Under the pieces are notes generated by a model. The model had not been told where the DNA came from, did no database searches, and saw nothing but the letters and a program-made list of their open reading frames with translations. 64,000 nt of DNA from Pseudodesulfovibrio alkaliphilus (lineage in GTDB: Bacteria; Desulfobacterota; Desulfovibrionia; Desulfovibrionales; Desulfovibrionaceae): the NCBI RefSeq assembly GCF_009729555.1, contig NZ_WODC01000010.1:1-64000 (forward strand), read 5' to 3'. The position numbers and the translations under genes were made by a program. Position 1 is the first letter of the stretch; each line of letters begins with the position of its first letter. This document shows positions 1 through 64,000 of this stretch, piece after piece.

Positions 1-1024
1 GGGAGCGGTGTTCCGTTTCTGGCTTTTCTTCTTTTATCTTCAGACGGTGAGCTGGGTTGGCGGGAATAAGCTGCTCATCCTCGCACCATGTCAAAAATGA
101 TGAAATGTTGGTCAGATTGTTATTCACAGTGCTGACGGCAACGGTATTGTCAGGTTCAAGGGCGACCATTTCTTGGATGGTCTTGCCCTTGAATCGTTTG
201 CTGTTCCGAAATCGGGGGAGCTGGAGCAGGGTATCCCGTACATGGCGCACAGCTTGCCGGTCCAGTTCGTCCACCGGAATGTCGCCGAGGATGTCGGTCA
301 GGCTGTTGAGCGTGGACAGGATGTCATTGGCACTGCCCTCGCTCCATCGTTTGGCGGCGATCCTGTCCGCCTTGTAGCGTTTCAGGGCCTCGGAAAGCAC
401 GATTTGGGACTTGGTTTCCTGTGCAGGCTGTGGAGCCGCTGGTTCAGGCGGCAGAATGGTGTTTTCAAAGGCATAGTCGCCTTCGGCGCGATGGCTGATA
501 ATCCGGTAGTAGGCGATGAGGGCTTTCGTGAATTCGTGGGCGAACTCATCCGTCAGGTCAAAGGACTGGGGCGGCCCGAAAACGTCTCCCTCGGCGGCGA
601 GAACCATGTATTCCCGCATGGTGTCGTAGTCGCGGGAGACCAGAAGCCCTTTCAGGTGGTCGATGAGTTCTTCCGTCTTTCCCGGCACGTATTGCAGAAT
701 CGGATTGGGCGGGGTCAGGTTGTTGATGGATATCTGCTCATTCTCCTTGAGGAAGCGTTCAAGGAAATCCCGCAGAAAGAGCTTGATGCGGTCAAAATCA
801 TCCATGGCGAGCTCACCGTCTTGTATCCTGGTCAGGACTTGTTTTACGCCGGAGGCCAGGATTCGGGCCTTTGGCCTTGCTTCGGCCAGGTATCCCGTGC
901 GCAGGGACATCCTGATCTCGGAGCGGCCCAGCGAGTGGCGCAGGGCGCTCGGGACAACGTGACGAAAGTAGTAGGTCGTGCCTTTCAAGTAAAGGTGATT
1001 CGGGGAGCGAGCGATTCGCGGCAT
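1..1024 (-). CDS. Tyrosine recombinase/phage integrase, DUF6538 type, C-terminus beyond window
   Basis: An open minus-strand frame starts at the ATG at 1024-1022 and runs uninterrupted for 341 codons off the left edge, so no stop is visible. The N-terminus (MPRIARSPNHLYLKGTTYYF) matches the DUF6538 head found on many island integrases. Residues about 235-330 (ALKRYKADRIAAKRWSEGS, then LGDIPVDELDRQAVRHVRD) look like the helical SAM-like core-binding domain. The catalytic R-HxxR-Y domain would lie outside the window. The gene begins about 150 bp beyond the 3' end of tRNA-Leu and points away from it, the usual arrangement of an integrase next to its attachment site. Family assignment is from motif memory; activity cannot be judged without the catalytic half. 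Confidence 0.85.
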   Translation of the reverse strand, partial: MPRIARSPNHLYLKGTTYYFRHVVPSALRHSLGRSEIRMSLRTGYLAEARPKARILASGVKQVLTRIQDGELAMDDFDRIKLFLRDFLERFLKENEQISINNLTPPNPILQYVPGKTEELIDHLKGLLVSRDYDTMREYMVLAAEGDVFGPPQSFDLTDEFAHEFTKALIAYYRIISHRAEGDYAFENTILPPEPAAPQPAQETKSQIVLSEALKRYKADRIAAKRWSEGSANDILSTLNSLTDILGDIPVDELDRQAVRHVRDTLLQLPRFRNSKRFKGKTIQEMVALEPDNTVAVSTVNNNLTNISSFLTWCEDEQLIPANPAHRLKIKEEKPETEHRS

Positions 1025-1057
1025 GTGACGTCTCCGGCGACAGACGATTCCGGGTGC

Positions 1058-1090
1058 TTTGACCCACCACTTTGACCCAGAGGGGTCAAA
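1058..1090. repeat. Three copies of TTTGACCC near the integrase start
   Basis: TTTGACCC occurs at 1058-1065 and 1071-1078 as direct repeats, and its complement GGGTCAAA at 1083-1090. The last two form a perfect 8-bp inverted repeat around AGAG. They sit just upstream of the integrase start codon, so they could be integrase/excisionase arm sites or an operator for the integrase promoter. Function is inferred from position only. Confidence 0.45.
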
Positions 1091-1126
1091 TCACGCCGAA
1101 AGAAGACAATCGCGTAACTTGCCGGA

Positions 1127-1167
1127 TAAAAAAGAAAAAGGGTTGCAGCCTGTTAGCCGCAACCCTT
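1127..1167 (-). terminator. Intrinsic terminator after tRNA-Leu
   Basis: On the minus strand AAGGGTTGCGGC and GCTGCAACCCTT form a near-perfect stem around TAACAG and are followed by a T-rich tract (TTTTTCTTTTTT). It lies 9 bp past the tRNA-Leu CCA end and would end that transcript. Confidence 0.85.
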
Positions 1168-1175
1168 GATCATTC

Positions 1176-1262
1176 TGGTGCCGAAGAGAAGACTCGAACT
1201 TCCACGGGGGAACCCCCACTAGACCCTGAACCTAGCGTGTCTACCAATTCCACCACTTCGGC
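1176..1262 (-). tRNA. tRNA-Leu (anticodon CAG)
   Basis: A full cloverleaf with a long variable arm typical of class II tRNA reads on the minus strand. Acceptor arms are GCCGAAG/CTTCGGC, the anticodon loop is TTCAGGG (CAG), the T-arm is GTTCGAGTC, and CCA is encoded at 1178-1176. The 3' half probably serves as the attachment site of the adjacent element. Confidence 0.95.
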
Positions 1263-1280
1263 ACGTTCAGAGGAAGATGG

Positions 1281-1309
1281 CTTATATATTGGTTGATCCT
1301 GGTTTGCAA
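1281..1309 (-). promoter_or_regulatory. Promoter of tRNA-Leu
   Basis: On the minus strand TTGCAA (1309-1304) and TATAAG (1286-1281) are separated by 17 bp and lie about 20 bp upstream of the tRNA 5' end, fitting a sigma-70 promoter. Confidence 0.65.
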
Positions 1310-1399
1310 GCGCTTTTTCAAGGCGAGTAAAGAAAATGAATCAGGAAAACATGAGAGCGGGTTGCCATGGCGATGGGCGGTCCTCTGCCGAAAGTCGGA

Positions 1400-1451
1400 T
1401 ACGAGAAAGGCTTCCTCGGACCGTCCGTGGAAGCCTTTGGCTTTCTCGTGT
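1400..1451. other. Imperfect hairpin in a gene-free stretch (1310-1742)
   Basis: Between the tRNA-Leu promoter and the AEC permease start I see no convincing gene. The open frames here lack ribosome sites and family resemblance. The only structure is an interrupted inverted repeat, CGAGAAAGGCTTCC...GGAAGCCTTTGGCTTTCTCG. It has no T-tract on either strand, so it is not an obvious terminator; it may be a remnant or an RNA structure. Confidence 0.3.
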
Positions 1452-1742
1452 GCAAAAAAGGAAGAAGTTGCATTTGTCTTTGCAACGGTCATGCCAAAAC
1501 TCCAGCCATTAAAAAAATATTGATGCATGCCCTTCCATTTCAAGGTGTTACCTTTTGAGCTCAAGGGATTGACCTTGCCTATCTGCGGCTGGTGGGGGTA
1601 CAAAAAACTGAACTTTGCCCGATAGTGGCGGCACTGGGTCCAGATATTTTAACCGGGCAACGTCTTGATGCCCACCGTATCGCTGGGGCCGCTAAAGTGT
1701 CGGGTATTCGGGCCGGAATCAGCGGTCTGTGAGGGAATTGGA

Positions 1743-2642
1743 ATGGGGAGCGTGTTGTTGTTGGTGGTCTGTTTTGTTCTGGGCGCGATCCTGCGGGCCG
1801 GAAGGGTTGCGGACGAAAAGGGGCCGGACGTTTTGAATGCCGTCATCATATACATGGCACTGCCTGCCCTGGCCCTGACCCATGGGCATAAACTGTCAAT
1901 CGATGCCGGATTGATGCTGCCAGCCGCCATGCCTTGGATCGTCTTTGGGGCGGGCTATATTCTGTTCTCCCTGGCGGGTCGGCTCCTGGGACTGGACAAG
2001 AAGACCGTGGTCTGCCTGACCCTTGTCGCAGGCCTGGGCAATACCTCGTTTGTGGGAGTGCCCATGATAGAGGCTTTCTTCGGTCCCGAGCTTGTAGGCG
2101 TGGGCATGGTCATCGACCTGGCGGGAACATTCATGGTCCTGGCTGTGCCAGGTATGATTCTGGCTGCGCGGGCGGCAGGACACGGCTGTCATTGGCGGAG
2201 CCTGGCGCGGAAGGTCTTGCTGTTTCCGCCGGTTGCCGCGCTTGTTCTCGGCATCGCTCTCCAGCCGGTCGCGCTCCCCGGATGGCTGATAGTGATGCTG
2301 GAGCGCCTGGGCTCAACCTTGGCCCCGCTGGCCCTGCTCTCGGTGGGTATGACGCTGCGGCCGGGCCAGATCAAAAGCAACGCCCACCTGTTGACCCTTG
2401 GCCTGGGCTACAAGCTCTTACTGGCTCCGGCCCTTATCCTCACTCTCTATATGGTTGGTTTCGGACAAAATGACATCATTGCCCGCGTCACCATTTTCGA
2501 GGCGGCCATGGGGCCGATGATCACTGGCGGAATCATTGCCATGACCTATGGCCTCAATCCCTCACTGGCCGCTGCCCTGATGGGTGTCGGCATTCCTCTT
2601 TCGTTCCTGACCATTCCCGTATGGTACTGGGTGATGCGGTAG
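1743..2642 (+). CDS. AEC-family (auxin efflux carrier-like) membrane permease
   Basis: The product is 299 residues with about ten hydrophobic helices across the whole length, the usual size of bacterial AEC permeases. Recognisable features are the N-terminal LNAVIIYMALPALAL segment and the later GNTSFVGVPMIEAFFG stretch in the middle crossover region. I chose the ATG at 1743 because GAGGGA lies 9 bp upstream and the first helix then begins immediately; an upstream extension to 1665 adds a non-conserved tail. Bacterial members export or import small organic anions such as malate or malonate; the substrate here is unknown and the gene stands alone. Confidence 0.85.
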   Translation: MGSVLLLVVCFVLGAILRAGRVADEKGPDVLNAVIIYMALPALALTHGHKLSIDAGLMLPAAMPWIVFGAGYILFSLAGRLLGLDKKTVVCLTLVAGLGNTSFVGVPMIEAFFGPELVGVGMVIDLAGTFMVLAVPGMILAARAAGHGCHWRSLARKVLLFPPVAALVLGIALQPVALPGWLIVMLERLGSTLAPLALLSVGMTLRPGQIKSNAHLLTLGLGYKLLLAPALILTLYMVGFGQNDIIARVTIFEAAMGPMITGGIIAMTYGLNPSLAAALMGVGIPLSFLTIPVWYWVMR

Positions 2643-2726
2643 GGCTGCAATGCTCGGTGCCGCAAAGGGTTCACTTTGAGTCTTGTGGCGCCAACAAACG
2701 GTTGGGACATGGCGGGCAATGTGAAT

Positions 2727-2803
2727 TGGCGCGCCAGGGAGGATTCGAACCCCCGGCCGTCGGCTTAGAAGGCCGATGCTCTATCCAACTGAGCTACTGG
2801 CGC
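2727..2803 (-). tRNA. tRNA-Arg (anticodon TCT)
   Basis: A 77-nt cloverleaf reads on the minus strand. Acceptor stem is GCGCCAG/CTGGCGC, D-arm includes AGCTCAGTTGGATAGAGC, anticodon loop is CTTCTAA (TCT), the T-arm is GGTTCGAATCC, and CCA is encoded at 2729-2727. Confidence 0.96.
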
Positions 2804-2812
2804 ACTGGTGGT

Positions 2813-2842
2813 GTGATACTGGAACGCGTGGCGTGAGGTCAA
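2813..2842 (-). promoter_or_regulatory. Candidate promoter of tRNA-Arg
   Basis: On the minus strand TTGACC (2842-2837) and TATCAC (2818-2813) are 18 bp apart, about 10 bp upstream of the tRNA 5' end. Confidence 0.5.
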
Positions 2843-2890
2843 GGGTTTCGTGCCGCAGTTACGGGCGGTGCGCAGGGCTTCCCTGGCAGG

Positions 2891-4144
2891 ATGGTTCCTG
2901 ATACAAGGGACGGCGTGGAACCGCTCAAGGATTACGATGCACTCCTTTCCTACATGGACAGCCTCGGGCTGTTCCACATGGAGCTTGGCCTTGGCCGCAT
3001 GGAGACCTTCTGGGCCGTACGCGGCAGGCCTGGAGTATCCGTGGTCCATGTCATCGGCACCAACGGCAAGGGCTCGACCTCGACCTTTTTCTGTTCCATA
3101 GCCAGGACGCATGGCATCAAGGCGGGACTGTTCACCTCGCCCCATTTTGTTTCGCCGCGGGAGCGGGTGCAGATCAACCGTTCCCTCCTCGGACGCGAGC
3201 AGTGGGTTGAGCTTGCCAACGAAATTCTTGCCACCCCTGGCGGCGCGGCCCTAACCTATTTCGAGTTTCAGACCTGTCTGGCCATGCTCGCCTTTGAAAG
3301 AAAGAATGTCGAGATTGCGGTGATGGAGGCAGGACTCGGCGGCCGATTTGATGCCACCACGGTCTTTTCGCCGCGCCTGACCCTGTTCACTCCCATTGCC
3401 ATGGATCACGAAAAAATCCTCGGCCCGACACTGCGGGACATTGCCAGGGACAAGGCCGGAGCCATCCATCCCGGATCTGTGGCCGTAACCGGCCCGCAGC
3501 GCACCGAAGCAATGGCCGAACTTGCCGAGCGGGCTGAGTCCGTGGGCGCACGCCTGATACTCGCCTCGGACGTTGCCGACCCGGTGGTCGATGGTCGCCT
3601 CGGGCTCTCCGGGCCGCACCAGCGGGAAAACGCCCGCCTTGCCTTGGCCGGATGGCGCGTATTTGCCGCCATGGCCGCCATCCGCAGCGAGGCCGATGCC
3701 GAGCGCTTTGGGTTGGAGTCGGCATTTGTTCCCGGCAGGATGCAGCGAGTGATTGTCGGCGGCCGCAGCATCATTCTCGACGGCGCACACAACACGCACG
3801 CCCTGACCGCCCTGGGCGAAGCCCTGAAAACAGAAAACATCAAGCCGGCATCCGTAGTTTTCACCTGCCTGGCTGACAAAGACGCCTCGGCCATGCTGCC
3901 GCTGGTGCGGGCGCTGACGGATGGGCCGGTGCTGGTGCCGGGCCTGGAAAACGAACGAGCCGGAGATGCGACGCGTATCGCCTCGGAAATGGGCGGCGAC
4001 GCACGGGCCATGCCGAACCTGGATCAAGCCCTGAAAACTGCGCTGGCACTGGGAACCGAGGCAAAGGGGCCGGTGCTTGTCTGCGGCTCCTTGTACTTGC
4101 TCGGCGAGTTTTATAATATCTACCCGGAATTTTTGACTAAATAG
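2891..4144 (+). CDS. folC: Dihydrofolate synthase / folylpolyglutamate synthase
   Basis: A cytoplasmic Mur-ligase-fold enzyme that adds glutamate to dihydropteroate and to reduced folates using ATP. The ATP loop GTNGKGS is at residues 56-62, followed by TSPHFVSPRERVQIN, which matches the folate/Mg-binding region. The C-terminal half carries ILDGAHNTHAL, typical of the ligase glutamate domain. Length (417 aa) is normal. GGCAGG lies just upstream of the chosen ATG. It is followed 13 bp later by selA, so the two may be cotranscribed. Confidence 0.93.
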   Translation: MVPDTRDGVEPLKDYDALLSYMDSLGLFHMELGLGRMETFWAVRGRPGVSVVHVIGTNGKGSTSTFFCSIARTHGIKAGLFTSPHFVSPRERVQINRSLLGREQWVELANEILATPGGAALTYFEFQTCLAMLAFERKNVEIAVMEAGLGGRFDATTVFSPRLTLFTPIAMDHEKILGPTLRDIARDKAGAIHPGSVAVTGPQRTEAMAELAERAESVGARLILASDVADPVVDGRLGLSGPHQRENARLALAGWRVFAAMAAIRSEADAERFGLESAFVPGRMQRVIVGGRSIILDGAHNTHALTALGEALKTENIKPASVVFTCLADKDASAMLPLVRALTDGPVLVPGLENERAGDATRIASEMGGDARAMPNLDQALKTALALGTEAKGPVLVCGSLYLLGEFYNIYPEFLTK

Positions 4145-4157
4145 CATCGAGATTATC

Positions 4158-5570
4158 ATGAGCACGTTGTTTCGCCACCTCCCGTCCGTAGCCCAGGCCC
4201 TCGAGGCGCTTGAAGTCGACCCGGACATCTCCCAATTTCCGCGCCAGTTGGTCAAGGAACAGGTCAACGCATTCCTGGATCTTTGCCGCGAGGAGATCCG
4301 CACGGGCATCATCGCCGATGCGGCCGCCCTGACTCTTGACGCCCTTCTGCCGCGCTTGGCCGCCTTTGTGCGCAGCGCCTCAAGGCCCCATTTCCGCCGG
4401 GTCCTCAATGCCACGGGCGTGGTCATCCACACCAATCTCGGCCGCTCCATCCTGGCCCGGTCAGCCGTCGAGGCCGTTGCCCATGCCTGCGCCCACTACT
4501 CCAACTGCGAGTTCGACCTGGGCTCGGGCAAACGGGGCAGTCGCTACAGCCATGTGGAAAAAATCCTCTGCGACATAACCGGAGCCGAGGCCGCGCTGGT
4601 GGTCAACAACAATGCGGCCGCCGTACTCATCATGCTTGAAACCCTGGCCCGGGGGCGCGAGGTCATCGTTTCGCGAGGCCAGTTGGTGGAGATCGGCGGT
4701 TCGTTTCGCATCCCTGACGTGATGGCCAAGTCTGGCGCGGTCCTGCGCGAGGTGGGGGCCACCAATCGTACCCATGTCCATGATTATGAGCAGGCCATCG
4801 GCGATGAGACCGCAGCGCTGATGCGCGTCCACACCTCGAATTTTCGCATGGTCGGCTTCACCCGTGAGGTGAGCCTGCCCGAGATGCGCCTCCTTGGCGA
4901 CAGATACGGTCTGCCGGTCCTTGAGGATCTGGGCAGCGGCACCCTCTGCGATCTGGCTGGCGAGGGATTGCCGGGCGAGCCCACGGTGCAGCAGGTGGTG
5001 GCCCAGGGTGCGGATGTGGTCTCCTTCTCCGGGGACAAGGCGCTGGGAGGCCCCCAGGCGGGCATCATTGTCGGACGCAAGGAATACGTGGACCGCATCA
5101 AGCAAAACCCCCTGAACCGGGCCGTGCGAATCGACAAGATGACCCTGGCCGCGTTGGAGGCCACCCTGCGCCTCTACCTCGACATGGAAACCGCCCGGCG
5201 CGAGGTGCCGACCCTGCGCATGATCACGGCCTCGCAGGACTCCCTGCGCAGCAAAGCGCGCAGACTGGCCGAGGCAGTACGGACCGAGCTTGGAGATTCA
5301 GCCCAGGTGACCTTGCGCAAGGGCTTCTCGCGAGTTGGCGGCGGCGCATTCCCGGAATACGACCTGCCCGGCACCCTGGTTTCGGTGAACCTGCCCGGCA
5401 TGTCTGCAGAGTCCCTGCGCGTGGCATTGCTCGGGACCGACCCGCCGCTGGTGGCTCGCATTGAAGACGACGCCCTCCAGCTCGACCCGCGCACCCTGAC
5501 CTCAAGCGAACTCAAACTGACGGCCGAGGCGCTGCGCCAAGCCGTGGACACCATAAAGGACAAGGCATGA
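4158..5570 (+). CDS. selA: L-seryl-tRNA(Sec) selenium transferase
   Basis: A PLP enzyme that converts Ser-tRNA(Sec) to Sec-tRNA(Sec) with selenophosphate. The PLP lysine is K294 in SFSGDKALGGPQAG. The N-terminal FRHLPSVAQAL and the RRVLNATGVVIHTNLGRS block (near residue 80) are family hallmarks. Length of 470 aa is standard. Its stop overlaps the next start by 4 bp (ATGA). With selB at 7679 this shows that the organism makes selenoproteins; selD and the tRNA(Sec) gene are not in the window. Confidence 0.96.
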   Translation: MSTLFRHLPSVAQALEALEVDPDISQFPRQLVKEQVNAFLDLCREEIRTGIIADAAALTLDALLPRLAAFVRSASRPHFRRVLNATGVVIHTNLGRSILARSAVEAVAHACAHYSNCEFDLGSGKRGSRYSHVEKILCDITGAEAALVVNNNAAAVLIMLETLARGREVIVSRGQLVEIGGSFRIPDVMAKSGAVLREVGATNRTHVHDYEQAIGDETAALMRVHTSNFRMVGFTREVSLPEMRLLGDRYGLPVLEDLGSGTLCDLAGEGLPGEPTVQQVVAQGADVVSFSGDKALGGPQAGIIVGRKEYVDRIKQNPLNRAVRIDKMTLAALEATLRLYLDMETARREVPTLRMITASQDSLRSKARRLAEAVRTELGDSAQVTLRKGFSRVGGGAFPEYDLPGTLVSVNLPGMSAESLRVALLGTDPPLVARIEDDALQLDPRTLTSSELKLTAEALRQAVDTIKDKA

Positions 5571-6955
5571 GCAAGAAAATCGCGAAACTCGAATATGAAC
5601 CGAAATCGGCTTGGGAGGTCTATGCCTCCGGCAAGGACATCAAGGCCATGGACGCCATGGCCGAGAGGTATGTGGATTTCCTGAGCCGGTGCAAGACCGA
5701 ACGGTTGGTCATGGACCATGTCAGGGCCCAGGTCGAAGCCGCCGGGTTCGTGGACGACCTGGCTGCCCCGCTTGCCTATCGCTTCAACCGCAACAAGACC
5801 TGCTTTCTGGCGCGCAAGGGCAGACGCCCCTTGAGCCAGGGATTCCGACTGGTGGGGGCCCACGGCGACTGCCCGCGGCTGGACCTCAAGCAACGGCCTC
5901 TTTATGAGGATACGGACATCTGCCTTGCCAAGACCCACTACTACGGTGGCATCCGCAAGTACCAGTGGTTGACCATCCCCCTGGCCCTGCACGGTACTGT
6001 GGTCAAAAAAAGCGGCGAAGCGGTCGCCGTGTGCATCGGCGAGGATTCGGCCGACCCGGTTTTCACCATCACCGACCTGCTGCCGCACCTGGCCTACAAG
6101 GAAGTGGAAAAAAAGGTGGCCGACGCCTTTGACGCCGAAAAACTGAACCTTATCATGGGCCAATCGCCCGCAGCCAAACAGGGAAAAGACGGCGAAGCGG
6201 TCAAGGAGCCAGTGAAACGCAAGGTTCTGGAACTGCTCAACAAGCGCTACGGCATCGACGAAGCCGACTTTTTCAGCGCCGAGATGCAGGCTGTGCCAGC
6301 CGGACCGGCCCGGTTCGTGGGCCTTGATCGCAGCATCATCGGCGGCTACGGCCAGGACGACCGTTCCAGCGTCTTCTGCGCCCTTGAAGCCTTGTTGGCC
6401 GAGCCTGACCCGGAATACGCACAAATCATACTCTTTTGGGACAAGGAGGAGATCGGCTCCGAGGGAGCCACCGGAGCCAACTCACGCTTTTTTGAAAACT
6501 GCATGGAGGAGCTGGTGGAGGCGTGGGAGCCGGGGGCTCGGCTGTCGAGCGTCCTTTCGGGCGGTTCGGCCCTGTCCGCGGATGTGTCCGCCGCCATGGA
6601 CCCTGACCACAAGGATGTCTATGAGCCGCTGAACGCGGCCCGCCTGGGCTACGGCCCGTGCTTCAACAAGTTCACCGGCCATCGCGGCAAGGTGGGCGCC
6701 AACGACGCCCACCCGGACTTCATCGGCTGGCTGCGGCGCATCCTCGACGACGCGGACATCCCCTGGCACATGTCGGAGCTGGGCAAGGTGGACGTGGGCG
6801 GCGGCGGCACTGTGGCCAAGTTCCTGGCCGTCTACGGCATGGATGTCATCGACGTGGGCGTACCCGTGCTCTCCATGCACTCCCCCTTCGAGCTTTCGGC
6901 CAAGGTGGACATTTACGCCTGCACCCTGGCCTTCAGGGAATTTTTGAAGCAGTAG
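5567..6955 (+). CDS. M18-family metalloaminopeptidase
   Basis: A cytoplasmic zinc aminopeptidase of the aspartyl-aminopeptidase type. Metal-binding motifs are visible as GAHGDCPRLDLK near residue 95, FWDKEEIGSEGATG near residue 290 (catalytic EE pair), and the C-terminal SMHSPFELSAK. The 462-aa length suits the longer bacterial M18 members. It overlaps selA by 4 bp and is probably translationally coupled to it, although no selenium role is apparent from the family. Confidence 0.9.
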   Translation: MSKKIAKLEYEPKSAWEVYASGKDIKAMDAMAERYVDFLSRCKTERLVMDHVRAQVEAAGFVDDLAAPLAYRFNRNKTCFLARKGRRPLSQGFRLVGAHGDCPRLDLKQRPLYEDTDICLAKTHYYGGIRKYQWLTIPLALHGTVVKKSGEAVAVCIGEDSADPVFTITDLLPHLAYKEVEKKVADAFDAEKLNLIMGQSPAAKQGKDGEAVKEPVKRKVLELLNKRYGIDEADFFSAEMQAVPAGPARFVGLDRSIIGGYGQDDRSSVFCALEALLAEPDPEYAQIILFWDKEEIGSEGATGANSRFFENCMEELVEAWEPGARLSSVLSGGSALSADVSAAMDPDHKDVYEPLNAARLGYGPCFNKFTGHRGKVGANDAHPDFIGWLRRILDDADIPWHMSELGKVDVGGGGTVAKFLAVYGMDVIDVGVPVLSMHSPFELSAKVDIYACTLAFREFLKQ

Positions 6956-6993
6956 GGGCGCGTCGAGAAAGCCTCCCTCGCTTCATTGCCCCG

Positions 6994-7042
6994 TGAATCA
7001 GTTCCCATGAACGAAAGAACATGACCGGACCTGATTCATGGG
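6994..7042. other. Competing inverted repeats between convergent genes
   Basis: TGAATCAG (6994-7001) can pair with CTGATTCA (7031-7038), and CCCATGAA (7004-7011) with TTCATGGG (7035-7042). The 3' arms overlap, so only one helix can form. There is no T-tract. It lies between the convergent aminopeptidase and VOC genes; function is unknown. Confidence 0.35.
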
Positions 7043-7079
7043 GGTGCGTTCGCGACCGTTTTGCCGGACACGCAGGATG

Positions 7080-7559
7080 CTACCGGCCCCTCATGGCCTC
7101 CACTCCCTCGACCGGGATGGAGGTGCGTGCGCTGATCTCGTCGATGGTCAGCCCCTGGGCCAGCAGCCGGCGTACCAGCACGGGCAGCGGTTCGGCCACC
7201 TCGACCACATGGCCGTCAGGATCGTGCAGCCGGAAAGCCCGTTGGCCCCATGGCGCGGTCTGAACCGGGTGGACGATGTCCTTCCAGAGACCGCCCACGC
7301 GGGCATAGTCGTCTTCCAGGGTCTCGCTTTCAAAATACAGCTCGAAATTGCCCTGCCCCAATGCCGCCGGGGGTTGCCGGGCACCCTCATAAATCACTTG
7401 GGTTGCCAGGTCCGCTTGCCAGATGGAGAACCCACCGGCAAAGGCGACGTGGGCACCATGGTCGGCCAGCACCTCCTGACCGAGGATCTCCTGATAAAAG
7501 GTGCGCGAGGCGTTGATGTCGGCCACCAGCAGAGAGGGGCCTGCAAAGATCATGGGCAT
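7080..7559 (-). CDS. VOC-superfamily (glyoxalase/bleomycin-resistance fold) protein
   Basis: A 159-residue protein with the paired beta-alpha-beta-beta-beta layout of VOC proteins. SLLVADINASRTFYQEILGQ opens the first module, NFELYFES ends the first half, and FRLHDPDGHVVEVAEPL ends the second with the metal-ligand glutamate. A short helical tail (DEISARTSIPVEGVEAM) follows. A good AGGAGT site precedes the start. The substrate is not predictable. It is convergent with the aminopeptidase and divergent from selB, with about 120 bp between starts. Confidence 0.82.
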   Translation of the reverse strand: MPMIFAGPSLLVADINASRTFYQEILGQEVLADHGAHVAFAGGFSIWQADLATQVIYEGARQPPAALGQGNFELYFESETLEDDYARVGGLWKDIVHPVQTAPWGQRAFRLHDPDGHVVEVAEPLPVLVRRLLAQGLTIDEISARTSIPVEGVEAMRGR

Positions 7560-7678
7560 GGAGTACTCCTGGTGTCATATCCGGTGAAGTGCTTGCGTTG
7601 TTGAGGACTTCGCCGTTTTTGTCTATCGTGCTATGCGGATACCAGAAACATCGGGAGCACGAAAGAGGGAAGGACCGC

Positions 7679-9622
<1,944 letters not shown>

Positions 9623-9647
9623 CACGGTCCGGGAGGCAACTTACGCC

Positions 9648-10415
9648 ATGCTCATGGCCAAAAAACACCTGATTCGCGGCGTCTGCATTCTGCTTATGCC
9701 CCTTGTGCTGGTCGCCTGCGCCAGCCGGGGGACGGAAAGCGGCTCAGGCGCGAGCGCCGAGGCCACGGCCCAGGGGCTGGTGGACTCGGCAGCGCACATC
9801 CTGCAAGCAGGGCTGGACGGCGAGCAGGGCCAGGAGTTGCGTCAGCTCCTCAGTCAAGCCCGGGGGGCCATGATCGTGCCCGGCATGGGCAGCGTCAGCT
9901 TCCTTTTCTCCCTTGGCGGCGGCAACGGCCTGATGCTGGCCCAAACCGACAGCGGCTGGACCGGCCCCGTCTTCCTGACCAAGGGAACCGGCGGTCTGGG
10001 CATGCAGGCAGGCGTCACCCGAGTCTCGGGCATCATCCTCTACATGCGCGACGAAGATGTGCGCTACGTACTCGAAACCGGCGCCCTGCTCCAGGGCCGG
10101 GCGGCCATCACCTTTCTCGACGCGGACTTCGAAGGCAACCGCACCCCGGAATTCGTGGAGACCGGCGACGTGATCTTTGTGGGCAGGACCGAGGGACTCT
10201 ACGCGGGCGTCGGCGTGAGCACCGGGGGCCTGTCCAACCGGACCGGCCTCAATGCAGCCTATCATCGCACTGCTGACGGCCGCCCCGAACATGTGCTCTT
10301 CGAAACCGGCACCGTGCCCGACGGTGCGCGTCCGCTCATCGACATGCTCGAAGACGCCGCGGCCCAAGGGCGCGAGGCAACAAAAAAGGACGGAACCGTA
10401 GTTCCGTCCAATTAA
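9648..10415 (+). CDS. SYLF (Ysc84-like) lipid-binding domain lipoprotein
   Basis: A 255-residue exported lipoprotein. The signal peptide ends in the lipobox LVAC with the acylated cysteine near residue 25. The rest matches the SYLF domain: ARGAMIVPGMGSVSFLFSLGG, then GGLGMQAGVTRVSGIILYM, then the VFVG-like VIFVGRTEGLYAGVGVSTGG. SYLF domains bind phosphoinositides in eukaryotes; the bacterial role is unclear. GGGAGG precedes the ATG at 9648. The last nine codons contain the minus-strand terminator of tRNA-His, so the convergent units share DNA. Confidence 0.85.
   Translation: MLMAKKHLIRGVCILLMPLVLVACASRGTESGSGASAEATAQGLVDSAAHILQAGLDGEQGQELRQLLSQARGAMIVPGMGSVSFLFSLGGGNGLMLAQTDSGWTGPVFLTKGTGGLGMQAGVTRVSGIILYMRDEDVRYVLETGALLQGRAAITFLDADFEGNRTPEFVETGDVIFVGRTEGLYAGVGVSTGGLSNRTGLNAAYHRTADGRPEHVLFETGTVPDGARPLIDMLEDAAAQGREATKKDGTVVPSN
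10382..10409 (-). terminator. tRNA-His terminator embedded in the SYLF gene
   Basis: On the minus strand GGACGGAAC-TACG-GTTCCGTCC is a perfect 9-bp stem with a stable tetraloop followed by TTTTTT. It lies 13 bp past the tRNA-His CCA end and wholly inside the 3' coding end of the convergent lipoprotein gene, where it encodes DGTVVPS. Confidence 0.88.
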
Positions 10416-10422
10416 TGGCTCC

Positions 10423-10499
10423 TGGGGTGAGTGATGGGACTTGAACCCACGGCCACTTGGGCCACAACCAAGTGCTCTACCAACTGAGCTACACCCACC
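10423..10499 (-). tRNA. tRNA-His (anticodon GTG)
   Basis: A cloverleaf reads on the minus strand with acceptor GTGGGTG/CACTCAC, anticodon loop TTGTGGC (GTG), T-arm GGGTTCAAGTCCC, the histidine-specific discriminator C, and CCA at 10425-10423. Position 10499 supplies an encoded G at -1, the identity element of tRNA-His. Confidence 0.96.
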
Positions 10500-10512
10500 G
10501 CGTGAGGGGCAT

Positions 10513-10541
10513 TTCTTAGCCAAGGTTTCGCGTTCGGTCAA
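10513..10541 (-). promoter_or_regulatory. Promoter of tRNA-His
   Basis: On the minus strand TTGACC (10541-10536) and TAAGAA (10518-10513) are 17 bp apart and end 14 bp upstream of the tRNA. Confidence 0.6.
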
Positions 10542-10568
10542 GCAAAACAACTATGAAAAAGGAATTCC

Positions 10569-11825
10569 ATGGATAAACTTGTCATTCAAGGCGGTGTTCC
10601 GCTCCAGGGCGCCATCCGGGTCAGCGGCTCCAAGAACGCGGCCCTGCCCATTCTCATGGCCTGCCTGCTGGCCGAGGGCCAAGTGAACTTAAGTAATGTG
10701 CCACGGCTCGCGGATATCCGCACCTCTCTCAAGCTCCTGAACATCCTGGGCTGCGAGACCACCTTTGCGGGCAACGAGGCCACCAGCCGCTGCGTGGAAC
10801 TCAAGCCCGAAGCGCCCTACGATCTGGTCAAGACCATGCGGGCCTCGGTGCTCTGCCTGGGTCCGCTGCTGGCCCGGCTGGGCGAGGCCCGTGTGGCCCT
10901 GCCCGGCGGCTGCGCCATCGGGGCGCGCCCGGTGGACCTCCACCTGCGCGGCCTGGAGCGCATGGGCGCTGTCTTCGAGATCACGGAAGGCTATATCAAG
11001 GGTTCCTGCAAGGACGGCCTCATAGGGGCGCACATCACCCTCGACTTTCCCACCGTGGGCGGCACCGAAAATCTGCTCATGGCCGCCAGCCTCGCCAAGG
11101 GGCGCACCACCATGGAAAACGCCGCCCGCGAACCCGAGGTGGTCGATCTGGCCAATTTCCTCAACGCCTGCGGTGCCAGGATCAGCGGGCAGGGAACAAG
11201 CGTCCTGACCATCGACGGCGTTTCCTCGCTCTCGGGGTGCGACTATCGGGTCATGCCCGACCGCATCGAAGCGGGTACCTACATGGTGGCCGCCGCCATC
11301 ACCAACGGCGAGCTGAAGATCGTCGACTGCCCCTTCCCGGAACTGGACGCCGTGACCTACAAGCTGCGCGAGATGGGTGTCTGGCTCCAGGAGGAGGAAG
11401 GGCATGTCCTGGTGCGCCGCGCCGAAGGTCCGCTCAGGAACGTGGATGTGACCACGCTCCCCCACCCCGGATTCCCCACTGACATGCAGGCCCAGCTCAT
11501 GGCCCTGATGTGCTTTGGCCAGGGGGCAGGGACCATTGAGGAGAAGATCTTCGAAAACCGCTTCATGCACGTACTCGAACTTGTGCGCCTGGGGGCCGAT
11601 GTCCGACTCAAGGGGCGAACGGCAATGGTCCACGGCGTGGGCAAGCTCACAGGCGCTCCGGTCATGGCATCGGACCTGCGAGCAAGCGCCTCCCTGGTCC
11701 TGGCGGGGCTGGCGGCCCAGGGAACCACGACCATCGAACGCATCTACCACCTCGACCGGGGCTACGAGAACATCGAGGCCAAGCTTTCCGGCGTCGGTGC
11801 CCGAATCGAACGGGTTGCCGGGTAG
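10569..11825 (+). CDS. murA: UDP-N-acetylglucosamine 1-carboxyvinyltransferase
   Basis: Catalyses the first committed step of peptidoglycan synthesis, transfer of enolpyruvate from PEP to UDP-GlcNAc in the cytoplasm. The EPSP-synthase-like fold opens with [21 protein letters not shown], whose lysine binds PEP. The catalytic cysteine is C115 in [16 protein letters not shown], the classical fosfomycin target; the aspartate form is absent, so the enzyme should be fosfomycin-sensitive by family logic. Length (418 aa) is normal. A hairpin follows at 11859. Confidence 0.97.
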
Positions 11826-11858
11826 AGATACGGACGGGCCGGACGACGGGAGACTGCG

Positions 11859-11887
11859 GGAAGAGACCTTTTGCTTTGGTCTTTTCC
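11859..11887 (+). terminator. Possible weak terminator after murA
   Basis: GGAAGAGACC and GGTCTTTTCC form a 10-bp stem with one G-U pair around a 9-nt loop, 33 bp after murA. The 3' side is not T-rich beyond the stem, so termination is uncertain. The rest of 11826-12034 shows no gene. Confidence 0.35.
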
Positions 11888-12034
11888 TGCCCGGCATCCG
11901 GCCTATCACCAAATAAGGGAAAACGATCCTGGCGTTGAGGCCGGGGCTGACACACAGAGCCGGCGTAGGAAGTGTTTCGGACTGAGACAGGCATCACCCG
12001 TCACCGCACGACATGAAGCAACAAGGTATTGATA

Positions 12035-13888
12035 ATGCGAAAACTTGCGTCTAAACTATGGGTTGGGGCTCTTTTGTTCGCCTTGTTCGGCGTATTTGTC
12101 GCCTCAAAGGTCATATTCAATCTCAACCTGCTCGGGACGGATACCGTCCGTCCCGTCACCATCGACAAGGTCAGCAGGCTGGGTCAGTACGGCTATGGGT
12201 GGACGCAGGATATTTACGGAGATCTTTCACAGGGGATCTTTTCCACCGTCAGGATGCTGGAGAACGGCATAGAGTATGGGCACCCAAGCTCATGGCACGG
12301 GGACGTACAAGCCAAAGGCAACGGCCTGTACATCCACAGGGATGGAGTGCTTTTCTCCACCCCGGACAACACCCCACCCATTTATAACGGTCGATCCTAC
12401 GCTGCCAGCTTCAATCCTTACGCATGGCTCAACACCGACTATGTTTCGCTCAGCCTGCTGGCGATCATCTGGCTCATTTTCTTTCGAATGCCGCCGGGGA
12501 CGCCATGCCATCGCCTCGCTCGCATGCCCCTGCTCTGGCTTGGGGTGCTGCTGCTCGACCGATTCGCCACCTTTTCGACCTCTGCCAGCTTTGTTCTTGA
12601 GCATTTGCCCGACACCAATTCCTACCTGAACATTCCTTTTGATTCCCTGACGGGGGCGCTCAGTTCTCTCAGGACACTCGGATATCCTCTCCTGCTGGCC
12701 TTGATCCCTGTTTCTATCCTTCCCGAAATGCAACTGCTGCTCTACCTGGCAGCTGTCTTTGTCTTTGCGCTCGGCATTGGCAGTTTGGCCGGAAAATGGA
12801 CAGGTGTGTTCATGTCCCTGCCGTTGGTCTGCATGATCGGCGCATACCGCCTCGACGGACTTATCTATATCGCCCACCATGCGACCGACAGCATGGCCTT
12901 GGCCGCAGCCCTCGCCGCTCTGGGCTTTTTATTCCTGGCCTTCAGCGCAGAGGGAAAACGGCGTGGCCTGTTCGTCACTGCGTGCTGCCTCATAACGCTT
13001 CTCGGTTACCATATACGACCGGCCTATCTTTTCCTGCTGCCTCTCATGCCTTTCATTACCCTTGGTTGGGTGTTTCTCAACAACCCTTCCGCCTCGCGAA
13101 AAGATGCGGCCAAGAAAGTGCTTCTTCCTGTAACGGCTGGCGTCGTACTGCCCTTCGTGCTCTTTTGCGGCATGCGGTATGTGGTGGTTAATCATTTCGG
13201 ACTGGTCTCCTTCGGCGGCCATAACATTGTCCGCATTGCAGGCAACTTTCTCGACAGGGACACGGCCGAAGCAATGCCGGAGGACATCCGGCCCTATGCC
13301 AGAGCCGCGGCGGACAATCTATCGAATGCCGGGGCGTTGGTACCCCCGTGGGCAACCGCTGAAGAGGTCTACATGCACATATACCAGCACTACTCTTACA
13401 CTGTCGCCAACATGGGCGGGGAGATGGGATATTGCAGGGGCGGAAAGGAGTGCAACGAGCTTTTCAATAAATTGGCTCGCGCCGTCTTGCTGGAACATCC
13501 GGGCATGTATGTCCGGTGGGTTTGGGGAGCGTTCCTTGATTCGGCCAAGCAGTTTACCCTTTTAGGCCGATGGAAATTCCCCCTCATCACTGGCTTTTTC
13601 CTTTCCTTGGCGTTTCTCGCCGCTTCCGCATGGCAAGCGCGAAATCGGATATCTATGGGAAAAGCAATCCTTTCAAGCGGGTTCGTACCGGCGTTATGCC
13701 TGATCGTGTTTTCCGGATTGAGCTATTTCCTGCTGGGATTGGCAAACATAATACTGGTCGAACCTCCCTTGCCCCGATACCTCACTGGCGTCCGGGCCTT
13801 GATACTGCCCGTATATGTGGGTGTAATTTGCTTCATAGTTCGCGCAGGTTGGCACATGCGGCATCCCTCTGCCCCCAAGCGGGGCTGA
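12035..13888 (+). CDS. Large polytopic membrane protein, GT-C glycosyltransferase-like
   Basis: A 617-residue protein with one N-terminal helix, an approximately 90-residue extracytoplasmic segment, about ten further hydrophobic helices from residue 130, and a soluble region near residues 390-480 before the last helices. The segment LPDTNSYLNIPFDS...LRTLGYPLLL resembles the D-x-x-Y...R-x-x-G-Y-P pattern after the first helices of GT-C enzymes, which use polyprenyl-phosphate sugars. I recognise no specific family. The ATG at 12035 is preferred over the TTG at 12029. It heads a coupled set of genes extending to 19230 and looks less GC-rich than murA. Confidence 0.6.
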   Translation: MRKLASKLWVGALLFALFGVFVASKVIFNLNLLGTDTVRPVTIDKVSRLGQYGYGWTQDIYGDLSQGIFSTVRMLENGIEYGHPSSWHGDVQAKGNGLYIHRDGVLFSTPDNTPPIYNGRSYAASFNPYAWLNTDYVSLSLLAIIWLIFFRMPPGTPCHRLARMPLLWLGVLLLDRFATFSTSASFVLEHLPDTNSYLNIPFDSLTGALSSLRTLGYPLLLALIPVSILPEMQLLLYLAAVFVFALGIGSLAGKWTGVFMSLPLVCMIGAYRLDGLIYIAHHATDSMALAAALAALGFLFLAFSAEGKRRGLFVTACCLITLLGYHIRPAYLFLLPLMPFITLGWVFLNNPSASRKDAAKKVLLPVTAGVVLPFVLFCGMRYVVVNHFGLVSFGGHNIVRIAGNFLDRDTAEAMPEDIRPYARAAADNLSNAGALVPPWATAEEVYMHIYQHYSYTVANMGGEMGYCRGGKECNELFNKLARAVLLEHPGMYVRWVWGAFLDSAKQFTLLGRWKFPLITGFFLSLAFLAASAWQARNRISMGKAILSSGFVPALCLIVFSGLSYFLLGLANIILVEPPLPRYLTGVRALILPVYVGVICFIVRAGWHMRHPSAPKRG

Positions 13889-13925
13889 TCGCATCAGAAA
13901 CAAGACTTTATTCGGGAAATCGAAA

Positions 13926-15839
13926 ATGTGCGGTATCTGCGGAAGATTCAGTACGGCGGATCAGCCCACCCGGGAAACCGTGAGGCGGATGGCGGAAAGA
14001 ATGACCCATCGCGGACCAGACGCTCAAGGCGTTTGGAACGAAGGGCCCATCTGCCTCGGCCACAGACGGCTTTCCATCATCGATCCGTCCAGCGAGGCCA
14101 ACCAGCCCATGCTCGACGCCTCGGGGCGGGCTGCCATCACCTACAACGGCGAGGTCTACAACTTTAAGGAGTTGCGCCAAGAGCTTGAAGGGCTGGGCGC
14201 AACCTTTGCCACGGATTGCGACACAGAGGTTGTTCTTGCCGCCTACCTCGCATGGGGGCCATCTTGCCTCTCCCGTTTTGTCGGCATGTTCGCCCTCGCC
14301 ATCTATGATCGCAAGGAACGGACGCTCTTCCTGGCTCGCGATCGCTTTGGGGAAAAGCCTCTATATTATCATCGGCTAGCAACTGGCGGCATTGTCTTTG
14401 CCTCGGAACTCCCCTCCCTCATCGAAGACCCCTCGGTGCCCAGGGCCGTATCTGCCCGAGGGTTGAGCCAGTTCCTTTCCCTGGGGTATACCCTGACCTC
14501 GTCGAGCATTCTTGACGCGGTGGAAAAACTGCCTCCCGCGCATTATATGCTCGTTCGGGCAGACGGCACGCAAGAGACTGTCAAATGGTGGGACTACGCT
14601 TCTTTTTTTCGCTGCCCCTCCCCTTTTGCGTCCATGGATGAAGCCGCCGAGGCCATGGCTGCCCTGCTTCGGGATGCGGTAGCCGGGCAGTTGGTCAGTG
14701 ATGTCCCTCTGGGCGGCTACCTCTCCGGGGGAATCGATTCTTCTGCCATTGTCCATGCCATGTGCCAACTGCGGGACCCGGATCTCAACCACATCTTTTC
14801 CATCGGATTCAACGAGAAAGGATACAGCGAACTCGATCAGGCCCGCTTCGTGGCCGAGGTTCTTGGAGTTCGCTATTCGGAAGCGGTGGTGGACACGGCT
14901 CTTTCCTCCCGGCTGCCTGAGCTTGTTCGAGCAACCGGAGAGCCCTTTGCGGACAGCTCCCTGCTGCCCACGGGGCTCCTGGCTGAATTTGCCAGACGGG
15001 ACGTTAAGGTGTGCCTCTCTGGCGATGGCGGCGATGAACTTTTTGCAGGCTACGAGACATACCTTGCCGACAGGTTGCGATCCATGACCGCCTGGGTTCC
15101 CTCTGGCTTTGTCAAGTCGCTGGGAAAACTTGTGGAAGCTGTTTGGCCTGCGGACCAGGGCAAGGTGAGCCTCAACTACAAGGTAAAGCAGTTCTTGTGC
15201 GGGCACGGCCTCAGTGCCGAACGGGCGCATTATCACTGGCGCACCCTCTTTTCCGAGCAGGGGAAGCGCCATCTGCTGCGCCCGGAATTTGCAACGGCCG
15301 TCACCGCGCACGATCCCTTTGACGACTTCGCCGCCTTCCACGAGGAGGCTCAAGGGATAGATTTTCTTGGGCAAAGCCTGTTTGTGGACGCCAAGACGTG
15401 GCTTGCCAACGACATCCTCGTCAAGGCAGACAGAGCATCAATGGCCTTTTCTCTCGAATGTCGGGTTCCTTTTCTGGACCATCGCCTGGCCGAGCTGGCT
15501 GCCTCGCTGCCTTCGCGCTGGAAGTTGGCCGGTCTGGACAAAAAAGCCCTGCTCAAACGGGCCATGGCCTCGCGGTTGCCGAAGCAGGTCGTTCGTGCGA
15601 AAAAAAGAGGCTTCAACGCCCCGGTGTCTCCATGGTTCTCCTCGCCGGGCTTTCTAGGCGATTTGACGCCGGAATTCCTCGCGGGAGACTGGTTCCGGGC
15701 AGACGCAGTGGCAGCACTGATGGCTGAACACAAGGACGGTCATCAAGACAACGGGTTGAAGCTGCTTGCCCTGGCCACTTGTCAAATGTGGCGTAACGAG
15801 GTGTGTCCCGACGCATCGCTGGACCTGATATGCCAATGA
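13926..15839 (+). CDS. asnB: Glutamine-dependent asparagine synthetase-type amidotransferase
   Basis: The product has an N-terminal class II glutamine amidotransferase domain with nucleophile Cys2 (MCGICGRFS) and the RGPDAQG and HRRLSIID blocks. A synthetase domain follows with the pyrophosphate loop YLSGGIDSSAI near residue 268 and SGDGGDELFAGY. All catalytic signatures appear intact over 637 residues. AsnB homologues within polysaccharide clusters often amidate sugar carboxylates rather than make free asparagine; the neighbours favour that reading, but classical asparagine synthesis cannot be excluded. Its stop overlaps the next start (ATGA). Confidence 0.88.
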   Translation: MCGICGRFSTADQPTRETVRRMAERMTHRGPDAQGVWNEGPICLGHRRLSIIDPSSEANQPMLDASGRAAITYNGEVYNFKELRQELEGLGATFATDCDTEVVLAAYLAWGPSCLSRFVGMFALAIYDRKERTLFLARDRFGEKPLYYHRLATGGIVFASELPSLIEDPSVPRAVSARGLSQFLSLGYTLTSSSILDAVEKLPPAHYMLVRADGTQETVKWWDYASFFRCPSPFASMDEAAEAMAALLRDAVAGQLVSDVPLGGYLSGGIDSSAIVHAMCQLRDPDLNHIFSIGFNEKGYSELDQARFVAEVLGVRYSEAVVDTALSSRLPELVRATGEPFADSSLLPTGLLAEFARRDVKVCLSGDGGDELFAGYETYLADRLRSMTAWVPSGFVKSLGKLVEAVWPADQGKVSLNYKVKQFLCGHGLSAERAHYHWRTLFSEQGKRHLLRPEFATAVTAHDPFDDFAAFHEEAQGIDFLGQSLFVDAKTWLANDILVKADRASMAFSLECRVPFLDHRLAELAASLPSRWKLAGLDKKALLKRAMASRLPKQVVRAKKRGFNAPVSPWFSSPGFLGDLTPEFLAGDWFRADAVAALMAEHKDGHQDNGLKLLALATCQMWRNEVCPDASLDLICQ

Positions 15840-16558
15840 GCCAAAAACAAACTCCGCCAATGAATCCTCGCGACAAAACCTATTCTTCAAGCATTGAAGA
15901 GGCGACAAATTACATGGAGTGGCTGGCCGACATGGCCCGGCCGCACCTGGGAGAGAGGGTTCTTGAGGTGGGATTCGGACACGGTGCTTTGAACCGAAAA
16001 CTTGGCCCGTTCAAGGAGTATCTTGGCGTGGACCTGGACGACGATGCTGTGGAGCAGGCTCGACAGACGCATCCAGGGGAAGAGTACCTGGCGGCCGACA
16101 TAGCCGGGCAGCGGTTCACTGAAGCTCTGGGCGAGCGTCGGTTTGACACTATACTGTGCTACAACGTGCTCGAGCATGTCCCCGATGATGCCGCTGCCCT
16201 GGGAAACATGATGCGCGCACTGAGGCCCCAAGGGCGGCTGGTGCTCTTTGTTCCGGCCATGCCGACTCTCTATGGGGATCTCGACCGGCTGGCTGGTCAC
16301 CACAGGCGCTACACCCTTTCCGTTCTCGCGACCCTGCTGTCTGATCTAGGTAGCGTTGTCCGGCTTGAATACGTCAACCCCCTGGGCGGAATCGGCTGGT
16401 GGGCAAACTCCTTTCGGAAACACCGCAGCCTGGACTCGGCCAGCGTTAACTGGCAGATTTGCGTATTCGACAAGTATGGCGTTCCCTTGTCCCGAGCGTT
16501 GACGCCCCTGTTCGCCAAGTTTTTTGGCCAATCCATTCTCTGTGTGGTGAAAAAATGA
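15836..16558 (+). CDS. Class I SAM-dependent methyltransferase
   Basis: A 240-residue soluble Rossmann-fold methyltransferase. Motif I is RVLEVGFGHGALNRKL (residues 41-56), the acidic ribose-binding residue follows in YLGVDLDDDAVEQA, and CYNVLEHVPDD is motif IV/post-motif. GRLVLFVPAMPTLYGDLD then HHRRYTL resembles methyltransferases of sugar and lipid clusters. I chose the ATG at 15836, which overlaps the asnB stop; an ATG at 15830 is equally in frame. It also overlaps the next gene by 4 bp, so it is translationally locked into the cluster. Substrate unknown. Confidence 0.85.
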   Translation: MSQKQTPPMNPRDKTYSSSIEEATNYMEWLADMARPHLGERVLEVGFGHGALNRKLGPFKEYLGVDLDDDAVEQARQTHPGEEYLAADIAGQRFTEALGERRFDTILCYNVLEHVPDDAAALGNMMRALRPQGRLVLFVPAMPTLYGDLDRLAGHHRRYTLSVLATLLSDLGSVVRLEYVNPLGGIGWWANSFRKHRSLDSASVNWQICVFDKYGVPLSRALTPLFAKFFGQSILCVVKK

Positions 16559-17415
16559 TCAGTATCGTTATCCCGGCCTATAACGAGGAGGAGGCTGTCT
16601 CCTACTGCGTGAGGCACATTATCAGCGTGTTGGACGCAGCGGATGTGGGACCGTATGAAGTGCTCGTGGTGGCGGACGGCTGTACGGACGCGACAGCGGC
16701 CAATGCCGCATCGGCTGGCGCAAGGGTGGTCACCCATCTGCAGAACCAGGGCTATGGACGCTCGCTCAAGAGCGGAATCGAAATGGCGAAATATGACACT
16801 ATCGTCATCACGGATGCCGACGGGACCTATCCAACGGAGCGAATCCCAGAGCTGCTGGAACTCTACCGGAAGGGGTACGACATGGTCGTAGCCCAGCGAA
16901 CGGGGCAATACTACAAGGAATCCTGGATAAAAAACCCACTGAGAAAGTCCCTGCGATTCCTGGTGGAGTTCATCTCCGGCAAGAGAATACCTGACATCAA
17001 CTCCGGCCTTCGAATCTTCTCAAAAAAAATGGCAGTCACTTTTTTTGACCGACTGTGTGACGGGTTCAGCTTCACCACATCCATCACTCTCGCCTATTTT
17101 ATGAACGCCAAGACAGTAGCCTACCTTCCTGTAGAATATCACAAACGCATAGGGAAAACCAAAGTTCGCCTGTTTTCCGATTCGTTGCGAACAATCCAAT
17201 ACGTGATTCAGGCGGTGACATATTACGATCCGCTGAAAATTTTTCTTCTTCTCTCGCTGGCGACTCTAAGCGTTTCAGCCGTCTGCTTTCTCATGACCTT
17301 GGCGCTCAGCCTGGTGTCGACGTTTTACATCGGCGTGGGCGGTGTCATCGCGTCCATTCTGATCTTTGCCATGGGGCTTTTGGCTGATTTGCTCAAACAA
17401 ATAATGGACAAATAA
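16555..17415 (+). CDS. Family 2 glycosyltransferase with C-terminal membrane anchor (DPM1/GtrB-like)
   Basis: The 286-residue product begins with a GT-A nucleotide-sugar domain. SIVIPAYNEEEAV sits at the N-terminus, the metal-binding DAD is at residues 87-89 (VITDADGTYP), and NSGLRIF lies near residue 145. About two hydrophobic helices follow near the C-terminus (IFLLLSLATLSVSAVCFLM and IGVGGVIASILIFAMG). This architecture is that of enzymes that load a sugar onto a polyprenyl phosphate, which a GT-C enzyme could then use. The start overlaps the methyltransferase stop; the sulfotransferase begins 5 bp after its stop. Confidence 0.87.
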   Translation: MISIVIPAYNEEEAVSYCVRHIISVLDAADVGPYEVLVVADGCTDATAANAASAGARVVTHLQNQGYGRSLKSGIEMAKYDTIVITDADGTYPTERIPELLELYRKGYDMVVAQRTGQYYKESWIKNPLRKSLRFLVEFISGKRIPDINSGLRIFSKKMAVTFFDRLCDGFSFTTSITLAYFMNAKTVAYLPVEYHKRIGKTKVRLFSDSLRTIQYVIQAVTYYDPLKIFLLLSLATLSVSAVCFLMTLALSLVSTFYIGVGGVIASILIFAMGLLADLLKQIMDK

Positions 17416-17419
17416 CTGC

Positions 17420-18292
17420 ATGCCCGTCTCGAAAAGAATCCTCCTGCGCAACGCCGTAAGGTCCAAGCTCGATCTTGTACGGCGAAATCCCTCTTCGGCA
17501 TGGTTCCTTTTCAGATACTATCTTTCCGACATGTTGTGCAAGGATGCCTGCACTGTAGTGTCGTATCCCAAATCCGGCCGGACCTGGCTCGAACAGTTGT
17601 TCATCGGGTTAGCCTGTTCGCGCTCCGGGCGCACCGCCCATGCAGGTGACACATATCAGCATTTGGCGAGCAAGTGTGGCATGCCCATGATCCGGTTCAC
17701 TCACGCCGGGTCCTCATGGGAGAGCGGAAGCCGGGACGCTCGGGAAATCCTCCGCACCATCCACCGCAGCTACGCGAAAAAGGAATTCGTCCTCCTGGTT
17801 CGCGATCCTCGCGATGTCCTCGTGAGCAGTTACTACCACATGGTGCACCGCACGGGCATACCCACTCTCGAAGTGAACGACATGATTGATAGCCCCCTGG
17901 TGGGTCTCCCCAAGCTGGTGGCATTCATGAACCACTGGTGGGACTACACCCTTGAACACGGCGGCCCTGACCAAGTCGTTCGCTACGAGGAATTACGGGC
18001 AAACACCATTGCCACCTTTGAAAGGATATGCGGTTGCGTAGGAATTTCCGCTGCAAAGACCGAATTGGCTGATGCTGTGGAAAACGCAAATTTCGAGAAA
18101 CTCAAGGCCAGAGAACGCAGGAGCGATGGTTCCAACCCTTGGCTGACCGCACTCGACGTGAAAAACGAAGCTTCATACAAAATGCGCAAAGGCCGGGTGG
18201 GAGAATATCGGGAATTTTTCTCCGAAGAACAGCAGGAGCGGATCGACAGCTACATAAAAGCGACTCTGCGAGACGGCCTGGGATACAAATGA
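17420..18292 (+). CDS. PAPS-dependent sulfotransferase
   Basis: A 290-residue cytosolic sulfotransferase-fold protein. The 5'-phosphosulfate loop is SYPKSGRTWLEQL (residues 48-60) and the 3'-phosphate-binding region is VLLVRDPRDVLVSSYY, with R128 and S136 in the expected places. A late KMRKGRVGEYREFFSEEQ segment matches the C-terminal RKG-type motif. It would move sulfate from PAPS to a hydroxyl or amine. In a cluster with glycosyltransferases the acceptor is likely a sugar. Its stop overlaps the next start by 4 bp. Confidence 0.88.
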   Translation: MPVSKRILLRNAVRSKLDLVRRNPSSAWFLFRYYLSDMLCKDACTVVSYPKSGRTWLEQLFIGLACSRSGRTAHAGDTYQHLASKCGMPMIRFTHAGSSWESGSRDAREILRTIHRSYAKKEFVLLVRDPRDVLVSSYYHMVHRTGIPTLEVNDMIDSPLVGLPKLVAFMNHWWDYTLEHGGPDQVVRYEELRANTIATFERICGCVGISAAKTELADAVENANFEKLKARERRSDGSNPWLTALDVKNEASYKMRKGRVGEYREFFSEEQQERIDSYIKATLRDGLGYK

Positions 18293-19230
18293 CAAGGTTC
18301 CGGCATCATCGGTACTGGCGCCCGCTGGCTGTGGTCGCCAAGGTTGGCCTTCCACCAGTGGTACTGATATGGTTGGCCTGGACCCTTACAGTGGATCAAC
18401 GCTTTTCCGGGCTGCGCTTTGACTGGCCCATGGCGGTTTTGGCCGTGGCTCTCTATATTGGGGCACTCTTCTCCAATGCCTTCCGTCTCTCGCTCGTGGT
18501 CCGGTCTCTATGCGGACGGCTCAAAGTCTTCGAGGCTTGGAGGATATGCCTGCAGTCGGCATTCTACTTCGTCTTTGTACCACTTTCCGCCGGATTCGAC
18601 GTGGCACGCTTTGCCAAAATATCGGCGCTGGATTCAGGCTTGAAGCGGCCGAGCATCATCGGTGCCCTGCTCATCGACCGCCTTCTTGGCCTGTCTGTCC
18701 CGCTTGTCGTCTTCACTGTCTTGATAGCATGGCCCGGTTTGTTGCCGCAGATAGAGATTGCCGCGGAAACACAGTGGGCGCTTCTTGGCGCACTGGCTGT
18801 TCTTTGTTGCATCGGCTTATTGCTGTTGAGCAGATTCACTCTTTGGAAGGACATTGATGGCCTTCTACGAAGCCTTGTCCACAATTCGTCGTCTTTGCTT
18901 ACAGCCTTGGGGTGGACTGTTTCCGCCCATACATGCCTCTACGCCTCGGTCTGGTGCCTGGCACTGTCTTTGGGAATCAATGCGCCTCTTCTCTACATTG
19001 TCGTCGGGTGCGTGTGCGGACTGATTCTCCAAATTGTCCCCCTGAATGTCGGCGGACTTGGCGCGGGGGAAGCTGCTGGGGTTTTTGTGTACAGTTTTTT
19101 GGGTTTCGCCATGCACGACGCCGTCCTGCTGGCCCTCCTCCCATATCTTTTTCGGGTTGGCACCGCCGTTTGCGGCGGCATATGGGAATGGCTGAATGGG
19201 ATTCGCCATGCTCGCGCCGCATTCAAATAG
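18289..19230 (+). CDS. Lysylphosphatidylglycerol synthase TM-region (YbhN/AglD-type) membrane protein
   Basis: A 313-residue protein with about eight hydrophobic helices and the family pattern: VARFAKISALDSGL after the third helix, AL-LIDRLLGL in the middle, and IVPLNVGGLGAGEAAGVF near residue 245. It lacks the cytosolic aminoacyltransferase domain of true MprF proteins, so it belongs to the stand-alone membrane group associated with lipid-linked glycan transport or assembly. The ATG at 18289 overlaps the sulfotransferase stop. It ends the cluster; the cobalt operon approaches convergently 25 bp later. Confidence 0.82.
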   Translation: MTRFRHHRYWRPLAVVAKVGLPPVVLIWLAWTLTVDQRFSGLRFDWPMAVLAVALYIGALFSNAFRLSLVVRSLCGRLKVFEAWRICLQSAFYFVFVPLSAGFDVARFAKISALDSGLKRPSIIGALLIDRLLGLSVPLVVFTVLIAWPGLLPQIEIAAETQWALLGALAVLCCIGLLLLSRFTLWKDIDGLLRSLVHNSSSLLTALGWTVSAHTCLYASVWCLALSLGINAPLLYIVVGCVCGLILQIVPLNVGGLGAGEAAGVFVYSFLGFAMHDAVLLALLPYLFRVGTAVCGGIWEWLNGIRHARAAFK

Positions 19231-19254
19231 ACGGTCCCCGAAAACCCGTTGCGG

Positions 19255-19935
19255 CTATAACGCCGCCATGGTCGGCTGACTGGACAACACCCGCCCTCCC
19301 TCCATGCACACGACACTGGTGGTCACGGCCCGCACCAGCGAATGGTCGTGCGAAACCAGTACGAGGGCAAGGTCGCTGTGTAGAAGGAATTCCTGGACCA
19401 TGGCCCGTGTCTTGCGGTCCAGATCGTTGGTGGGCTCATCCAGCAGCAGGGCCTTGGGTTTCATGGCCAGGGCAGTGGCAAGGGAGACGATGCGCTTCTG
19501 CCCCCCCGAAAGGGTGTGGGTCAGACACCCTTCCAGATGCCCTATGTGCAAGACATCCAGAGTCTCACGGGCGATCGCCAGGGCTTTGTCCAGGGAAAGG
19601 CCGACATTCAGAGGTCCGAAGGCCACGTCCTCAATGACCGTGGGAGAGAAAAGCTGATCATCGCAGTTCTGGAACACCAGCCCCACATCGCGCCGCAGGG
19701 CGTGGTATTGTCCGGGCTTGCGCACCTCGCGGCCGCCGTGGATCAGCCTCCCTGCGGCCAGGGGCCTCAGACCCACAAGGGCCAGCAGCAGTGATGTCTT
19801 GCCGCTGCCGTTGTCGCCGATGACGCCGATTTTATCCCCCGGACCCAAGGCGAATTCCACCTGACAAAGCGCCTGACCGCTTTGATTGGGGTAGGCGAAA
19901 GACGCCTCCTCCAGGGCGACGATGGGTACGGTCAA
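19255..19935 (-). CDS. cbiO: Cobalt ECF transporter ATPase
   Basis: The ATP-binding subunit of an energy-coupling-factor importer. Walker A is GDNGSGKTS (residues 40-48), the Q-loop lies in LVFQNCDDQLFSPTV, the signature is LSGGQKRIV, Walker B is ALLLDEPTNDLD, and the switch histidine is in VLVSHDHSL. FQ-x-x-D-DQLFSPTV is typical of CbiO-type ATPases. I place the start at the TTG 19935-19933, which overlaps the cbiQ stop (TTGA); no ATG fits and the upstream frame is the cbiQ shadow. Length is 226 aa, a little short of many ECF ATPases. Confidence 0.9.
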   Translation of the reverse strand: MTVPIVALEEASFAYPNQSGQALCQVEFALGPGDKIGVIGDNGSGKTSLLLALVGLRPLAAGRLIHGGREVRKPGQYHALRRDVGLVFQNCDDQLFSPTVIEDVAFGPLNVGLSLDKALAIARETLDVLHIGHLEGCLTHTLSGGQKRIVSLATALAMKPKALLLDEPTNDLDRKTRAMVQEFLLHSDLALVLVSHDHSLVRAVTTSVVCMEGGRVLSSQPTMAAL

Positions 19936-20693
19936 GACACTACCATCCTGTCCAGGACCACCAGTCCGAGTCCCAGGCCAAGCAGAAGCCCCCCAAGACA
20001 TATCTCAAGGACCCCGACCCGGCCGCTTGTTTGCAGATGCGGAAAACGGCCGACAAAGCCGCGCATGAGCATGGCCTCGTGGATGCGCTGCCCGCGGTCC
20101 AGACTCCGAACCAGGGATTGGGCCAGCAAATAACCGAATGTCCGGTAGACATGCAGGCGCAGCCCGGGCCGAAAGCAACGGGCCGCAGCGGATTGACGCA
20201 TGCGATCCATTTCCTCGGCGATGATGAACACCTGCCGGTAGGTGTAGGTCAGGAGCAGGACGAGCTTTTGGGGAACCCGCAACCGCTGCAGGGCACCGGC
20301 AAGTTCAGGAACGGAACTGCTGGCAACGAGACTCAGCAGCACCAGCAGCATGGCGTTGCCCTTGAGAGCAATGCCACAGGCGAGGCGCACACCGTCCAGG
20401 CTGAGGAAATGCCACTCTCCCAACTCCTTGGCCGGATAGGTCAGGGAGAGGGCCGCAAAAAGGAACACAAAGAAGATATTTGCATACGCCAACCTGTAAA
20501 ATATCTGCCGGGTCGGCCTCCTGGCCCAGACCAGAAGCGCGGCGGACAAAGCCAAAGCCAGTGCAAGACTTGCAACGCCCTGCAGGGATATGAGGAGAGG
20601 CAATAACCCAAGCGCCAGGAGCAGCTTGACGCGGGTGTCCATCCTGGCAAGCACCCCTCGCCGGGAGTCGGTCTGGCCGTCAGGCAGATTCAT
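19932..20693 (-). CDS. cbiQ: Cobalt ECF transporter transmembrane (T) component
   Basis: A 253-residue inner-membrane protein with five to six helices. The T-component signature is visible in the cytosolic loop as RMRQSAAARCF and later SLDRGQRIHEAMLMRGF, which match the conserved A-R-G coupling helices that contact CbiO. It follows the accessory protein and overlaps cbiO. With CbiM as substrate-binding subunit it forms the cobalt importer. Confidence 0.9.
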   Translation of the reverse strand: MNLPDGQTDSRRGVLARMDTRVKLLLALGLLPLLISLQGVASLALALALSAALLVWARRPTRQIFYRLAYANIFFVFLFAALSLTYPAKELGEWHFLSLDGVRLACGIALKGNAMLLVLLSLVASSSVPELAGALQRLRVPQKLVLLLTYTYRQVFIIAEEMDRMRQSAAARCFRPGLRLHVYRTFGYLLAQSLVRSLDRGQRIHEAMLMRGFVGRFPHLQTSGRVGVLEICLGGLLLGLGLGLVVLDRMVVS

Positions 20694-20711
20694 GAGGATG
20701 CCCCTGAACCG

Positions 20712-21317
20712 TCATTGTTTTTTGCGGCCCTGCCTGCCTTTGACGAGCATCACCAGACCGGCGAGCCCCAGAATGTAGCCGATACCGCCGACAATGTCCT
20801 GCATCCGCGGCCCGTGGTCATTGCGGGAGCGGACCTCGCGGAGCAGCGGAGCAAGCTCTGAGCGCACCGCCTGCCGAACCAGGCCCTCCAGGGCCGAGGT
20901 ATCCACCGAGACTCCCGACGACGAAGGCTCCGGGACGGAAGCCCCCACCATTTCGCCCTTCGCCTGATCCGGCCGGGGACCGCCGACCTCCCGCGCCGGC
21001 AGCAGCCGCTCCACACGGTGGCCAGCCCCGGCATTGCCCACCACGAGCAGGCCGCCGTCTCCAGCAAACACTTCGGGCGGCAAGGCGGCCTCGACAATGC
21101 CCTGATCGTCTGCCTTGACCGAAAACAACGCTGCGCCGGTTATCGGATCAATGACGCTCACTATTGCCCCGGATGCCGGGGAACCGTCGCTGAATCCCAC
21201 CTCGGCGCTGAGTTCGCCGTCCTCGATCCAGGCATTGAGAATCACCTTGTGTGCCAGACACGGCCCTGGGTACAGAATAAGAATCATCAAAATGGCCAGC
21301 GCCTTCATTTTCAACAT
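20712..21317 (-). CDS. Periplasmic accessory protein of the cobalt ECF transporter (CbiN/NikL-like position)
   Basis: A 201-residue protein with an N-terminal signal peptide (cleavage likely after PGPCLA, exposing HKVILNAW), a beta-rich domain (ELSAEVGFSDGSPASGAIVSV), a Pro/Ser-rich linker, and a C-terminal helix (YILGLAGLVMLVKG) before a basic tail. No CbiN similarity is obvious. Its place between cbiM and cbiQ, and its shape, match the NikL-type extracytoplasmic subunits of nickel/cobalt ECF systems. The new N-terminal histidine is notable, as metal ECF systems use N-terminal histidines for binding. GGAGG precedes the start, which overlaps the cbiM end. Confidence 0.72.
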   Translation of the reverse strand: MLKMKALAILMILILYPGPCLAHKVILNAWIEDGELSAEVGFSDGSPASGAIVSVIDPITGAALFSVKADDQGIVEAALPPEVFAGDGGLLVVGNAGAGHRVERLLPAREVGGPRPDQAKGEMVGASVPEPSSSGVSVDTSALEGLVRQAVRSELAPLLREVRSRNDHGPRMQDIVGGIGYILGLAGLVMLVKGRQGRKKQ

Positions 21318-21949
21318 GACTGTCCTCCGGCATTGCCGTGTTGCAGACGGCCGAATCCTGCGAGCAATTCCGGCCGGACCCGGGCGAGAAAACCCACGGC
21401 AAACATGGTCACGACCCCTTCAATGATCATGACCGGCAGATGGCCCACGACCACGAGCCTGGCAGTGGTCAGGAACCCTTCATCGCTGAGGGCAAGCGAA
21501 AGCGCGGTCATCAGGGCGGTGCCGAAGACCGCGCCCGCTCCGCCGAGAAACCCGGCCACAGCAGCCCTGCCCGGCCCGCCGGCCAGGAGCGGCCGCAAAA
21601 GATAGAAGCACAGCACGGCCGGAGCGGCCACATTGACAGTGTTGACCCCAAGGACCGAAAGCCCTCCGAACTGAAACAGAACCGCCTGGAGCAGAAGCGC
21701 CACCAGGATGCACGGAAAGGCCACCCAGCCCAGCACCACTCCGGCGATGCCGTTGAGCAGCAGATGCACACTGGAAGGCCCCAGCGGCACATGGATCAGG
21801 GACCCCACGAAAAAGGTGGCCGACAGCACCGAGGCGGTCACGATCTTGTCATATTGCAGCTTGCGGTAGCCGATCCAGCAGCCCGCTGCCGTCAGCGCGG
21901 CTCCCGCCATCAGAACGGTTGGCGACAGAACCCCTTCGGATATGTGCAT
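21311..21949 (-). CDS. cbiM: Cobalt ECF transporter substrate-binding membrane subunit
   Basis: A 212-residue membrane protein beginning MHISEGVLSP, the hallmark CbiM/NikM N-terminus in which His2 and the amino group bind the metal. GPSSVHLLLNGIAGVVLGW and VNVAAPAVLCFYLL match the family. GGGAGG lies upstream of the ATG. Cobalt rather than nickel is inferred from the upstream cobalamin riboswitch and the adjacent CbiK. Confidence 0.94.
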   Translation of the reverse strand: MHISEGVLSPTVLMAGAALTAAGCWIGYRKLQYDKIVTASVLSATFFVGSLIHVPLGPSSVHLLLNGIAGVVLGWVAFPCILVALLLQAVLFQFGGLSVLGVNTVNVAAPAVLCFYLLRPLLAGGPGRAAVAGFLGGAGAVFGTALMTALSLALSDEGFLTTARLVVVGHLPVMIIEGVVTMFAVGFLARVRPELLAGFGRLQHGNAGGQSC

Positions 21950-21962
21950 GACATCCTCCCGG

Positions 21963-22949
21963 CTATGCCGTTTCCAGTGCGCGTATGCGGGCGCAAACTT
22001 CGTCCAGATGATCCAGCCAGATGGCGCGGAAAGGAGCGTGCTCCAGCGTCCCGGTCACATGCCCCCGCACGGTGAACCCGGCATGTTCCATCCGGCTTTT
22101 CCACGAAGAGGCCCCGCTGCCGAAGACATCAAGGTGAACATGATGCCCTGGTACGCACATGAAGGGCAGCAGCCAGACATCCTTGACGCCTTCTGCCTCC
22201 AGGTCCGCAATGACATCCCCGCAGGAGGGGCGTCCCATGAGGGTGCCCACGCGGATGAGGGGATCATCGCGCCGCACTCGCTCCTCAAAATCCAGATACC
22301 GCTGCTGACCATGATGATATGTGCCGTGCCCCACAAGGACCACGGCCTCGTCGGGACTGCGCTCGGCCGGAATGTAGCCCTGCAACGCCTGACAGGATCG
22401 CTCCAGGTCGTGGTCCGAGGAAAGGAGCGGGCCGCCCACCACAACCTCGGGAAACCCCTTGCGCGGATGGCGATAGGCCAGGGCCTGCTCGCGGGTCCAG
22501 TGATACTCCACTCCCGGCGTGGTATGCACGGACTGCACGGCCAGATGGGTTACGCCACGGTCATGCAGACGCGAGAGGGCCACGGCCAGGGAATCGCACT
22601 CCCTGCCCCGACTGACGAGCTTGCGGCGCACCTTGTGCGCCGTATAGGCCCAGGCCAGTTCCATGTCCGGGTGCCGCTGACGGACCTCGGCCTCAAAGAG
22701 GTCGTAGCCCCGCCGGGCCTCATCGATAGCCACGCCAAAAGCCGCCAGCAGAATCCCCGGCTTGTACTTGGGCGGGCGAAGATGGTTGTGGTCGTGGTCG
22801 TGATCGTGGTCGTGGTGATCATGACCATGTTCATGATGGCAGCCGCATCGCTCGCCATGTTCGTGCCCATCGTGCCCGAGGGAGGCACGTCCAGGATTCG
22901 TCGGGGCATTATCCCGAATGGGGGCGGCATCAAGGGAGTCGTCAGCCAT
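21963..22949 (-). CDS. cbiK: Sirohydrochlorin cobaltochelatase (CbiK type) with His-rich N-terminus
   Basis: The enzyme inserts Co(II) into sirohydrochlorin in the anaerobic B12 pathway. Catalytic histidines lie in VQSVHTTPGVEYH and VLVGHGTYHHGQ, and FMCVPGHHVHLDVFG carries the third metal-site region. Before the chelatase domain lies an approximately 55-residue extension with a run of alternating His-Asp (residues about 25-55) and a CGC. This is likely a metal-storage or delivery tail; it resembles those on nickel chaperones. There is no signal peptide, so it should be cytoplasmic. I chose the ATG at 22949 because GGAG lies 7 bp upstream; starts at 22961 and 22979 are possible. Confidence 0.9.
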   Translation of the reverse strand: MADDSLDAAPIRDNAPTNPGRASLGHDGHEHGERCGCHHEHGHDHHDHDHDHDHNHLRPPKYKPGILLAAFGVAIDEARRGYDLFEAEVRQRHPDMELAWAYTAHKVRRKLVSRGRECDSLAVALSRLHDRGVTHLAVQSVHTTPGVEYHWTREQALAYRHPRKGFPEVVVGGPLLSSDHDLERSCQALQGYIPAERSPDEAVVLVGHGTYHHGQQRYLDFEERVRRDDPLIRVGTLMGRPSCGDVIADLEAEGVKDVWLLPFMCVPGHHVHLDVFGSGASSWKSRMEHAGFTVRGHVTGTLEHAPFRAIWLDHLDEVCARIRALETA

Positions 22950-23038
22950 GCGCTTCTCCATACTGCTAGTTGAAAACAAGGCGGAGAAGCGGCTGTGAGG
23001 CGGATAATGACAGAAACCACGGCGCTTGCTCCCCTATA

Positions 23039-23070
23039 CGGCAAAAACCCGTTGCCTCGGGGTGGGCGAC
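23039..23070 (-). terminator. Possible expression-platform terminator of the B12 riboswitch
   Basis: Just 3' of the riboswitch core the minus strand reads CCCCGAGGCAACGGGTTTTTGCC, a short GC stem followed by five T residues. It could be the B12-dependent terminator, although the stem is only 4-5 bp. Confidence 0.4.
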
Positions 23071-23071
23071 T

Positions 23072-23230
23072 GACAGGTCTTCTGGCTCCCTTCCGCAAGC
23101 TCCCGGCCTTCCCGTCCGCAGAGGCGGACAGTGGCGTGGTGCAGGGGCTTGTGCCGGCCGACGATCAGGCTGGCAGGAAGGATACAGCGGCGGGTCCGCT
23201 CCGGCGTCTCACCGGATTCCCTTTCCAATC
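23072..23230 (-). promoter_or_regulatory. Cobalamin riboswitch
   Basis: On the minus strand all conserved blocks of the B12 aptamer occur in order: GGGAATCCGGTGAGACGCCGG, GCGGACCCGCCGCTGTATCC, GCCACTGTCCGC, GGACGGGAAGGCC, and the terminal GGGAGCCAGAAGACCTGTC. It lies about 120 bp upstream of cbiK and should repress the cobaltochelatase/cobalt-uptake operon when adenosylcobalamin is abundant. Confidence 0.95.
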
Positions 23231-23538
23231 TCCTATAGAGAATCAATCGCAGATGGCACTCTACACACCCTGCGGTTCCTGTCAACAGAGGCGCTCCCTC
23301 CGGGCCGCAGGCGAAGGCAGGGCTGGTTCCTGAGACGAAGATGTCGTCTGAATACGCCGCGACACTCTGGAAACAGACCCGAAAATCGGCTATGACGAAC
23401 TTGTGCGAGAACCCTGCGTTTTTGCCCATGAGCACAGTTTACGGTCATGAACACCGAGGAGCCTGATTTTCCGGTCGATTCAGTCAAGCGTGTCAGGGGC
23501 GTTCTCCTCGGACGACCGATTTGGGAAGCGAGGTGCGT

Positions 23539-24648
23539 ATGTTGGCAACAACCCTGCAACACGGCCTGGAACAGGCCGGAGTGGTCATCAACGGCCCGAA
23601 ACCCTGGGACATTCAGGTCCACGACAAGCGATGGTTCAGCCGGGTCCTGCTCGACAAGAATCTCGGGCTCGGCGAATCCTACATGGACGGCTGGTGGGAC
23701 TGCGACAGGATCGACGAGGCGATATGCCGCCTGCTTCTGGGGGGGATGGAAGACCGAATCAGAGGCGGACCGCGCATCCTCTGGCACCTTGTTCCTGCCG
23801 TGCTGTGCAATCTGCAATCCAAGGCCCGCAGCCGTATCATCGCCGAAAGGCACTACGACCTTGACAACGAACTCTTCCTCTCCTTTCTGGACGCCAACCA
23901 TCAATATAGTTGCGCATATTTTTCCAGCACGGACGATCTCGACGAGGCACAGAAAAACAAGCTGGACCTCATTGCCCGCAAGCTGCAGCTCGCAGAAAAC
24001 GATCATCTCCTCGACATCGGTTGCGGCTGGGGCGGTTTGGCCAGCTACTTCGCCGCAACCTGCCATTGCCGGGTGACGGCGGTAAACATCTCGCGCCAGC
24101 AACTGCAACATGCCAGAAAAATCTGCGCAGGACTGCCCGTCGTCTTCCATGATCGGGACTACCGCGAGGTGAACGGCGTATTCGACAAGGTCGTCTCGGT
24201 CGGCATGTTCGAGCATGTAGGAAGGAGGAACTACAGGACGTTCATGAAAACCGTGCATCGCTGCCTGAAGGATGACGGCATATTCCTGCTCCACACCATC
24301 GGCGGCAATGCCTCCAAGAGCAACTGCGACCCCTGGATCAACAAATACATCTTTCCAAACGGGATGCTCCCGAGCCAGAAGCAGATCGGCCAGGCCACGG
24401 AAAATCTCTTCGTCATTGAGGACGTTCACAATATCGGCCCCCACTACGACAAGACACTCATGGCCTGGAATCGCAACTTCCAGGCCGCGTGGCCTACCTT
24501 AAGCCGAAAATACGATGCGCGTTTCAAACGAATGTGGGAGTATTATCTGCTTTCGTGCGCCGGAGCCTTCCGGGCCAGGGACATCCAGGTCTGGCAGATC
24601 GTGATGACCAAGCAAGGATGCGGAACCCGACACCCCATATGCAGATAA
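23539..24648 (+). CDS. cfa: Cyclopropane-fatty-acyl-phospholipid synthase
   Basis: A 369-residue SAM enzyme that adds a methylene bridge across unsaturated acyl chains of membrane phospholipids. HYDLDNELFLSFLD and YSCAYFSSTDDLDEAQKNK match the Cfa active region. Motif I is LLDIGCGWGGLASYFA near residue 160, FDKVVSVGMFEHVG is the next conserved block, and HTIG with IFPNGMLPS follows. I chose ATG 23539; the TTG at 23521 adds six residues. The gene stands alone and diverges from the B12-regulated operon. Confidence 0.95.
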   Translation: MLATTLQHGLEQAGVVINGPKPWDIQVHDKRWFSRVLLDKNLGLGESYMDGWWDCDRIDEAICRLLLGGMEDRIRGGPRILWHLVPAVLCNLQSKARSRIIAERHYDLDNELFLSFLDANHQYSCAYFSSTDDLDEAQKNKLDLIARKLQLAENDHLLDIGCGWGGLASYFAATCHCRVTAVNISRQQLQHARKICAGLPVVFHDRDYREVNGVFDKVVSVGMFEHVGRRNYRTFMKTVHRCLKDDGIFLLHTIGGNASKSNCDPWINKYIFPNGMLPSQKQIGQATENLFVIEDVHNIGPHYDKTLMAWNRNFQAAWPTLSRKYDARFKRMWEYYLLSCAGAFRARDIQVWQIVMTKQGCGTRHPICR

Positions 24649-24711
24649 GACATGCAGGAGCGGGGCACAGGCTCTGACACGCGGGAAAGCCCCCTCCACA
24701 CTCCATCCTCC

Positions 24712-24739
24712 GGGCCGGGACGAACCACTCGCCCGGCCC
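24712..24739. other. GC-rich hairpin after cfa
   Basis: GGGCCGGG and CCCGGCCC pair perfectly around a 12-nt loop, 64 bp after the cfa stop. No T-tract follows, so it may slow exonucleases or act as a Rho-assisted end. Confidence 0.35.
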
Positions 24740-24800
24740 TGTCCGTCCCCTGTGGCTGACGCTCCTGACGCAAGATGTCCAGTTCCCCTTGGCAGACGGG

Positions 24801-24830
24801 TTGACAAAATCGAACCGCGCAGACTATCAA
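24801..24830 (+). promoter_or_regulatory. Promoter of the GntR regulator/bet operon
   Basis: TTGACA (24801-24806) and TATCAA (24825-24830) are 18 bp apart. The -10 box overlaps the palindromic operator that starts at 24828. Confidence 0.6.
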
Positions 24831-24844
24831 TGGTACGACCATTG
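24828..24844. promoter_or_regulatory. GntR/FadR-type operator
   Basis: CAATGGT-ACG-ACCATTG is a perfect 7-3-7 palindrome containing TGGTnnnACCA, close to the TGGT-N-ACCA sites bound by FadR-subfamily GntR proteins. It covers the -10 end and the transcription start region, so binding should repress. Confidence 0.72.
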
Positions 24845-24904
24845 TGGCCAAAAAAGTCGTCTCCGCCGTAAAAATGGATCAATTTGCGGGCAAAGGTTCT
24901 ACCA

Positions 24905-25702
24905 ATGAACAAACCAAATTCGGTGAAGGGCTATTTCATGCCCGTGACTATCGGGCGTGCCAGTGAAGAGGTTTCGCTGCAGATTGAGGCCGCCATCATG
25001 GATGGCAGGCTCGCTCCGGGAGAGCGGCTCCCCAGCGAGCGCGAAATGCAGATACTCTTCGGGGCAGGGCGCGGGGTCATCCGCGAGGCCATCAAAACAT
25101 TAAAGCAAAAAGGGTTGCTCGAGGTTCGCAAGGGAGCCAAGGGAGGTGCCTATGTGCGCAGACTCAATGTTGCCAACGTCTCGGAATCCCTGACCCTGTT
25201 CCTCAAGCAACAGCCGGTGGCCCCGGAACAACTCATCGAGTTTCGCGAGACCCTGGACCGGGCCATCACCCAGATGGCCATAGGCCGGGCCGATGCCGAA
25301 TCCAAAACCCGGTTGTTGACCGAGGCGCGCAAGCTCGAATGGCTGCTGCGCCAGCCGGAACCGGACCTCCACGCCACAGGCGAGCTGGATCGAAGACTCA
25401 ACCTGATGCTCGTGCACATGGCGGGCAACACCGTCTTCGAGTGGGTCATGCACGCCCTGCAGATGGGTTTCAGCTCCCACGACTACGCCCTGTATGAAGA
25501 GCCACACTACCGCGAACGTGCGGCCGCCAATTGGAGCGACACGGCCCAGGCCATTGCCGATGGCGATATCATGCGCGCCCTCTCGCACATCGGCCACCAC
25601 TATCACCTGCTGCGAGAATGTATCAATGACCGGGGCGACCACAGCCGCCAACTCCCGCCCCCGTTCATCAGCGGACCAACCAACGAAATGGAGAAAGAAT
25701 GA
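24905..25702 (+). CDS. GntR-family (FadR/FCD type) transcriptional regulator
   Basis: A 265-residue DNA-binding protein. The winged helix (residues about 15-75) contains LAPGERLPSEREMQILFGAGRG-type GntR sequence and KGLLEVRKGAKGGAYV. The C-terminal all-helical FCD ligand domain carries histidines suited to metal or ligand binding (LVHMAGN and ALSHIGHHYHLL). It begins downstream of its own palindromic operator and its end overlaps betA, so it likely autoregulates and controls choline oxidation. The ligand (choline, betaine aldehyde or another) is not shown by sequence. The ATG at 24905 is preferred to an upstream TTG. Confidence 0.9.
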   Translation: MNKPNSVKGYFMPVTIGRASEEVSLQIEAAIMDGRLAPGERLPSEREMQILFGAGRGVIREAIKTLKQKGLLEVRKGAKGGAYVRRLNVANVSESLTLFLKQQPVAPEQLIEFRETLDRAITQMAIGRADAESKTRLLTEARKLEWLLRQPEPDLHATGELDRRLNLMLVHMAGNTVFEWVMHALQMGFSSHDYALYEEPHYRERAAANWSDTAQAIADGDIMRALSHIGHHYHLLRECINDRGDHSRQLPPPFISGPTNEMEKE

Positions 25703-27357
25703 AGCATTATGACTACATAATTGTCGGCGGAGGCTCGGCCGGGTCTGTCCTGGCCAATCGCCTGAGCGCCAACCCCAAAAACAAGGTGCTCGTCCTGGAG
25801 GCCGGGCTGCCCGATTTCAAGCTCGATTTCCGCATCCACATGCCCGCGGCCCTGACCTACCCCCTGGCCGGAAAGACATACAACTGGTGGTATGAATCCG
25901 AGCCAGAGCCGCACATGAACAACAGACGCATCTACCAGCCGCGGGGTAAGGTTCTCGGAGGCTCCAGCTGCATCAACGGCATGATCCACATTCGCGGCAA
26001 CGCCATGGATTATGAAAAATGGGCACGCGAGGACGGCCTTGAGAGCTGGTCCTATGCCCACTGCCTGCCCTATTTCAAACGCTTCGAATGCCGCATGGCG
26101 GGAGCTGACGAATATCAGGGCGCTGTCGGCCCCCTCTATTTGACAACACCCGAATGCGACAACCCGCTTTTCGACGCCTTTTTCCAGGCGGTGCAGCAGA
26201 CAGGCTATCCGGTGACGGATGATGTCAACGGCTACCGCCAGGAAGGGTTTGGCAAATTCGACCGCACCACCTACCGCGGACGCCGCTGGAACGCGGCAAG
26301 GGCCTATGTCCACCCGGTCAGGAGCCGCCGCAATCTGACCGTCAAGTGCTTGGCCATGACCACGCGCATTCTGTTTCAGGGCAAACGCGCCGTAGGAGTG
26401 GAATACGCCAGGGGCAAACGCAGCTTCAAGGCGTACGGCGGGGAAATCATCTGCTGCGGCGGCTCCATCAACTCCCCGCAGCTGCTCCAGCTTTCAGGCG
26501 TGGGCAATGGCCGCCATCTCTCGGCCCTTGGCATCGGCGTGGTCCACGATCTGCCCGGCGTGGGAGAAAACCTTCAGGATCACCTGGAACTCTACGTCCA
26601 ATACGCCTGCAAGAAGCCGGTCTCCATGTTCCCTGCCCTCAAATGGTACAACCAGCCCTGGATCGGACTCAAATGGCTCCTCGGAGGTACGGGAGAAGCT
26701 GCCACCAACCACTTCGAGGCGGGCGGCTTCATCCGCGGCAACGACCGGGTTAAGTACCCCAACATCCAGTACCACTTCCTGCCCATCGCCATCCGCTACG
26801 ACGGCTCGGCTCCCAACGAGGGCCACGGCTACCAAGTCCATGTCGGCCCCATGAACACCGACGTGCGCGGCCATGTGAAGCTCAAGTCGAGCGATCCCAT
26901 GGATCACCCTGAGATCCTCTTCAACTACCTCTCAACCGAGCAGGAGCGACGGGAATGGGTCGAGGCCATCCGCAAGACCCGCGAGATCATGACCCAACCC
27001 GCCTTTGACGAATTCCGCGGCCGCGAACTGGCTCCGGGCGATCAGGCCCAAACCGATGCGGAAATCCTCGACTTTGTGGCTCGCGAAGGCGAGTCGGCCT
27101 ATCACCCCAGCTGCACCTGCGCCATGGGCACTCACGACATGGCCGTGACCGATGCCAACCTCAAGGTTCGCGGAGTCGAGGGGCTGCGCGTGGTGGACGC
27201 CTCTGTCATGCCCTATGTAACCAACGGCAACATTTACGCCCCGGTCATGATGATCGCGGAAAAGGCTGCGGACATCATCCTCGGCAACACCCCGCTGGCC
27301 CCCGAGAACGCGCCCTTCTACCAACACGGCACGGACAGCGACAGGGGTGACGCATGA
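25699..27357 (+). CDS. betA: Choline dehydrogenase (GMC flavoprotein)
   Basis: Oxidises choline to betaine aldehyde at the membrane. The N-terminal dinucleotide site is DYIIVGGGSAGSVLANRL (residues 4-21). The GMC signature GKVLGGSSCINGMIHIRGN is near residue 85, and the second GMC motif is GGSINSPQLLQLSGVG. The active-site histidine sits in YHPSCTCAMG, and TNGNIYAPVMMIAEKAA is the C-terminal signature. Length (552 aa) is normal. It overlaps the regulator upstream and betB downstream by 4 bp each. Confidence 0.92.
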   Translation: MKHYDYIIVGGGSAGSVLANRLSANPKNKVLVLEAGLPDFKLDFRIHMPAALTYPLAGKTYNWWYESEPEPHMNNRRIYQPRGKVLGGSSCINGMIHIRGNAMDYEKWAREDGLESWSYAHCLPYFKRFECRMAGADEYQGAVGPLYLTTPECDNPLFDAFFQAVQQTGYPVTDDVNGYRQEGFGKFDRTTYRGRRWNAARAYVHPVRSRRNLTVKCLAMTTRILFQGKRAVGVEYARGKRSFKAYGGEIICCGGSINSPQLLQLSGVGNGRHLSALGIGVVHDLPGVGENLQDHLELYVQYACKKPVSMFPALKWYNQPWIGLKWLLGGTGEAATNHFEAGGFIRGNDRVKYPNIQYHFLPIAIRYDGSAPNEGHGYQVHVGPMNTDVRGHVKLKSSDPMDHPEILFNYLSTEQERREWVEAIRKTREIMTQPAFDEFRGRELAPGDQAQTDAEILDFVAREGESAYHPSCTCAMGTHDMAVTDANLKVRGVEGLRVVDASVMPYVTNGNIYAPVMMIAEKAADIILGNTPLAPENAPFYQHGTDSDRGDA

Positions 27358-28832
27358 TCAATGGAACCATGTATATCGACGGGAAGTGGACCGGATCGAG
27401 CTGCGGCGCGACCCGGCGCATTGAAAACCCCTTTGACGGTTCCGAGGTGGCAAATGTGGCAGAGGGCGGACGCGAGGACGCCCGCGAAGCCATCGCGGCC
27501 GCGCGCCGCGCCTTTGACTCGGGCGGCTGGCCGCAAACCCCGGCAGTGGAGCGAGGGCGGCTGCTGGCGCGTCTGGCCGACCTCGTGGAACGCGAGCGCG
27601 AGAACCTGGCCCGGCTGGAAACGCTGGACACGGGAAAGACCCTGGAGGAATCGCGCTGGGACATGGACGATGTGGCAGGCATCTTCCGCTACTACGCGGG
27701 CATGGCCGACAAGGACGCCGGAGAGATCATCGCCTCGCCCAACCCCGGCACTTCCAGCCGGGTGGTTCGCGAGCCCGTCGGCGTATGCGGCCAGATATCG
27801 CCCTGGAACTACCCCCTGCTCCAGGCGTCGTGGAAGATGGCCCCGGCCCTGGCCGCTGGCTGCACCCTGATAATGAAGCCCAGCGAAATCACCCCGCTGA
27901 CCACCCTCAAAATCACCGAGCTGGCCGAAGAGGCGGGCTATCCCCCCGGCGTGGTCAACACGGTCCTCGGCCCCGGACCGGAAGTGGGTGCGGAGCTTGC
28001 CGAGAGCGCGGATGTGGACCTCATCTCCTTCACAGGCGGTGTTGCCACGGGCAAGACCATCATGCGCGCCGCGGCTGGCAACGTAAAAAGGGTCGCCCTG
28101 GAGCTGGGCGGCAAGAACCCGAACATCGTCTTTGCCGACGCCGACTTCGACGTGGCCGTGGACCACGCCCTCAACGCGGTCTTCTTCCACGCCGGACAGA
28201 TCTGCTCGGCCGGAACACGGCTCATGGTCCAGGATGCCTTGCACGACCGCTTTGTGGAGGCCCTCGCCGCCCGCATGAAGCGCATCAAGGTGGGCAATGG
28301 CCTGGACGCGGCCACCGAGATGGGTCCGCTCATCTCGGCTGATCACCGTGCCAAGGTGGAACGGTACATCGCGATCGCCAGGCGGGAAGGGGCCACCCTC
28401 GCTCTGGGCGGCGGCCGCCCCGAAGACCCGGCCTTGGCAAACGGCCACTTCGTCATGCCCACGCTGTTCACCGACTGCGACAGCCACATGCGCATCGTGC
28501 GCGAGGAGGTCTTCGGGCCGGTCATCACCGTGGAACGCTTCGTCACCGAAAAAGAGGCTGTGGCCCGGGCCAACGATACCACCTACGGCCTGTCCGCAGG
28601 ATTCTGGACACGAGACCCGGATCGCATGGCCAGGGTTTCTGCTGCACTGCGCTTCGGCACGGTCTGGGTCAACGACTTCAACGTCTACTTTGTCCAGGCC
28701 CCCTGGGGCGGCTACCGCCAGTCGGGCCTGGGTCGCGAGCTGGGCCGCCAGGGTCTTGAGGAATACACCGAGCTCAAACACATCTATCACAACCACGCCG
28801 CCAAGGCGATCAACTGGTTCGGCTCGAAATAG
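27354..28832 (+). CDS. betB: Betaine-aldehyde dehydrogenase
   Basis: An NAD(P)-dependent aldehyde dehydrogenase that completes glycine betaine synthesis. QISPWNYPLLQASWKMAPAL and MKPSE mark the cofactor site. The general-base glutamate is in VALELGGKNPNIVF and the catalytic cysteine in GQICSAGTRL. FGPVITVERF and the C-terminal GYRQSGLGRELG are typical of BetB. Length is 492 aa. The gene overlaps betA; a strong hairpin follows its stop. Confidence 0.92.
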   Translation: MINGTMYIDGKWTGSSCGATRRIENPFDGSEVANVAEGGREDAREAIAAARRAFDSGGWPQTPAVERGRLLARLADLVERERENLARLETLDTGKTLEESRWDMDDVAGIFRYYAGMADKDAGEIIASPNPGTSSRVVREPVGVCGQISPWNYPLLQASWKMAPALAAGCTLIMKPSEITPLTTLKITELAEEAGYPPGVVNTVLGPGPEVGAELAESADVDLISFTGGVATGKTIMRAAAGNVKRVALELGGKNPNIVFADADFDVAVDHALNAVFFHAGQICSAGTRLMVQDALHDRFVEALAARMKRIKVGNGLDAATEMGPLISADHRAKVERYIAIARREGATLALGGGRPEDPALANGHFVMPTLFTDCDSHMRIVREEVFGPVITVERFVTEKEAVARANDTTYGLSAGFWTRDPDRMARVSAALRFGTVWVNDFNVYFVQAPWGGYRQSGLGRELGRQGLEEYTELKHIYHNHAAKAINWFGSK

Positions 28833-28863
28833 CCCGGCCACAGGCGTGCGCCGTGGCGCACAG

Positions 28864-28889
28864 GGACGACGGGAACAGTCCCGCCGTCC
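28864..28889 (+). other. Intercistronic hairpin between betB and the binding-protein gene
   Basis: GGACGACGGGA and TCCCGCCGTCC pair with one mismatch around ACAG. There is no T-tract and the next gene has an AAGGAGGT site at 28903, so this looks like an mRNA-stabilising or partial-termination element that could set different levels of enzyme and binding protein. Confidence 0.5.
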
Positions 28890-28913
28890 GATCCCCCCAA
28901 CCAAGGAGGTTTG

Positions 28914-29864
28914 ATGTCATTTTCCCTCAGGCGGAGCCTGTCCGTCCTCGTACTTGCCGTCGCCCTGTTCACCCTGCCCCCCACCGCGCATGCCGCGCAA
29001 AAAATCAAGATCGCCAGCGTTTCCTGGACCGGCGTGACCATCAAGACCGAACTGGCCGTGAGTCTGCTCAAGAGCATCGGCTACGACGCCGAGAACGTAG
29101 TCCTGTCCGTGCCAATCGCCTACGCGGCCATGTCCACAGGCGATGTGGACGCCTTCCTGGGCAACTGGATGCCCTCCATGGCCAACGTGGCCGACAAGTT
29201 CTTCGACAATGGAACGGTGATAAAATATTCGCCCAACATGCCCGGGGCCAAGTACACCCTGGCCGTGCCCACCTCATGCGCCAAGGCTGGACTCAAGGAT
29301 TTCAACGATATAGCCAGATTCGGCGACAAGCTGGACTGGAAAATCTACGGCATCGAGCCGGGCAACGACGGCAACCAGATCATCCAGTCCATGATCGACG
29401 CCGACATGTTCGGACTTGGCAAATTCAAACTGGTGCAGTCGAGCGAGGTGGCCATGCTCTCCCAGGTCCAATCCTACGCAGCCCAGGGCAAATGGATCGT
29501 CTTCCTGGGCTGGTCCCCCCACAGCATGAACGAGCGTATCGACATGACCTACCTCACCGGCAGCACCGAGGAAACCTTCGGCCCGGACGACGGCAGCGCC
29601 ACGGTCTGGACCAACCTGCGCAGGGGGTTTGCCGAGGACAACCCCAACGTGGCGAAACTGTTTAAGAACATGGTTTTTCCCGTGCCCATGATGAACCAGA
29701 TCATGACCGCCATCAAGGAGGACAAGTCCCTCAACTTCCGCACCGCCGGACTCAAGTGGCTCAAACAAAACCCGGCCACATGGGAAGGCTGGCTCGACGG
29801 CGTGACCACTGCCGACGGCAAACCCGCCACCCCTGTCTTCAAGGCATACCTGGAATCCAGATAG
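28914..29864 (+). CDS. ABC transporter substrate-binding protein, choline/glycine betaine type
   Basis: A 316-residue OpuAC-type periplasmic protein. The signal peptide ends at PPTAHA near residue 27. Aromatic-rich stretches that can form a quaternary-amine cage include SVSWTGVTIKTELA, LGNWMPSM and VFLGWSPHSMN. This fits choline- or betaine-binding ChoX-like proteins. Its position after betAB points to choline supply, but no permease or ATPase gene follows; a terminator ends the unit, so it must work with a transporter encoded elsewhere or as a capture protein. AAGGAGGT lies only 3 bp upstream of the ATG. Confidence 0.88.
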   Translation: MSFSLRRSLSVLVLAVALFTLPPTAHAAQKIKIASVSWTGVTIKTELAVSLLKSIGYDAENVVLSVPIAYAAMSTGDVDAFLGNWMPSMANVADKFFDNGTVIKYSPNMPGAKYTLAVPTSCAKAGLKDFNDIARFGDKLDWKIYGIEPGNDGNQIIQSMIDADMFGLGKFKLVQSSEVAMLSQVQSYAAQGKWIVFLGWSPHSMNERIDMTYLTGSTEETFGPDDGSATVWTNLRRGFAEDNPNVAKLFKNMVFPVPMMNQIMTAIKEDKSLNFRTAGLKWLKQNPATWEGWLDGVTTADGKPATPVFKAYLESR

Positions 29865-29889
29865 CTCCTGGCCGATCGGCAAGAAGAGA

Positions 29890-29920
29890 AGCCCCGCAGC
29901 AGATGCCGCGGGGCTTTTCC
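29890..29920 (+). terminator. Terminator of the bet operon
   Basis: AGCCCCGC and GCGGGGCT form a perfect 8-bp stem followed by TTTTCC, 25 bp after the binding-protein stop. Confidence 0.82.
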
Positions 29921-29962
29921 CTGATGTCTTTCAACGCTTCGCCGTCACGGACTCAGGCGAAA

Positions 29963-32425
29963 CTATCCGGCCCTGGCAGCCACCTTGACCGCCTCCTCCA
30001 CCTTGCCCTGGGCTTCGAGGGCTTCCACCAGGGTATCCCAATAGGCGCTCCGCTCGGGCGAGAGGGCTGCGGATTGCCGGGCCAGGACCTCGGCGATGCG
30101 GGGGTCTTCGCCCTGGTCGAGATAAAGCCGGGCCAGCATGTGCATGGCCTGATGATCGTTGTGGTCCGCATTGAGGGCAAGATGCAGGTATTCACGAGTG
30201 GCGTCCAGATCGCCCTGGCGGTAGGCCACACGGGCCAGGGGCCGCAGTACCATGCGCTCCCCGCCGGGTTGCGCCGCCGCCTTGCGGTAATGGTTTGCGG
30301 CCTTCTTGAGGTGTCCCGCGCCTTCGCACAGGGAGCCCAGGCGCATCAGCGCGTAGACGTGCCCGGGGTCGGCCTTGATGCACTGCCGATAGGCCTGCTC
30401 GGCCTTCTTGAGATCGCCCAGCCGATGATTGGCCCAGCCGAGATTGTACAGGGCGAGCACGTCCTTGCCGTTGATGGCTGCGACCTGCTCGAACTGCCGC
30501 CGCGCCTCCTCGAAACGACCCAGCTGGGCGTAGCAGATGCCAAGGGAGTTGCGGGCCAGCAGATTGTTTTCGTCGTCAAGCAAGGCGAGCTTGAACTCCT
30601 CCACGGCCCCATATATGTCGCCAGCCATGAATCGCCTGTCGGCCGAAAGATTGAGGGAGATGGAATCGAAAACGGCCACACGGGGCTCGGGCAGCAGCAA
30701 GGCGTGCTCCAGCGCCTTGCGGCAGTTTTCGAGGATGTCGGCCCGGTCGAAATTGAGGAAGGGATAACAGGCCGAACCGATGGCCACGGAAATGCCCAAG
30801 CTATCCGCCGCCAGTCTGACGATCTCCAGCGACCGGGCCCGCAGTGTCGGCCCGTCAGTGCCCTCCTGGAAAAAGACCATCCCCCCCAGTCCGTAACGTC
30901 CGCCGAGTGCGTCGTCGCCAAAACCGCCACGCGCCAGGGCGGCCACCTGGGTCATCATCCGGTCCATGGCCTCCTGGTAACCCTCGCCGGTATCCACGGG
31001 TTGATCAAGCACGCGCACCAACGAGAGGCCGAAGGTCTCTGGCCCCAGCCGCGCCGAGGCCAGAGCGGAGACAAAATGCCCGTAGCCCATCAGCCGGGTG
31101 GACGCGTCCTTGTGCGGAGCGCCTGGCGCACCGCCCTGGCTGTCGGCGAAACCGGGTTCGTCGCCTGAAACCAGCTTGAGTTGGTCGCCGGGCCTGATGG
31201 CCACCCCGGCATCGCCCAGATGAAGAATCTCGGCCACGGAACTGTCGGCATGGACCTCGGCCAGGACCACCTCGGCTTTGACCAGTGCCGGATGATACCC
31301 TCCGCCTTGAACGGAATCCGCCCCGCCCTGCGACGCCTTGGGTGCCCGAACCAGAAAACGCTGCCCCACCCTGGCTCCGGACGACTCTCCCAGGCTGACA
31401 CCCACGCGGTTCATGGGCAGAGTGTCAAGAACCCGGCCGCCCTTGTCCAGGATGTCTGCATAGCCGAAAACCCGGTTTCGCCCCAAGTCCTTGGCCACAC
31501 TCACGGCCTTGCGCGCCTTGCGCACCAGCATTCGCGCCTGCTCGGCCACGGGGCGGCGAAACTGCCCGCCCTCCAGCCCCTGGGGATAATTGACGAACCC
31601 CACGCTGGCCGTGATGGTGATGATGTCGTTGGTGATGTCGTCCACAAAGGAGAGCTTGGCGATGCCCGACCGGATGACCTCGGAGAGCTGGAAGCAGGCC
31701 CGCGGTTTGGCGTCGGGTACGAGGACGGCGAACTTGTCGTTGGCCAGCCGGGCCACGGTGGTGTACTTGGGGCAGACCAGATCGAGCAGTCGGCCAACCT
31801 CGGCCACGATGTCGTCACCTGTCAGAAATCCGTAACGCTCGTTGACCCACAGAAAATTGTCGAGATCCACATAGAGCACGCCAAGGGTGCCCGAGAAAGC
31901 CTGCTCCGCCTCGCAGGCGGGCACAGCACCGGCACGGCCCCGCTGCACAGCCACCGCCTCGCCGTTGCGCGAGGCGGCCCCGGCACGACAGGTTCCGGTA
32001 GCCAGACACCCCTGAACCCGGTCAACGGCCTTCTCAAGTTCGGCCACGAAGTGGTCGCGGGTGTAGAGTCCTGTCAACTGATCGGTGACGCTCTTGCGGA
32101 ACAGGGCGATCTTCTCCAGCACGGATGAAGCCAGGGCCACCAGGTAGCGCAAGGACGAGGAAGGCGCCTTGAGCCGCACGCCCTTGGCGATGAAATGGCA
32201 AATCAGCCGCCCCTGAAAGATCAGCGGCAGGATCAACTCCCCGTCCTCGCGACGGAACTCGGGCTCGGGCAGGGGATCGACCGGCTCCCTGGGAAAGAAC
32301 AGGCTGTAGGAACCAAAGGGAAGAAACTCGGCGATGCAATCCTTGATGGCATGCTCGAAGTCGATCAACTCACTGGGAGTGAACGACAGGCTCCCGTCCG
32401 CGAAGATGTCTTTTATCGTCCTCAT
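29963..32425 (-). CDS. TPR protein with two degenerate GGDEF domains
   Basis: An 820-residue soluble protein. Residues 1-105 form a GAF-like sensory head. A GGDEF fold starts at VTDQLTGLYTRDHF (residue 113); it keeps LYVDLDNF, but the active loop reads RLANDKFAVL instead of GGDEF. A second GGDEF-like fold spans about 445-605, with its loop reading GRYGLGGMVFF. Both should be catalytically dead. From residue about 610 to the end are roughly six TPR repeats (AVEEFKLALLDDENNLLARNS and so on). It probably binds a nucleotide or partners rather than making c-di-GMP. It diverges from panC and converges on the bet operon. Confidence 0.78.
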   Translation of the reverse strand: MRTIKDIFADGSLSFTPSELIDFEHAIKDCIAEFLPFGSYSLFFPREPVDPLPEPEFRREDGELILPLIFQGRLICHFIAKGVRLKAPSSSLRYLVALASSVLEKIALFRKSVTDQLTGLYTRDHFVAELEKAVDRVQGCLATGTCRAGAASRNGEAVAVQRGRAGAVPACEAEQAFSGTLGVLYVDLDNFLWVNERYGFLTGDDIVAEVGRLLDLVCPKYTTVARLANDKFAVLVPDAKPRACFQLSEVIRSGIAKLSFVDDITNDIITITASVGFVNYPQGLEGGQFRRPVAEQARMLVRKARKAVSVAKDLGRNRVFGYADILDKGGRVLDTLPMNRVGVSLGESSGARVGQRFLVRAPKASQGGADSVQGGGYHPALVKAEVVLAEVHADSSVAEILHLGDAGVAIRPGDQLKLVSGDEPGFADSQGGAPGAPHKDASTRLMGYGHFVSALASARLGPETFGLSLVRVLDQPVDTGEGYQEAMDRMMTQVAALARGGFGDDALGGRYGLGGMVFFQEGTDGPTLRARSLEIVRLAADSLGISVAIGSACYPFLNFDRADILENCRKALEHALLLPEPRVAVFDSISLNLSADRRFMAGDIYGAVEEFKLALLDDENNLLARNSLGICYAQLGRFEEARRQFEQVAAINGKDVLALYNLGWANHRLGDLKKAEQAYRQCIKADPGHVYALMRLGSLCEGAGHLKKAANHYRKAAAQPGGERMVLRPLARVAYRQGDLDATREYLHLALNADHNDHQAMHMLARLYLDQGEDPRIAEVLARQSAALSPERSAYWDTLVEALEAQGKVEEAVKVAARAG

Positions 32426-32596
32426 AATCCGAGAGCTTACATTGCACGGGTTTTTAACTCAAATGAAAGTTTGCCCCGGGCCCTATCTCCCCCTGAGGAG
32501 GCCTGTGGCCGGGACTATATCAATACATTTGAATATTGACATTCCGACAGAATAGTCATAGCTAGGCCGACAGCTGCCTGACAGCAAAAAATCATC

Positions 32597-33445
32597 ATGC
32601 ACACCATCACCGATCCACAAGAACTCCAACGACAATGTCTGGCCTGGCGGAGCCAGGGGCTGACCATCGGCCTGGTGCCGACCATGGGCTATCTGCACGA
32701 GGGACACATGGCCCTCATGCGCCACGCCCGGCCGCGCTGCGACAAGCTCGTGGTCTCCATCTTCGTCAACCCGAGCCAGTTCGGCCCTGGCGAGGACCTG
32801 GACAAATACCCCCGGGACCACGAAGGGGACAGCGCCAAGAGCGCGGCCTGCGGTGCCGACCTGCTCTTCCTGCCCGCGTCCGAAGCCATGTACGCCACGG
32901 ACCACGCCACCTGGATCGATGTGCCCGAGCTGGGCCGCCATCTGTGCGGAGCGAGCCGCCCCGGCCATTTTCGCGGCGTATGCACGGTGGTGGCCAAATT
33001 GTTCATGCTCGCCATGCCCCATCTGGCCGTTTTCGGCCGCAAGGACTGGCAACAAATGGCCATCATTCGCCGCATGACCCGCGACCTGAACATCCCGGTG
33101 GAGATCATCGGGCATGAAATCGTGCGCGAGGCCGACGGACTGGCCCTGAGCTCGCGCAACGCCTACCTGGAGCCCGAGGAACGGGCCGCTGCCCCGGCCA
33201 TCCGGCGGGGGCTTGTGAAGCTGGCCGAAATGCTGCACAAGGGCGAACGCGATCCCAAGGTCGCCAAACGGTTCCTGCATGACGAATTCGCCACCGCCCT
33301 GCCCATGGGCAAGGTGGACTACATTGAGCTGGTCGATCCCGAGAACATCACCCCGGTCAGCGCCGTGACCGGCCCTGTGCTGGCGGCTGTGGCCGTGCGA
33401 ATCGGCAGGGCGCGACTGATCGACAACATTTTGATAGAGGTGTGA
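32597..33445 (+). CDS. panC: Pantothenate synthetase
   Basis: Condenses pantoate and beta-alanine with ATP in the cytoplasm, the last step of pantothenate synthesis. PTMGYLHEGHMALM contains the HIGH-like ATP motif, SIFVNPSQFGPGEDL binds pantoate, and VAKLFMLAMPHLAVFGRKDWQQ and ADGLALSSRNAYL are conserved. Length is 282 aa. panD starts immediately after its stop, so one operon makes both beta-alanine and pantothenate. Confidence 0.96.
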   Translation: MHTITDPQELQRQCLAWRSQGLTIGLVPTMGYLHEGHMALMRHARPRCDKLVVSIFVNPSQFGPGEDLDKYPRDHEGDSAKSAACGADLLFLPASEAMYATDHATWIDVPELGRHLCGASRPGHFRGVCTVVAKLFMLAMPHLAVFGRKDWQQMAIIRRMTRDLNIPVEIIGHEIVREADGLALSSRNAYLEPEERAAAPAIRRGLVKLAEMLHKGERDPKVAKRFLHDEFATALPMGKVDYIELVDPENITPVSAVTGPVLAAVAVRIGRARLIDNILIEV

Positions 33446-33450
33446 GCCGG

Positions 33451-33828
33451 ATGGCCCAACGCTGTTTTTTGAGCGCCAAGATTCACGGTGCCACCATCAC
33501 CTGCGCGAACCTGGAATACCGGGGCAGCATCTCCATCGACACCGCGTTGATGAAAGCCGTGGGACTCCTGCCCTACGAACAGGTGGATGTCTACAATCTC
33601 GACAACGGAGAGCGGCTGACCACATACGCCATCCCCGGATCAAAAGGCGAAATATGCCTCAATGGCGCGGCCGCCCACAAGGGTGCCGTGGGCCAGCGGG
33701 TAATCATCGCCTCCTATGCGTGGCTCGACGAGAGCGAGGCCCGGACGCGCAAGCCGAGGGTCGCCATCGCCAACAACGACAACGGCGTCGAACAGATCCT
33801 CGAGTGCGAGCTCGACCCGGATTTCTAG
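33451..33828 (+). CDS. panD: Aspartate 1-decarboxylase proenzyme
   Basis: Makes beta-alanine from aspartate through a pyruvoyl group formed by self-cleavage between G25 and S26 in LEYRGSISID. Further conserved blocks are VDVYNLDNGERLTTYAI and NGAAAHKGAVGQRVIIASYAWLDE. I chose the ATG at 33451 because it puts the cleavage site at the family position; a GTG at 33442 overlapping the panC stop is possible. The product is 125 aa. metK follows 33 bp later. Confidence 0.94.
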   Translation: MAQRCFLSAKIHGATITCANLEYRGSISIDTALMKAVGLLPYEQVDVYNLDNGERLTTYAIPGSKGEICLNGAAAHKGAVGQRVIIASYAWLDESEARTRKPRVAIANNDNGVEQILECELDPDF

Positions 33829-33861
33829 GCCCGTACAGCAATACTCTTTAAGGAGGATTCA

Positions 33862-35031
33862 ATGCAGATCGAAGGAAAGTACCTGTTCACCTCGGAATCC
33901 GTGACCGAGGGCCACCCCGACAAGGTTGCGGACCAGATATCCGACGCCATTCTGGACGCCATCATCGGCCAGGACCCCAACGCCCGAGTGGCCTGCGAAA
34001 CATTGGTCACCACCGGCCTCGCCTTCATCGCCGGCGAGATTTCCACCACAGCTTTCGCCGATTTCCCCGAGATCGTCCGGGCCACCATCAAGGACATCGG
34101 CTATTGCAGTTCCGACACCATGGGCTTTGACTGGCAAACCTGCGCGGTCATCTCCTCCATCGACAAGCAGTCCCCGGACATCGCGCAGGGCGTTGACCGG
34201 ACCAAGCCCGAGGAACAGGGCGCCGGCGACCAGGGCATGATGTTCGGCTTCGCCACCAACGAGACCCCGACCCTGATGCCCACCCCCATCTACTACGCCC
34301 ACAAGCTCTCGCGCCGACTGACCTATGTGCGCAAGGAGGGCATCCTTGATTTCCTGCGCCCCGACGGCAAAACCCAGGTCTGCGTGGAATTCGACAACGG
34401 CAGGCCCGTCCGCATCGACAACGTGGTCGTCTCCTCCCAGCACTCGGACAGCATCGCTTACGCCGATCTCAAGGAAGCCATCATGACCGAAGTCGTCATG
34501 AAATCCCTGCCCGAGGATCTGATCGACGAACGGCTCAAGGCATACATCAACCCCACCGGCCGCTTCGTCATCGGCGGCCCGGTCGGCGACTGCGGGCTCA
34601 CCGGCCGCAAGATCATCAACGACACCTACGGCGGAGCAGGGGCTCACGGCGGCGGCGCCTTCTCCGGCAAAGACCCGTCCAAGGTGGACCGCTCCGGCGC
34701 GTACATGGCCCGCTATGTGGCCAAAAACGTGGTGGCCTCGGGGCTGGCCGAAATGTGCGAGGTACAGATCGCCTACGCCATCGGCGTGGCCGAGCCCGTC
34801 TCGGTGGTGGTCTGCTCGCGTGGCACCGGCCAGGTCTCGGACGAGCAGCTGACCAAAGCCGTCACCGAGGTTTTCGACATGCGCCCCTACTTCATCCAGG
34901 AGCGGCTCAACCTGCGCCGCCCCATCTTCCAGTTGACCACCAACTACGGCCACTTCGGTCGCGAACGGCCGGAATTCACCTGGGAAATGACCGACGCGGT
35001 GGACGACCTGCGCACCGCCTGCAAAATATAG
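33862..35031 (+). CDS. metK: S-adenosylmethionine synthetase
   Basis: Makes SAM from methionine and [23 protein letters not shown] at the N-terminus holds the ATP-binding histidine. [13 protein letters not shown] (near residue 125), [20 protein letters not shown] and [19 protein letters not shown] are the family signatures. Length is 389 aa. AAGGAGG precedes the start and no SAM riboswitch is visible upstream. A terminator follows at 35060. The SAM-using O-methyltransferase downstream is a separate unit. Confidence 0.97.
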
Positions 35032-35059
35032 CGCGGCAACGCGTTACATTCAGACAAGA

Positions 35060-35089
35060 GGCGGAAGCTCCATGCTTCCGCCTTTTTTG
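35060..35089 (+). terminator. Terminator of metK
   Basis: GGCGGAAGC and GCTTCCGCC pair perfectly around a 5-nt loop and are followed by TTTTTT. Confidence 0.92.
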
Positions 35090-35116
35090 TTGACAAAAGA
35101 GTTTAGCAACTATACT
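35090..35116 (+). promoter_or_regulatory. Candidate promoter and operator of the marR gene
   Basis: TTGACA (35090-35095) and TATACT (35111-35116) are 15 bp apart, tighter than optimal. Overlapping them is the imperfect palindrome GTTTAG-CAA-CTATAC (35101-35115). Transcription from here would start at or just before the regulator start codon, so a leaderless message is possible. Confidence 0.45.
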
Positions 35117-35118
35117 CA

Positions 35119-35583
35119 ATGGCCATGCGAAACCTGGACGAAATGAAGAACGAGTTTGCCAACCTGAGTGAAACACTGAATAAATTCATAGCGATAAACA
35201 AAAAACCGATGGATTTTGGAGTGGGGGTACTCATCAACCCCTCCGAGATCCATGCCGTGGCCAAGCTCTGCGACCACGGCCCCATGAGCCTGACGGAGCT
35301 GGCCGAGCGATCCTTCGTGTCCAAGGGGGCCATGTCCCAGTTGGTGGCACGGCTTGAAAAAAAGGGGCTCGTTTACAGGGAGACAGCTCCTGACAATCAG
35401 TCGAAACAGATACTGTATCCCACGGGTATTGGCATAAGAGCCCAAAAAGGCCACATGGAATTCCACATGAAACACGACCGCGAATTCCTTACCTACCTGA
35501 GTACCATGTCCAATGGGGAATACGCCGTCTTCAGGGAGGTCTGTAGACAGATGAACCGTTGGATGGACAGCTACCTCAAGTAA
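35119..35583 (+). CDS. MarR-family transcriptional regulator
   Basis: A 154-residue winged-helix repressor. The DNA-recognition part is MSLTELAERSFVSKGAMSQLVARLEKKGLVYRE, followed by a wing (DNQSKQILYPTGIGIRAQ) and flanking dimerisation helices. Starts at 35119, 35125 and 35143 are in frame, and none has a good ribosome site. A perfect 21-bp palindrome lies 13 bp after its stop, just before the O-methyltransferase gene; this is the likely operator through which it controls that gene. Confidence 0.88.
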   Translation: MAMRNLDEMKNEFANLSETLNKFIAINKKPMDFGVGVLINPSEIHAVAKLCDHGPMSLTELAERSFVSKGAMSQLVARLEKKGLVYRETAPDNQSKQILYPTGIGIRAQKGHMEFHMKHDREFLTYLSTMSNGEYAVFREVCRQMNRWMDSYLK

Positions 35584-35595
35584 TTTTTTACGCCA

Positions 35596-35616
35596 TGTGT
35601 TAACATGCTTAACACA
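35596..35616. promoter_or_regulatory. Perfect 21-bp palindromic operator
   Basis: TGTGTTAA-N5-TTAACACA is an 8-5-8 perfect inverted repeat in the 45-bp gap between marR and the methyltransferase gene, just ahead of the AGGAG ribosome site. Size and symmetry suit a MarR dimer. Confidence 0.75.
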
Positions 35617-35628
35617 ACAGGAGCCCCC

Positions 35629-36642
35629 ATGCCCTTTCCCACCCCGAAGACCTCACTGGCCCCGGTCGAAAATGTGCTCATGGAAGCCATCAGCGCCCAG
35701 GCGATCATCGACGCCGTAGAAATGCGCCTCTTCGACCACCTGAGCAGGCAGCCCATGCCAGCGGCATCACTGGCCCAAACCATGCAACTGAAGTCCGAAC
35801 CGCTGGAAGCCATGCTGGACATTCTGGTGGAACGCCAACTGCTCACCCTGGATGGCAAAACCTACGCCAACACGCAAATGACCGAGGAATATCTGGTCAG
35901 CTCCTCGCCGCTCTTCCAGGGCAAGGCGCTGACCTTGCAACAGGGCCACAACGAGATGATCCGCAAGAACCTGATCACCCTGCTCAAGGGCGGCAGCATG
36001 GAAAGGGATGCAACCGACTCCAAGTGGGCCGAGGCGGACACCATGGAGGGAACCCTCCAGCACGCCCTCAACGGCCAGATCCAGATGGCGGTCGCCTATT
36101 TGAAGGAGTTGCCCGAATTCGCCTCCTTCCGCACCATGGCCGACATCGGAGGCAACCATGGGCACTATTCCATGGAATTGCTGGCGCACAATCCCAAATT
36201 GATTAGCACCATCCTGGACCTTCCCCAAGTCATCGAACCGGCCATGCGGCGCTGCTCCGCTCTGGGCTTTGGCGACCGCATCGCCTGCAAGCCCTTTGAT
36301 CTTCGCAGCGACGAGTTGCCCGAGGCGGCCTTTGACCTGGTCTTCACCTCCCATGTCCTCTATGGATGCGTGGACGACATGGAAAAGTTCTTCAGAAACA
36401 TCCATCACTCGCTCAAGGCTCGTGGTTGCTTTGTTTCGCACCACTTCTCCCCGGATGGAGGGGCAAGCCGCCTGTACCAGACCAGCGTGGAACTGATCAC
36501 CCGGCTGATGGGATACAAAACGCACTTCCTCTCCGGGCAGGTTCTGAAAGAAGCGCTCACGGCCACCGGCTTTGGCAACTTCACCCACACCTATACCGGC
36601 TGCGACGGCCAGGCGCTCCTTTTGGTGGCACGCAAGCTGTAA
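35629..36642 (+). CDS. SAM-dependent O-methyltransferase, dimerising (COMT-like) type
   Basis: A 337-residue enzyme with an N-terminal winged-helix dimerisation region (AIIDAVEMRLFDHLS, then LVERQLLTLDGKTYANT) and a C-terminal SAM fold. Motif I is MADIGGNHGHYSMEL near residue 178, followed by TILDLPQVIEPA, the D-x-x-x-V pattern of small-molecule O-methyltransferases. GRGCFVSHHFSPDG holds the catalytic histidine region. The ATG at 35629 has AGGAG 6 bp upstream; the earlier ATG at 35605 falls inside the palindrome. The substrate is unknown. It is probably a MarR-controlled detoxification or modification enzyme. Confidence 0.83.
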   Translation: MPFPTPKTSLAPVENVLMEAISAQAIIDAVEMRLFDHLSRQPMPAASLAQTMQLKSEPLEAMLDILVERQLLTLDGKTYANTQMTEEYLVSSSPLFQGKALTLQQGHNEMIRKNLITLLKGGSMERDATDSKWAEADTMEGTLQHALNGQIQMAVAYLKELPEFASFRTMADIGGNHGHYSMELLAHNPKLISTILDLPQVIEPAMRRCSALGFGDRIACKPFDLRSDELPEAAFDLVFTSHVLYGCVDDMEKFFRNIHHSLKARGCFVSHHFSPDGGASRLYQTSVELITRLMGYKTHFLSGQVLKEALTATGFGNFTHTYTGCDGQALLLVARKL

Positions 36643-36648
36643 GAGCAT

Positions 36649-36679
36649 AGGGGCGGGAACATGCTGTTCCCGCCCCTTA
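36649..36679. terminator. Bidirectional terminator between convergent genes
   Basis: AGGGGCGGGAACA and TGTTCCCGCCCCT form a perfect 13-bp stem around TGC. Short T or A runs on either side suit both the methyltransferase and the opposing binding-protein gene. Confidence 0.7.
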
Positions 36680-36693
36680 TGCCCGCCTGTCCT

Positions 36694-37464
36694 TTATGGC
36701 TCTGCTGGGTTTGGATTGACTGGTTCGGCATTGGTCCCATCGTCCGCTCCGAGGCGGGCCAGCACACGCGAGAACATATCGGCCAACCGCCTTGCCCGAA
36801 CCTCGTCCCGCCGGGAAAACGCGATGTGCAACGGCATTCGGGCAAGCTCCAAAACCACCCGCGCCCGATCGGCACAGCCTCCAAGCCGCTCCAGGACATG
36901 CTCTCCCGAGCGCCGGGTGGCCAGCGCCGCGTCGATGCGTCCCTCGCACAACATGGCGAGCAACGCCTCAACATCCTTGAAGAGCATAGGGGATTCCGGC
37001 AACCGCGTGGAAACGTCCGGCCCGTAGTGGTAGCCCCGGACCACCCCCACGCGCAGTCCTGCGAGATCCTCCAGAGACCCGGGTTGCAAGTCGCCCCTGG
37101 CCACGAAGACCACCGTATCCTCGTAAGCCAGCGGCTGCTCTGCAAAATGCAGCCATTTCTCGCGCTCTGCGGATCGGAAAAGCGAGAATATCCCATCCGC
37201 GTGACCCGAGCGAACATCGTCCACCGCCCTGGCCCAAGGCCGGTTCATGAACACCGGAACCAGCCCCAGCTCGGCACACACCCGCCGGATCAGCACGACA
37301 CTGTCGCCGCGGGCCTCGCCCTCCTGTTGATATTCGAACGGGGGAAAGTCTTCGTAAACCAGGCGCACTTCATCCGCCCTCAACGCATTGCAGGAAAGAA
37401 GGATTCCCAAAACAAGAACCATTCCCGGAATAACGAGATGCTGGCAGGGCATGAGATTTCTCAT
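36694..37464 (-). CDS. Periplasmic solute-binding protein (SBP family 3-like)
   Basis: A 256-residue exported protein. The signal peptide (residues 1-30, hydrophobic core VIPGMVLVLGILLS) precedes DEVRLVYEDFPPFEYQQEG, the typical opening of amino-acid-type binding proteins. RSGHADGIFSLFRSAEREKWLHFAEQPL and LAGLRVGVVRGYHYG continue the pattern. There is no transporter next to it; orphan members of this family in Desulfovibrionaceae are common. I chose ATG 37464 so that the signal peptide starts normally. The ligand is unknown. Confidence 0.8.
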   Translation of the reverse strand: MRNLMPCQHLVIPGMVLVLGILLSCNALRADEVRLVYEDFPPFEYQQEGEARGDSVVLIRRVCAELGLVPVFMNRPWARAVDDVRSGHADGIFSLFRSAEREKWLHFAEQPLAYEDTVVFVARGDLQPGSLEDLAGLRVGVVRGYHYGPDVSTRLPESPMLFKDVEALLAMLCEGRIDAALATRRSGEHVLERLGGCADRARVVLELARMPLHIAFSRRDEVRARRLADMFSRVLARLGADDGTNAEPVNPNPAEP

Positions 37465-37611
37465 GATCACACCGTATTCCCCCACTGGCACAACGTCAAG
37501 GGCCATTGCGGGACGATCCGCCGCAAACGGCGCCCTGGACCGATCGGGGAGAATGGGGATCAGGCGACTCCGGCTACCCTCAAACGGGTGGCAGCATTCC
37601 GTCCGGCCCGC

Positions 37612-38376
37612 TCATCGCCGACCCCATACATGAAGGACGACGGCTGTGCTCCTGACGCCCTCGGGAGCCCGATGGTTGCTTTCGTAATGGTCGATGAACC
37701 TTTGGTAGGCCAGCCTGGACGGCCGCTTGGCGCCGGGTGTGGCCGTGGCCCCCGTGGCGCGATGGGTGCGCAGCATGTCCGCCACTGTGGGATAGTGGGC
37801 CGTATGGGTCACGGCCTCGAACTCCAGAGCCGTTGGCGCGGCGTCGTACAATATTTTCATGAAATACCCGACGGAACGCATGGGAAGCATGGAGCCGAAG
37901 CCGGAAGCGGCCGAAGCCTCGGCGAATTCGGCATAAGTCCCGTCAACAAAGATGGAAAAAGCGAACCGCCCCCCACCCCGAAGCAATCCGAGATTTTCGC
38001 GGATTGACACTTCGGGCGAGCGGTACCACTGCATGGTGGACGAACTGACCAGCAGGTCGAAACTTTCAGGGGGCATCAGGAGACGCTCGCCGTCAGCGAC
38101 CACCAACTCGGGATTCGTCAGTCCGTGCTTGCTGACCTGGTCGAGCATGCCGGGGGAGATGTCCACGGCCACATAGCGGGAATGGGCGCACCGGGGAGCG
38201 ATATGCCGGGTCAGCACGCCGCAGCCCGCACCGATTTCGAGAATGGCCGGATAATCTCCCGGCGGAACGTGCCCGGCACACCGACGCGCCACTCGGTCCT
38301 GCAGCTGGGCGGCATTGGCATAGGTGTTCCTGGCCCGCTCGAAGGCCCGGCGGATACTCTCTTTAGACAACGACAT
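37612..38376 (-). CDS. bioC: Malonyl-ACP O-methyltransferase
   Basis: Starts pimelate synthesis by methylating malonyl-ACP so that fatty-acid enzymes can elongate it. The N-terminal KESIRRAFERARNTYANAAQLQ is typical of BioC, motif I is ILEIGAGCGVLTRHI near residue 46, and FDLLVSSSTMQWYRSP follows. The 254-aa length is normal. The ATG lies inside the 3' end of the esterase gene (14-bp overlap), so the two are coupled. Confidence 0.9.
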   Translation of the reverse strand: MSLSKESIRRAFERARNTYANAAQLQDRVARRCAGHVPPGDYPAILEIGAGCGVLTRHIAPRCAHSRYVAVDISPGMLDQVSKHGLTNPELVVADGERLLMPPESFDLLVSSSTMQWYRSPEVSIRENLGLLRGGGRFAFSIFVDGTYAEFAEASAASGFGSMLPMRSVGYFMKILYDAAPTALEFEAVTHTAHYPTVADMLRTHRATGATATPGAKRPSRLAYQRFIDHYESNHRAPEGVRSTAVVLHVWGRR

Positions 38377-38965
38377 CAGCAAGGTCTTGTCCCGAAATGT
38401 AATGCCCGCAGGCAAGAGTCAGGCAGGAGGCGTCCGGCATGACACCGCGGAGGCTCTCTGTCGCCTGAAACGGAACGATGCGGTCACGCTCGCCGCGGAC
38501 AAGGATCGTTGTACTTCCGCCCGGATGTGCAGGCATGGCGCGGGAAGTCCGCAGATACTCCAGGCCGGCGATCAACCCCTCGGCATCGCCTTCGCGATAG
38601 ACGCCCCGCCCGGCATAACCGCAATCGGCATGGAATCGGCGGACCGTCTGCTCAGGATTCCGGCGCATACTGCGGATCATCGCCCGCACCGCCGTCTCGG
38701 GGACATGGTCGGTGAAGGCGAGAAACGGCGCAAGAAGGATGATCCGTTCAAACCGACTCGTCACGCGACTCCATCGCTTGAGAATCATGTGTGCGCCCGT
38801 GGACCAGCCGATGAGCGTGGACGCAGGGGAAACATCCAGCCGATGGAAAATCTCGCCCTCGGAACAGCCGACAAAGGGCAGGAGAAACTCCCCCTTGCCC
38901 GCCAGGGAGGGATAGAGTTCCGGGTAGCCAGCCCAGCCGGAAACAAAAAGGAAATCGTCTGTCAC
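38363..38965 (-). CDS. Alpha/beta hydrolase, probable pimeloyl-ACP methyl ester esterase
   Basis: A 200-residue hydrolase with the nucleophile elbow GWSTGAHMIL, a mid-domain aspartate in VRGERDRIVPFQ, and the histidine in LACGHYISGQ. It sits between bioF and bioC, so it most likely removes the methyl group that BioC adds, the job done by BioH, BioG or similar enzymes. I cannot assign it to one of those subfamilies with confidence. It overlaps bioF by 4 bp. Confidence 0.8.
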   Translation of the reverse strand: MTDDFLFVSGWAGYPELYPSLAGKGEFLLPFVGCSEGEIFHRLDVSPASTLIGWSTGAHMILKRWSRVTSRFERIILLAPFLAFTDHVPETAVRAMIRSMRRNPEQTVRRFHADCGYAGRGVYREGDAEGLIAGLEYLRTSRAMPAHPGGSTTILVRGERDRIVPFQATESLRGVMPDASCLTLACGHYISGQDLADVVV

Positions 38966-40134
38966 ACACGCTCCGTCATCTGCGCCACAGCCGTCTTGAA
39001 AAGCGTCAGGTCGGCATCGGTCAGGTCCGCCCGCAGGCTGATGCGCAGACGGGCCGTATTCTGAGGCACTGTGGGCGGCCGGATGGCACCAACCAGAACA
39101 CCGCGCTCCACGAGCGCATCGCGTGCGGCCAGGGCCGCCTCGTTGCCGCCAAGCATCACAGGAATGATCGCGGTTCGCGACGAACCAACGTCAAGGCCCA
39201 ACGAACCGAGGTACTCCCGAACATCGCGTGCCATGTCGAGCAGTCGCCTCCCCAGCGTGTCGGCTTCACGCACGAGACGCACGGCAGCGAGGCTCGCGCC
39301 CACCACCGCTGGCGGCAGGGCCGTGGAAAAAATGAACGGCCTGCCGGTATTTCGCAGGTATCCTATGATCTCCGCCTTGCCGGCGATGTAGGCACCGTAG
39401 GAGCCAAACCCCTTGCTGAAGGTTCCCATATGGATGTCCACCCGGTCCGCCAACCCGAGCTGGGCGGCCAACCCCCTGCCGTTGCCGAAGATTCCGGCGG
39501 CATGGGCCTCATCCACCACGGACAGGACCCCATGCCGCTGGCAGAGGTCGACAAGGGTTGCAAGATCGGCGATGTCGCCATCCATGGAAAAGACCGTGTC
39601 CGTAACCAGCACTTTTCTTGGGGCGCCCGCATGGGCCTCGAGCAGTTTCGCGAGATGGTCCGTGTCGTTGTGCCGGTAACGGACATGCTTTGCACCCGAC
39701 AGCCGGATACCGTCCACGATGCTGGCGTGGTTGAGGCGGTCCGAAAAGACAACGGTATGCCGGTCGGCCAGGGAGGAGAGGATCATCAGGTTGGCGGCAA
39801 AGCCCGATCCCACCACCAGCGCATCCTCCTGCCCCTTGAAGGAGCTCATTTCCCGCTCCAGCTCATCAAGCAGGGCAAAATTGCCGCTGACAAGTCTTGA
39901 TGCGCCGCTGGAGGTGCCGTACCTCTCCACAGCCTCGATGGCTCCCTGCCGGAGCGCGGGATGCCCGGCCAGCCCGAGGTAGTTGTTGGACGCAAGGTTG
40001 AGAAGCCTTCTCCCGGCGTGGAGCAGATACCTTTCCGCGCCATGGTCCACTGGAGGAATTTGACGGACGCGGTTTCCTTCTCTAAGCTTCGCCGCTTCCC
40101 GCGCAATAAACTTTTTATGGGAATGTGCTAACAT
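38962..40134 (-). CDS. bioF: 8-amino-7-oxononanoate synthase
   Basis: A PLP enzyme that joins pimeloyl-ACP/CoA and alanine. LASNNYLGLAGHP and GTSSGASRLVSGN are N-terminal signatures, VDEAHAAGIFG binds PLP, and the lysine is in GTFSKGFGSYGAYI. Length is 390 aa from the ATG at 40134. That start shares bases with the oppositely oriented bioA start (the CATG at 40132-40135), so the divergent biotin units have no free intergenic DNA. Confidence 0.93.
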   Translation of the reverse strand: MLAHSHKKFIAREAAKLREGNRVRQIPPVDHGAERYLLHAGRRLLNLASNNYLGLAGHPALRQGAIEAVERYGTSSGASRLVSGNFALLDELEREMSSFKGQEDALVVGSGFAANLMILSSLADRHTVVFSDRLNHASIVDGIRLSGAKHVRYRHNDTDHLAKLLEAHAGAPRKVLVTDTVFSMDGDIADLATLVDLCQRHGVLSVVDEAHAAGIFGNGRGLAAQLGLADRVDIHMGTFSKGFGSYGAYIAGKAEIIGYLRNTGRPFIFSTALPPAVVGASLAAVRLVREADTLGRRLLDMARDVREYLGSLGLDVGSSRTAIIPVMLGGNEAALAARDALVERGVLVGAIRPPTVPQNTARLRISLRADLTDADLTLFKTAVAQMTERV

Positions 40135-41473
40135 GGCGATGGATAAGACAACGCAGGCTCTCTGGCTTCCGGTCACTCAGATGAAGGATCTTGAGGAACA
40201 CCCGGCCCTCAGGATCTGCTCGGGCAAAGGAATATACCTATACGACGCCGAAGGCAAACCGTACATGGACGCCATCAGTTCCTGGTGGACCAACATCTTC
40301 GGCCATGCCAATCCGCGCATCACGCGCACCCTGGCCGAACAGGCCGCCCGGCTGGAACATGTTATGCTCGCGGGCGTCACCCATCCCCCGGCAGAGGATC
40401 TGGCCCGCCGCCTGACCACCCTGACCCCGGACGAACTGACCAGGGTTTTCTTTGCGGGCGACGGCGCCAGCGCCGTGGAAATCGCCATGAAGATGAGCTA
40501 CGCCTCCCGCCGCAACACGGGCCATACGGAAAAGCGGCGGTTCGTCGGCCTGTCCGGCGGCTATCACGGCGAAACCCTCGGTGCGCTCTCCCTGTGCGGG
40601 CACGACGCCTTTTCCGACATCTTCCGCCCGCTCATGCCGGACAACCTCAGCGTCACCGGCCCGGACTGCTACCGCTGCCCTCACGGCAAGACGCGCAACG
40701 ACTGCGATGCCGAGTGCTTCGAGCACATGGAGGGAGCCCTGGAAAAACACGGCCGGGAGGTCACGGCGGTCTTTATCGAGCCCATGGCCCAGGGAGCCGC
40801 TGGCTGGCGGTTTTATTCGCCGCGCTATCTGCGCAAGCTGCGCGAGTGTACCCGGCACCATGACATCCACCTTGTGTTTGACGAGATCGCGGTCGGTTTC
40901 GGACGGCTTGGCACCATGTTCGCAATGGAACAGGCCGGAGTCACACCGGATTTCCTGACCCTGTCCAAGTCCATCACCTCGGGCACGCTGCCGCTCTCGG
41001 TGGTCATGACCACGGACGCGATCTACGAGGCGTTTCTCGGCGACTTCACCCAAATGAAGGCGTTCATGCACAGCCACACCTACATGGGCAACCCCCTGGC
41101 CTGCGCAGTGGCCAACGAAACGCTGTCCATGTTTGAGGAAGGAAACGTCCTCGAAACCAACAAGCCCAAATACAGACATCTCGCCAACCATGCCGCCCTG
41201 CGGTTCGCGGACCACCGCCATGTGGGCGAAGTCCGCTCCCTGGGCTTCATCACCTGTGTCGAGCTTGTGTCCGACCGGGCGACGAAAACTCCTTTCGACT
41301 GGAGACTGCGGACCGGCTTCAGGATATTCCGGGAGGCGCTCAAGCGGGGTGTGCTGCTGCGCAACCTCGGCGACTGCCTCTACTTCCTGCCGCCCTACGT
41401 CATCACCCAGGACGAGATCACCCGACTGGTGGACGTTGCCCATGCCGCCATGGTCGAAATACTGGGGGAATAA
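40133..41473 (+). CDS. bioA: Adenosylmethionine-8-amino-7-oxononanoate aminotransferase
   Basis: A class III aminotransferase that makes 7,8-diaminononanoate using SAM as amino donor. LWLPVTQMKDLEEHPAL is the conserved BioA opening and DAISSWWTNIFGHANP follows. GLSGGYHGETLGALS, VFDEIAVGFGRLGTMF and the PLP lysine in LTLSKSITSG are intact. Length is 446 aa; an ATG at 40139 is the alternative start. bioD begins 2 bp after the stop. Confidence 0.94.
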   Translation: MAMDKTTQALWLPVTQMKDLEEHPALRICSGKGIYLYDAEGKPYMDAISSWWTNIFGHANPRITRTLAEQAARLEHVMLAGVTHPPAEDLARRLTTLTPDELTRVFFAGDGASAVEIAMKMSYASRRNTGHTEKRRFVGLSGGYHGETLGALSLCGHDAFSDIFRPLMPDNLSVTGPDCYRCPHGKTRNDCDAECFEHMEGALEKHGREVTAVFIEPMAQGAAGWRFYSPRYLRKLRECTRHHDIHLVFDEIAVGFGRLGTMFAMEQAGVTPDFLTLSKSITSGTLPLSVVMTTDAIYEAFLGDFTQMKAFMHSHTYMGNPLACAVANETLSMFEEGNVLETNKPKYRHLANHAALRFADHRHVGEVRSLGFITCVELVSDRATKTPFDWRLRTGFRIFREALKRGVLLRNLGDCLYFLPPYVITQDEITRLVDVAHAAMVEILGE

Positions 41474-41475
41474 TA

Positions 41476-42069
41476 ATGGAACGCTACTTCATCTCCGGCA
41501 CCAATACCGGGGTCGGCAAGACGATCTTCTCCGCATGGCTCTCCAAAAGGCTCCTTGCCGAGGGAAAACGCGTCACCTACGTCAAGCCCGTCCAGACCGG
41601 CTTCCCCGCGGACGACGACGCGGCCTTTGTCCGCGCACACGCGGGGCTTGCCCCTGGGGACGCCCGGGTCATCATGACCGGCACCGAGCCAGTGGCTCCC
41701 TGCTTTCTCTGGGAAACCTTCCCCTTTGACGCCGTCGCGAACGCGATCAACGACGTTGCCGGATGCGATGCCCTGCTCGTCGAGGGAGCCGGGGGGCTCC
41801 TCGTGCCGCTGGACATGAAAAGACAAATGTTTGAAATAGCCCGCGCCTGTGACCTGCGTACCATTCTCGTGGTCCCCAACCGCCTGGGATGTATCAACGA
41901 CGCCCAACTCTCGGTGCGTTTCCTGGCGTCCGAGGGACTGCCCCTGGCTGGCCTGGCCGTCAATGACCACTATGCCTCCGACACCCTCAACCGGGAACGC
42001 AACAAGCGCATGCTCGACCACCTCCTGCCCGGATCGGTTGCATATGAGTTCGGGACGCTGACGGGCTAG
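41476..42069 (+). CDS. bioD: Dethiobiotin synthetase
   Basis: Closes the ureido ring from diaminononanoate, CO2 and ATP. The P-loop is ISGTNTGVGKTIFSAWL at residues 6-22, VKPVQTG lies near residue 37, and LLVEGAGGLLVPL near residue 95. Length is 197 aa. It ends the plus-strand biotin pair; its last bases overlap the end of the convergent EAL gene. No bioB is in the window. Confidence 0.94.
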   Translation: MERYFISGTNTGVGKTIFSAWLSKRLLAEGKRVTYVKPVQTGFPADDDAAFVRAHAGLAPGDARVIMTGTEPVAPCFLWETFPFDAVANAINDVAGCDALLVEGAGGLLVPLDMKRQMFEIARACDLRTILVVPNRLGCINDAQLSVRFLASEGLPLAGLAVNDHYASDTLNRERNKRMLDHLLPGSVAYEFGTLTG

Positions 42070-43337
42070 AGCCCGCAGACCGCGCCCTCCCGGCTCATGT
42101 CCGCGCACAGGATCAGGTGGCGGCCGCTGCTCTTGTGGTGAAAGACACGGGCGATGGTGGTGCACAGGTTGCCCGAGGCCAGGGAGATGTAGGGGTCGGA
42201 GGTGAACTTCTCAAGCCCGGCCTGGATGGGCAGGAAATATTCCTTGAGGGAGTGGTCCGTGCCAAAACGCGCCGGTTCGTAAAGGAACCGTTTGCTCTTT
42301 TTCAACTTGTCCGGGTCGCAGAGAGTGTCGGAGACCTGCCGCCCCTTCATGTCGAGTACATAGAGACACTCCACCCCATCATGGGTTTCAAGATACTGGG
42401 TCATGGCCTGATTGAGCCCTCGCGAGGGGGTTTGCGCCAGTCCCTGGCACATGGTCAGAATGGTCAGATCATAGCTGGAAAAAAGGCGCTTGTCCTCGGC
42501 GATACGGCGAGTACGGTCCTGGCGGTGCCTCTCGGCCAGAGCGTCCACCTTGGCAGCCATGCCGGGCACCGCGTCCAGCCCCGGAGCCGGGCGGGCAAAG
42601 TAGAACCCTTGGAACACATCCACCCCGTTGGCCAGCAGACAAAGAACCTCGTCCCCCGACTCCACCCCCTCGGCCAGCACGAGGCAGCCCAGACGGTTGG
42701 CCATCTGAACGAAACTGCGCACCACCTCCAGCTTGTGAAACTGGCTGTCCACCCCGCGGATCAAGGCCCGATCGAGCTTGAGCACGTCCGGCTTGAGCAA
42801 GGGGATGCGGTCAAGGTTCGAGAATCCGGTCCCCACATCGTCAAGGGCAATGAGAAAATTCTTCTTGCGGTAGAAACGGACGAATTCCAGAAGAGCGTCC
42901 ATGTCTTCGCATCTTGATTCGATGATCTCAATGATCACGTTGCTGGGGCAAATGTCGCACCGCTTGATGAGCTTGAGCAGATGGCTTGAGCCCCGCGTTT
43001 CCTCGTTGATGCAGGCGGCGTCGATATTCATCGAAAGCATGATGGACTTGTCGCGACGGTGCAGGGCCGCGAAGGACTCGGCCGCACGGGTGCGGCACGC
43101 CCGGTCCAGAGCAAGGCGCAGAGGCTGCTCCTGTGCCTGGGCAAAGAGGAGGGCGGGCGGGATGATTTCTCCCGTGACCGCATTGAACCCCCTGCTCAAA
43201 GCCTCCAGGCCGATGACGGCCTTGCGCCGAAGCGAGATCTGAGGCTGGAAATGCGTAATAATGGCAGGATGTTCTAGTATCTCCTGCAGTGGAGTCACAC
43301 AGTTGACCATTGAGGGATTGCCGTTGTTTCGCTGCAT
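42066..43337 (-). CDS. EAL-domain c-di-GMP phosphodiesterase with C-terminal sensory domain
   Basis: A 423-residue protein. Residues about 20-255 form an EAL domain with its catalytic residues in place: EALSRG, SMNIDAAC, IIEIIESR, ALDDVGTGFSNL, LKLDRALIRG, LAEGVESGDE and FQGFYFARP. It should therefore hydrolyse c-di-GMP. The C-terminal 150 residues (YLETHDGVECLYVLDMKGRQVSDT, then DPYISLASGNLCTTIARVF) look like a Cache/PDC sensory fold without membrane helices. The start is uncertain (43337 or 43310) as no ribosome site stands out. Confidence 0.85.
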   Translation of the reverse strand: MQRNNGNPSMVNCVTPLQEILEHPAIITHFQPQISLRRKAVIGLEALSRGFNAVTGEIIPPALLFAQAQEQPLRLALDRACRTRAAESFAALHRRDKSIMLSMNIDAACINEETRGSSHLLKLIKRCDICPSNVIIEIIESRCEDMDALLEFVRFYRKKNFLIALDDVGTGFSNLDRIPLLKPDVLKLDRALIRGVDSQFHKLEVVRSFVQMANRLGCLVLAEGVESGDEVLCLLANGVDVFQGFYFARPAPGLDAVPGMAAKVDALAERHRQDRTRRIAEDKRLFSSYDLTILTMCQGLAQTPSRGLNQAMTQYLETHDGVECLYVLDMKGRQVSDTLCDPDKLKKSKRFLYEPARFGTDHSLKEYFLPIQAGLEKFTSDPYISLASGNLCTTIARVFHHKSSGRHLILCADMSREGAVCGL

Positions 43338-43369
43338 GGATGGAACAGGGGACTCGTCGTGCGACAGGG

Positions 43370-43394
43370 GCCGGGGCGGCACGACCGCCCCGGC
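43370..43394. other. GC-rich hairpin between the P-II and EAL genes
   Basis: GCCGGGGCGG and CCGCCCCGGC form a perfect 10-bp stem around CACGA, 25 bp after the P-II stop. It lacks a T-tract, so its role as terminator is uncertain. Confidence 0.45.
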
Positions 43395-43418
43395 TCCGTA
43401 TGTCGTCGCATTCCGTTG

Positions 43419-43751
43419 CTAGAGTATGCCGTCCTCGCCGGTTCTGATACGCAGGGCCTTGGCCAGCTCGACGACGAAGACCACGCCGTCGCCCTCCTTG
43501 CCTGTGGCCCCGGCCGAACGGATGGCCCCGATGGCCTTATCCTCGAAATCGTCGTTGACGCCGATCTCAAGGCGGACCTTCTTGAGCAGGTTCACTTCCA
43601 TCTGTACGCCGCGATAGGTCTCGGTGAACCCCTTCTGCCGCCCGGAACCGAGGATGTTGGTCACGGACATGGAGTATATCTCCTTGGCATAGAGCGCCTG
43701 CTTCACGTCGTTGAGCTTTTCTGGCCTGATGTATGCTATGATGAGCTTCAT
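43419..43751 (-). CDS. glnK: P-II nitrogen regulatory protein lacking the uridylylation tyrosine
   Basis: A 110-residue P-II trimer subunit. The T-loop region reads [17 protein letters not shown]. Residue 51, the tyrosine uridylylated in enteric P-II, is Met here, while Tyr46, R47 and G48 remain. The B-loop is TGKEGDG (residues 83-89) and the C-loop RIRTGE. It should still bind ATP/ADP and 2-oxoglutarate and plug AmtB, but without Tyr51 modification. AAGGAGA precedes the start. It follows amtB and is probably cotranscribed from the sigma-54 promoter. Confidence 0.92.
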
Positions 43752-43787
43752 TGCGGTATTCTCCTTGTGATGTCTTGCGGTCGCGGG

Positions 43788-45146
43788 CTACTCGTTGCTG
43801 AAGAGCTGAAAGCCGTTGTAGGACTCGCTGCCATGCTCTGAGATGTCCAGGCCCTTGAGTTCCTCGTCCTTGTCCACGCGCAGTCCTGACACGCCCTTGA
43901 TGGCGGTCATGAGCACATACCCGGCACCGAAGGCCCAAACGAAGAAGGCCCCCGCGCCGATGAGCTGCACGCCAAGCTGACCGAAACCGCCGCCGTAGAA
44001 CAGGCCACCGTCGACATTGAAAAGGCCGCAGGCGATGGTGCCCCACGCGCCGCACACGCCATGGACCGAAGCCGCACCGACCGGATCGTCGATGCGCAGC
44101 ACCTTGTCGATGAATTCGATGGACAGAACCACCAGCAGACCGGCCGCCAAACCGATGAGGATGGAGCCCCCGGCACTGACCGTGGCGCAACCGGCGGTGA
44201 TACCCACCAGCCCTGCCAGGGCGCCGTTGAGGGTCATGGAGATGTCGGGCTTGCCGAAACGAAGCCAGGACATGCCCATTGCCCCGAGAACGCCGGCGCA
44301 GGCAGCCAGCGAGGTGTTCATGGCGATCATGCCTATGGTGTCGTCGGCAGTGGTGGTGGAGCCGGGATTGAATCCGAACCAGCCGAACCAGAGGATGAAC
44401 ACGCCAAGGGCGGCCAGGGGGATGTTGTGGCCGGGTATGGCCCGCGCCTTTCCGTCTTCGGTGTACTTGCCCAGCCGGGGACCGAGGACCATGGCCCCGG
44501 CCAGTGCGATCCAGCCGCCCACGGAGTGGACCACGGAAGAACCGGCGAAATCGCAGAAACCAAGGGTCTCAAGCCAGCCCGCGCCGTCGTCGCCCAACCA
44601 CAAAGAACCCCATGCCCAGTGACCGGAAATGGGATAGATCAAGCCGGTGACAAAGATCGAAACCAGCACGTAGCTCGAAAATTTCGTGCGCTCTGCCATG
44701 CCCCCGGAGACAATGGTGGCCGCAGTGGCCGCAAACACGGACTGGAAGAACCAGAAGGTATAGGTCCAGGGCAGGTCAGCGTCGGCAACGCCGCCCAGGG
44801 CAAAACCCGAAGTGCCGAAAAATCCGCCCGCATCAAGGCCGAACATGATGGCGAAGCCGAACAGGAAAAAGCAGATGGAACCAACGGAAAAATCCAGGAA
44901 GTTCTTCATCAGGATGTTGCCCGCGGACTTGGCCCGGGTGAACCCGGCCTCCACGCAGCCGAACCCGGCCTGCATGAACATGACCAGGATGGCGGCAATG
45001 ACGGTCCACAGGATATTGGCATTGTCCTGAGTGAGAAACTCTGCTTCGTCGGCAAAGGCAAGCGTCGGATCCAGAGCGGCCACCAAGGCCACCATGACCA
45101 TGGCGGCCTTGGCCGATACGGGGGTTGGGAACTTTCTCGAAAACAT
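43788..45146 (-). CDS. amtB: Ammonium transporter
   Basis: A 452-residue inner-membrane channel with eleven predicted helices after a signal sequence (cleavage near LAFADEAEF). FMQAGFGCVEAGFTRAKSAGNILMKN, SGHWAWG, DFAGSSVVHSVGGWIALAGA and VHGVCGAWGTIACGLF hold the pore histidines and the phenylalanine gate. The cytosolic tail ends at SYNGFQLFSNE. Paired with the P-II gene downstream. AAGGAGGAG precedes the start. Confidence 0.95.
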   Translation of the reverse strand: MFSRKFPTPVSAKAAMVMVALVAALDPTLAFADEAEFLTQDNANILWTVIAAILVMFMQAGFGCVEAGFTRAKSAGNILMKNFLDFSVGSICFFLFGFAIMFGLDAGGFFGTSGFALGGVADADLPWTYTFWFFQSVFAATAATIVSGGMAERTKFSSYVLVSIFVTGLIYPISGHWAWGSLWLGDDGAGWLETLGFCDFAGSSVVHSVGGWIALAGAMVLGPRLGKYTEDGKARAIPGHNIPLAALGVFILWFGWFGFNPGSTTTADDTIGMIAMNTSLAACAGVLGAMGMSWLRFGKPDISMTLNGALAGLVGITAGCATVSAGGSILIGLAAGLLVVLSIEFIDKVLRIDDPVGAASVHGVCGAWGTIACGLFNVDGGLFYGGGFGQLGVQLIGAGAFFVWAFGAGYVLMTAIKGVSGLRVDKDEELKGLDISEHGSESYNGFQLFSNE

Positions 45147-45194
45147 GCGATGCTCCTCCTTGAAGGGAATGCGTTTGTAACCTGAGCCGTCCCT

Positions 45195-45211
45195 ATCAAG
45201 ACTCGTGCCAA
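45195..45211 (-). promoter_or_regulatory. Sigma-54 promoter of amtB-glnK
   Basis: On the minus strand TTGGCACGAGTCTTGAT matches the -24/-12 pattern TGGCAC-N5-TTGCW with one mismatch (A for C). It lies about 50 bp upstream of amtB, as expected for nitrogen-starvation control. Confidence 0.75.
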
Positions 45212-45457
45212 AACGGCCATTTGTTGCTATTCGTGTAAAAACGAAACAATAGACACTTCATAATGTCGTGTAAAATTCTCAATTTTGTTATTTAGTACAT
45301 TTTTGAAACCATTTTTTTGAACAAAATATGTCATTCGAGCAAAACCCACCCTGGTGACCGCCGGTCACATTTATTAATTGTAATATATCCCATCCCTCTG
45401 AAATCTCGATGAATCTTTTTGTTGACAGAATTTCCTTCAGGGTGTAGCTCTTTGCCC
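45212..45457. promoter_or_regulatory. AT-rich regulatory gap between amtB and the aromatic leader
   Basis: There is no gene. It contains a perfect 15-bp palindrome GTGACC-GCC-GGTCAC (45354-45368), a possible operator, and TTGACA at 45422-45427, which could be the -35 box of the aromatic operon (a weak TAGCTC lies 17 bp downstream at 45445). If that -10 is used, the leader peptide would be translated from an almost leaderless message. Upstream activator sites for the sigma-54 promoter should also lie here, but I cannot name one. Confidence 0.45.
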
Positions 45458-45553
45458 ATGAACACCACCACCCCGGCCACCAACTCCTTTACCGTCTTTT
45501 ATTTTGGATATTGGTACAGCCGTGCGCGCGGTCTCGGGAGAGGTGTACTGTAA
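45458..45553 (+). CDS. Aromatic leader peptide for attenuation
   Basis: A 31-codon reading frame, too short for ordinary ORF calls. Codons 11-20 read [10 protein letters not shown]: three Phe, three Tyr and one Trp in ten codons, far above chance. The remainder is unremarkable (start [10 protein letters not shown], end [11 protein letters not shown]). It lies directly upstream of an intrinsic terminator and the DKFP/aro/phe/tyr/trp gene set. Shortage of any charged aromatic tRNA should stall the ribosome here and favour antitermination. An in-frame TTG at 45452 with AGGG 7 bp upstream is an alternative start. No homologue search was possible. Confidence 0.85.
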
Positions 45554-45593
45554 GCCAGGTGGTGGGTTACAACCGAAAAAAGACAAACCTCTT
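45514..45593 (+). promoter_or_regulatory. Candidate alternative pairing arms of the aromatic attenuator
   Basis: GTACA (45514-45518, over the Trp-Tyr codons) can pair with TGTAC (45544-45548), and AGAGGT (45539-45544) can pair with ACCTCT (45587-45592), which abuts the terminator stem. The second pairing would form when a ribosome stalls on the aromatic codons. The helices are short, so this fold is a hypothesis. Confidence 0.4.
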
Positions 45594-45633
45594 CAAGGGC
45601 CGCGGGCGAAAGCCGGCGGCCCTTGGTTTTTTT
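45594..45633 (+). terminator. Attenuator terminator ahead of the aromatic operon
   Basis: A 14-bp stem with one mismatch (5' arm 45594-45607, 3' arm 45612-45625) closes a GAAA tetraloop and is followed by seven T residues (45627-45633). It lies 40 bp after the leader-peptide stop and 62 bp before aroA'. Confidence 0.92.
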
Positions 45634-45695
45634 CCGGGTGCCGACGGCAGACAGGCAAGCCGCTGCCCGGCAAGGGACAACCGCTGGAGAATACC

Positions 45696-46493
45696 ATGCA
45701 TATCGGCAAAGCAATCAGACTTGAGCGCATCTTCAACCGCAACACCGGGCGAACAATTGTCGTGCCCATGGACCACGGCGTGACCGTCGGCCCCATCGAC
45801 GGACTCGTGGACATGCGCGAGGCAGTGGGCAAGGTCGTTGACGGCGGAGCCAATGCCGTCATCGAGCACAAGGGCCTTGTCCGATGCGGCCACCGCGCCA
45901 CCGGACGCGACATCGGCCTCATCGTCCACCTCTCCGCCTCCACCACCCTCTCCCCCTTCCCCAACGCTAAAAGTCTCGTCGCCACAGTGGAAGACGCCAT
46001 GCGCCTCGGTGCCGACGCAGTCTCCATCCATTGCAACCTCGGAGACGAAACCGAATCGGCCATGCTTGCCGATTTCGGCAAGGTCGCCTCGGAGGCAGCC
46101 AACTGGGGTATGCCGCTTCTGGCCATGGTCTACGCTCGCGGCCCCAAGGTCAGCGACGAGTACGCCCCGGCGGTGGTTGCCCACTGCGCCCGCGTGGGCA
46201 CCGAGCTGGGCGCGGACGTGGTCAAGGTGTGCTACACCGGCGACATGGAGTCCTTTGCCAAGGTCTGCGACGCCTGCTGCGTGCCCATCGTCATCGCGGG
46301 CGGACCCAAGCTTGACAGCACCAAAGCGTTCATACAGATGGTGCATGATTCCCTCAAGGCCGGTGGGGCAGGACTTTCGGTGGGCCGCAACGTCTTCCAG
46401 CACGACAACCCCACCCGCCTGGTCGAAGCGCTGAACATGGTCGTGCACCACGACGAGAGCGTCGAGGCCGCCCTGGCGCACATCAACATGTAA
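45696..46493 (+). CDS. 2-amino-3,7-dideoxy-D-threo-hept-6-ulosonate synthase (DhnA-type aldolase)
   Basis: A 265-residue class I aldolase of the archaeal-type DKFP pathway, which builds the dehydroquinate precursor from a deoxyketohexose phosphate and aspartate semialdehyde instead of [20 protein letters not shown] opens the barrel, [12 protein letters not shown] follows, and the Schiff-base lysine is in [26 protein letters not shown] is the phosphate end. The ATG at 45696 has GGAG upstream; the longer frame runs back through the terminator and is rejected. It is adjacent to dehydroquinate synthase II, as in other organisms with this route. Confidence 0.92.
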
Positions 46494-46508
46494 TTACCGG
46501 ACAACAGT

Positions 46509-47492
46509 ATGAAATCCATCATCTTCAAAGCCATTCCCTTTGACAAGACAGCGCTCACCCTGGCCCTGGAGTCGGGTGTTGACGGAATCATGGTCGAGGC
46601 GGAACAGGTGGCCGCGGTCCAGGCCCTTGGCCGGGTCTCGGTCATCACGCCTGAGGACATGCCCGCCATCGCCCTGAACAGGAAATCCGACGAGGAAGAG
46701 GCTGTGGGGCGCATCAGGCAGGGGGAGAACATTCTCCTGGCCAAAGGCTGGGAAATCATTCCGGTGGAAAACATCCTGGCCCAGGTGGACACCCTGGCCC
46801 TGGAATGCGAGAATCATGATCGGGCGGTCCTTGCCGCCGGCATCCTGGAGCGCGGCTGCGACACCATCGTGGTCCTGCCCGAGGGCGCGGCTGACTTGAA
46901 ACGCATCGTCTCCACCCTCAAACTCTCCCAGGGCACCATGGAACTTGAAACCGCCACCGTCACAGCCATCGAACCCACCGGCCTCGGTCACCGCGTCTGC
47001 GTGGATACCATCTCCGTGCTCAGGCGCGGCCAGGGAATGCTTGTGGGCAACTCCAGCGCCTTCACCTTTCTGGTTCACGCCGAGACGGAGTCCAACCCCT
47101 ATGTGGCCGCAAGGCCCTTCCGGGTCAATGCGGGCGCTGTCCACGCCTACACCCGAATGCCCGGCGACAAGACCACCTATCTTGAGGAGCTGGCCGCCGG
47201 GACCGACGTTCTCATCGTCGGCGCGGACGGCTCCACCTCCCTGGCCACCGTGGGCCGGGTCAAGGTCGAAATCCGCCCCATGTTGCTCGTCACAGCAGAG
47301 GTCAGGAGCAAGGACGGCAACCGTCAGGGCCAGGTATTTCTGCAAAACGCGGAAACCATCCGCGTGGTCAGCGACAAGGGCGATCCCGTTTCCGTGGTCT
47401 CCCTCAAGGTCGGCGACAAAATCCTGGTCAAGACCGATGAGGCCGGACGCCATTTCGGCATGCGAATTCAGGAAGACATCAAGGAATCCTAG
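46509..47492 (+). CDS. 3-dehydroquinate synthase II (AroB')
   Basis: A 327-residue NAD-dependent enzyme that oxidatively deaminates and cyclises the DhnA product to 3-dehydroquinate. The family features EPTGLGHRVCVDTISVL, GQGMLVGNSSAFTFLVHAET and RPFRVNAGAVHAYTRMPGDK are all present. It is unrelated to classical AroB. It follows the aldolase by 15 bp. Conversion of dehydroquinate to shikimate needs genes outside the window. Confidence 0.94.
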   Translation: MKSIIFKAIPFDKTALTLALESGVDGIMVEAEQVAAVQALGRVSVITPEDMPAIALNRKSDEEEAVGRIRQGENILLAKGWEIIPVENILAQVDTLALECENHDRAVLAAGILERGCDTIVVLPEGAADLKRIVSTLKLSQGTMELETATVTAIEPTGLGHRVCVDTISVLRRGQGMLVGNSSAFTFLVHAETESNPYVAARPFRVNAGAVHAYTRMPGDKTTYLEELAAGTDVLIVGADGSTSLATVGRVKVEIRPMLLVTAEVRSKDGNRQGQVFLQNAETIRVVSDKGDPVSVVSLKVGDKILVKTDEAGRHFGMRIQEDIKES

Positions 47493-47618
47493 CAGGATGT
47501 TGAAACCGCACCGTCTGCCTCGTTGCTTTAGCCGTCCCGGACTCTCGCGCAGGAGGCATATGCTTCAATCCCGGAGCACCCCTCGCGCCTTGCATCCGGC
47601 GCGGCTTGAACATCCTGC
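47492..47618. other. Inverted repeat in the gap between aroB' and pheA
   Basis: GCAGGATGTT right after the aroB' stop and AACATCCTGC near 47609-47618 are perfect 10-base complements separated by about 105 bp. The 189-bp gap has no convincing gene. It could be an RNA stem or the scar of a lost element. Confidence 0.35.
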
Positions 47619-47681
47619 ACCATGCGGGGCCGCATCCCGAACACGGCGCGTCGTGACGGCCGGAACCATGGAGAAAAGACC

Positions 47682-48785
47682 ATGAAAGACACCATCGACA
47701 CAGACGACACGCCCGACCTGGGCGAGTTGCGCGACAGGATCGACCGGATCGACCGGCAGATCGTGGACCTGCTCAACCGCAGGGCAGAGGTAAGTCTCGG
47801 CGTGGGCCGCTACAAGGCTGCGCGTCATGAGCCCATATACATGCCCTTTCGCGAACAGGAGGTGCTCAACAAGATCGCCCAGTCGAGCCCGGGACCTCTG
47901 CCCGACAAGCACCTGCGCACCATCTATCGGGAGATCATGAGCTCCTCGCGCCATCTGCAGCGACCCGAGCGCGTGGTCTATCTCGGCCCCGAGGGCACCT
48001 TCTCCTATTTCGCGGCCATCGAACACATGGGCAGCGCCGCCGACCTGACACCCAAGAACAACTTTGAGGAAATCTTCCGGGCCGTGGCCGAAGAAGGTGC
48101 AGAGCTAGGCGTCATCCCGCTTGAAAACTCCATCGAAGGCACCGTGGGCCAGGTTGTGGACCTGTTCATGAAATACACGGTCCACATCCAGGCCGAGGTC
48201 TTCAGTCGCATCAGTCACTGCCTCATCTCCAACGCCGCGCACATTGAGGATGTTGAGGTGGTCTACTCCCATCCCCAGCCCCTTGGCCAATGCCGCGACT
48301 GGCTGCGCAACAACCTGCGCGATGTCCCCACCATCCCCATGGAATCCACGGCCGAGGCCGCCAAGACCGTGGCGGACAAAAAGGCCACCGCCGTGGTAGG
48401 CCACGCCAAACTGGCCGACATGCACGGCATGAACGTCCTGGCCCAGTCCATCGAGGACATCCCGGACAATTGGACCCGGTTCCTGATCATCGGGGCCTCG
48501 CCATCCAGGGAGAACAAGCGCGACAAGACCACCCTGCTCTTCACCCTGCCCGACAAGCCCGGTGCATTGGCCAGGGTGCTGACCACCATCGCCCATCAGT
48601 CCATCAACATGACCAAGCTGGAATCGCGTCCTTTCCGGGGCGAAAAATGGAAATACGTCTTCTTCACCGACCTCGAATGCGATCTGAGCAAGGCCAAGTA
48701 CGAGGAAGTGCTGGAAGATATCAGGCAACAATGCCACACCCTGCGGGTGCTCGGCACCTACCCCACCCAGGAGGAAAGGCCATGA
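47682..48785 (+). CDS. pheA: Bifunctional chorismate mutase / prephenate dehydratase
   Basis: A 367-residue enzyme that takes chorismate to phenylpyruvate. Residues about 12-95 are an AroQ mutase (LRDRIDRIDRQIVDLLNRRAEV). The dehydratase domain starts at VVYLGPEGTFSYFAA and includes GVIPLENSIEGTV and the catalytic threonine in DNWTRFLIIG. A C-terminal ACT domain (TTLLFTLPDKPGALARVL, then ESRPFRGEKWKYVFF) should give phenylalanine feedback. The start is 47682; the stop overlaps aroA by 4 bp. Confidence 0.95.
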   Translation: MKDTIDTDDTPDLGELRDRIDRIDRQIVDLLNRRAEVSLGVGRYKAARHEPIYMPFREQEVLNKIAQSSPGPLPDKHLRTIYREIMSSSRHLQRPERVVYLGPEGTFSYFAAIEHMGSAADLTPKNNFEEIFRAVAEEGAELGVIPLENSIEGTVGQVVDLFMKYTVHIQAEVFSRISHCLISNAAHIEDVEVVYSHPQPLGQCRDWLRNNLRDVPTIPMESTAEAAKTVADKKATAVVGHAKLADMHGMNVLAQSIEDIPDNWTRFLIIGASPSRENKRDKTTLLFTLPDKPGALARVLTTIAHQSINMTKLESRPFRGEKWKYVFFTDLECDLSKAKYEEVLEDIRQQCHTLRVLGTYPTQEERP

Positions 48786-50140
48786 GCCAAGCCGCTGTCA
48801 CCGTCACCGCACCACCGTCCAAGTCCCTGTCGCACCGCACGCTCATCGCCGCCGCCCTGGCAGACGGCACTTCCGAGATCAGCGGCGCTCTGGACAGCGA
48901 CGACATCACCCGCACCCGGGACTGCCTGACCGCCTGCGGGGCGACCATCGAGGAGCGCGGCGACATGCTCGTGGTGACGGGTATGAAGAACGGCCCGGCA
49001 GGTGGCAATGCCGACGGCAAGCACAAGGACGAGCCCCCGGTCCAACTCTTCATGCACGAATCCGGCACCACCTGCCGGTTGATGACCGCCGTGGCTGCCG
49101 CCGGACGCGGCGCCTTCAGGATTCACGGCGCACCCCGCATGCACGAACGGCCCATGGCCGAACTGACCGATGCCCTGGCAGCCCTCGGTGCCGCATTCTC
49201 CTTTGAGGCCGAGCCGGGACATCTCCCCTTTGTCATGACCACCAAGGGATATTCCGGGAAACAGGTCGGGATCACCCTGGAGGAAAGCAGTCAGTACCTT
49301 TCGGGCCTGCTCCTGGGGGCCCCCCTGGCCGAACGCGAAACAGTCATCAACATCTCCGGCCAAAAGGCCGTGTCCTGGCCCTACGTGGCCCTGACCCTGC
49401 GCATCATGGAGGATTTCAAGGCCGGATTCGAGGTGGAAATCCGAAAAGAGGACGGATGGCATCCCGTTCCCTGGCGTTCTGTCAAGGTCGTAAACCCCGG
49501 AGCGGTCCGCTTTATGGTCAAACCCACCGGGTACCGGCCCGCCCACTACCGCGTGGAGGGCGACTGGTCCAATGCCAGCTACTTCATGGCGGCCGGGGCG
49601 GTGGGCAGACTGCCCGTGCTGCTCAAGGGACTGGTAGCCGATTCGCTCCAGGGCGACAGGGCCATCATGGACATCTTAAGCCAGATGGGCGCGACCATAA
49701 AGGTCTCCTTCGACGGCATCGAGGTTGCGCCTGGCCCCCTGCGCGGTATCGAGATCGACATGGGCCGCTGCCCGGACCTGGTGCCCACCGTGGCCGCTGT
49801 GGCCGCCTTTGCCGCAACGCCCACCACCATCACCAATGTGGGCCATCTGCGCATCAAGGAGACCGACCGCCTCGCGGCCTGCGCCAAGGAACTGGCCCGC
49901 ACCGGCTGCCGTACCAGCATCACCGACGACACCCTCTTGATCAGGCCGGGGCTGCTGCCCCGCGACAAGACCGTGGAGTTCACCACCTACGGCGACCACC
50001 GCATGGCCATGTCCATGTCCCTGTTCACCCTGGCCGGGGCGGACGCCGTCCTTGACAACCCGGCCTGCGTCGGCAAATCATTCCCGGGCTTCTTCGACCA
50101 ATGGGCCACCATTGTCGAAGCCAACCGGACAGCCCTGTAA
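48782..50140 (+). CDS. aroA: 3-phosphoshikimate 1-carboxyvinyltransferase (EPSP synthase)
   Basis: Transfers enolpyruvate from PEP to shikimate-3-phosphate. PPSKSLSHRTLIAAALADG binds substrate, ESGTTCRLMTAVAA is the GNAGTxxR-region equivalent, and LRIKETDRLAA and TYGDHRMAMS are C-terminal signatures. The glycine-rich GNAGT motif reads ESGTT, so this is a divergent EPSPS class. Length is 452 aa. The start is fixed by the ATGA overlap with pheA; the longer frame from 48290 is a pheA shadow. Confidence 0.93.
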   Translation: MSQAAVTVTAPPSKSLSHRTLIAAALADGTSEISGALDSDDITRTRDCLTACGATIEERGDMLVVTGMKNGPAGGNADGKHKDEPPVQLFMHESGTTCRLMTAVAAAGRGAFRIHGAPRMHERPMAELTDALAALGAAFSFEAEPGHLPFVMTTKGYSGKQVGITLEESSQYLSGLLLGAPLAERETVINISGQKAVSWPYVALTLRIMEDFKAGFEVEIRKEDGWHPVPWRSVKVVNPGAVRFMVKPTGYRPAHYRVEGDWSNASYFMAAGAVGRLPVLLKGLVADSLQGDRAIMDILSQMGATIKVSFDGIEVAPGPLRGIEIDMGRCPDLVPTVAAVAAFAATPTTITNVGHLRIKETDRLAACAKELARTGCRTSITDDTLLIRPGLLPRDKTVEFTTYGDHRMAMSMSLFTLAGADAVLDNPACVGKSFPGFFDQWATIVEANRTAL

Positions 50141-50155
50141 CCGCGAGACCAGTGC

Positions 50156-50932
50156 ATGAATCCTTCGGGCATCCAGACCATCGCCATCGTGGGCGCCAAG
50201 GGCCAGATGGGGACGCTCTTCAGCCGGGACTTCGCCGCGCTGGGATGCGCGGTGTCTCCCCTGGACCGGCCGCTGACCGACCAGTCCATCCGCGCCGCCC
50301 TGACCGGCTGCGACCTCCTCCTGCTCTGCGTGCCGGTCACAGCCATGGACGCGGTGCTGGACCGCGTCGCGCCGCACCTTGCGCCACCCGCCATCCTCTG
50401 CGACGTGGGCTCGGTCAAAATGCTGCCCGTCAAGGCGATGCTCGACCGCTACGACGGCCCTGTGGTGGGCACCCACCCCCTCTTCGGCCCGGTCATTCCC
50501 GAGGGGTTCGAGCCGCGGGTGGCCGTGGTTCCCGGCCGCGATACCGACGCCGACACCGATGCCGCCCGCGCTGTGGCCGACCTGTTCAGCGCATGCGGCT
50601 ACACCAGTTTTCCCTCCACAGCCGAAGAACACGACAAGGCCATGGCCATCATCCAGGGCCTCAACTTCACTTCCACCGTGGCTTTCCTGGCCGCTGCCAG
50701 GGATGTCGATTCCATCGAAAACTACGTTACCCCGTCCTTTCAGCGCAGACTCGACGCAGCCCGCAAAATGCTCACCACAGACACCGAACTCTTCGAGGCC
50801 ATCTCCGAGGCCAATCCTTTCCTCCAGGAGAGCAACCGCAAGTTCATGTCCTACCTGAGCCTCGCCGCCGGGGGCGATCTGGACCTGCTCGCCGAAAGGG
50901 CGCAGTGGTGGTGGCGTAACGAATCATATTAG
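50156..50932 (+). CDS. tyrA: Prephenate dehydrogenase
   Basis: A 258-residue NAD(P)-dependent enzyme of tyrosine synthesis. The N-terminal Rossmann motif is IAIVGAKGQMGTLF (GxxGxxG), DVGSVK follows near residue 87, and THPLFGP contains the catalytic histidine. No ACT or mutase domain is fused. Its TAG stop touches a repeat that can fold with the downstream terminator, so translation here may influence read-through into trp. Confidence 0.92.
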   Translation: MNPSGIQTIAIVGAKGQMGTLFSRDFAALGCAVSPLDRPLTDQSIRAALTGCDLLLLCVPVTAMDAVLDRVAPHLAPPAILCDVGSVKMLPVKAMLDRYDGPVVGTHPLFGPVIPEGFEPRVAVVPGRDTDADTDAARAVADLFSACGYTSFPSTAEEHDKAMAIIQGLNFTSTVAFLAAARDVDSIENYVTPSFQRRLDAARKMLTTDTELFEAISEANPFLQESNRKFMSYLSLAAGGDLDLLAERAQWWWRNESY

Positions 50933-51015
50933 GGGTGCGGCTTGCAAAGCCGGACGCGCACTTGCGTACACGCAACGAAGGCCGCACCCCGACAAGGGTG
51001 CGGCCTCATTGTTTT
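50932..51015 (+). terminator. Terminator with competing antiterminator arm between tyrA and trpE
   Basis: Element B, GGCCGCACCC (50980-50989), pairs perfectly with C, GGGTGCGGCC (50996-51005), followed by TCATTGTTTT. Element A, GGGGTGCGGC (50932-50941), can pair equally well with GCCGCACCCC (50981-50990). A:B and B:C exclude each other. A starts at the last base of the tyrA stop. A small TTGCG-TACA-CGCAA hairpin lies between A and B. Confidence 0.65.
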
Positions 51016-51351
51016 CGGGAGGGAATGATGAGGGACACATGAAAGGATTGTGAAGAGAAGAGAAAGGCAGGGGAGGAAGCCGCCTGCGGCGGTATTGGTG
51101 TGGAATGATTTCGTCCCTTCGGGCCGACGCAACTGGCGCTGCGACGCTCCCGCCCATTGCCCGGCTGACGAAGGGAAGTCGAAAATGGTGTGAAAGGGCT
51201 GGAAAGGAAAAAGCGAAGAGACAGTGTGAGCGAGTGGATGTTGCCCAGCGGACAGACCAGCAGCCCCCCGCGGTTTGAAGCCGAAAAAACGGCGGGAAAC
51301 TCTGGAGCGGGGAACGCGGTACCGCCCGTTTTTTCGGGTTCAAACCGCAAC
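51016..51351. other. Gene-free stretch with a long hairpin upstream of trpE
   Basis: No coding gene or Trp-rich leader is visible. CCGAAAAAACGGCGG (from about 51280) and CCGCCCGTTTTTTCGG (to about 51346) pair over 15 bp with one bulge around an approximately 38-nt loop. The T-run in the 3' arm could also support termination. This gap probably separates trp expression from the upstream aromatic genes. Confidence 0.4.
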
Positions 51352-51411
51352 CCTGGGGTCTAGGGGCCAGGCCCCTGGCGGGTCCGGGCAGAGCCCGGCC
51401 GCCGGAGGCAC
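51352..51411 (-). repeat. Short copy of the GC-rich intergenic repeat
   Basis: Read on the minus strand it begins GCCTCCGGCGGCCGGG, then CCCGGACCC, sharing its ends with the copies at 57827 and 59279 but having a different middle (small nested hairpins such as CCGGGC-AGA-GCCCGG). It lies 50 bp before trpE. Confidence 0.6.
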
Positions 51412-51460
51412 TTCAACGGTGCAACATTGACCATAACGACGACATCACGAGGGAGTGACG

Positions 51461-52918
51461 ATGCAGAAGATACAATTGACGCAGCACGGGAAGTGGCTCC
51501 CGGCAGACGTGCAGACGACCATCAGCCTATACATGGGGCTGGTGGGCAACCAGCCTGGGATATTGCTTGAGAGCGCCGAGGTGGATGGCCGGTTGGGCCG
51601 GTACAGTCTGATCGCCTGGGATTACCGGATGATCCTCCATCCGGTAGACGGCAAACTGGTGGTGGAAACCACAGACGAGCGGCTGGAGCCGCTCAAGAAA
51701 TTCGCCGGGACCGACTATATGACCGGGCTAAAGCAGGTAATCGCCAGCCTGCGTGTGGCCCAGGAGACTTCGGGGGGCAAGGCCCGCGACACCCTTCCCG
51801 GCTTGACGCGGGGGCTATACGGCTATTTCGGCTACGGCGTGGCGGGGATGTTCGAGCGCAAACTGAAAGACGTGTGCAGACCGAAGGACGCCGAGGCGTG
51901 CCTGGTGCTGCCGGGGCAGATGGTGCTATTCGACCATCTGCGCCATTCATGCTGCTATCTGAGTCTGGACGAGGGGGCCACGCCGACGCCTGCCCCCGTC
52001 CAATGGGCCACGGACCTGAAGGCCCCTGAGGTGGGGACGCCCGAGGTCCGTCCAGGGCGGATGGCGTACATGGCCGGGGTGGAAAAGTGCAAGGAGCTGA
52101 TCGCCCAGGGCGAGTGCATCCAGGTGGTGCTTTCCACCCGGTTCACCGTACCTGTGCCTGACGACCCGTTCCGCATTTATCGGCGGCTGCGTCAGGCCAA
52201 CCCGTCACCCTTCATGTTTTACATGAAATTCCCGGACTGCGCGTCCATGGGCAGAACGTGCGGCACCACCCTGCTCGGTTCGTCGCCGGAGATGATGGTC
52301 CGCTGCGCTGCCGGGCGACTGGAAGTCCGGCCCATCGCGGGCACCCGCTGGCGGGGCGAAACCGAGAAGGAGGACATGCGCCTTGAGGCCGAACTGCTGG
52401 CCGATCCCAAGGAACGGGCCGAGCATGTCATGCTGGTGGACCTGGGCCGCAACGATCTTGGCCGCATCTCCAAGCCGGGCACGGTCACGGTGGAGAAATT
52501 CATGAATGTCGAGCGTTTTTCCCACGTCATGCACCTGACCTCGTATGTGGAAGGGGAGTTGAAGGACGGGCTGGACGGCGTGGACGTGCTCCAGGCCACC
52601 TTCCCTGCCGGGACGCTTTCGGGTGCGCCGAAAATCCGGGCCATGGAGATCATCGCGGAAACCGAGCCCCAGGAGCGCGGCCCGTATGGCGGCTGCATCG
52701 GCTGGATGGGGCTGGACGAGGGCGTGGTCAACCTGGACACAGGCATCACCATCCGCTCCATGTGGATACGAAACGGCGTGTGCCACTGGCAGGCCGGGGC
52801 CGGAATCGTCTACGACTCCGACGCCGAGGCCGAATGGAACGAATGCCACAACAAGGCGCGAGTGCTGCTGGACGTGATTACCGGCAAGGGAGGCACCGAT
52901 GTTTTTGCTGATCGATAA
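51461..52918 (+). CDS. trpE: Anthranilate synthase component I
   Basis: Makes anthranilate from chorismate and ammonia. The tryptophan feedback site LLESAEVDG is near residue 34. The chorismate domain includes LGSSPEMMVRC, RPIAGTRWRGE, HVMLVDLGRNDLGR and TLSGAPKIRAMEII. Length is 485 aa. GGGAG precedes the ATG at 51461. It overlaps trpG by 20 bp, implying coupled translation for complex assembly. Confidence 0.96.
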   Translation: MQKIQLTQHGKWLPADVQTTISLYMGLVGNQPGILLESAEVDGRLGRYSLIAWDYRMILHPVDGKLVVETTDERLEPLKKFAGTDYMTGLKQVIASLRVAQETSGGKARDTLPGLTRGLYGYFGYGVAGMFERKLKDVCRPKDAEACLVLPGQMVLFDHLRHSCCYLSLDEGATPTPAPVQWATDLKAPEVGTPEVRPGRMAYMAGVEKCKELIAQGECIQVVLSTRFTVPVPDDPFRIYRRLRQANPSPFMFYMKFPDCASMGRTCGTTLLGSSPEMMVRCAAGRLEVRPIAGTRWRGETEKEDMRLEAELLADPKERAEHVMLVDLGRNDLGRISKPGTVTVEKFMNVERFSHVMHLTSYVEGELKDGLDGVDVLQATFPAGTLSGAPKIRAMEIIAETEPQERGPYGGCIGWMGLDEGVVNLDTGITIRSMWIRNGVCHWQAGAGIVYDSDAEAEWNECHNKARVLLDVITGKGGTDVFADR

Positions 52919-53471
52919 TTTCGACTCCTTCACCTTCAACCTGGTGCAGGCTTTTCAGGTGCTGGGGGCCGAGCCGGTGGTCATCCGCAACGACAAGAAC
53001 AAGGTACTCGCCCTTGCCGAAAGCGGCCGACTCACCCGCGTCTGCCTCTCGCCCGGCCCGAGCAACCCGGAGAACGCCGGGCACTGCCTGGAGTTTCTGA
53101 AGCGGCTCCCGGCCCGGGTGCCTGTGCTGGGCGTATGCCTTGGCCATCAGACTCTGGGGCATTTTGCGGGCGCCCCGGTGGTCCGTGCCGAGCGTATCAT
53201 GCACGGCAAGACCTCACTGGTTCACCACCAGGGCGCTGGAATATTCGCAGGGCTTCCCAACCCCTTTGAGGTCTGCCGCTACCACTCGCTGCTTGTCCCG
53301 GCCGAAAAGGCGGCGGATGTCCTGGAGGTCACGGCCCGCACCGACCGGGGCGAGGTCATGGGCCTGGCGTACCGCGACAGACCGTGGTTCGGTGTGCAAT
53401 TCCACCCCGAATCCATCCTGACCCCGCATGGTCCGAAAATACTCAAAAACTTCCTGAGCGTGGAGGGATAA
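52899..53471 (+). CDS. trpG: Anthranilate synthase glutamine amidotransferase component
   Basis: A 190-residue class I amidotransferase supplying ammonia to TrpE. IDNFDSFTFNL is the N-terminal signature, the nucleophile is in GVCLGHQTLGH, and the His-Glu pair is in VQFHPESILTPHG. It is separate from trpD, unlike the fused forms of enterics. Confidence 0.96.
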   Translation: MFLLIDNFDSFTFNLVQAFQVLGAEPVVIRNDKNKVLALAESGRLTRVCLSPGPSNPENAGHCLEFLKRLPARVPVLGVCLGHQTLGHFAGAPVVRAERIMHGKTSLVHHQGAGIFAGLPNPFEVCRYHSLLVPAEKAADVLEVTARTDRGEVMGLAYRDRPWFGVQFHPESILTPHGPKILKNFLSVEG

Positions 53472-53475
53472 CGCC

Positions 53476-54489
53476 ATGACCGTCACTGTATCCGAAATAC
53501 TCGAGCTGCTGGCCCGCCGGGAGTCCCTGACCGACGAGCAGGCCGGGCTCATGTTCTCCGAGATGATGAGCGGCAACCTGACCGAAGGACAGATCGGCGC
53601 CTTTCTCATGGGCCTGCGGACCAAGGGGGAGGACTCCACGGACCTGGCTGCCGGCGTCCGCGCCGGGCTGGCGGTAGCGGTCAGAATCCCCGGCTTCGAC
53701 GGCAGCCGCGAGGAGCCGGTCATAGACACCTGCGGCACGGGCGGCGACGGCCAGTGCAGCGTCAACTGCTCCACCGCCGTGTCCCTTTTCCTGGCCGACA
53801 TGGGCCATACCGTGGCCAAGCACGGCAACCGCGCCCTGTCCTCATCGTGCGGTTCGGCCGACGCGCTGGAAGCCCTCGGGGTGCCGCTGGAGCAGACGCC
53901 CGAGGAGGCGGCCAGGAGCCTTGAGGAGCACCACTTCGCCTTCCTCTTCGCTCCGGCCTACCATCCGGCCTTCAAGCACGTCATGCCGGTTCGCCGCCAG
54001 CTCGGCATCCGCACCCTGTTCAACCTCATGGGCCCGCTGCTCAACCCGGCCCGCCCATCGCACCAGCTACTCGGCGTGGGCGCACCCGACAAGCTCCACC
54101 TCATGGGCGAGACCCTGCTGCTGACAGGCGTACGCCGCGCCCTCATCTTCGCCGGAGCGGGCGGTTTCGACGAGCTGACCACCTGGGGCGTCAACCGGGG
54201 CTACCTGATCAACGACGATGTCATGGAAAAGATCACTGTCAATCCCGAGAAACTCGGTTTCGCTCCCCATGCGCCCGAGGACGTGCGCGTCGGCGGCAAG
54301 GACGATGCCGTGGCCAAACTACGCGAAGTCCTCGCGGGCACCGGCCCCAGGGCCATGATGGACATGGTTGCCCTCAATCTGGCAGGGTGCCTCCACCTTC
54401 TCGACCAAGGCACCATGCGCGAATGCGCGGACATGGCCAGAGACATTGTTAACAACGGACTTACCAAGGGAATCCCCAATGCTGGATAA
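53476..54489 (+). CDS. trpD: Anthranilate phosphoribosyltransferase
   Basis: Adds phosphoribose from PRPP to anthranilate. IDTCGTGGDGQCSVNCSTAV binds PRPP, KHGNRALSSSCGSAD and RTLFNLMGPLLNPARP are conserved, and DELT lies near residue 235. Length is 337 aa. It overlaps trpC by 11 bp. Confidence 0.96.
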   Translation: MTVTVSEILELLARRESLTDEQAGLMFSEMMSGNLTEGQIGAFLMGLRTKGEDSTDLAAGVRAGLAVAVRIPGFDGSREEPVIDTCGTGGDGQCSVNCSTAVSLFLADMGHTVAKHGNRALSSSCGSADALEALGVPLEQTPEEAARSLEEHHFAFLFAPAYHPAFKHVMPVRRQLGIRTLFNLMGPLLNPARPSHQLLGVGAPDKLHLMGETLLLTGVRRALIFAGAGGFDELTTWGVNRGYLINDDVMEKITVNPEKLGFAPHAPEDVRVGGKDDAVAKLREVLAGTGPRAMMDMVALNLAGCLHLLDQGTMRECADMARDIVNNGLTKGIPNAG

Positions 54490-55249
54490 ATTCAGGCAAG
54501 CCAAGCAAAAAGAGATCGAAAGCCTGCGCAAGGACTTCATGGAGGGCCGCGTGCCCGCCGTGTACCAGAACGGGCGCCCATCCTTCACCGAGGCCATCCG
54601 GGCCAAGGGACCGGGCGCGGTCATCGCCGAGTTCAAGCCTTCGAGCCCCAGCCAAGGCGTCATCCGAGAACACGCCAACCCATTGGATTTTGCGGATATA
54701 TATGCAGCGAACGGCGCAGCCGCCATCTCAGTCCTCACCGAACACGTCTACTTCGGCGGCCATCCCGACTACCTGTTCATGATGAAGGGGCCGGGCCTGC
54801 CGCTCTTGCGCAAGGACTTCATCTTCGACCCGCTCCAGGTGGCCATGACCGCGTCCAGCCCGGCCTCGGCCGTGCTGCTCATCGCACGCATGTTCGCCTC
54901 TGCCGCGGAACTCAAGCAACTGGTGGATCTGGCACGCATGCCCGGCCTGGCCCCGGTGGTGGAAATATTCGACCAAGCGGACCTGGACACGGCCCGCCAA
55001 GCCGGAGCGGACATCATCCAGGTCAACAACCGCGACCTGGACACCCTGACCACCACTCTGAACCAAAGCCGCTCCTTCATCCGGCAAAAACGCGATGGCG
55101 AGCTGTGGATCAGCGCCAGCGGCGTGTCGACCCGCGCACAGGTGGAGGAGATGGCCGCCCTCGGCTTCGACGCCGTGCTCATCGGCACCAGCCTGATGCG
55201 GGCCGACGACCCCGGCCGTCTGCTGGCCGAACTGACGGGAAGACTCTGA
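54479..55249 (+). CDS. trpC: Indole-3-glycerol-phosphate synthase
   Basis: A 256-residue TIM barrel closing the indole ring. VIAEFKPSSPSQG carries the catalytic Lys/Glu region, LRKDFIFDPLQV the second lysine, and VNNRDLDTL and SASGVSTRAQVEEM the phosphate end. The start ATG at 54479 lies within trpD and the stop shares a base with the trpF start. It is not fused to trpF. Confidence 0.95.
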   Translation: MLDKFRQAKQKEIESLRKDFMEGRVPAVYQNGRPSFTEAIRAKGPGAVIAEFKPSSPSQGVIREHANPLDFADIYAANGAAAISVLTEHVYFGGHPDYLFMMKGPGLPLLRKDFIFDPLQVAMTASSPASAVLLIARMFASAAELKQLVDLARMPGLAPVVEIFDQADLDTARQAGADIIQVNNRDLDTLTTTLNQSRSFIRQKRDGELWISASGVSTRAQVEEMAALGFDAVLIGTSLMRADDPGRLLAELTGRL

Positions 55250-55875
55250 TGTCCCGACCCCTGATCAAAATCTGCGGCATGACCCGCATGGAGGATGTCC
55301 GCCTGTGCGTATCCCTGGGCGCGGACCTGCTCGGGTTCATCTTCCACGCGGCCAGCCCGCGCCGGGCCGCCCCGGACTTTGTCGCCTCGGTCAAGACCGG
55401 CCGCGCCGTCAAGGTGGGGGTCTTCGTCCACCAGTCCGCCGACGAGGTGATCGAAATCATGGACCGCTGCGGCCTGCACGCCGCCCAGCTGCACGGCGGG
55501 CAGGACATGGCCTTCTGCGAGGCCGTGGGACCGGACCGGGTCATCCGCACCTTCTGGCCCGAGACCTACGCCTCGCCCGAGGCCCTGCTGCGCGACATGG
55601 AAAACCACGCCGAAGTCTGCGGCCATTTCCTCCTCGACGCAGGCGGCAAGGGCCAGGGCGGCACGGGGCAGTCCATTGATTTCGGAATCCTGCAACACAT
55701 TGAAATACAAACACCCTGGTTCCTGGCAGGAGGCATTGGCCCGAACAATATCGACGCCGCTCTGGCCCTGAATCCCCCGGGCCTGGACATCAACTCCGGC
55801 GTGGAAAGCCAACCTGGAATCAAGGACAATAGCAAACTGCAAGCGGTCTTCGACCGGATCGACAAGGTAAGATAG
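55249..55875 (+). CDS. trpF: Phosphoribosylanthranilate isomerase
   Basis: A 208-residue TIM barrel. KICGMTRMEDV contains the catalytic cysteine, FHAASPRRAAPDF follows, the general-acid aspartate is in LLDAGGKGQGGTGQ, and LAGGIGPNNI and DINSGVESQPGIKD bind phosphate. The start is at 55249, overlapping the trpC stop by one base; the longer frame from 55105 is a trpC shadow. trpB begins 2 bp after the stop. Confidence 0.95.
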   Translation: MSRPLIKICGMTRMEDVRLCVSLGADLLGFIFHAASPRRAAPDFVASVKTGRAVKVGVFVHQSADEVIEIMDRCGLHAAQLHGGQDMAFCEAVGPDRVIRTFWPETYASPEALLRDMENHAEVCGHFLLDAGGKGQGGTGQSIDFGILQHIEIQTPWFLAGGIGPNNIDAALALNPPGLDINSGVESQPGIKDNSKLQAVFDRIDKVR

Positions 55876-55877
55876 CC

Positions 55878-57041
55878 ATGAAAAAAGGATACTTCGGCGA
55901 TTTCGGCGGCCAGTTCATCCCAGAGCTGCTCATGCCGCCCCTTCTGGAGCTTGAGCAGGCCATGCAGGCCATCCTCCCCAGCGAGGCATTCCAGAGCCGC
56001 TTCACGGCCATGCTCAAGGAAAACGTGGGCCGCCCCTCGGCCATCACCCACTGCCCCAACCTCTCGCGAGACCTGGGGCTCGACCTCTGGCTCAAGCGCG
56101 AGGACCTCAACCACTCGGGCGCACACAAGATCAACAACACCCTGGGCCAGGGGCTGCTGGCCAAGATGATGGGCAAGACCACCCTGCTGGCCGAGACCGG
56201 CGCGGGCATGCACGGCGTGGCCACAGCCGTGGCCGCCGCCATGCTCGACATGAAGTGCCTCGTCTACATGGGCGCCACCGACGTGGTCCGCCAGGCCCCC
56301 AACGTCAACCGCATGCGCCTCATGGGCGCGGAGGTCGTGGCCGTCGAGTCCGGCACCAAGACCCTCAAGGACGCCATCAACGAGGCGCTGCGGCGCTGGC
56401 TCTCGGACCAGGAAACCACCCACTACTGCTTCGGCACCGCCGCCGGGCCGCACCCCTTCCCCACCCTGGTGCGCGAGTTCCAGCAGGTCATCTCGCGCGA
56501 GGCCCGGCAGCAGTTCCTGGAGCGCAACAACAACCGCCTGCCCGACGTGGTCGTGGCCTGCGTGGGCGGCGGCTCCAATGCCATCGGCATGTTCCACCAC
56601 TTCGTGCCCGATCCCTCGGTGAGCATCGTGGGCGTTGAGGCTGCAGGCACAGGCGAACCCGGCTGCGACAACTCCGCCCCGCTCAACCTCGGCACCGACG
56701 GCATCCTGCACGGCATGAAGACCAAGCTGCTCCAGTCCCCCCAGGGCCAGATCCTGCCCTCGCACTCCATCGCGCCCGGCCTCGACTACCCCGGCGTGGG
56801 CCCCGAACACGCCCACCTGCACGCCACCGGCCGCGCCACCTACGTAACCATCAACGACGCCCAGGCCATCAACGCCTTCATGACCCTCTCCCGGCGCGAA
56901 GGCATCATCCCGGCGCTGGAATCGTCCCACGCCGTGGCCTACGCCATCGAGCATTGCGCCCAACTCAAGGGCAAGTCCGTCCTCGTCTGCCTCTCGGGCC
57001 GCGGCGACAAGGACATGGCCATCGTCGATTCCATCCTTTAG
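55878..57041 (+). CDS. trpB: Tryptophan synthase beta chain
   Basis: A PLP enzyme joining indole and serine. YFGDFGGQFIPELL opens the protein, the PLP lysine is in HSGAHKINNTLGQ, ETGAGMHGVATA and GGGSNAIGMFHHF bind substrate and phosphate, and SGRGDKDM is at the end. Length is 387 aa; it is the standard TrpB1 type. Confidence 0.97.
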   Translation: MKKGYFGDFGGQFIPELLMPPLLELEQAMQAILPSEAFQSRFTAMLKENVGRPSAITHCPNLSRDLGLDLWLKREDLNHSGAHKINNTLGQGLLAKMMGKTTLLAETGAGMHGVATAVAAAMLDMKCLVYMGATDVVRQAPNVNRMRLMGAEVVAVESGTKTLKDAINEALRRWLSDQETTHYCFGTAAGPHPFPTLVREFQQVISREARQQFLERNNNRLPDVVVACVGGGSNAIGMFHHFVPDPSVSIVGVEAAGTGEPGCDNSAPLNLGTDGILHGMKTKLLQSPQGQILPSHSIAPGLDYPGVGPEHAHLHATGRATYVTINDAQAINAFMTLSRREGIIPALESSHAVAYAIEHCAQLKGKSVLVCLSGRGDKDMAIVDSIL

Positions 57042-57052
57042 GAGAATATGCA

Positions 57053-57814
57053 ATGAATCCCATGCAATCGAAAATAGAAGCTGCCATGGCCAAGGGCAAG
57101 GTCGCCCTCATCCCGTTCCTGCCCGCCGGATTCCCCAGCCGCGATCAGTTCTGGAAGGAACTCGAACAGCTCGACGCCGCAGGCGCGGCCGTCATCGAAA
57201 TAGGCATGCCCTTCTCCGACCCCGTGGCCGATGGCCCGGTCGTGGAAAAAGCGTCCCTCAAATGCCTTGAGGACGGCATCGACCTCGCCTGGATATTCGA
57301 GGGCCTCAAGGCGCGCAAGGGCAGCTTCAACGCCGCCCTGCTGCTCATGGGCTATCTCAACCCCGTCTATCAGTACGGCCTTGACGCCTTTGGCGCAGAC
57401 TGCGCCGCCGCCGGAGTCTCCGGCCTGATCATCGCCGACCTGCCCCACGAGGAATCCGGCTTCGTCAAGCAGGCCATGGCCCCCCACAACGTCGCCCTGG
57501 TCCCGCTCATCGGCCTGAACACCAGCCTTGATCGCATGCGCCTCTACGCCGAGGACGCTCAGGGCTTCTGCTACTTCGTCTCGGTCCTCGGCACCACCGG
57601 CCAGCGCGAATCCCTGCCCGAACGCATCCGCGAAAAACTCGCCGAGGCCCGGTCCATCTTCACCATCCCCATCGCGCTGGGATTCGGCATCAAACACCCC
57701 GACCAGCTCGCCAGCTTCGCCGGACTCATGGACGCCGCCGTGTTCGGCTCCGCACTCATCACCCACATCGCCACCGGCCACACAAGCACCCAATTCATGG
57801 AGCCCTGGCAATAG
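57053..57814 (+). CDS. trpA: Tryptophan synthase alpha chain
   Basis: Cleaves indole-3-glycerol phosphate and channels indole to TrpB. IPFLPAGFPS, IEIGMPFSDPVADGPVV (catalytic Glu and Asp region) and GLIIADLPHEES are typical; the phosphate site GFGIKHPDQLA is near residue 210. Length is 253 aa from ATG 57053, whose AGGAGA site overlaps the trpB stop. It is the last gene of the aromatic supraoperon. Confidence 0.95.
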   Translation: MNPMQSKIEAAMAKGKVALIPFLPAGFPSRDQFWKELEQLDAAGAAVIEIGMPFSDPVADGPVVEKASLKCLEDGIDLAWIFEGLKARKGSFNAALLLMGYLNPVYQYGLDAFGADCAAAGVSGLIIADLPHEESGFVKQAMAPHNVALVPLIGLNTSLDRMRLYAEDAQGFCYFVSVLGTTGQRESLPERIREKLAEARSIFTIPIALGFGIKHPDQLASFAGLMDAAVFGSALITHIATGHTSTQFMEPWQ

Positions 57815-57826
57815 GGGGATGGAGAT

Positions 57827-57945
57827 GCCTCCGGCGGCCGGGGGAAGGGGGAAAAAACCCTTTGAAAAGGGTTCTTTTCTCCCTTCCCCCGGACCCCCAT
57901 CCCCCTTTTTCCTAAACTTTTTGGCGGGGGGGGGGGGGGGAGGGA
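57827..57945 (+). repeat. GC-rich intergenic repeat, copy with poly-G run
   Basis: It begins GCCTCCGGCGGCCGGGGG, contains a long stem (GGGGGAAGGG... CCCTTCCCCC with an inner CCCTTTGAAAAGGG hairpin), then CGGACCCCCATCCC, AAACTTTTTGG and a run of 15 G residues (57926-57940). The stem probably terminates trpA transcription. It matches the minus-strand copy at 59279-59397 over its whole length. Confidence 0.8.
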
Positions 57946-58045
57946 AAGATTGAGGGCACAAATCTTGATTATTTGTGTTCGCTGTGCTTATATTGAATCT
58001 TAACGATTCCTTATAGCGTGGCATATCTTCACTCTGAGGGGCGGA

Positions 58046-58936
58046 ATGGACCAAGCATCCTTTTTAGAAAAAAAGTCAATCGAAGATTTCCTATCGCTCA
58101 CTTTTTTTGGCAAAGCTACTGACAACCATACTATGGATGTCCAGTGGTATGCCCGATCGTTGATGGGTTTTAATGAATCCTTTATTCGGCTAAACAAAGA
58201 GCTTTTTCGGATTGAAGTTACCCTTGAAATTGTCGCTGAGGAGGAAGGTTCACTTCGTGCAATACTTAAGTTCGCTGGGATGGCAGTTGCGGCGGTCGGC
58301 CTGTATGCTTCCGTAACTACCATCGACACCTATCACGAATACAAACCATCTAATGCAATAAAAAGCACTTACGCCTATGTTATCAACCTGTTTAAAGAAT
58401 CAAATGGTGATTCTAACCTTCTTGAAGAGAAGGTAACTGGTTCGAAATTGTCAGATGAAGAAAAAAGACGCCTTCTTAAGCTTATTGCAAACTTAGATTT
58501 TAAATTGTCTCTTGATGATATGACGTTATTCCTTGAACAGAGTGGATTTGACGAAGTCCAGATTGATGGCGGTATAAATGCAAAAGCCCAGATCACCAAA
58601 TTCGATAGACCCTATTTCAAGGTACACCCTGAAGATTTAACCACAGTAGAAGAATATGACGACATTCTCACTGTGGTAGCAATTGGTAATTATCAGGAAT
58701 GGAAGTTTGAGGGGAAAGAAACTGGGCGAAAATTCACTGCTATAATTTTGGACAATGTTTTTTTGCACAAAATCAAGCAGCATCCTGCCAAGGAAATTTT
58801 TAAAATGAGATTCGCCGCTAATATTGTTAAAATCTCAACCATTAAAGCAGGAAATAGAAAACCGAGTCCACCAACATATGAAATTGATAGCCTCAAAGTC
58901 GTTAACGAAAGCCTCCACCTCCCAATGGATGAGTGA
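58046..58936 (+). CDS. AT-rich protein of unknown function with one membrane helix
   Basis: The 296-residue product has no family I can name. Residues 18-45 (LTFFGKATDNHTMDVQWYARSLMGF) form a compact N-terminal motif, residues 72-91 are a hydrophobic helix (ILKFAGMAVAAVGLYASVTT), and the C-terminal 200 residues are charged and mixed alpha/beta. GAGGGG lies 5 bp before the ATG. Base composition and codon use are strikingly AT-rich against all neighbours, indicating recent transfer. It lies between inverted repeat copies beside an antitoxin gene. A defence or mobile-element role is conceivable but unsupported. Confidence 0.75.
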   Translation: MDQASFLEKKSIEDFLSLTFFGKATDNHTMDVQWYARSLMGFNESFIRLNKELFRIEVTLEIVAEEEGSLRAILKFAGMAVAAVGLYASVTTIDTYHEYKPSNAIKSTYAYVINLFKESNGDSNLLEEKVTGSKLSDEEKRRLLKLIANLDFKLSLDDMTLFLEQSGFDEVQIDGGINAKAQITKFDRPYFKVHPEDLTTVEEYDDILTVVAIGNYQEWKFEGKETGRKFTAIILDNVFLHKIKQHPAKEIFKMRFAANIVKISTIKAGNRKPSPPTYEIDSLKVVNESLHLPMDE

Positions 58937-59012
58937 CCAACCACACAGAGTGTGCAGACGCCATCGTCCCGCCCCCGACCTGTCTACTGGCTGAGCAGCA
59001 ATAGAGACCCCC

Positions 59013-59261
59013 ATGCCCGAATCCATCACTTACACCTACGCCCGCCAGAATTTGGCTACCAAGATGGCCGAAGTATGCGATTCGCACGAACCGATCATCA
59101 TCACGCGGCGCAATGCCGAGGCCGTGGTCATGATGTCGCTGCGGGACTACAACAGCATCATGGAGAGCGCGTATCTGCTCAAGAGCCCTGCCAATGCGGC
59201 GCGGCTTCGAGAGAGCATCCGGGCGGCCCAGGCGGGTCGCTGCCAAATACGCAGTCGTTAG
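59013..59261 (+). CDS. YefM/Phd-family antitoxin without a partner toxin
   Basis: An 82-residue protein with the Phd/YefM DNA-binding fold: YTYARQNLATKMAEV, PIIITRRNAEAVVMMSLRDYNSIME, then AYLLKSPANAARLRESI, the toxin-contact tail. In YefM-YoeB pairs the toxin follows at once, but only a repeat and a GT39 gene follow here. The last residues (CQIRSR) look unlike normal YefM ends and may mark truncation at the repeat boundary. It is probably an orphan or decayed module. Confidence 0.85.
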   Translation: MPESITYTYARQNLATKMAEVCDSHEPIIITRRNAEAVVMMSLRDYNSIMESAYLLKSPANAARLRESIRAAQAGRCQIRSR

Positions 59262-59278
59262 CAAGAGTGATGGCCCCA

Positions 59279-59397
59279 CCTCCCCCCGCGAAGCGACACA
59301 AAAAGTTTTGGAGGGGTGAGGGATGGGGGTCCGGGGGAAGGGAGCGGGGAACCTTTCTCAAAAGGTTCCCCGCTCCCTTCTCCCGGCCGCCGGAGGC
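59279..59397 (-). repeat. GC-rich intergenic repeat, inverted copy
   Basis: Read on the minus strand it matches the 57827 copy: GCCTCCGGCGGCCGGGAGAAGGG, a hairpin, CCCTTCCCCCGGACCCCCATCCC, then AAAACTTTTTG. Its core is a perfect 20-bp stem (59337-59356 with 59361-59380) around CTCA. It ends about 60 bp before the GT39 start. Confidence 0.8.
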
Positions 59398-59457
59398 GCT
59401 TCCACCATCCTCGGGCTTGCCATGGGGGCGGAGGTATTATACCTGTCCCTGACATTT

Positions 59458-61038
59458 ATGCAGCCTGTCAACGAATCCTATTCTCCGCGTCTGGACGTGA
59501 TCGCCTTTGTGGTGATCGCGGCGTCGTTTGCGGTCCGGTACTGGTTTGTGGTCACGGGCCAGCTCAATCTGGTGCAGGACGAGGCCCAGTATTGGGACTG
59601 GATTCGCAGGCCGCAGCTTTCGTATTATTCCAAGGGGCCGCTCATCGCCGGGATCATCGGGCTGTGGTGCAAGGTCTTCGGCAGTGTCGAGCTTGGGGTC
59701 CGGTTCGGCGCGGTGATCGGCATGAGCGCGATCCAGGCAGCGCTGTATGTGGGTGTTTCGCGGGTCTGGCGGGAGTATCGGCTGGCGGTGTATGTGGTCT
59801 TTGTGGCCGCCACCATGCCCTTGCTCAACGGGCTGGGCATCCTGATGACTACGGACAACCCGCTCATCTTGTGCTGGACCGTGGCCTTCTTCGCCCTGGC
59901 TGCGGCCACGCGCAACAGGCCGGACCGCGTACCCTCGAACGTGCCCTTCGTGATTCTCGGGGTGTGTGTGGCCGTGGGCATTCTGGCCAAGTACATGATG
60001 CTGGCCTTCTTGGGACTGGCCGTGATCTATGCCGCCATTCTGCATCTGCGGGGGCAGTTGCCGCCCCGGTTCTGGCGACGGTTCGTGCTGGCGGGCGCGG
60101 CAGGCGCGGCAGCGGGCATGCTGCCCATTATCCTGTGGAACATGCAGCACGACTGGGTGGGTTTCAAGCATGTGGCCAAGCTCTCCACGGGCGAGGCCAG
60201 GCCGTTTTCGCTGCGGGTGTTGCCTTTCCTTGAGATGCTTGGGGCGCAGATCGGGCTGATGGGACCGTGGTGGTTCGTTTTCGTGATGGTGGGCGGCTGG
60301 CACGCGGTGCGCAAGGGTTTTTTCGGCCCCATCGGCTCGTTCGACCGCGTCTACCGGCGCGACCTGCAATCCGCGCTCTTTTTCTGGCCGCTGTGGGGGG
60401 CCATCACCCTGTGGGCGTTCAAGACCAAGACCGAGGCCAACTGGACCGCCGCCGCCTTCATGGGCGCGAGCGTGCTGGGCGGCATGGCCCTCAAGGGGTG
60501 GTGGGAGAACCCGCAGCGCTCGCCCAGGGCGCGGCTGGCCCTGGCGGGAGCGGCGACCGGAGTGACCCTGCTCATCTTCGCCTCGCCGCTGATTCCGCTT
60601 CCCGACGCCTGGAACATCACCAACCGGCTCAAGGGCTGGGACGACCTGGGCCTTGAGACGCGGCGACTGGCGGAGGCGGAATTCGCACACCCGGACCGGA
60701 CGTTCCTGTTCAGCGACAAGTACGACATCACGGCCGCCCTGGCCTTCTATGCCCCGGACCAACCCATCACCTTCTGCCTGTGGGGCTCGGACCGGCGGAT
60801 GAACCAGTACGACATCTGGCCCGGCCCGGGCCTGGAGCGCACCGGATGGGATGCGATCATGGTCCGCAAAAATTTCCAGGGCGAGGCGCCGGAGCCGGTC
60901 CACGCCCTGTTCGAGTCCGTGAGCCCTCCCATCCACTACACCTCCACCTTCCGGGGCAGTCCGGCGCGGGAGTTCACCCTCCACCTGTGCCGGGGCTATC
61001 GGGGCGAATGGCCCCGCGAGCCGTCCGGGCGCTACTGA
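59458..61038 (+). CDS. GT39-family (ArnT/PMT-like) membrane glycosyltransferase
   Basis: A 526-residue protein with about eleven helices. After the first helix comes GQLNLVQDEAQYWDWIRRPQLSYYSKGPL, in which DEAQYW is the conserved acidic motif of ArnT-type GT-C enzymes and YYSKGPL the substrate loop. MTTDNPLILCWTVAFFALA follows. The C-terminal approximately 150 residues are an extracytoplasmic soluble domain. It should transfer a sugar from a polyprenyl phosphate onto lipid, protein or glycan at the outer face of the membrane. I chose ATG 59458; ATG 59422 and earlier starts run into the repeat. Confidence 0.82.
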   Translation: MQPVNESYSPRLDVIAFVVIAASFAVRYWFVVTGQLNLVQDEAQYWDWIRRPQLSYYSKGPLIAGIIGLWCKVFGSVELGVRFGAVIGMSAIQAALYVGVSRVWREYRLAVYVVFVAATMPLLNGLGILMTTDNPLILCWTVAFFALAAATRNRPDRVPSNVPFVILGVCVAVGILAKYMMLAFLGLAVIYAAILHLRGQLPPRFWRRFVLAGAAGAAAGMLPIILWNMQHDWVGFKHVAKLSTGEARPFSLRVLPFLEMLGAQIGLMGPWWFVFVMVGGWHAVRKGFFGPIGSFDRVYRRDLQSALFFWPLWGAITLWAFKTKTEANWTAAAFMGASVLGGMALKGWWENPQRSPRARLALAGAATGVTLLIFASPLIPLPDAWNITNRLKGWDDLGLETRRLAEAEFAHPDRTFLFSDKYDITAALAFYAPDQPITFCLWGSDRRMNQYDIWPGPGLERTGWDAIMVRKNFQGEAPEPVHALFESVSPPIHYTSTFRGSPAREFTLHLCRGYRGEWPREPSGRY

Positions 61039-61089
61039 TCGGTCATTCCGGGATTTTCCTTCATGGTCGGCCCTTCCGGGCCGGACGAA

Positions 61090-61980
61090 TCAGTCCAGCA
61101 GATCCTGCCGGGTGCGCAGGAACGTCTCCACCACATCGGCCATTGCCTCGGGATTCTGGTACATGAGCCAGTGCCCGCCGCCGTCGAAACGGGCCAGCCA
61201 CGCCCCGCGAATCAGCCCGGCCATGGTCACGCTCTGCTGCACCAGGGTGATGGCGTCCTCCTCCCCGACCAACAGCAGCACCGGGCCACGCAGGCCGGGC
61301 AGCCTGTCGGTCGTGCCGGCCCACTGGCGAAGACCCTCGCGCTGGCTGGCCAGGGCCTCGGGGGAAGGCGGCAGGGCCGGGTTCGGCAGCCTGGCGAACA
61401 CGTCGGAATTGCGCCGCGCCCACTCGGCCGGGAACAGCTCGGCCATGAACCGCTCGTGGCTCAGGGCTCTCATGCGGTCCACGGCCTCCAGCACCGGGCC
61501 GGCTTCGCAGGCCGAACCATAGAGAACCAGCTTGCCCACGGCATCGGGCCGGGCCAGAGCCATCTCCTGGGCGATGATGGAACCCATGGACCAGCCCAGA
61601 ACATCGGGTCGGTCAAGACCCAGGGCCTGAATGAGTCCCAGGGTGTCCCGGGCCATGCGCTCCATGCTCGCAGACGCGTCCGAGGCCGTGGAATGGCCCA
61701 TGTTCCGGTTGTCGAAGAGGATGACCCGCCGGGTCTTGGCCAGCCGGGCCACGAAGGTGGCGTCCCATATGTCCATGGTTCCGGCGTAGCCCATGATCAG
61801 GAGCAACGGCGGGCCCGTGCCGGCAACCCGGTAGGCGAGCTGCGCATCGTCCACCTGCACGGTGTGCAGCGGCCAGGCCGGGATGGGCTCAATGCGATGC
61901 CCGGCGCAAGCGGCAAGCAGAACCGACAGGGCCAGGGTCGCCAACGCGAATCGGTGAAGCAGAGCGTAGCGTCCGCGCAT
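61090..61980 (-). CDS. Alpha/beta hydrolase lipoprotein
   Basis: A 296-residue exported hydrolase. The signal peptide ends in LLAAC with the lipidated cysteine near residue 24. The hydrolase core has the oxyanion strand PPLLLIMGYAGTMDIW, the nucleophile elbow VLGWSMGSIIAQ, an aspartate in LLVGEEDAIT, and the histidine in FDGGGHWLMYQ. The substrate is unknown. The ATG at 61980 is chosen; the upstream frame is a shadow of the prepilin peptidase gene 17 bp away. Confidence 0.85.
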   Translation of the reverse strand: MRGRYALLHRFALATLALSVLLAACAGHRIEPIPAWPLHTVQVDDAQLAYRVAGTGPPLLLIMGYAGTMDIWDATFVARLAKTRRVILFDNRNMGHSTASDASASMERMARDTLGLIQALGLDRPDVLGWSMGSIIAQEMALARPDAVGKLVLYGSACEAGPVLEAVDRMRALSHERFMAELFPAEWARRNSDVFARLPNPALPPSPEALASQREGLRQWAGTTDRLPGLRGPVLLLVGEEDAITLVQQSVTMAGLIRGAWLARFDGGGHWLMYQNPEAMADVVETFLRTRQDLLD

Positions 61981-61997
61981 GCGGCTGTTCCTCCTTG

Positions 61998-62777
61998 TTA
62001 CAGACCAAGCCAGCGTAGGATATGCTGCCCGTAGAGTATGTGGAGCATGCAGCCCAGGCTCAGAAAGGGGCCGAACGGGATACGGGTGCGAAGCCCCTTG
62101 CTGCCGGGCCGCAGCAGATAGACGGCGCAGGCCGCGCCAGATGTCGCGGCAGCGGCCAGGATGACCACGGGCAGCCCGGTCAGGCCGGTGACGGCCCCGA
62201 TCATGAGCATCAGCTTGACATCGCCGGTCCCTATCCCCTCCTCCTTGCGCCACAGCCGGTAGGCGTGCTGCACCAGCCAGAAGAACCCGGCCCCGCAGGC
62301 AGCTCCGGCCATGCTGTCGAGCCAGCCCGGTTCGGGCAGGATCAGGGCCGCAGCCAGGGCCAGGACGGCGCCGCCCAGGGTAACGCGGTCCGGGAGCATC
62401 ATGGTCTCGAAATCGATGAAGCTCCCGGCCACCAACATGACCCCAAGGACCAGATAGATGCCCCACTCCGGTCCCGGACCAAAGTGATGGGCCAGGGCAA
62501 GGGACCAGGCCATGCAGGAAAGCTCCACCAGCATGTACTGGCCGCCGATGGGCGCGTCGCAGTGGCGGCAACGCCCCTTGAGCACGAAGAAGCTGACCAC
62601 CGGAATGGTGTCGCGCCACGAGAGGGTGTGTCCGCAGCTCGGACAGGCGGAGCGCAGCGGCTTGAGCATGGGCCGCTCGTCGATCCACCGCTGGATGAAT
62701 ATGGTGGCCATGCCTCCCAGCTCCAGGCCCGCCACGCCCGCCACCAGGAAGAAAAGCCAGCCCGGCATGCTCTCCAT
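61998..62777 (-). CDS. pilD: Prepilin peptidase (type IV leader peptidase)
   Basis: A 259-residue bifunctional membrane enzyme that cleaves and methylates type IV prepilins. The zinc ribbon is CPSCGHTLSWRDT... CRHCDAPIG (two CxxC pairs), and the catalytic aspartates are in IDFETMMLPDR and GIGTGDVKLML. About seven helices are visible. AGGAGA lies 6 bp before the ATG at 62777. No pilin genes are nearby; the hydrolase gene follows in the same direction. Confidence 0.92.
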   Translation of the reverse strand: MESMPGWLFFLVAGVAGLELGGMATIFIQRWIDERPMLKPLRSACPSCGHTLSWRDTIPVVSFFVLKGRCRHCDAPIGGQYMLVELSCMAWSLALAHHFGPGPEWGIYLVLGVMLVAGSFIDFETMMLPDRVTLGGAVLALAAALILPEPGWLDSMAGAACGAGFFWLVQHAYRLWRKEEGIGTGDVKLMLMIGAVTGLTGLPVVILAAAATSGAACAVYLLRPGSKGLRTRIPFGPFLSLGCMLHILYGQHILRWLGL

Positions 62778-62912
62778 GATTCTCCTTTCCAAGCTTGATG
62801 ATCGGCCGCTTTTGCTGCATGAATACCCACTGGGCGGCCACCCCAAAGAGCTACCGGATTCCCGCGCCCGACACAAGGGGCGCTGCCGCCGAACGCACCA
62901 AGGAGTTCAGCA

Positions 62913-64000
62913 ATGCGCCACCGTTTCATACCGGACCTGACAGAGGACCAGATCGCGGCCATCCAGCTTGAGGGTCTTGTCTGGACCGTGAACCACGCCT
63001 TTGGCGGCAGTCCCTTCTACCGATCGCGCCTTGAGGCCATGGGCATCGCTCCCGGCGACATCGCCTCCCTGGACGACATCCGCAAGCTGCCCTTCACCAC
63101 GGCCGACGATCTCAAGGACGGCTACCCCATGCCCCTGCTCTCCGTGCCCGAGAGGGATGTGGTTCGCATCCACGGCTCAAGCGGCACCACGGGCAAGCGA
63201 AAGATCCTGGCCTACACCCAAAGCGACATCGATCTGTGGAAGGACATGTTCGCCCGCTGCTTCGAGCTGGCCGGTCTGACCCGCGAGGACCGGGTGCAGA
63301 TCTGCGTGGGCTACGGACTCTGGACAGCCGGGGCCGGATTCCAGCTCGGCTGCGAACGCTTCGGAGCCATGGCCCTGCCTGTCGGTCCCGGTCTGCTGGA
63401 GATTCAGCTCCAGATGCTGACGGACCTCAAGTCCACCTGCCTGTGTTCCACCGCGTCCATGGCCCTGCTCATGGGCGAGGAGGTGCACAAACAGGGACTG
63501 GCCGAGCGCCTCGCCCTGAAGCGGGCCATCTTCGGAGCCGAGACCCACACCCCCAAGATGCGCCGCCAGTTCGAGCAGTCCCTCGGCCTTGAACACAGCT
63601 TCGACATCATCGGCATGACCGAGCTTTATGGCCCGGGCACGGGCCTGGAGTGCGAGGCCCACGAGGGCATCCACTACTGGGCCGACCTCTTCATCCTTGA
63701 GATCCTGGACCCCGAGACCCTTGCGCCCGTGGCTCCGGGCGAGGTGGGCGAGATGGTGGTCACATCGCTACGCAAGGAGGCCTCGCCCCTCATCCGCTAC
63801 CGCACCCGCGACCTGACCCGGCTCATCCCCGGCCCCTGCCCCTGCGGCGTGTCCATGCCGCGCATCGACAGGATCATGGGCCGCAGCGACGACATGTTCA
63901 TCTTCCGGGGCGTGAACATCTACCCCGGCCAGATCGGCTCGGTGTTGGAAGGCTTCCCGGAACTCTCGGCAGAATACCAAATCTCCCTGACCCGCCGCGA
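62913..64000 (+). CDS. paaK: Phenylacetate-CoA ligase family enzyme, C-terminus beyond window
   Basis: An open frame from ATG 62913 (AAGGAG 7 bp upstream) runs 362 codons off the right edge. It shows the ANL adenylation signatures of PaaK-like enzymes: PFYRSRLEAMGI, LPFTTADDLKDGYP, the P-loop VRIHGSSGTTGKRK near residue 90, GMTELYGPGTGLEC, and YRTRDLTRLIPGPCPCG, then GRSDDMFIFRGVNIYPGQI. It activates an aryl acid with ATP and CoA; in deltaproteobacteria such proteins often have aryl-acetate substrates such as phenylacetate or indoleacetate. About 60-70 C-terminal residues are probably missing. Confidence 0.9.
   Translation, partial: MRHRFIPDLTEDQIAAIQLEGLVWTVNHAFGGSPFYRSRLEAMGIAPGDIASLDDIRKLPFTTADDLKDGYPMPLLSVPERDVVRIHGSSGTTGKRKILAYTQSDIDLWKDMFARCFELAGLTREDRVQICVGYGLWTAGAGFQLGCERFGAMALPVGPGLLEIQLQMLTDLKSTCLCSTASMALLMGEEVHKQGLAERLALKRAIFGAETHTPKMRRQFEQSLGLEHSFDIIGMTELYGPGTGLECEAHEGIHYWADLFILEILDPETLAPVAPGEVGEMVVTSLRKEASPLIRYRTRDLTRLIPGPCPCGVSMPRIDRIMGRSDDMFIFRGVNIYPGQIGSVLEGFPELSAEYQISLTRR

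Follow-up and report, generated by a model that had tools for sequence, protein, structure and literature searches.

The segment between positions 45458 and 45633 of the Pseudodesulfovibrio alkaliphilus window (64,000 nucleotides, the whole stretch of DNA that we analysed) is very probably a ribosome-mediated transcription attenuator, and the codon content of its leader and of related leaders makes it likely that one leader peptide senses charged tRNA-Phe, tRNA-Tyr and tRNA-Trp. We further propose, with somewhat less assurance, that the attenuator is a swappable cassette in which a core of promoter, antiterminator and terminator has been copied with duplicates of aroA' while the sensor codons alone were rewritten (Phe, Tyr and Trp at the operon, almost only Phe before one isozyme, and Tyr runs before another), with a Trp-run leader at separate trp operons; attenuation alone, probably from leaderless mRNAs, would then give isozyme-by-isozyme feedback. 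The leader region contains the following elements:

45422-45427, plus strand: -35 box TTGACA, a perfect match, at -36 from the leader ATG.
45445-45450, plus strand: putative -10 box TAGCTC, after a 17-nt spacer, a weak match to TATAAT.
45458-45553, plus strand: leader peptide frame of 31 codons, ATG at 45458 and TAA at 45551-45553, kept in relatives.
45488-45517, plus strand: sensor codons 11-20 of the leader (F11, F14, Y15, F16, Y18, W19, Y20).
45523-45544, plus strand: antiterminator 5' arm, within leader codons 22-29, from the fold and covariation.
45587-45608, plus strand: 3' arm of the antiterminator, shared in part with the 5' arm of the terminator; base 45604 is the partner of leader base 45527.
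45594-45633, plus strand: intrinsic terminator from the fold, with its stem at 45594-45625, a GAAA loop and seven T at 45627-45633.

In the mechanism that we infer (translation, stalling, start of transcription and individual amino-acid responses included), RNA polymerase would start at or near the leader ATG, and translation of the leader would begin right at the 5' terminus of the transcript. Were any one of the three tRNAs uncharged, the ribosome would halt within codons 11-20, leaving 45523-45544 free to pair with 45587-45608, and this pairing would block the terminator and allow the operon to be transcribed. With all three tRNAs charged, the ribosome would reach the stop codon and cover 45523-45544, and the terminator would form.

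Re-reading of the leader gave the same 31-codon frame, the same stop at 45553 and the same seven aromatic codons in ten positions (three Phe, three Tyr and one Trp) that the first-pass annotation had described. In the leaders TTT stood at 78% and TAT at 65%, against 17% and 20% in the aroA' genes of the same loci, and such uncommon codons may help stalling. Within the window's genus, 17 leaders, several of which are almost identical, gave a nonsynonymous to synonymous ratio of 0.36 over codons 10-20.

The aroA'-aroB' region was compared in 100 Desulfovibrionales genomes, represented by one locus each, chosen from those with an aroB' match and including none of the window's genus, and in a second sample of 20 other Desulfobacterota; a usable region upstream of aroA' was present in 98 and 17 of these, respectively. 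Open frames no more than 430 nt from aroA' were scored by the number of F, Y or W residues in 12 codons. At least six of 12 were found in 96 of the 98 Desulfovibrionales; dinucleotide shuffles reached this in 6.1% and the reverse strand in 15 of 98. At least seven of 12 were found in 89 of 98, as against 0.9% of shuffles and 4 of 98 on the reverse strand. Both Desulfovibrionales exceptions had weaker candidates, a run of five in L130 and a run farther upstream in L156. For the other Desulfobacterota, 13 of 17 reached at least six of 12 (5.3% of shuffles, and one on the reverse strand). A terminator lay between the leader frame and aroA' in 142 of the 145 loci scored (median -25 kcal/mol), so that relatives possess both the aromatic-rich frame and the terminator for which the first-pass annotation had proposed to search. 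The frame, the terminator and an antiterminator exclusive with it were established by comparison among relatives.

Several loci were left out of particular counts. The comparison of codons with genes omits L083, L122, L151, L156, L173 and L179, in which the leader pick was unconvincing or aroA' was not upstream, and includes 11 rows (8 + 3) with a contig too short to judge trp genes. The promoter and terminator counts omit the same six together with L019, L020, L024, L025, L027, L028 and L043 (distant groups or a wrongly picked frame), as well as L002, L014 and L016, which are isozyme loci; an ordinary leader is visible in L028 and L043 even so. The counts of 144, 145, 142 and 127 given in this work are not fully independent because some genomes recur in L001-L059 and from L060 onward; the count of 98 is one locus per genome.

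A perfect TTGACA was present no more than 60 nt upstream of the ATG in 108 of 144 leaders, compared with 1% in base shuffles, and for the 124 leaders with at least 5/6 matches its position was -38 to -36 in 81. Shine-Dalgarno-like words preceded 40 of the 144 leaders versus 130 of the 144 aroA' genes. From the spacing of TTGACA and TAGCTC, the predicted transcription start in the window falls at 45456-45458, that is, on the leader ATG and not after 45633. A TTGACA box near -37 and the small number of Shine-Dalgarno sites therefore suggest that the leader mRNA is probably leaderless. A simple promoter scan of the window listed neither the TTGACA nor the TAGCTC promoter here. Neshat et al. in 2014 reportedly described the attenuators of Corynebacterium glutamicum as leaderless transcripts. 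According to PMC7298713, the trpL RNA of Sinorhizobium meliloti has the leader AUG at its very start and the operon is not under a repressor, whereas the leaderless start proposed here is argued from promoter position.

The terminator stem folded into 10 bp, one G.G mismatch and a further 3 bp, giving 13 pairs rather than the 14 bp announced by the first-pass annotation, whose description of the hairpin, the GAAA cap and the seven T otherwise held. A simple terminator scan did not list 45594-45633, owing to the loop or stem rule of that scan, but the folds do contain it. When everything to 45563 was masked (45458-45563) to mimic a ribosome that has reached the stop codon, the hairpin of the terminator formed (-34.1, z -4.20), and the fold of the unmasked whole leader also contained it. 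In that unmasked fold, 45465-45473 (CACCACCACC), at the leader's 5' end, can pair with 45559-45567 (GGTGGTGGG), just past the stop codon, possibly a default-off structure for a leader that is not translated.

With the 3' arm of the terminator absent (45519-45612), the best fold was instead the antiterminator, at -40.9 kcal/mol (z -3.67), formed by pairing of 45523-25, 45527-34 and 45537-44 with 45606-608, 45597-604 and 45587-594, respectively. The two hairpins are mutually exclusive, the antiterminator begins just past the sensor codons in Desulfovibrionales, and the stop codon at 45551-45553 is so placed that a terminating ribosome covers the arm at 45523-45544. The equilibrium fold of the full 45519-45632 preferred the terminator, which means that the antiterminator has to come first, as is possible in a nascent transcript.

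Across relatives, 122 of 127 Desulfovibrionales loci showed stronger pairing between the leader tail and the terminator arm of the same locus than 98% of shuffles, and when partners were swapped between species within the same 127 loci the mean duplex weakened from -29.8 to -25.1 (sd 0.27). The most telling position is base 45604, which is mismatched inside the terminator. The motif GGCCGCNGGC is present in 110 of the 127 loci, of which 105 align well without the use of that base; in all 105 scored loci the base can pair with the leader base, where 75.5% would be expected if the two were independent, and the pairs (58 A-U, 36 G-C, 3 U-A and 8 G-U) are Watson-Crick in 97 of 105 against an expected 49%. 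Since this pairing is kept, the leader residue at the equivalent of 45527 is mostly Cys, Arg or Ser. An alignment of 36 rows, with the window itself standing for L001, was picked by hand for variety from 124, and its figures for both structures are therefore illustrative only, the pairing and mismatch tests resting on the 127 loci: 93.9% of antiterminator cells were paired, compared with at most 44.9% in slid versions, 98.6% of terminator pair cells were kept, and the antiterminator covariation score exceeded all 500 shuffles, with both sides changing in only one pair. For 15 other loci (13 from other Desulfobacterota plus L021 and L030), the pairing of the Desulfovibrionales type passed in one. 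The leaders of L160-L174 and L030, elsewhere in the Desulfobacterota, often end in TGLP-like residues, and their terminators carry GCCGTGG. These leaders, without the Desulfovibrionales antiterminator, may use a different pairing partner.

Downstream of the leader lie the following genes:

45696-46493, plus strand: aroA' (ADH synthase, a DhnA-type aldolase), first gene of the operon; TIGR01949, 389.8 bits, cut-off 299.45.
46509-47492, plus strand: aroB' (3-dehydroquinate synthase II); NF002628, 558.3 bits, cut-off 508; PF01959.
47682-50932, plus strand: pheA (chorismate mutase/prephenate dehydratase; PF01817, PF00800 and ACT), aroA (EPSP synthase; PF00275) and tyrA (prephenate dehydrogenase; PF02153).
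51455-57041, plus strand: trpE, trpG, trpD, trpC, trpF, trpB and then trpA, as frames, with trpE, trpG and trpB assigned by Pfam.

NCBIfam and Pfam matches bear out the gene order given by the first-pass annotation (for the trp set, the Pfam scan covered trpE, trpG and trpB), and the aroA' of the window is 94% identical to that of P. pelocollis SB368. The DKFP-type pathway that had been named is likewise consistent with what we found: ADH synthase and 3-dehydroquinate synthase II are present, and a PF00793 search of the genome, which covered the type I superfamily, revealed no type I DAHP synthase, the sole match being a KDO-8-phosphate synthase by TIGR01362, which fits a DKFP-type entry route. 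To speak of the entire aromatic pathway was too strong, because other shikimate steps are not among the genes of the operon and because a gap with a hairpin lies between tyrA and trpE. This gap is 525 bp in the window, compared with a median of 115 nt in 65 relatives, 48 of which have no more than 150. Within it, 50979-51006 forms a terminator-like hairpin with a weak T tail, a possible insulator of the trp genes in this species. With such a gap, co-transcription of the trp genes from the leader promoter is uncertain here, and trp control is less certain in this genome.

Phe and Tyr codons were both present in all 108 leaders retained for the comparison of codons with genes, and a Trp codon was found in the leaders of all 63 operons with trp genes. 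The match is one-directional, since Trp codons (sought in a 16-residue span, which misses a Trp codon elsewhere in the peptide of L121 and L157) persist in 14 of the 24 Desulfovibrionales operons without trp genes within 13 kb, and in five of ten others. Fisher tests on the Trp codon and the trp genes ignore kinship; in a tree built from the aroB' of 87 loci, leaders without a Trp codon were confined to trp-less operons, with four to five parsimony changes and no loss of the codon while trp genes sat in the operon. Four of the 24 trp-less genomes had no trpE match (G012, which is only 83% complete, G039, G008 and G257), and all four leaders are without a Trp codon. These patterns bear on the rival reading that survives best, in which the segment is a stalling attenuator to which one or two amino acids matter, for example Phe and Tyr, the other codon being tolerated or minor. 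The single Trp codon of the window's leader and the Trp codons kept in trp-less operons favour it, as does the Tyr codon of the C. glutamicum aroR leader, reported not to matter in a review (PMC11802643), on account of which codon content does not by itself prove that all three amino acids are sensed. The constancy of Phe and Tyr codons, of Trp codons beside trp genes, and the absence of Trp-codon loss on the tree speak against it, and we regard it as improbable though deserving of attention.

Copies of aroA' outside the operon add to this picture, beginning with the two others of this genome:

G000:C2:220443-221225, minus strand: second, stand-alone aroA' (L002), with its own TTGACA, terminator and Phe-rich leader MTRNTAARFFFFSFFYRNACGLGVR.
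G000:C3:277569-278348, minus strand: third aroA' (L003), for which no aromatic leader was found.

Forty further aroA' copies comprised 25 with a Phe-type leader, two with a Tyr leader and 13 with none, and the 25 Phe-type leaders together contain 169 Phe, 15 Tyr and no Trp codons. A Tyr-type query over 20 of the 30 loci returned (the other ten being operon copies by position) recovered 16 Tyr-run leaders, one unclear case and three operon copies. For 29 isozyme leaders, a terminator was present in 24 and lacking by the same rule in five, and in all 24 the pairing of tail and terminator arm equalled or exceeded that of 98% of base shuffles. Where trpE is detached from the operon (19 genomes), a WW leader followed by a terminator preceded it in 17 and WWW in 12, compared with chance levels of 1.9% and 0.05% in shuffles and none on the reverse strand. 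Most of these detached trp leaders have a different tail and terminator and therefore probably represent a separate lineage of leader. In two detached trp operons, L220 (G005) and L236 (G056), the WW leader is accompanied by a GGCCGC-type terminator that resembles the aro cassette and is unlike those of the other detached trp leaders. Taken together, the same cassette with other codons before the aroA' isozymes and the Trp run before detached trp genes indicate that the codons of each leader are matched to the genes under its control. That Phe-only and Tyr-only leaders arise when only those amino acids are wanted also weighs against a one- or two-amino-acid sensor at the operon.

Two other readings fare worse. 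One holds that the segment is a constitutive 5' RNA with partial read-through, its frame translated without stalling control, and that a repressor or enzyme feedback regulates the pathway; nothing direct supports this, although feedback domains exist, such as the ACT domain in pheA, and it would leave unexplained why the antiterminator covaries and why codons change together with gene content, so that we give it very little credence. A search for the TrpR family (PF01371) gave no match in the genome, with its control matching in E. coli, and TrpR repression was rejected. A T-box, riboswitch or protein-binding leader with a coincidental frame would share the layout of a 5' leader and terminator, but no such element was found, the frame is conserved in 96 of 98 genomes, there is no TrpR family match, and none of the four matches from an Rfam 15 search of the whole window at the gathering threshold falls at the leader, which led us to reject a T-box or riboswitch and to judge this reading the least plausible. 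The pan-aromatic ribosome-mediated attenuator named in the first-pass annotation is in this way supported by the conserved frame, the terminator and the covarying, exclusive antiterminator.

Leader attenuation is well established, as are multivalent leaders such as those of the ilvGMEDA and thr operons of Enterobacteria. The latter resemble the present leader in that a single peptide contains codons for more than one end product of its pathway, and differ from it in using branched-chain or Thr/Ile codons and ordinary 5' UTR starts. The trpL leaders of E. coli and S. meliloti and pheL follow the same principle of terminator and antiterminator (PMC11802643 and PMC7298713), but they answer to one amino acid each and not to three. 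The closest parallel is the C. glutamicum aroR leader, Phe-Tyr-Phe, which like ours places Phe and Tyr codons before the first step of aromatic synthesis; according to the review, Phe limitation raises transcription of the downstream aroF and Tyr availability is without effect (PMC11802643). Unlike the present leader, aroR has no Trp codon and controls aroF rather than a trp-containing operon; it also belongs to a different phylum, and the product of its aroF is a DAHP synthase of the classical kind. The open-access literature, judged from listings, yielded no account of a leader with Phe, Tyr and Trp codons or of any aromatic leader in Desulfovibrio, and the accessible parts of Rodionov 2004 and of Naville and Gautheret 2010 do not treat the subject. 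What we describe is a known mechanism, ribosome-mediated attenuation, in a three-way form for which we found no open-access description.

One RNA switch that carries different sensor codons at paralogous genes, with codon sets that shift as genes join or leave the operon, is a natural experiment in the acquisition of new specificities by attenuators. The cassette, if it acts as proposed, would do for these bacteria what allosteric DAHP synthases, TyrR and TrpR do for feedback in E. coli, and it predicts, gene by gene and testably, the control of aromatic synthesis across a whole order of sulfate reducers. It further provides a system for studying the integration of three tRNA signals by a single ribosome, and the working of attenuation on a leader mRNA that lacks a ribosome-binding site. 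Elsewhere in the window, a cobalamin riboswitch was recognised by Rfam on the minus strand at 23055-23262 (82.1 bits).
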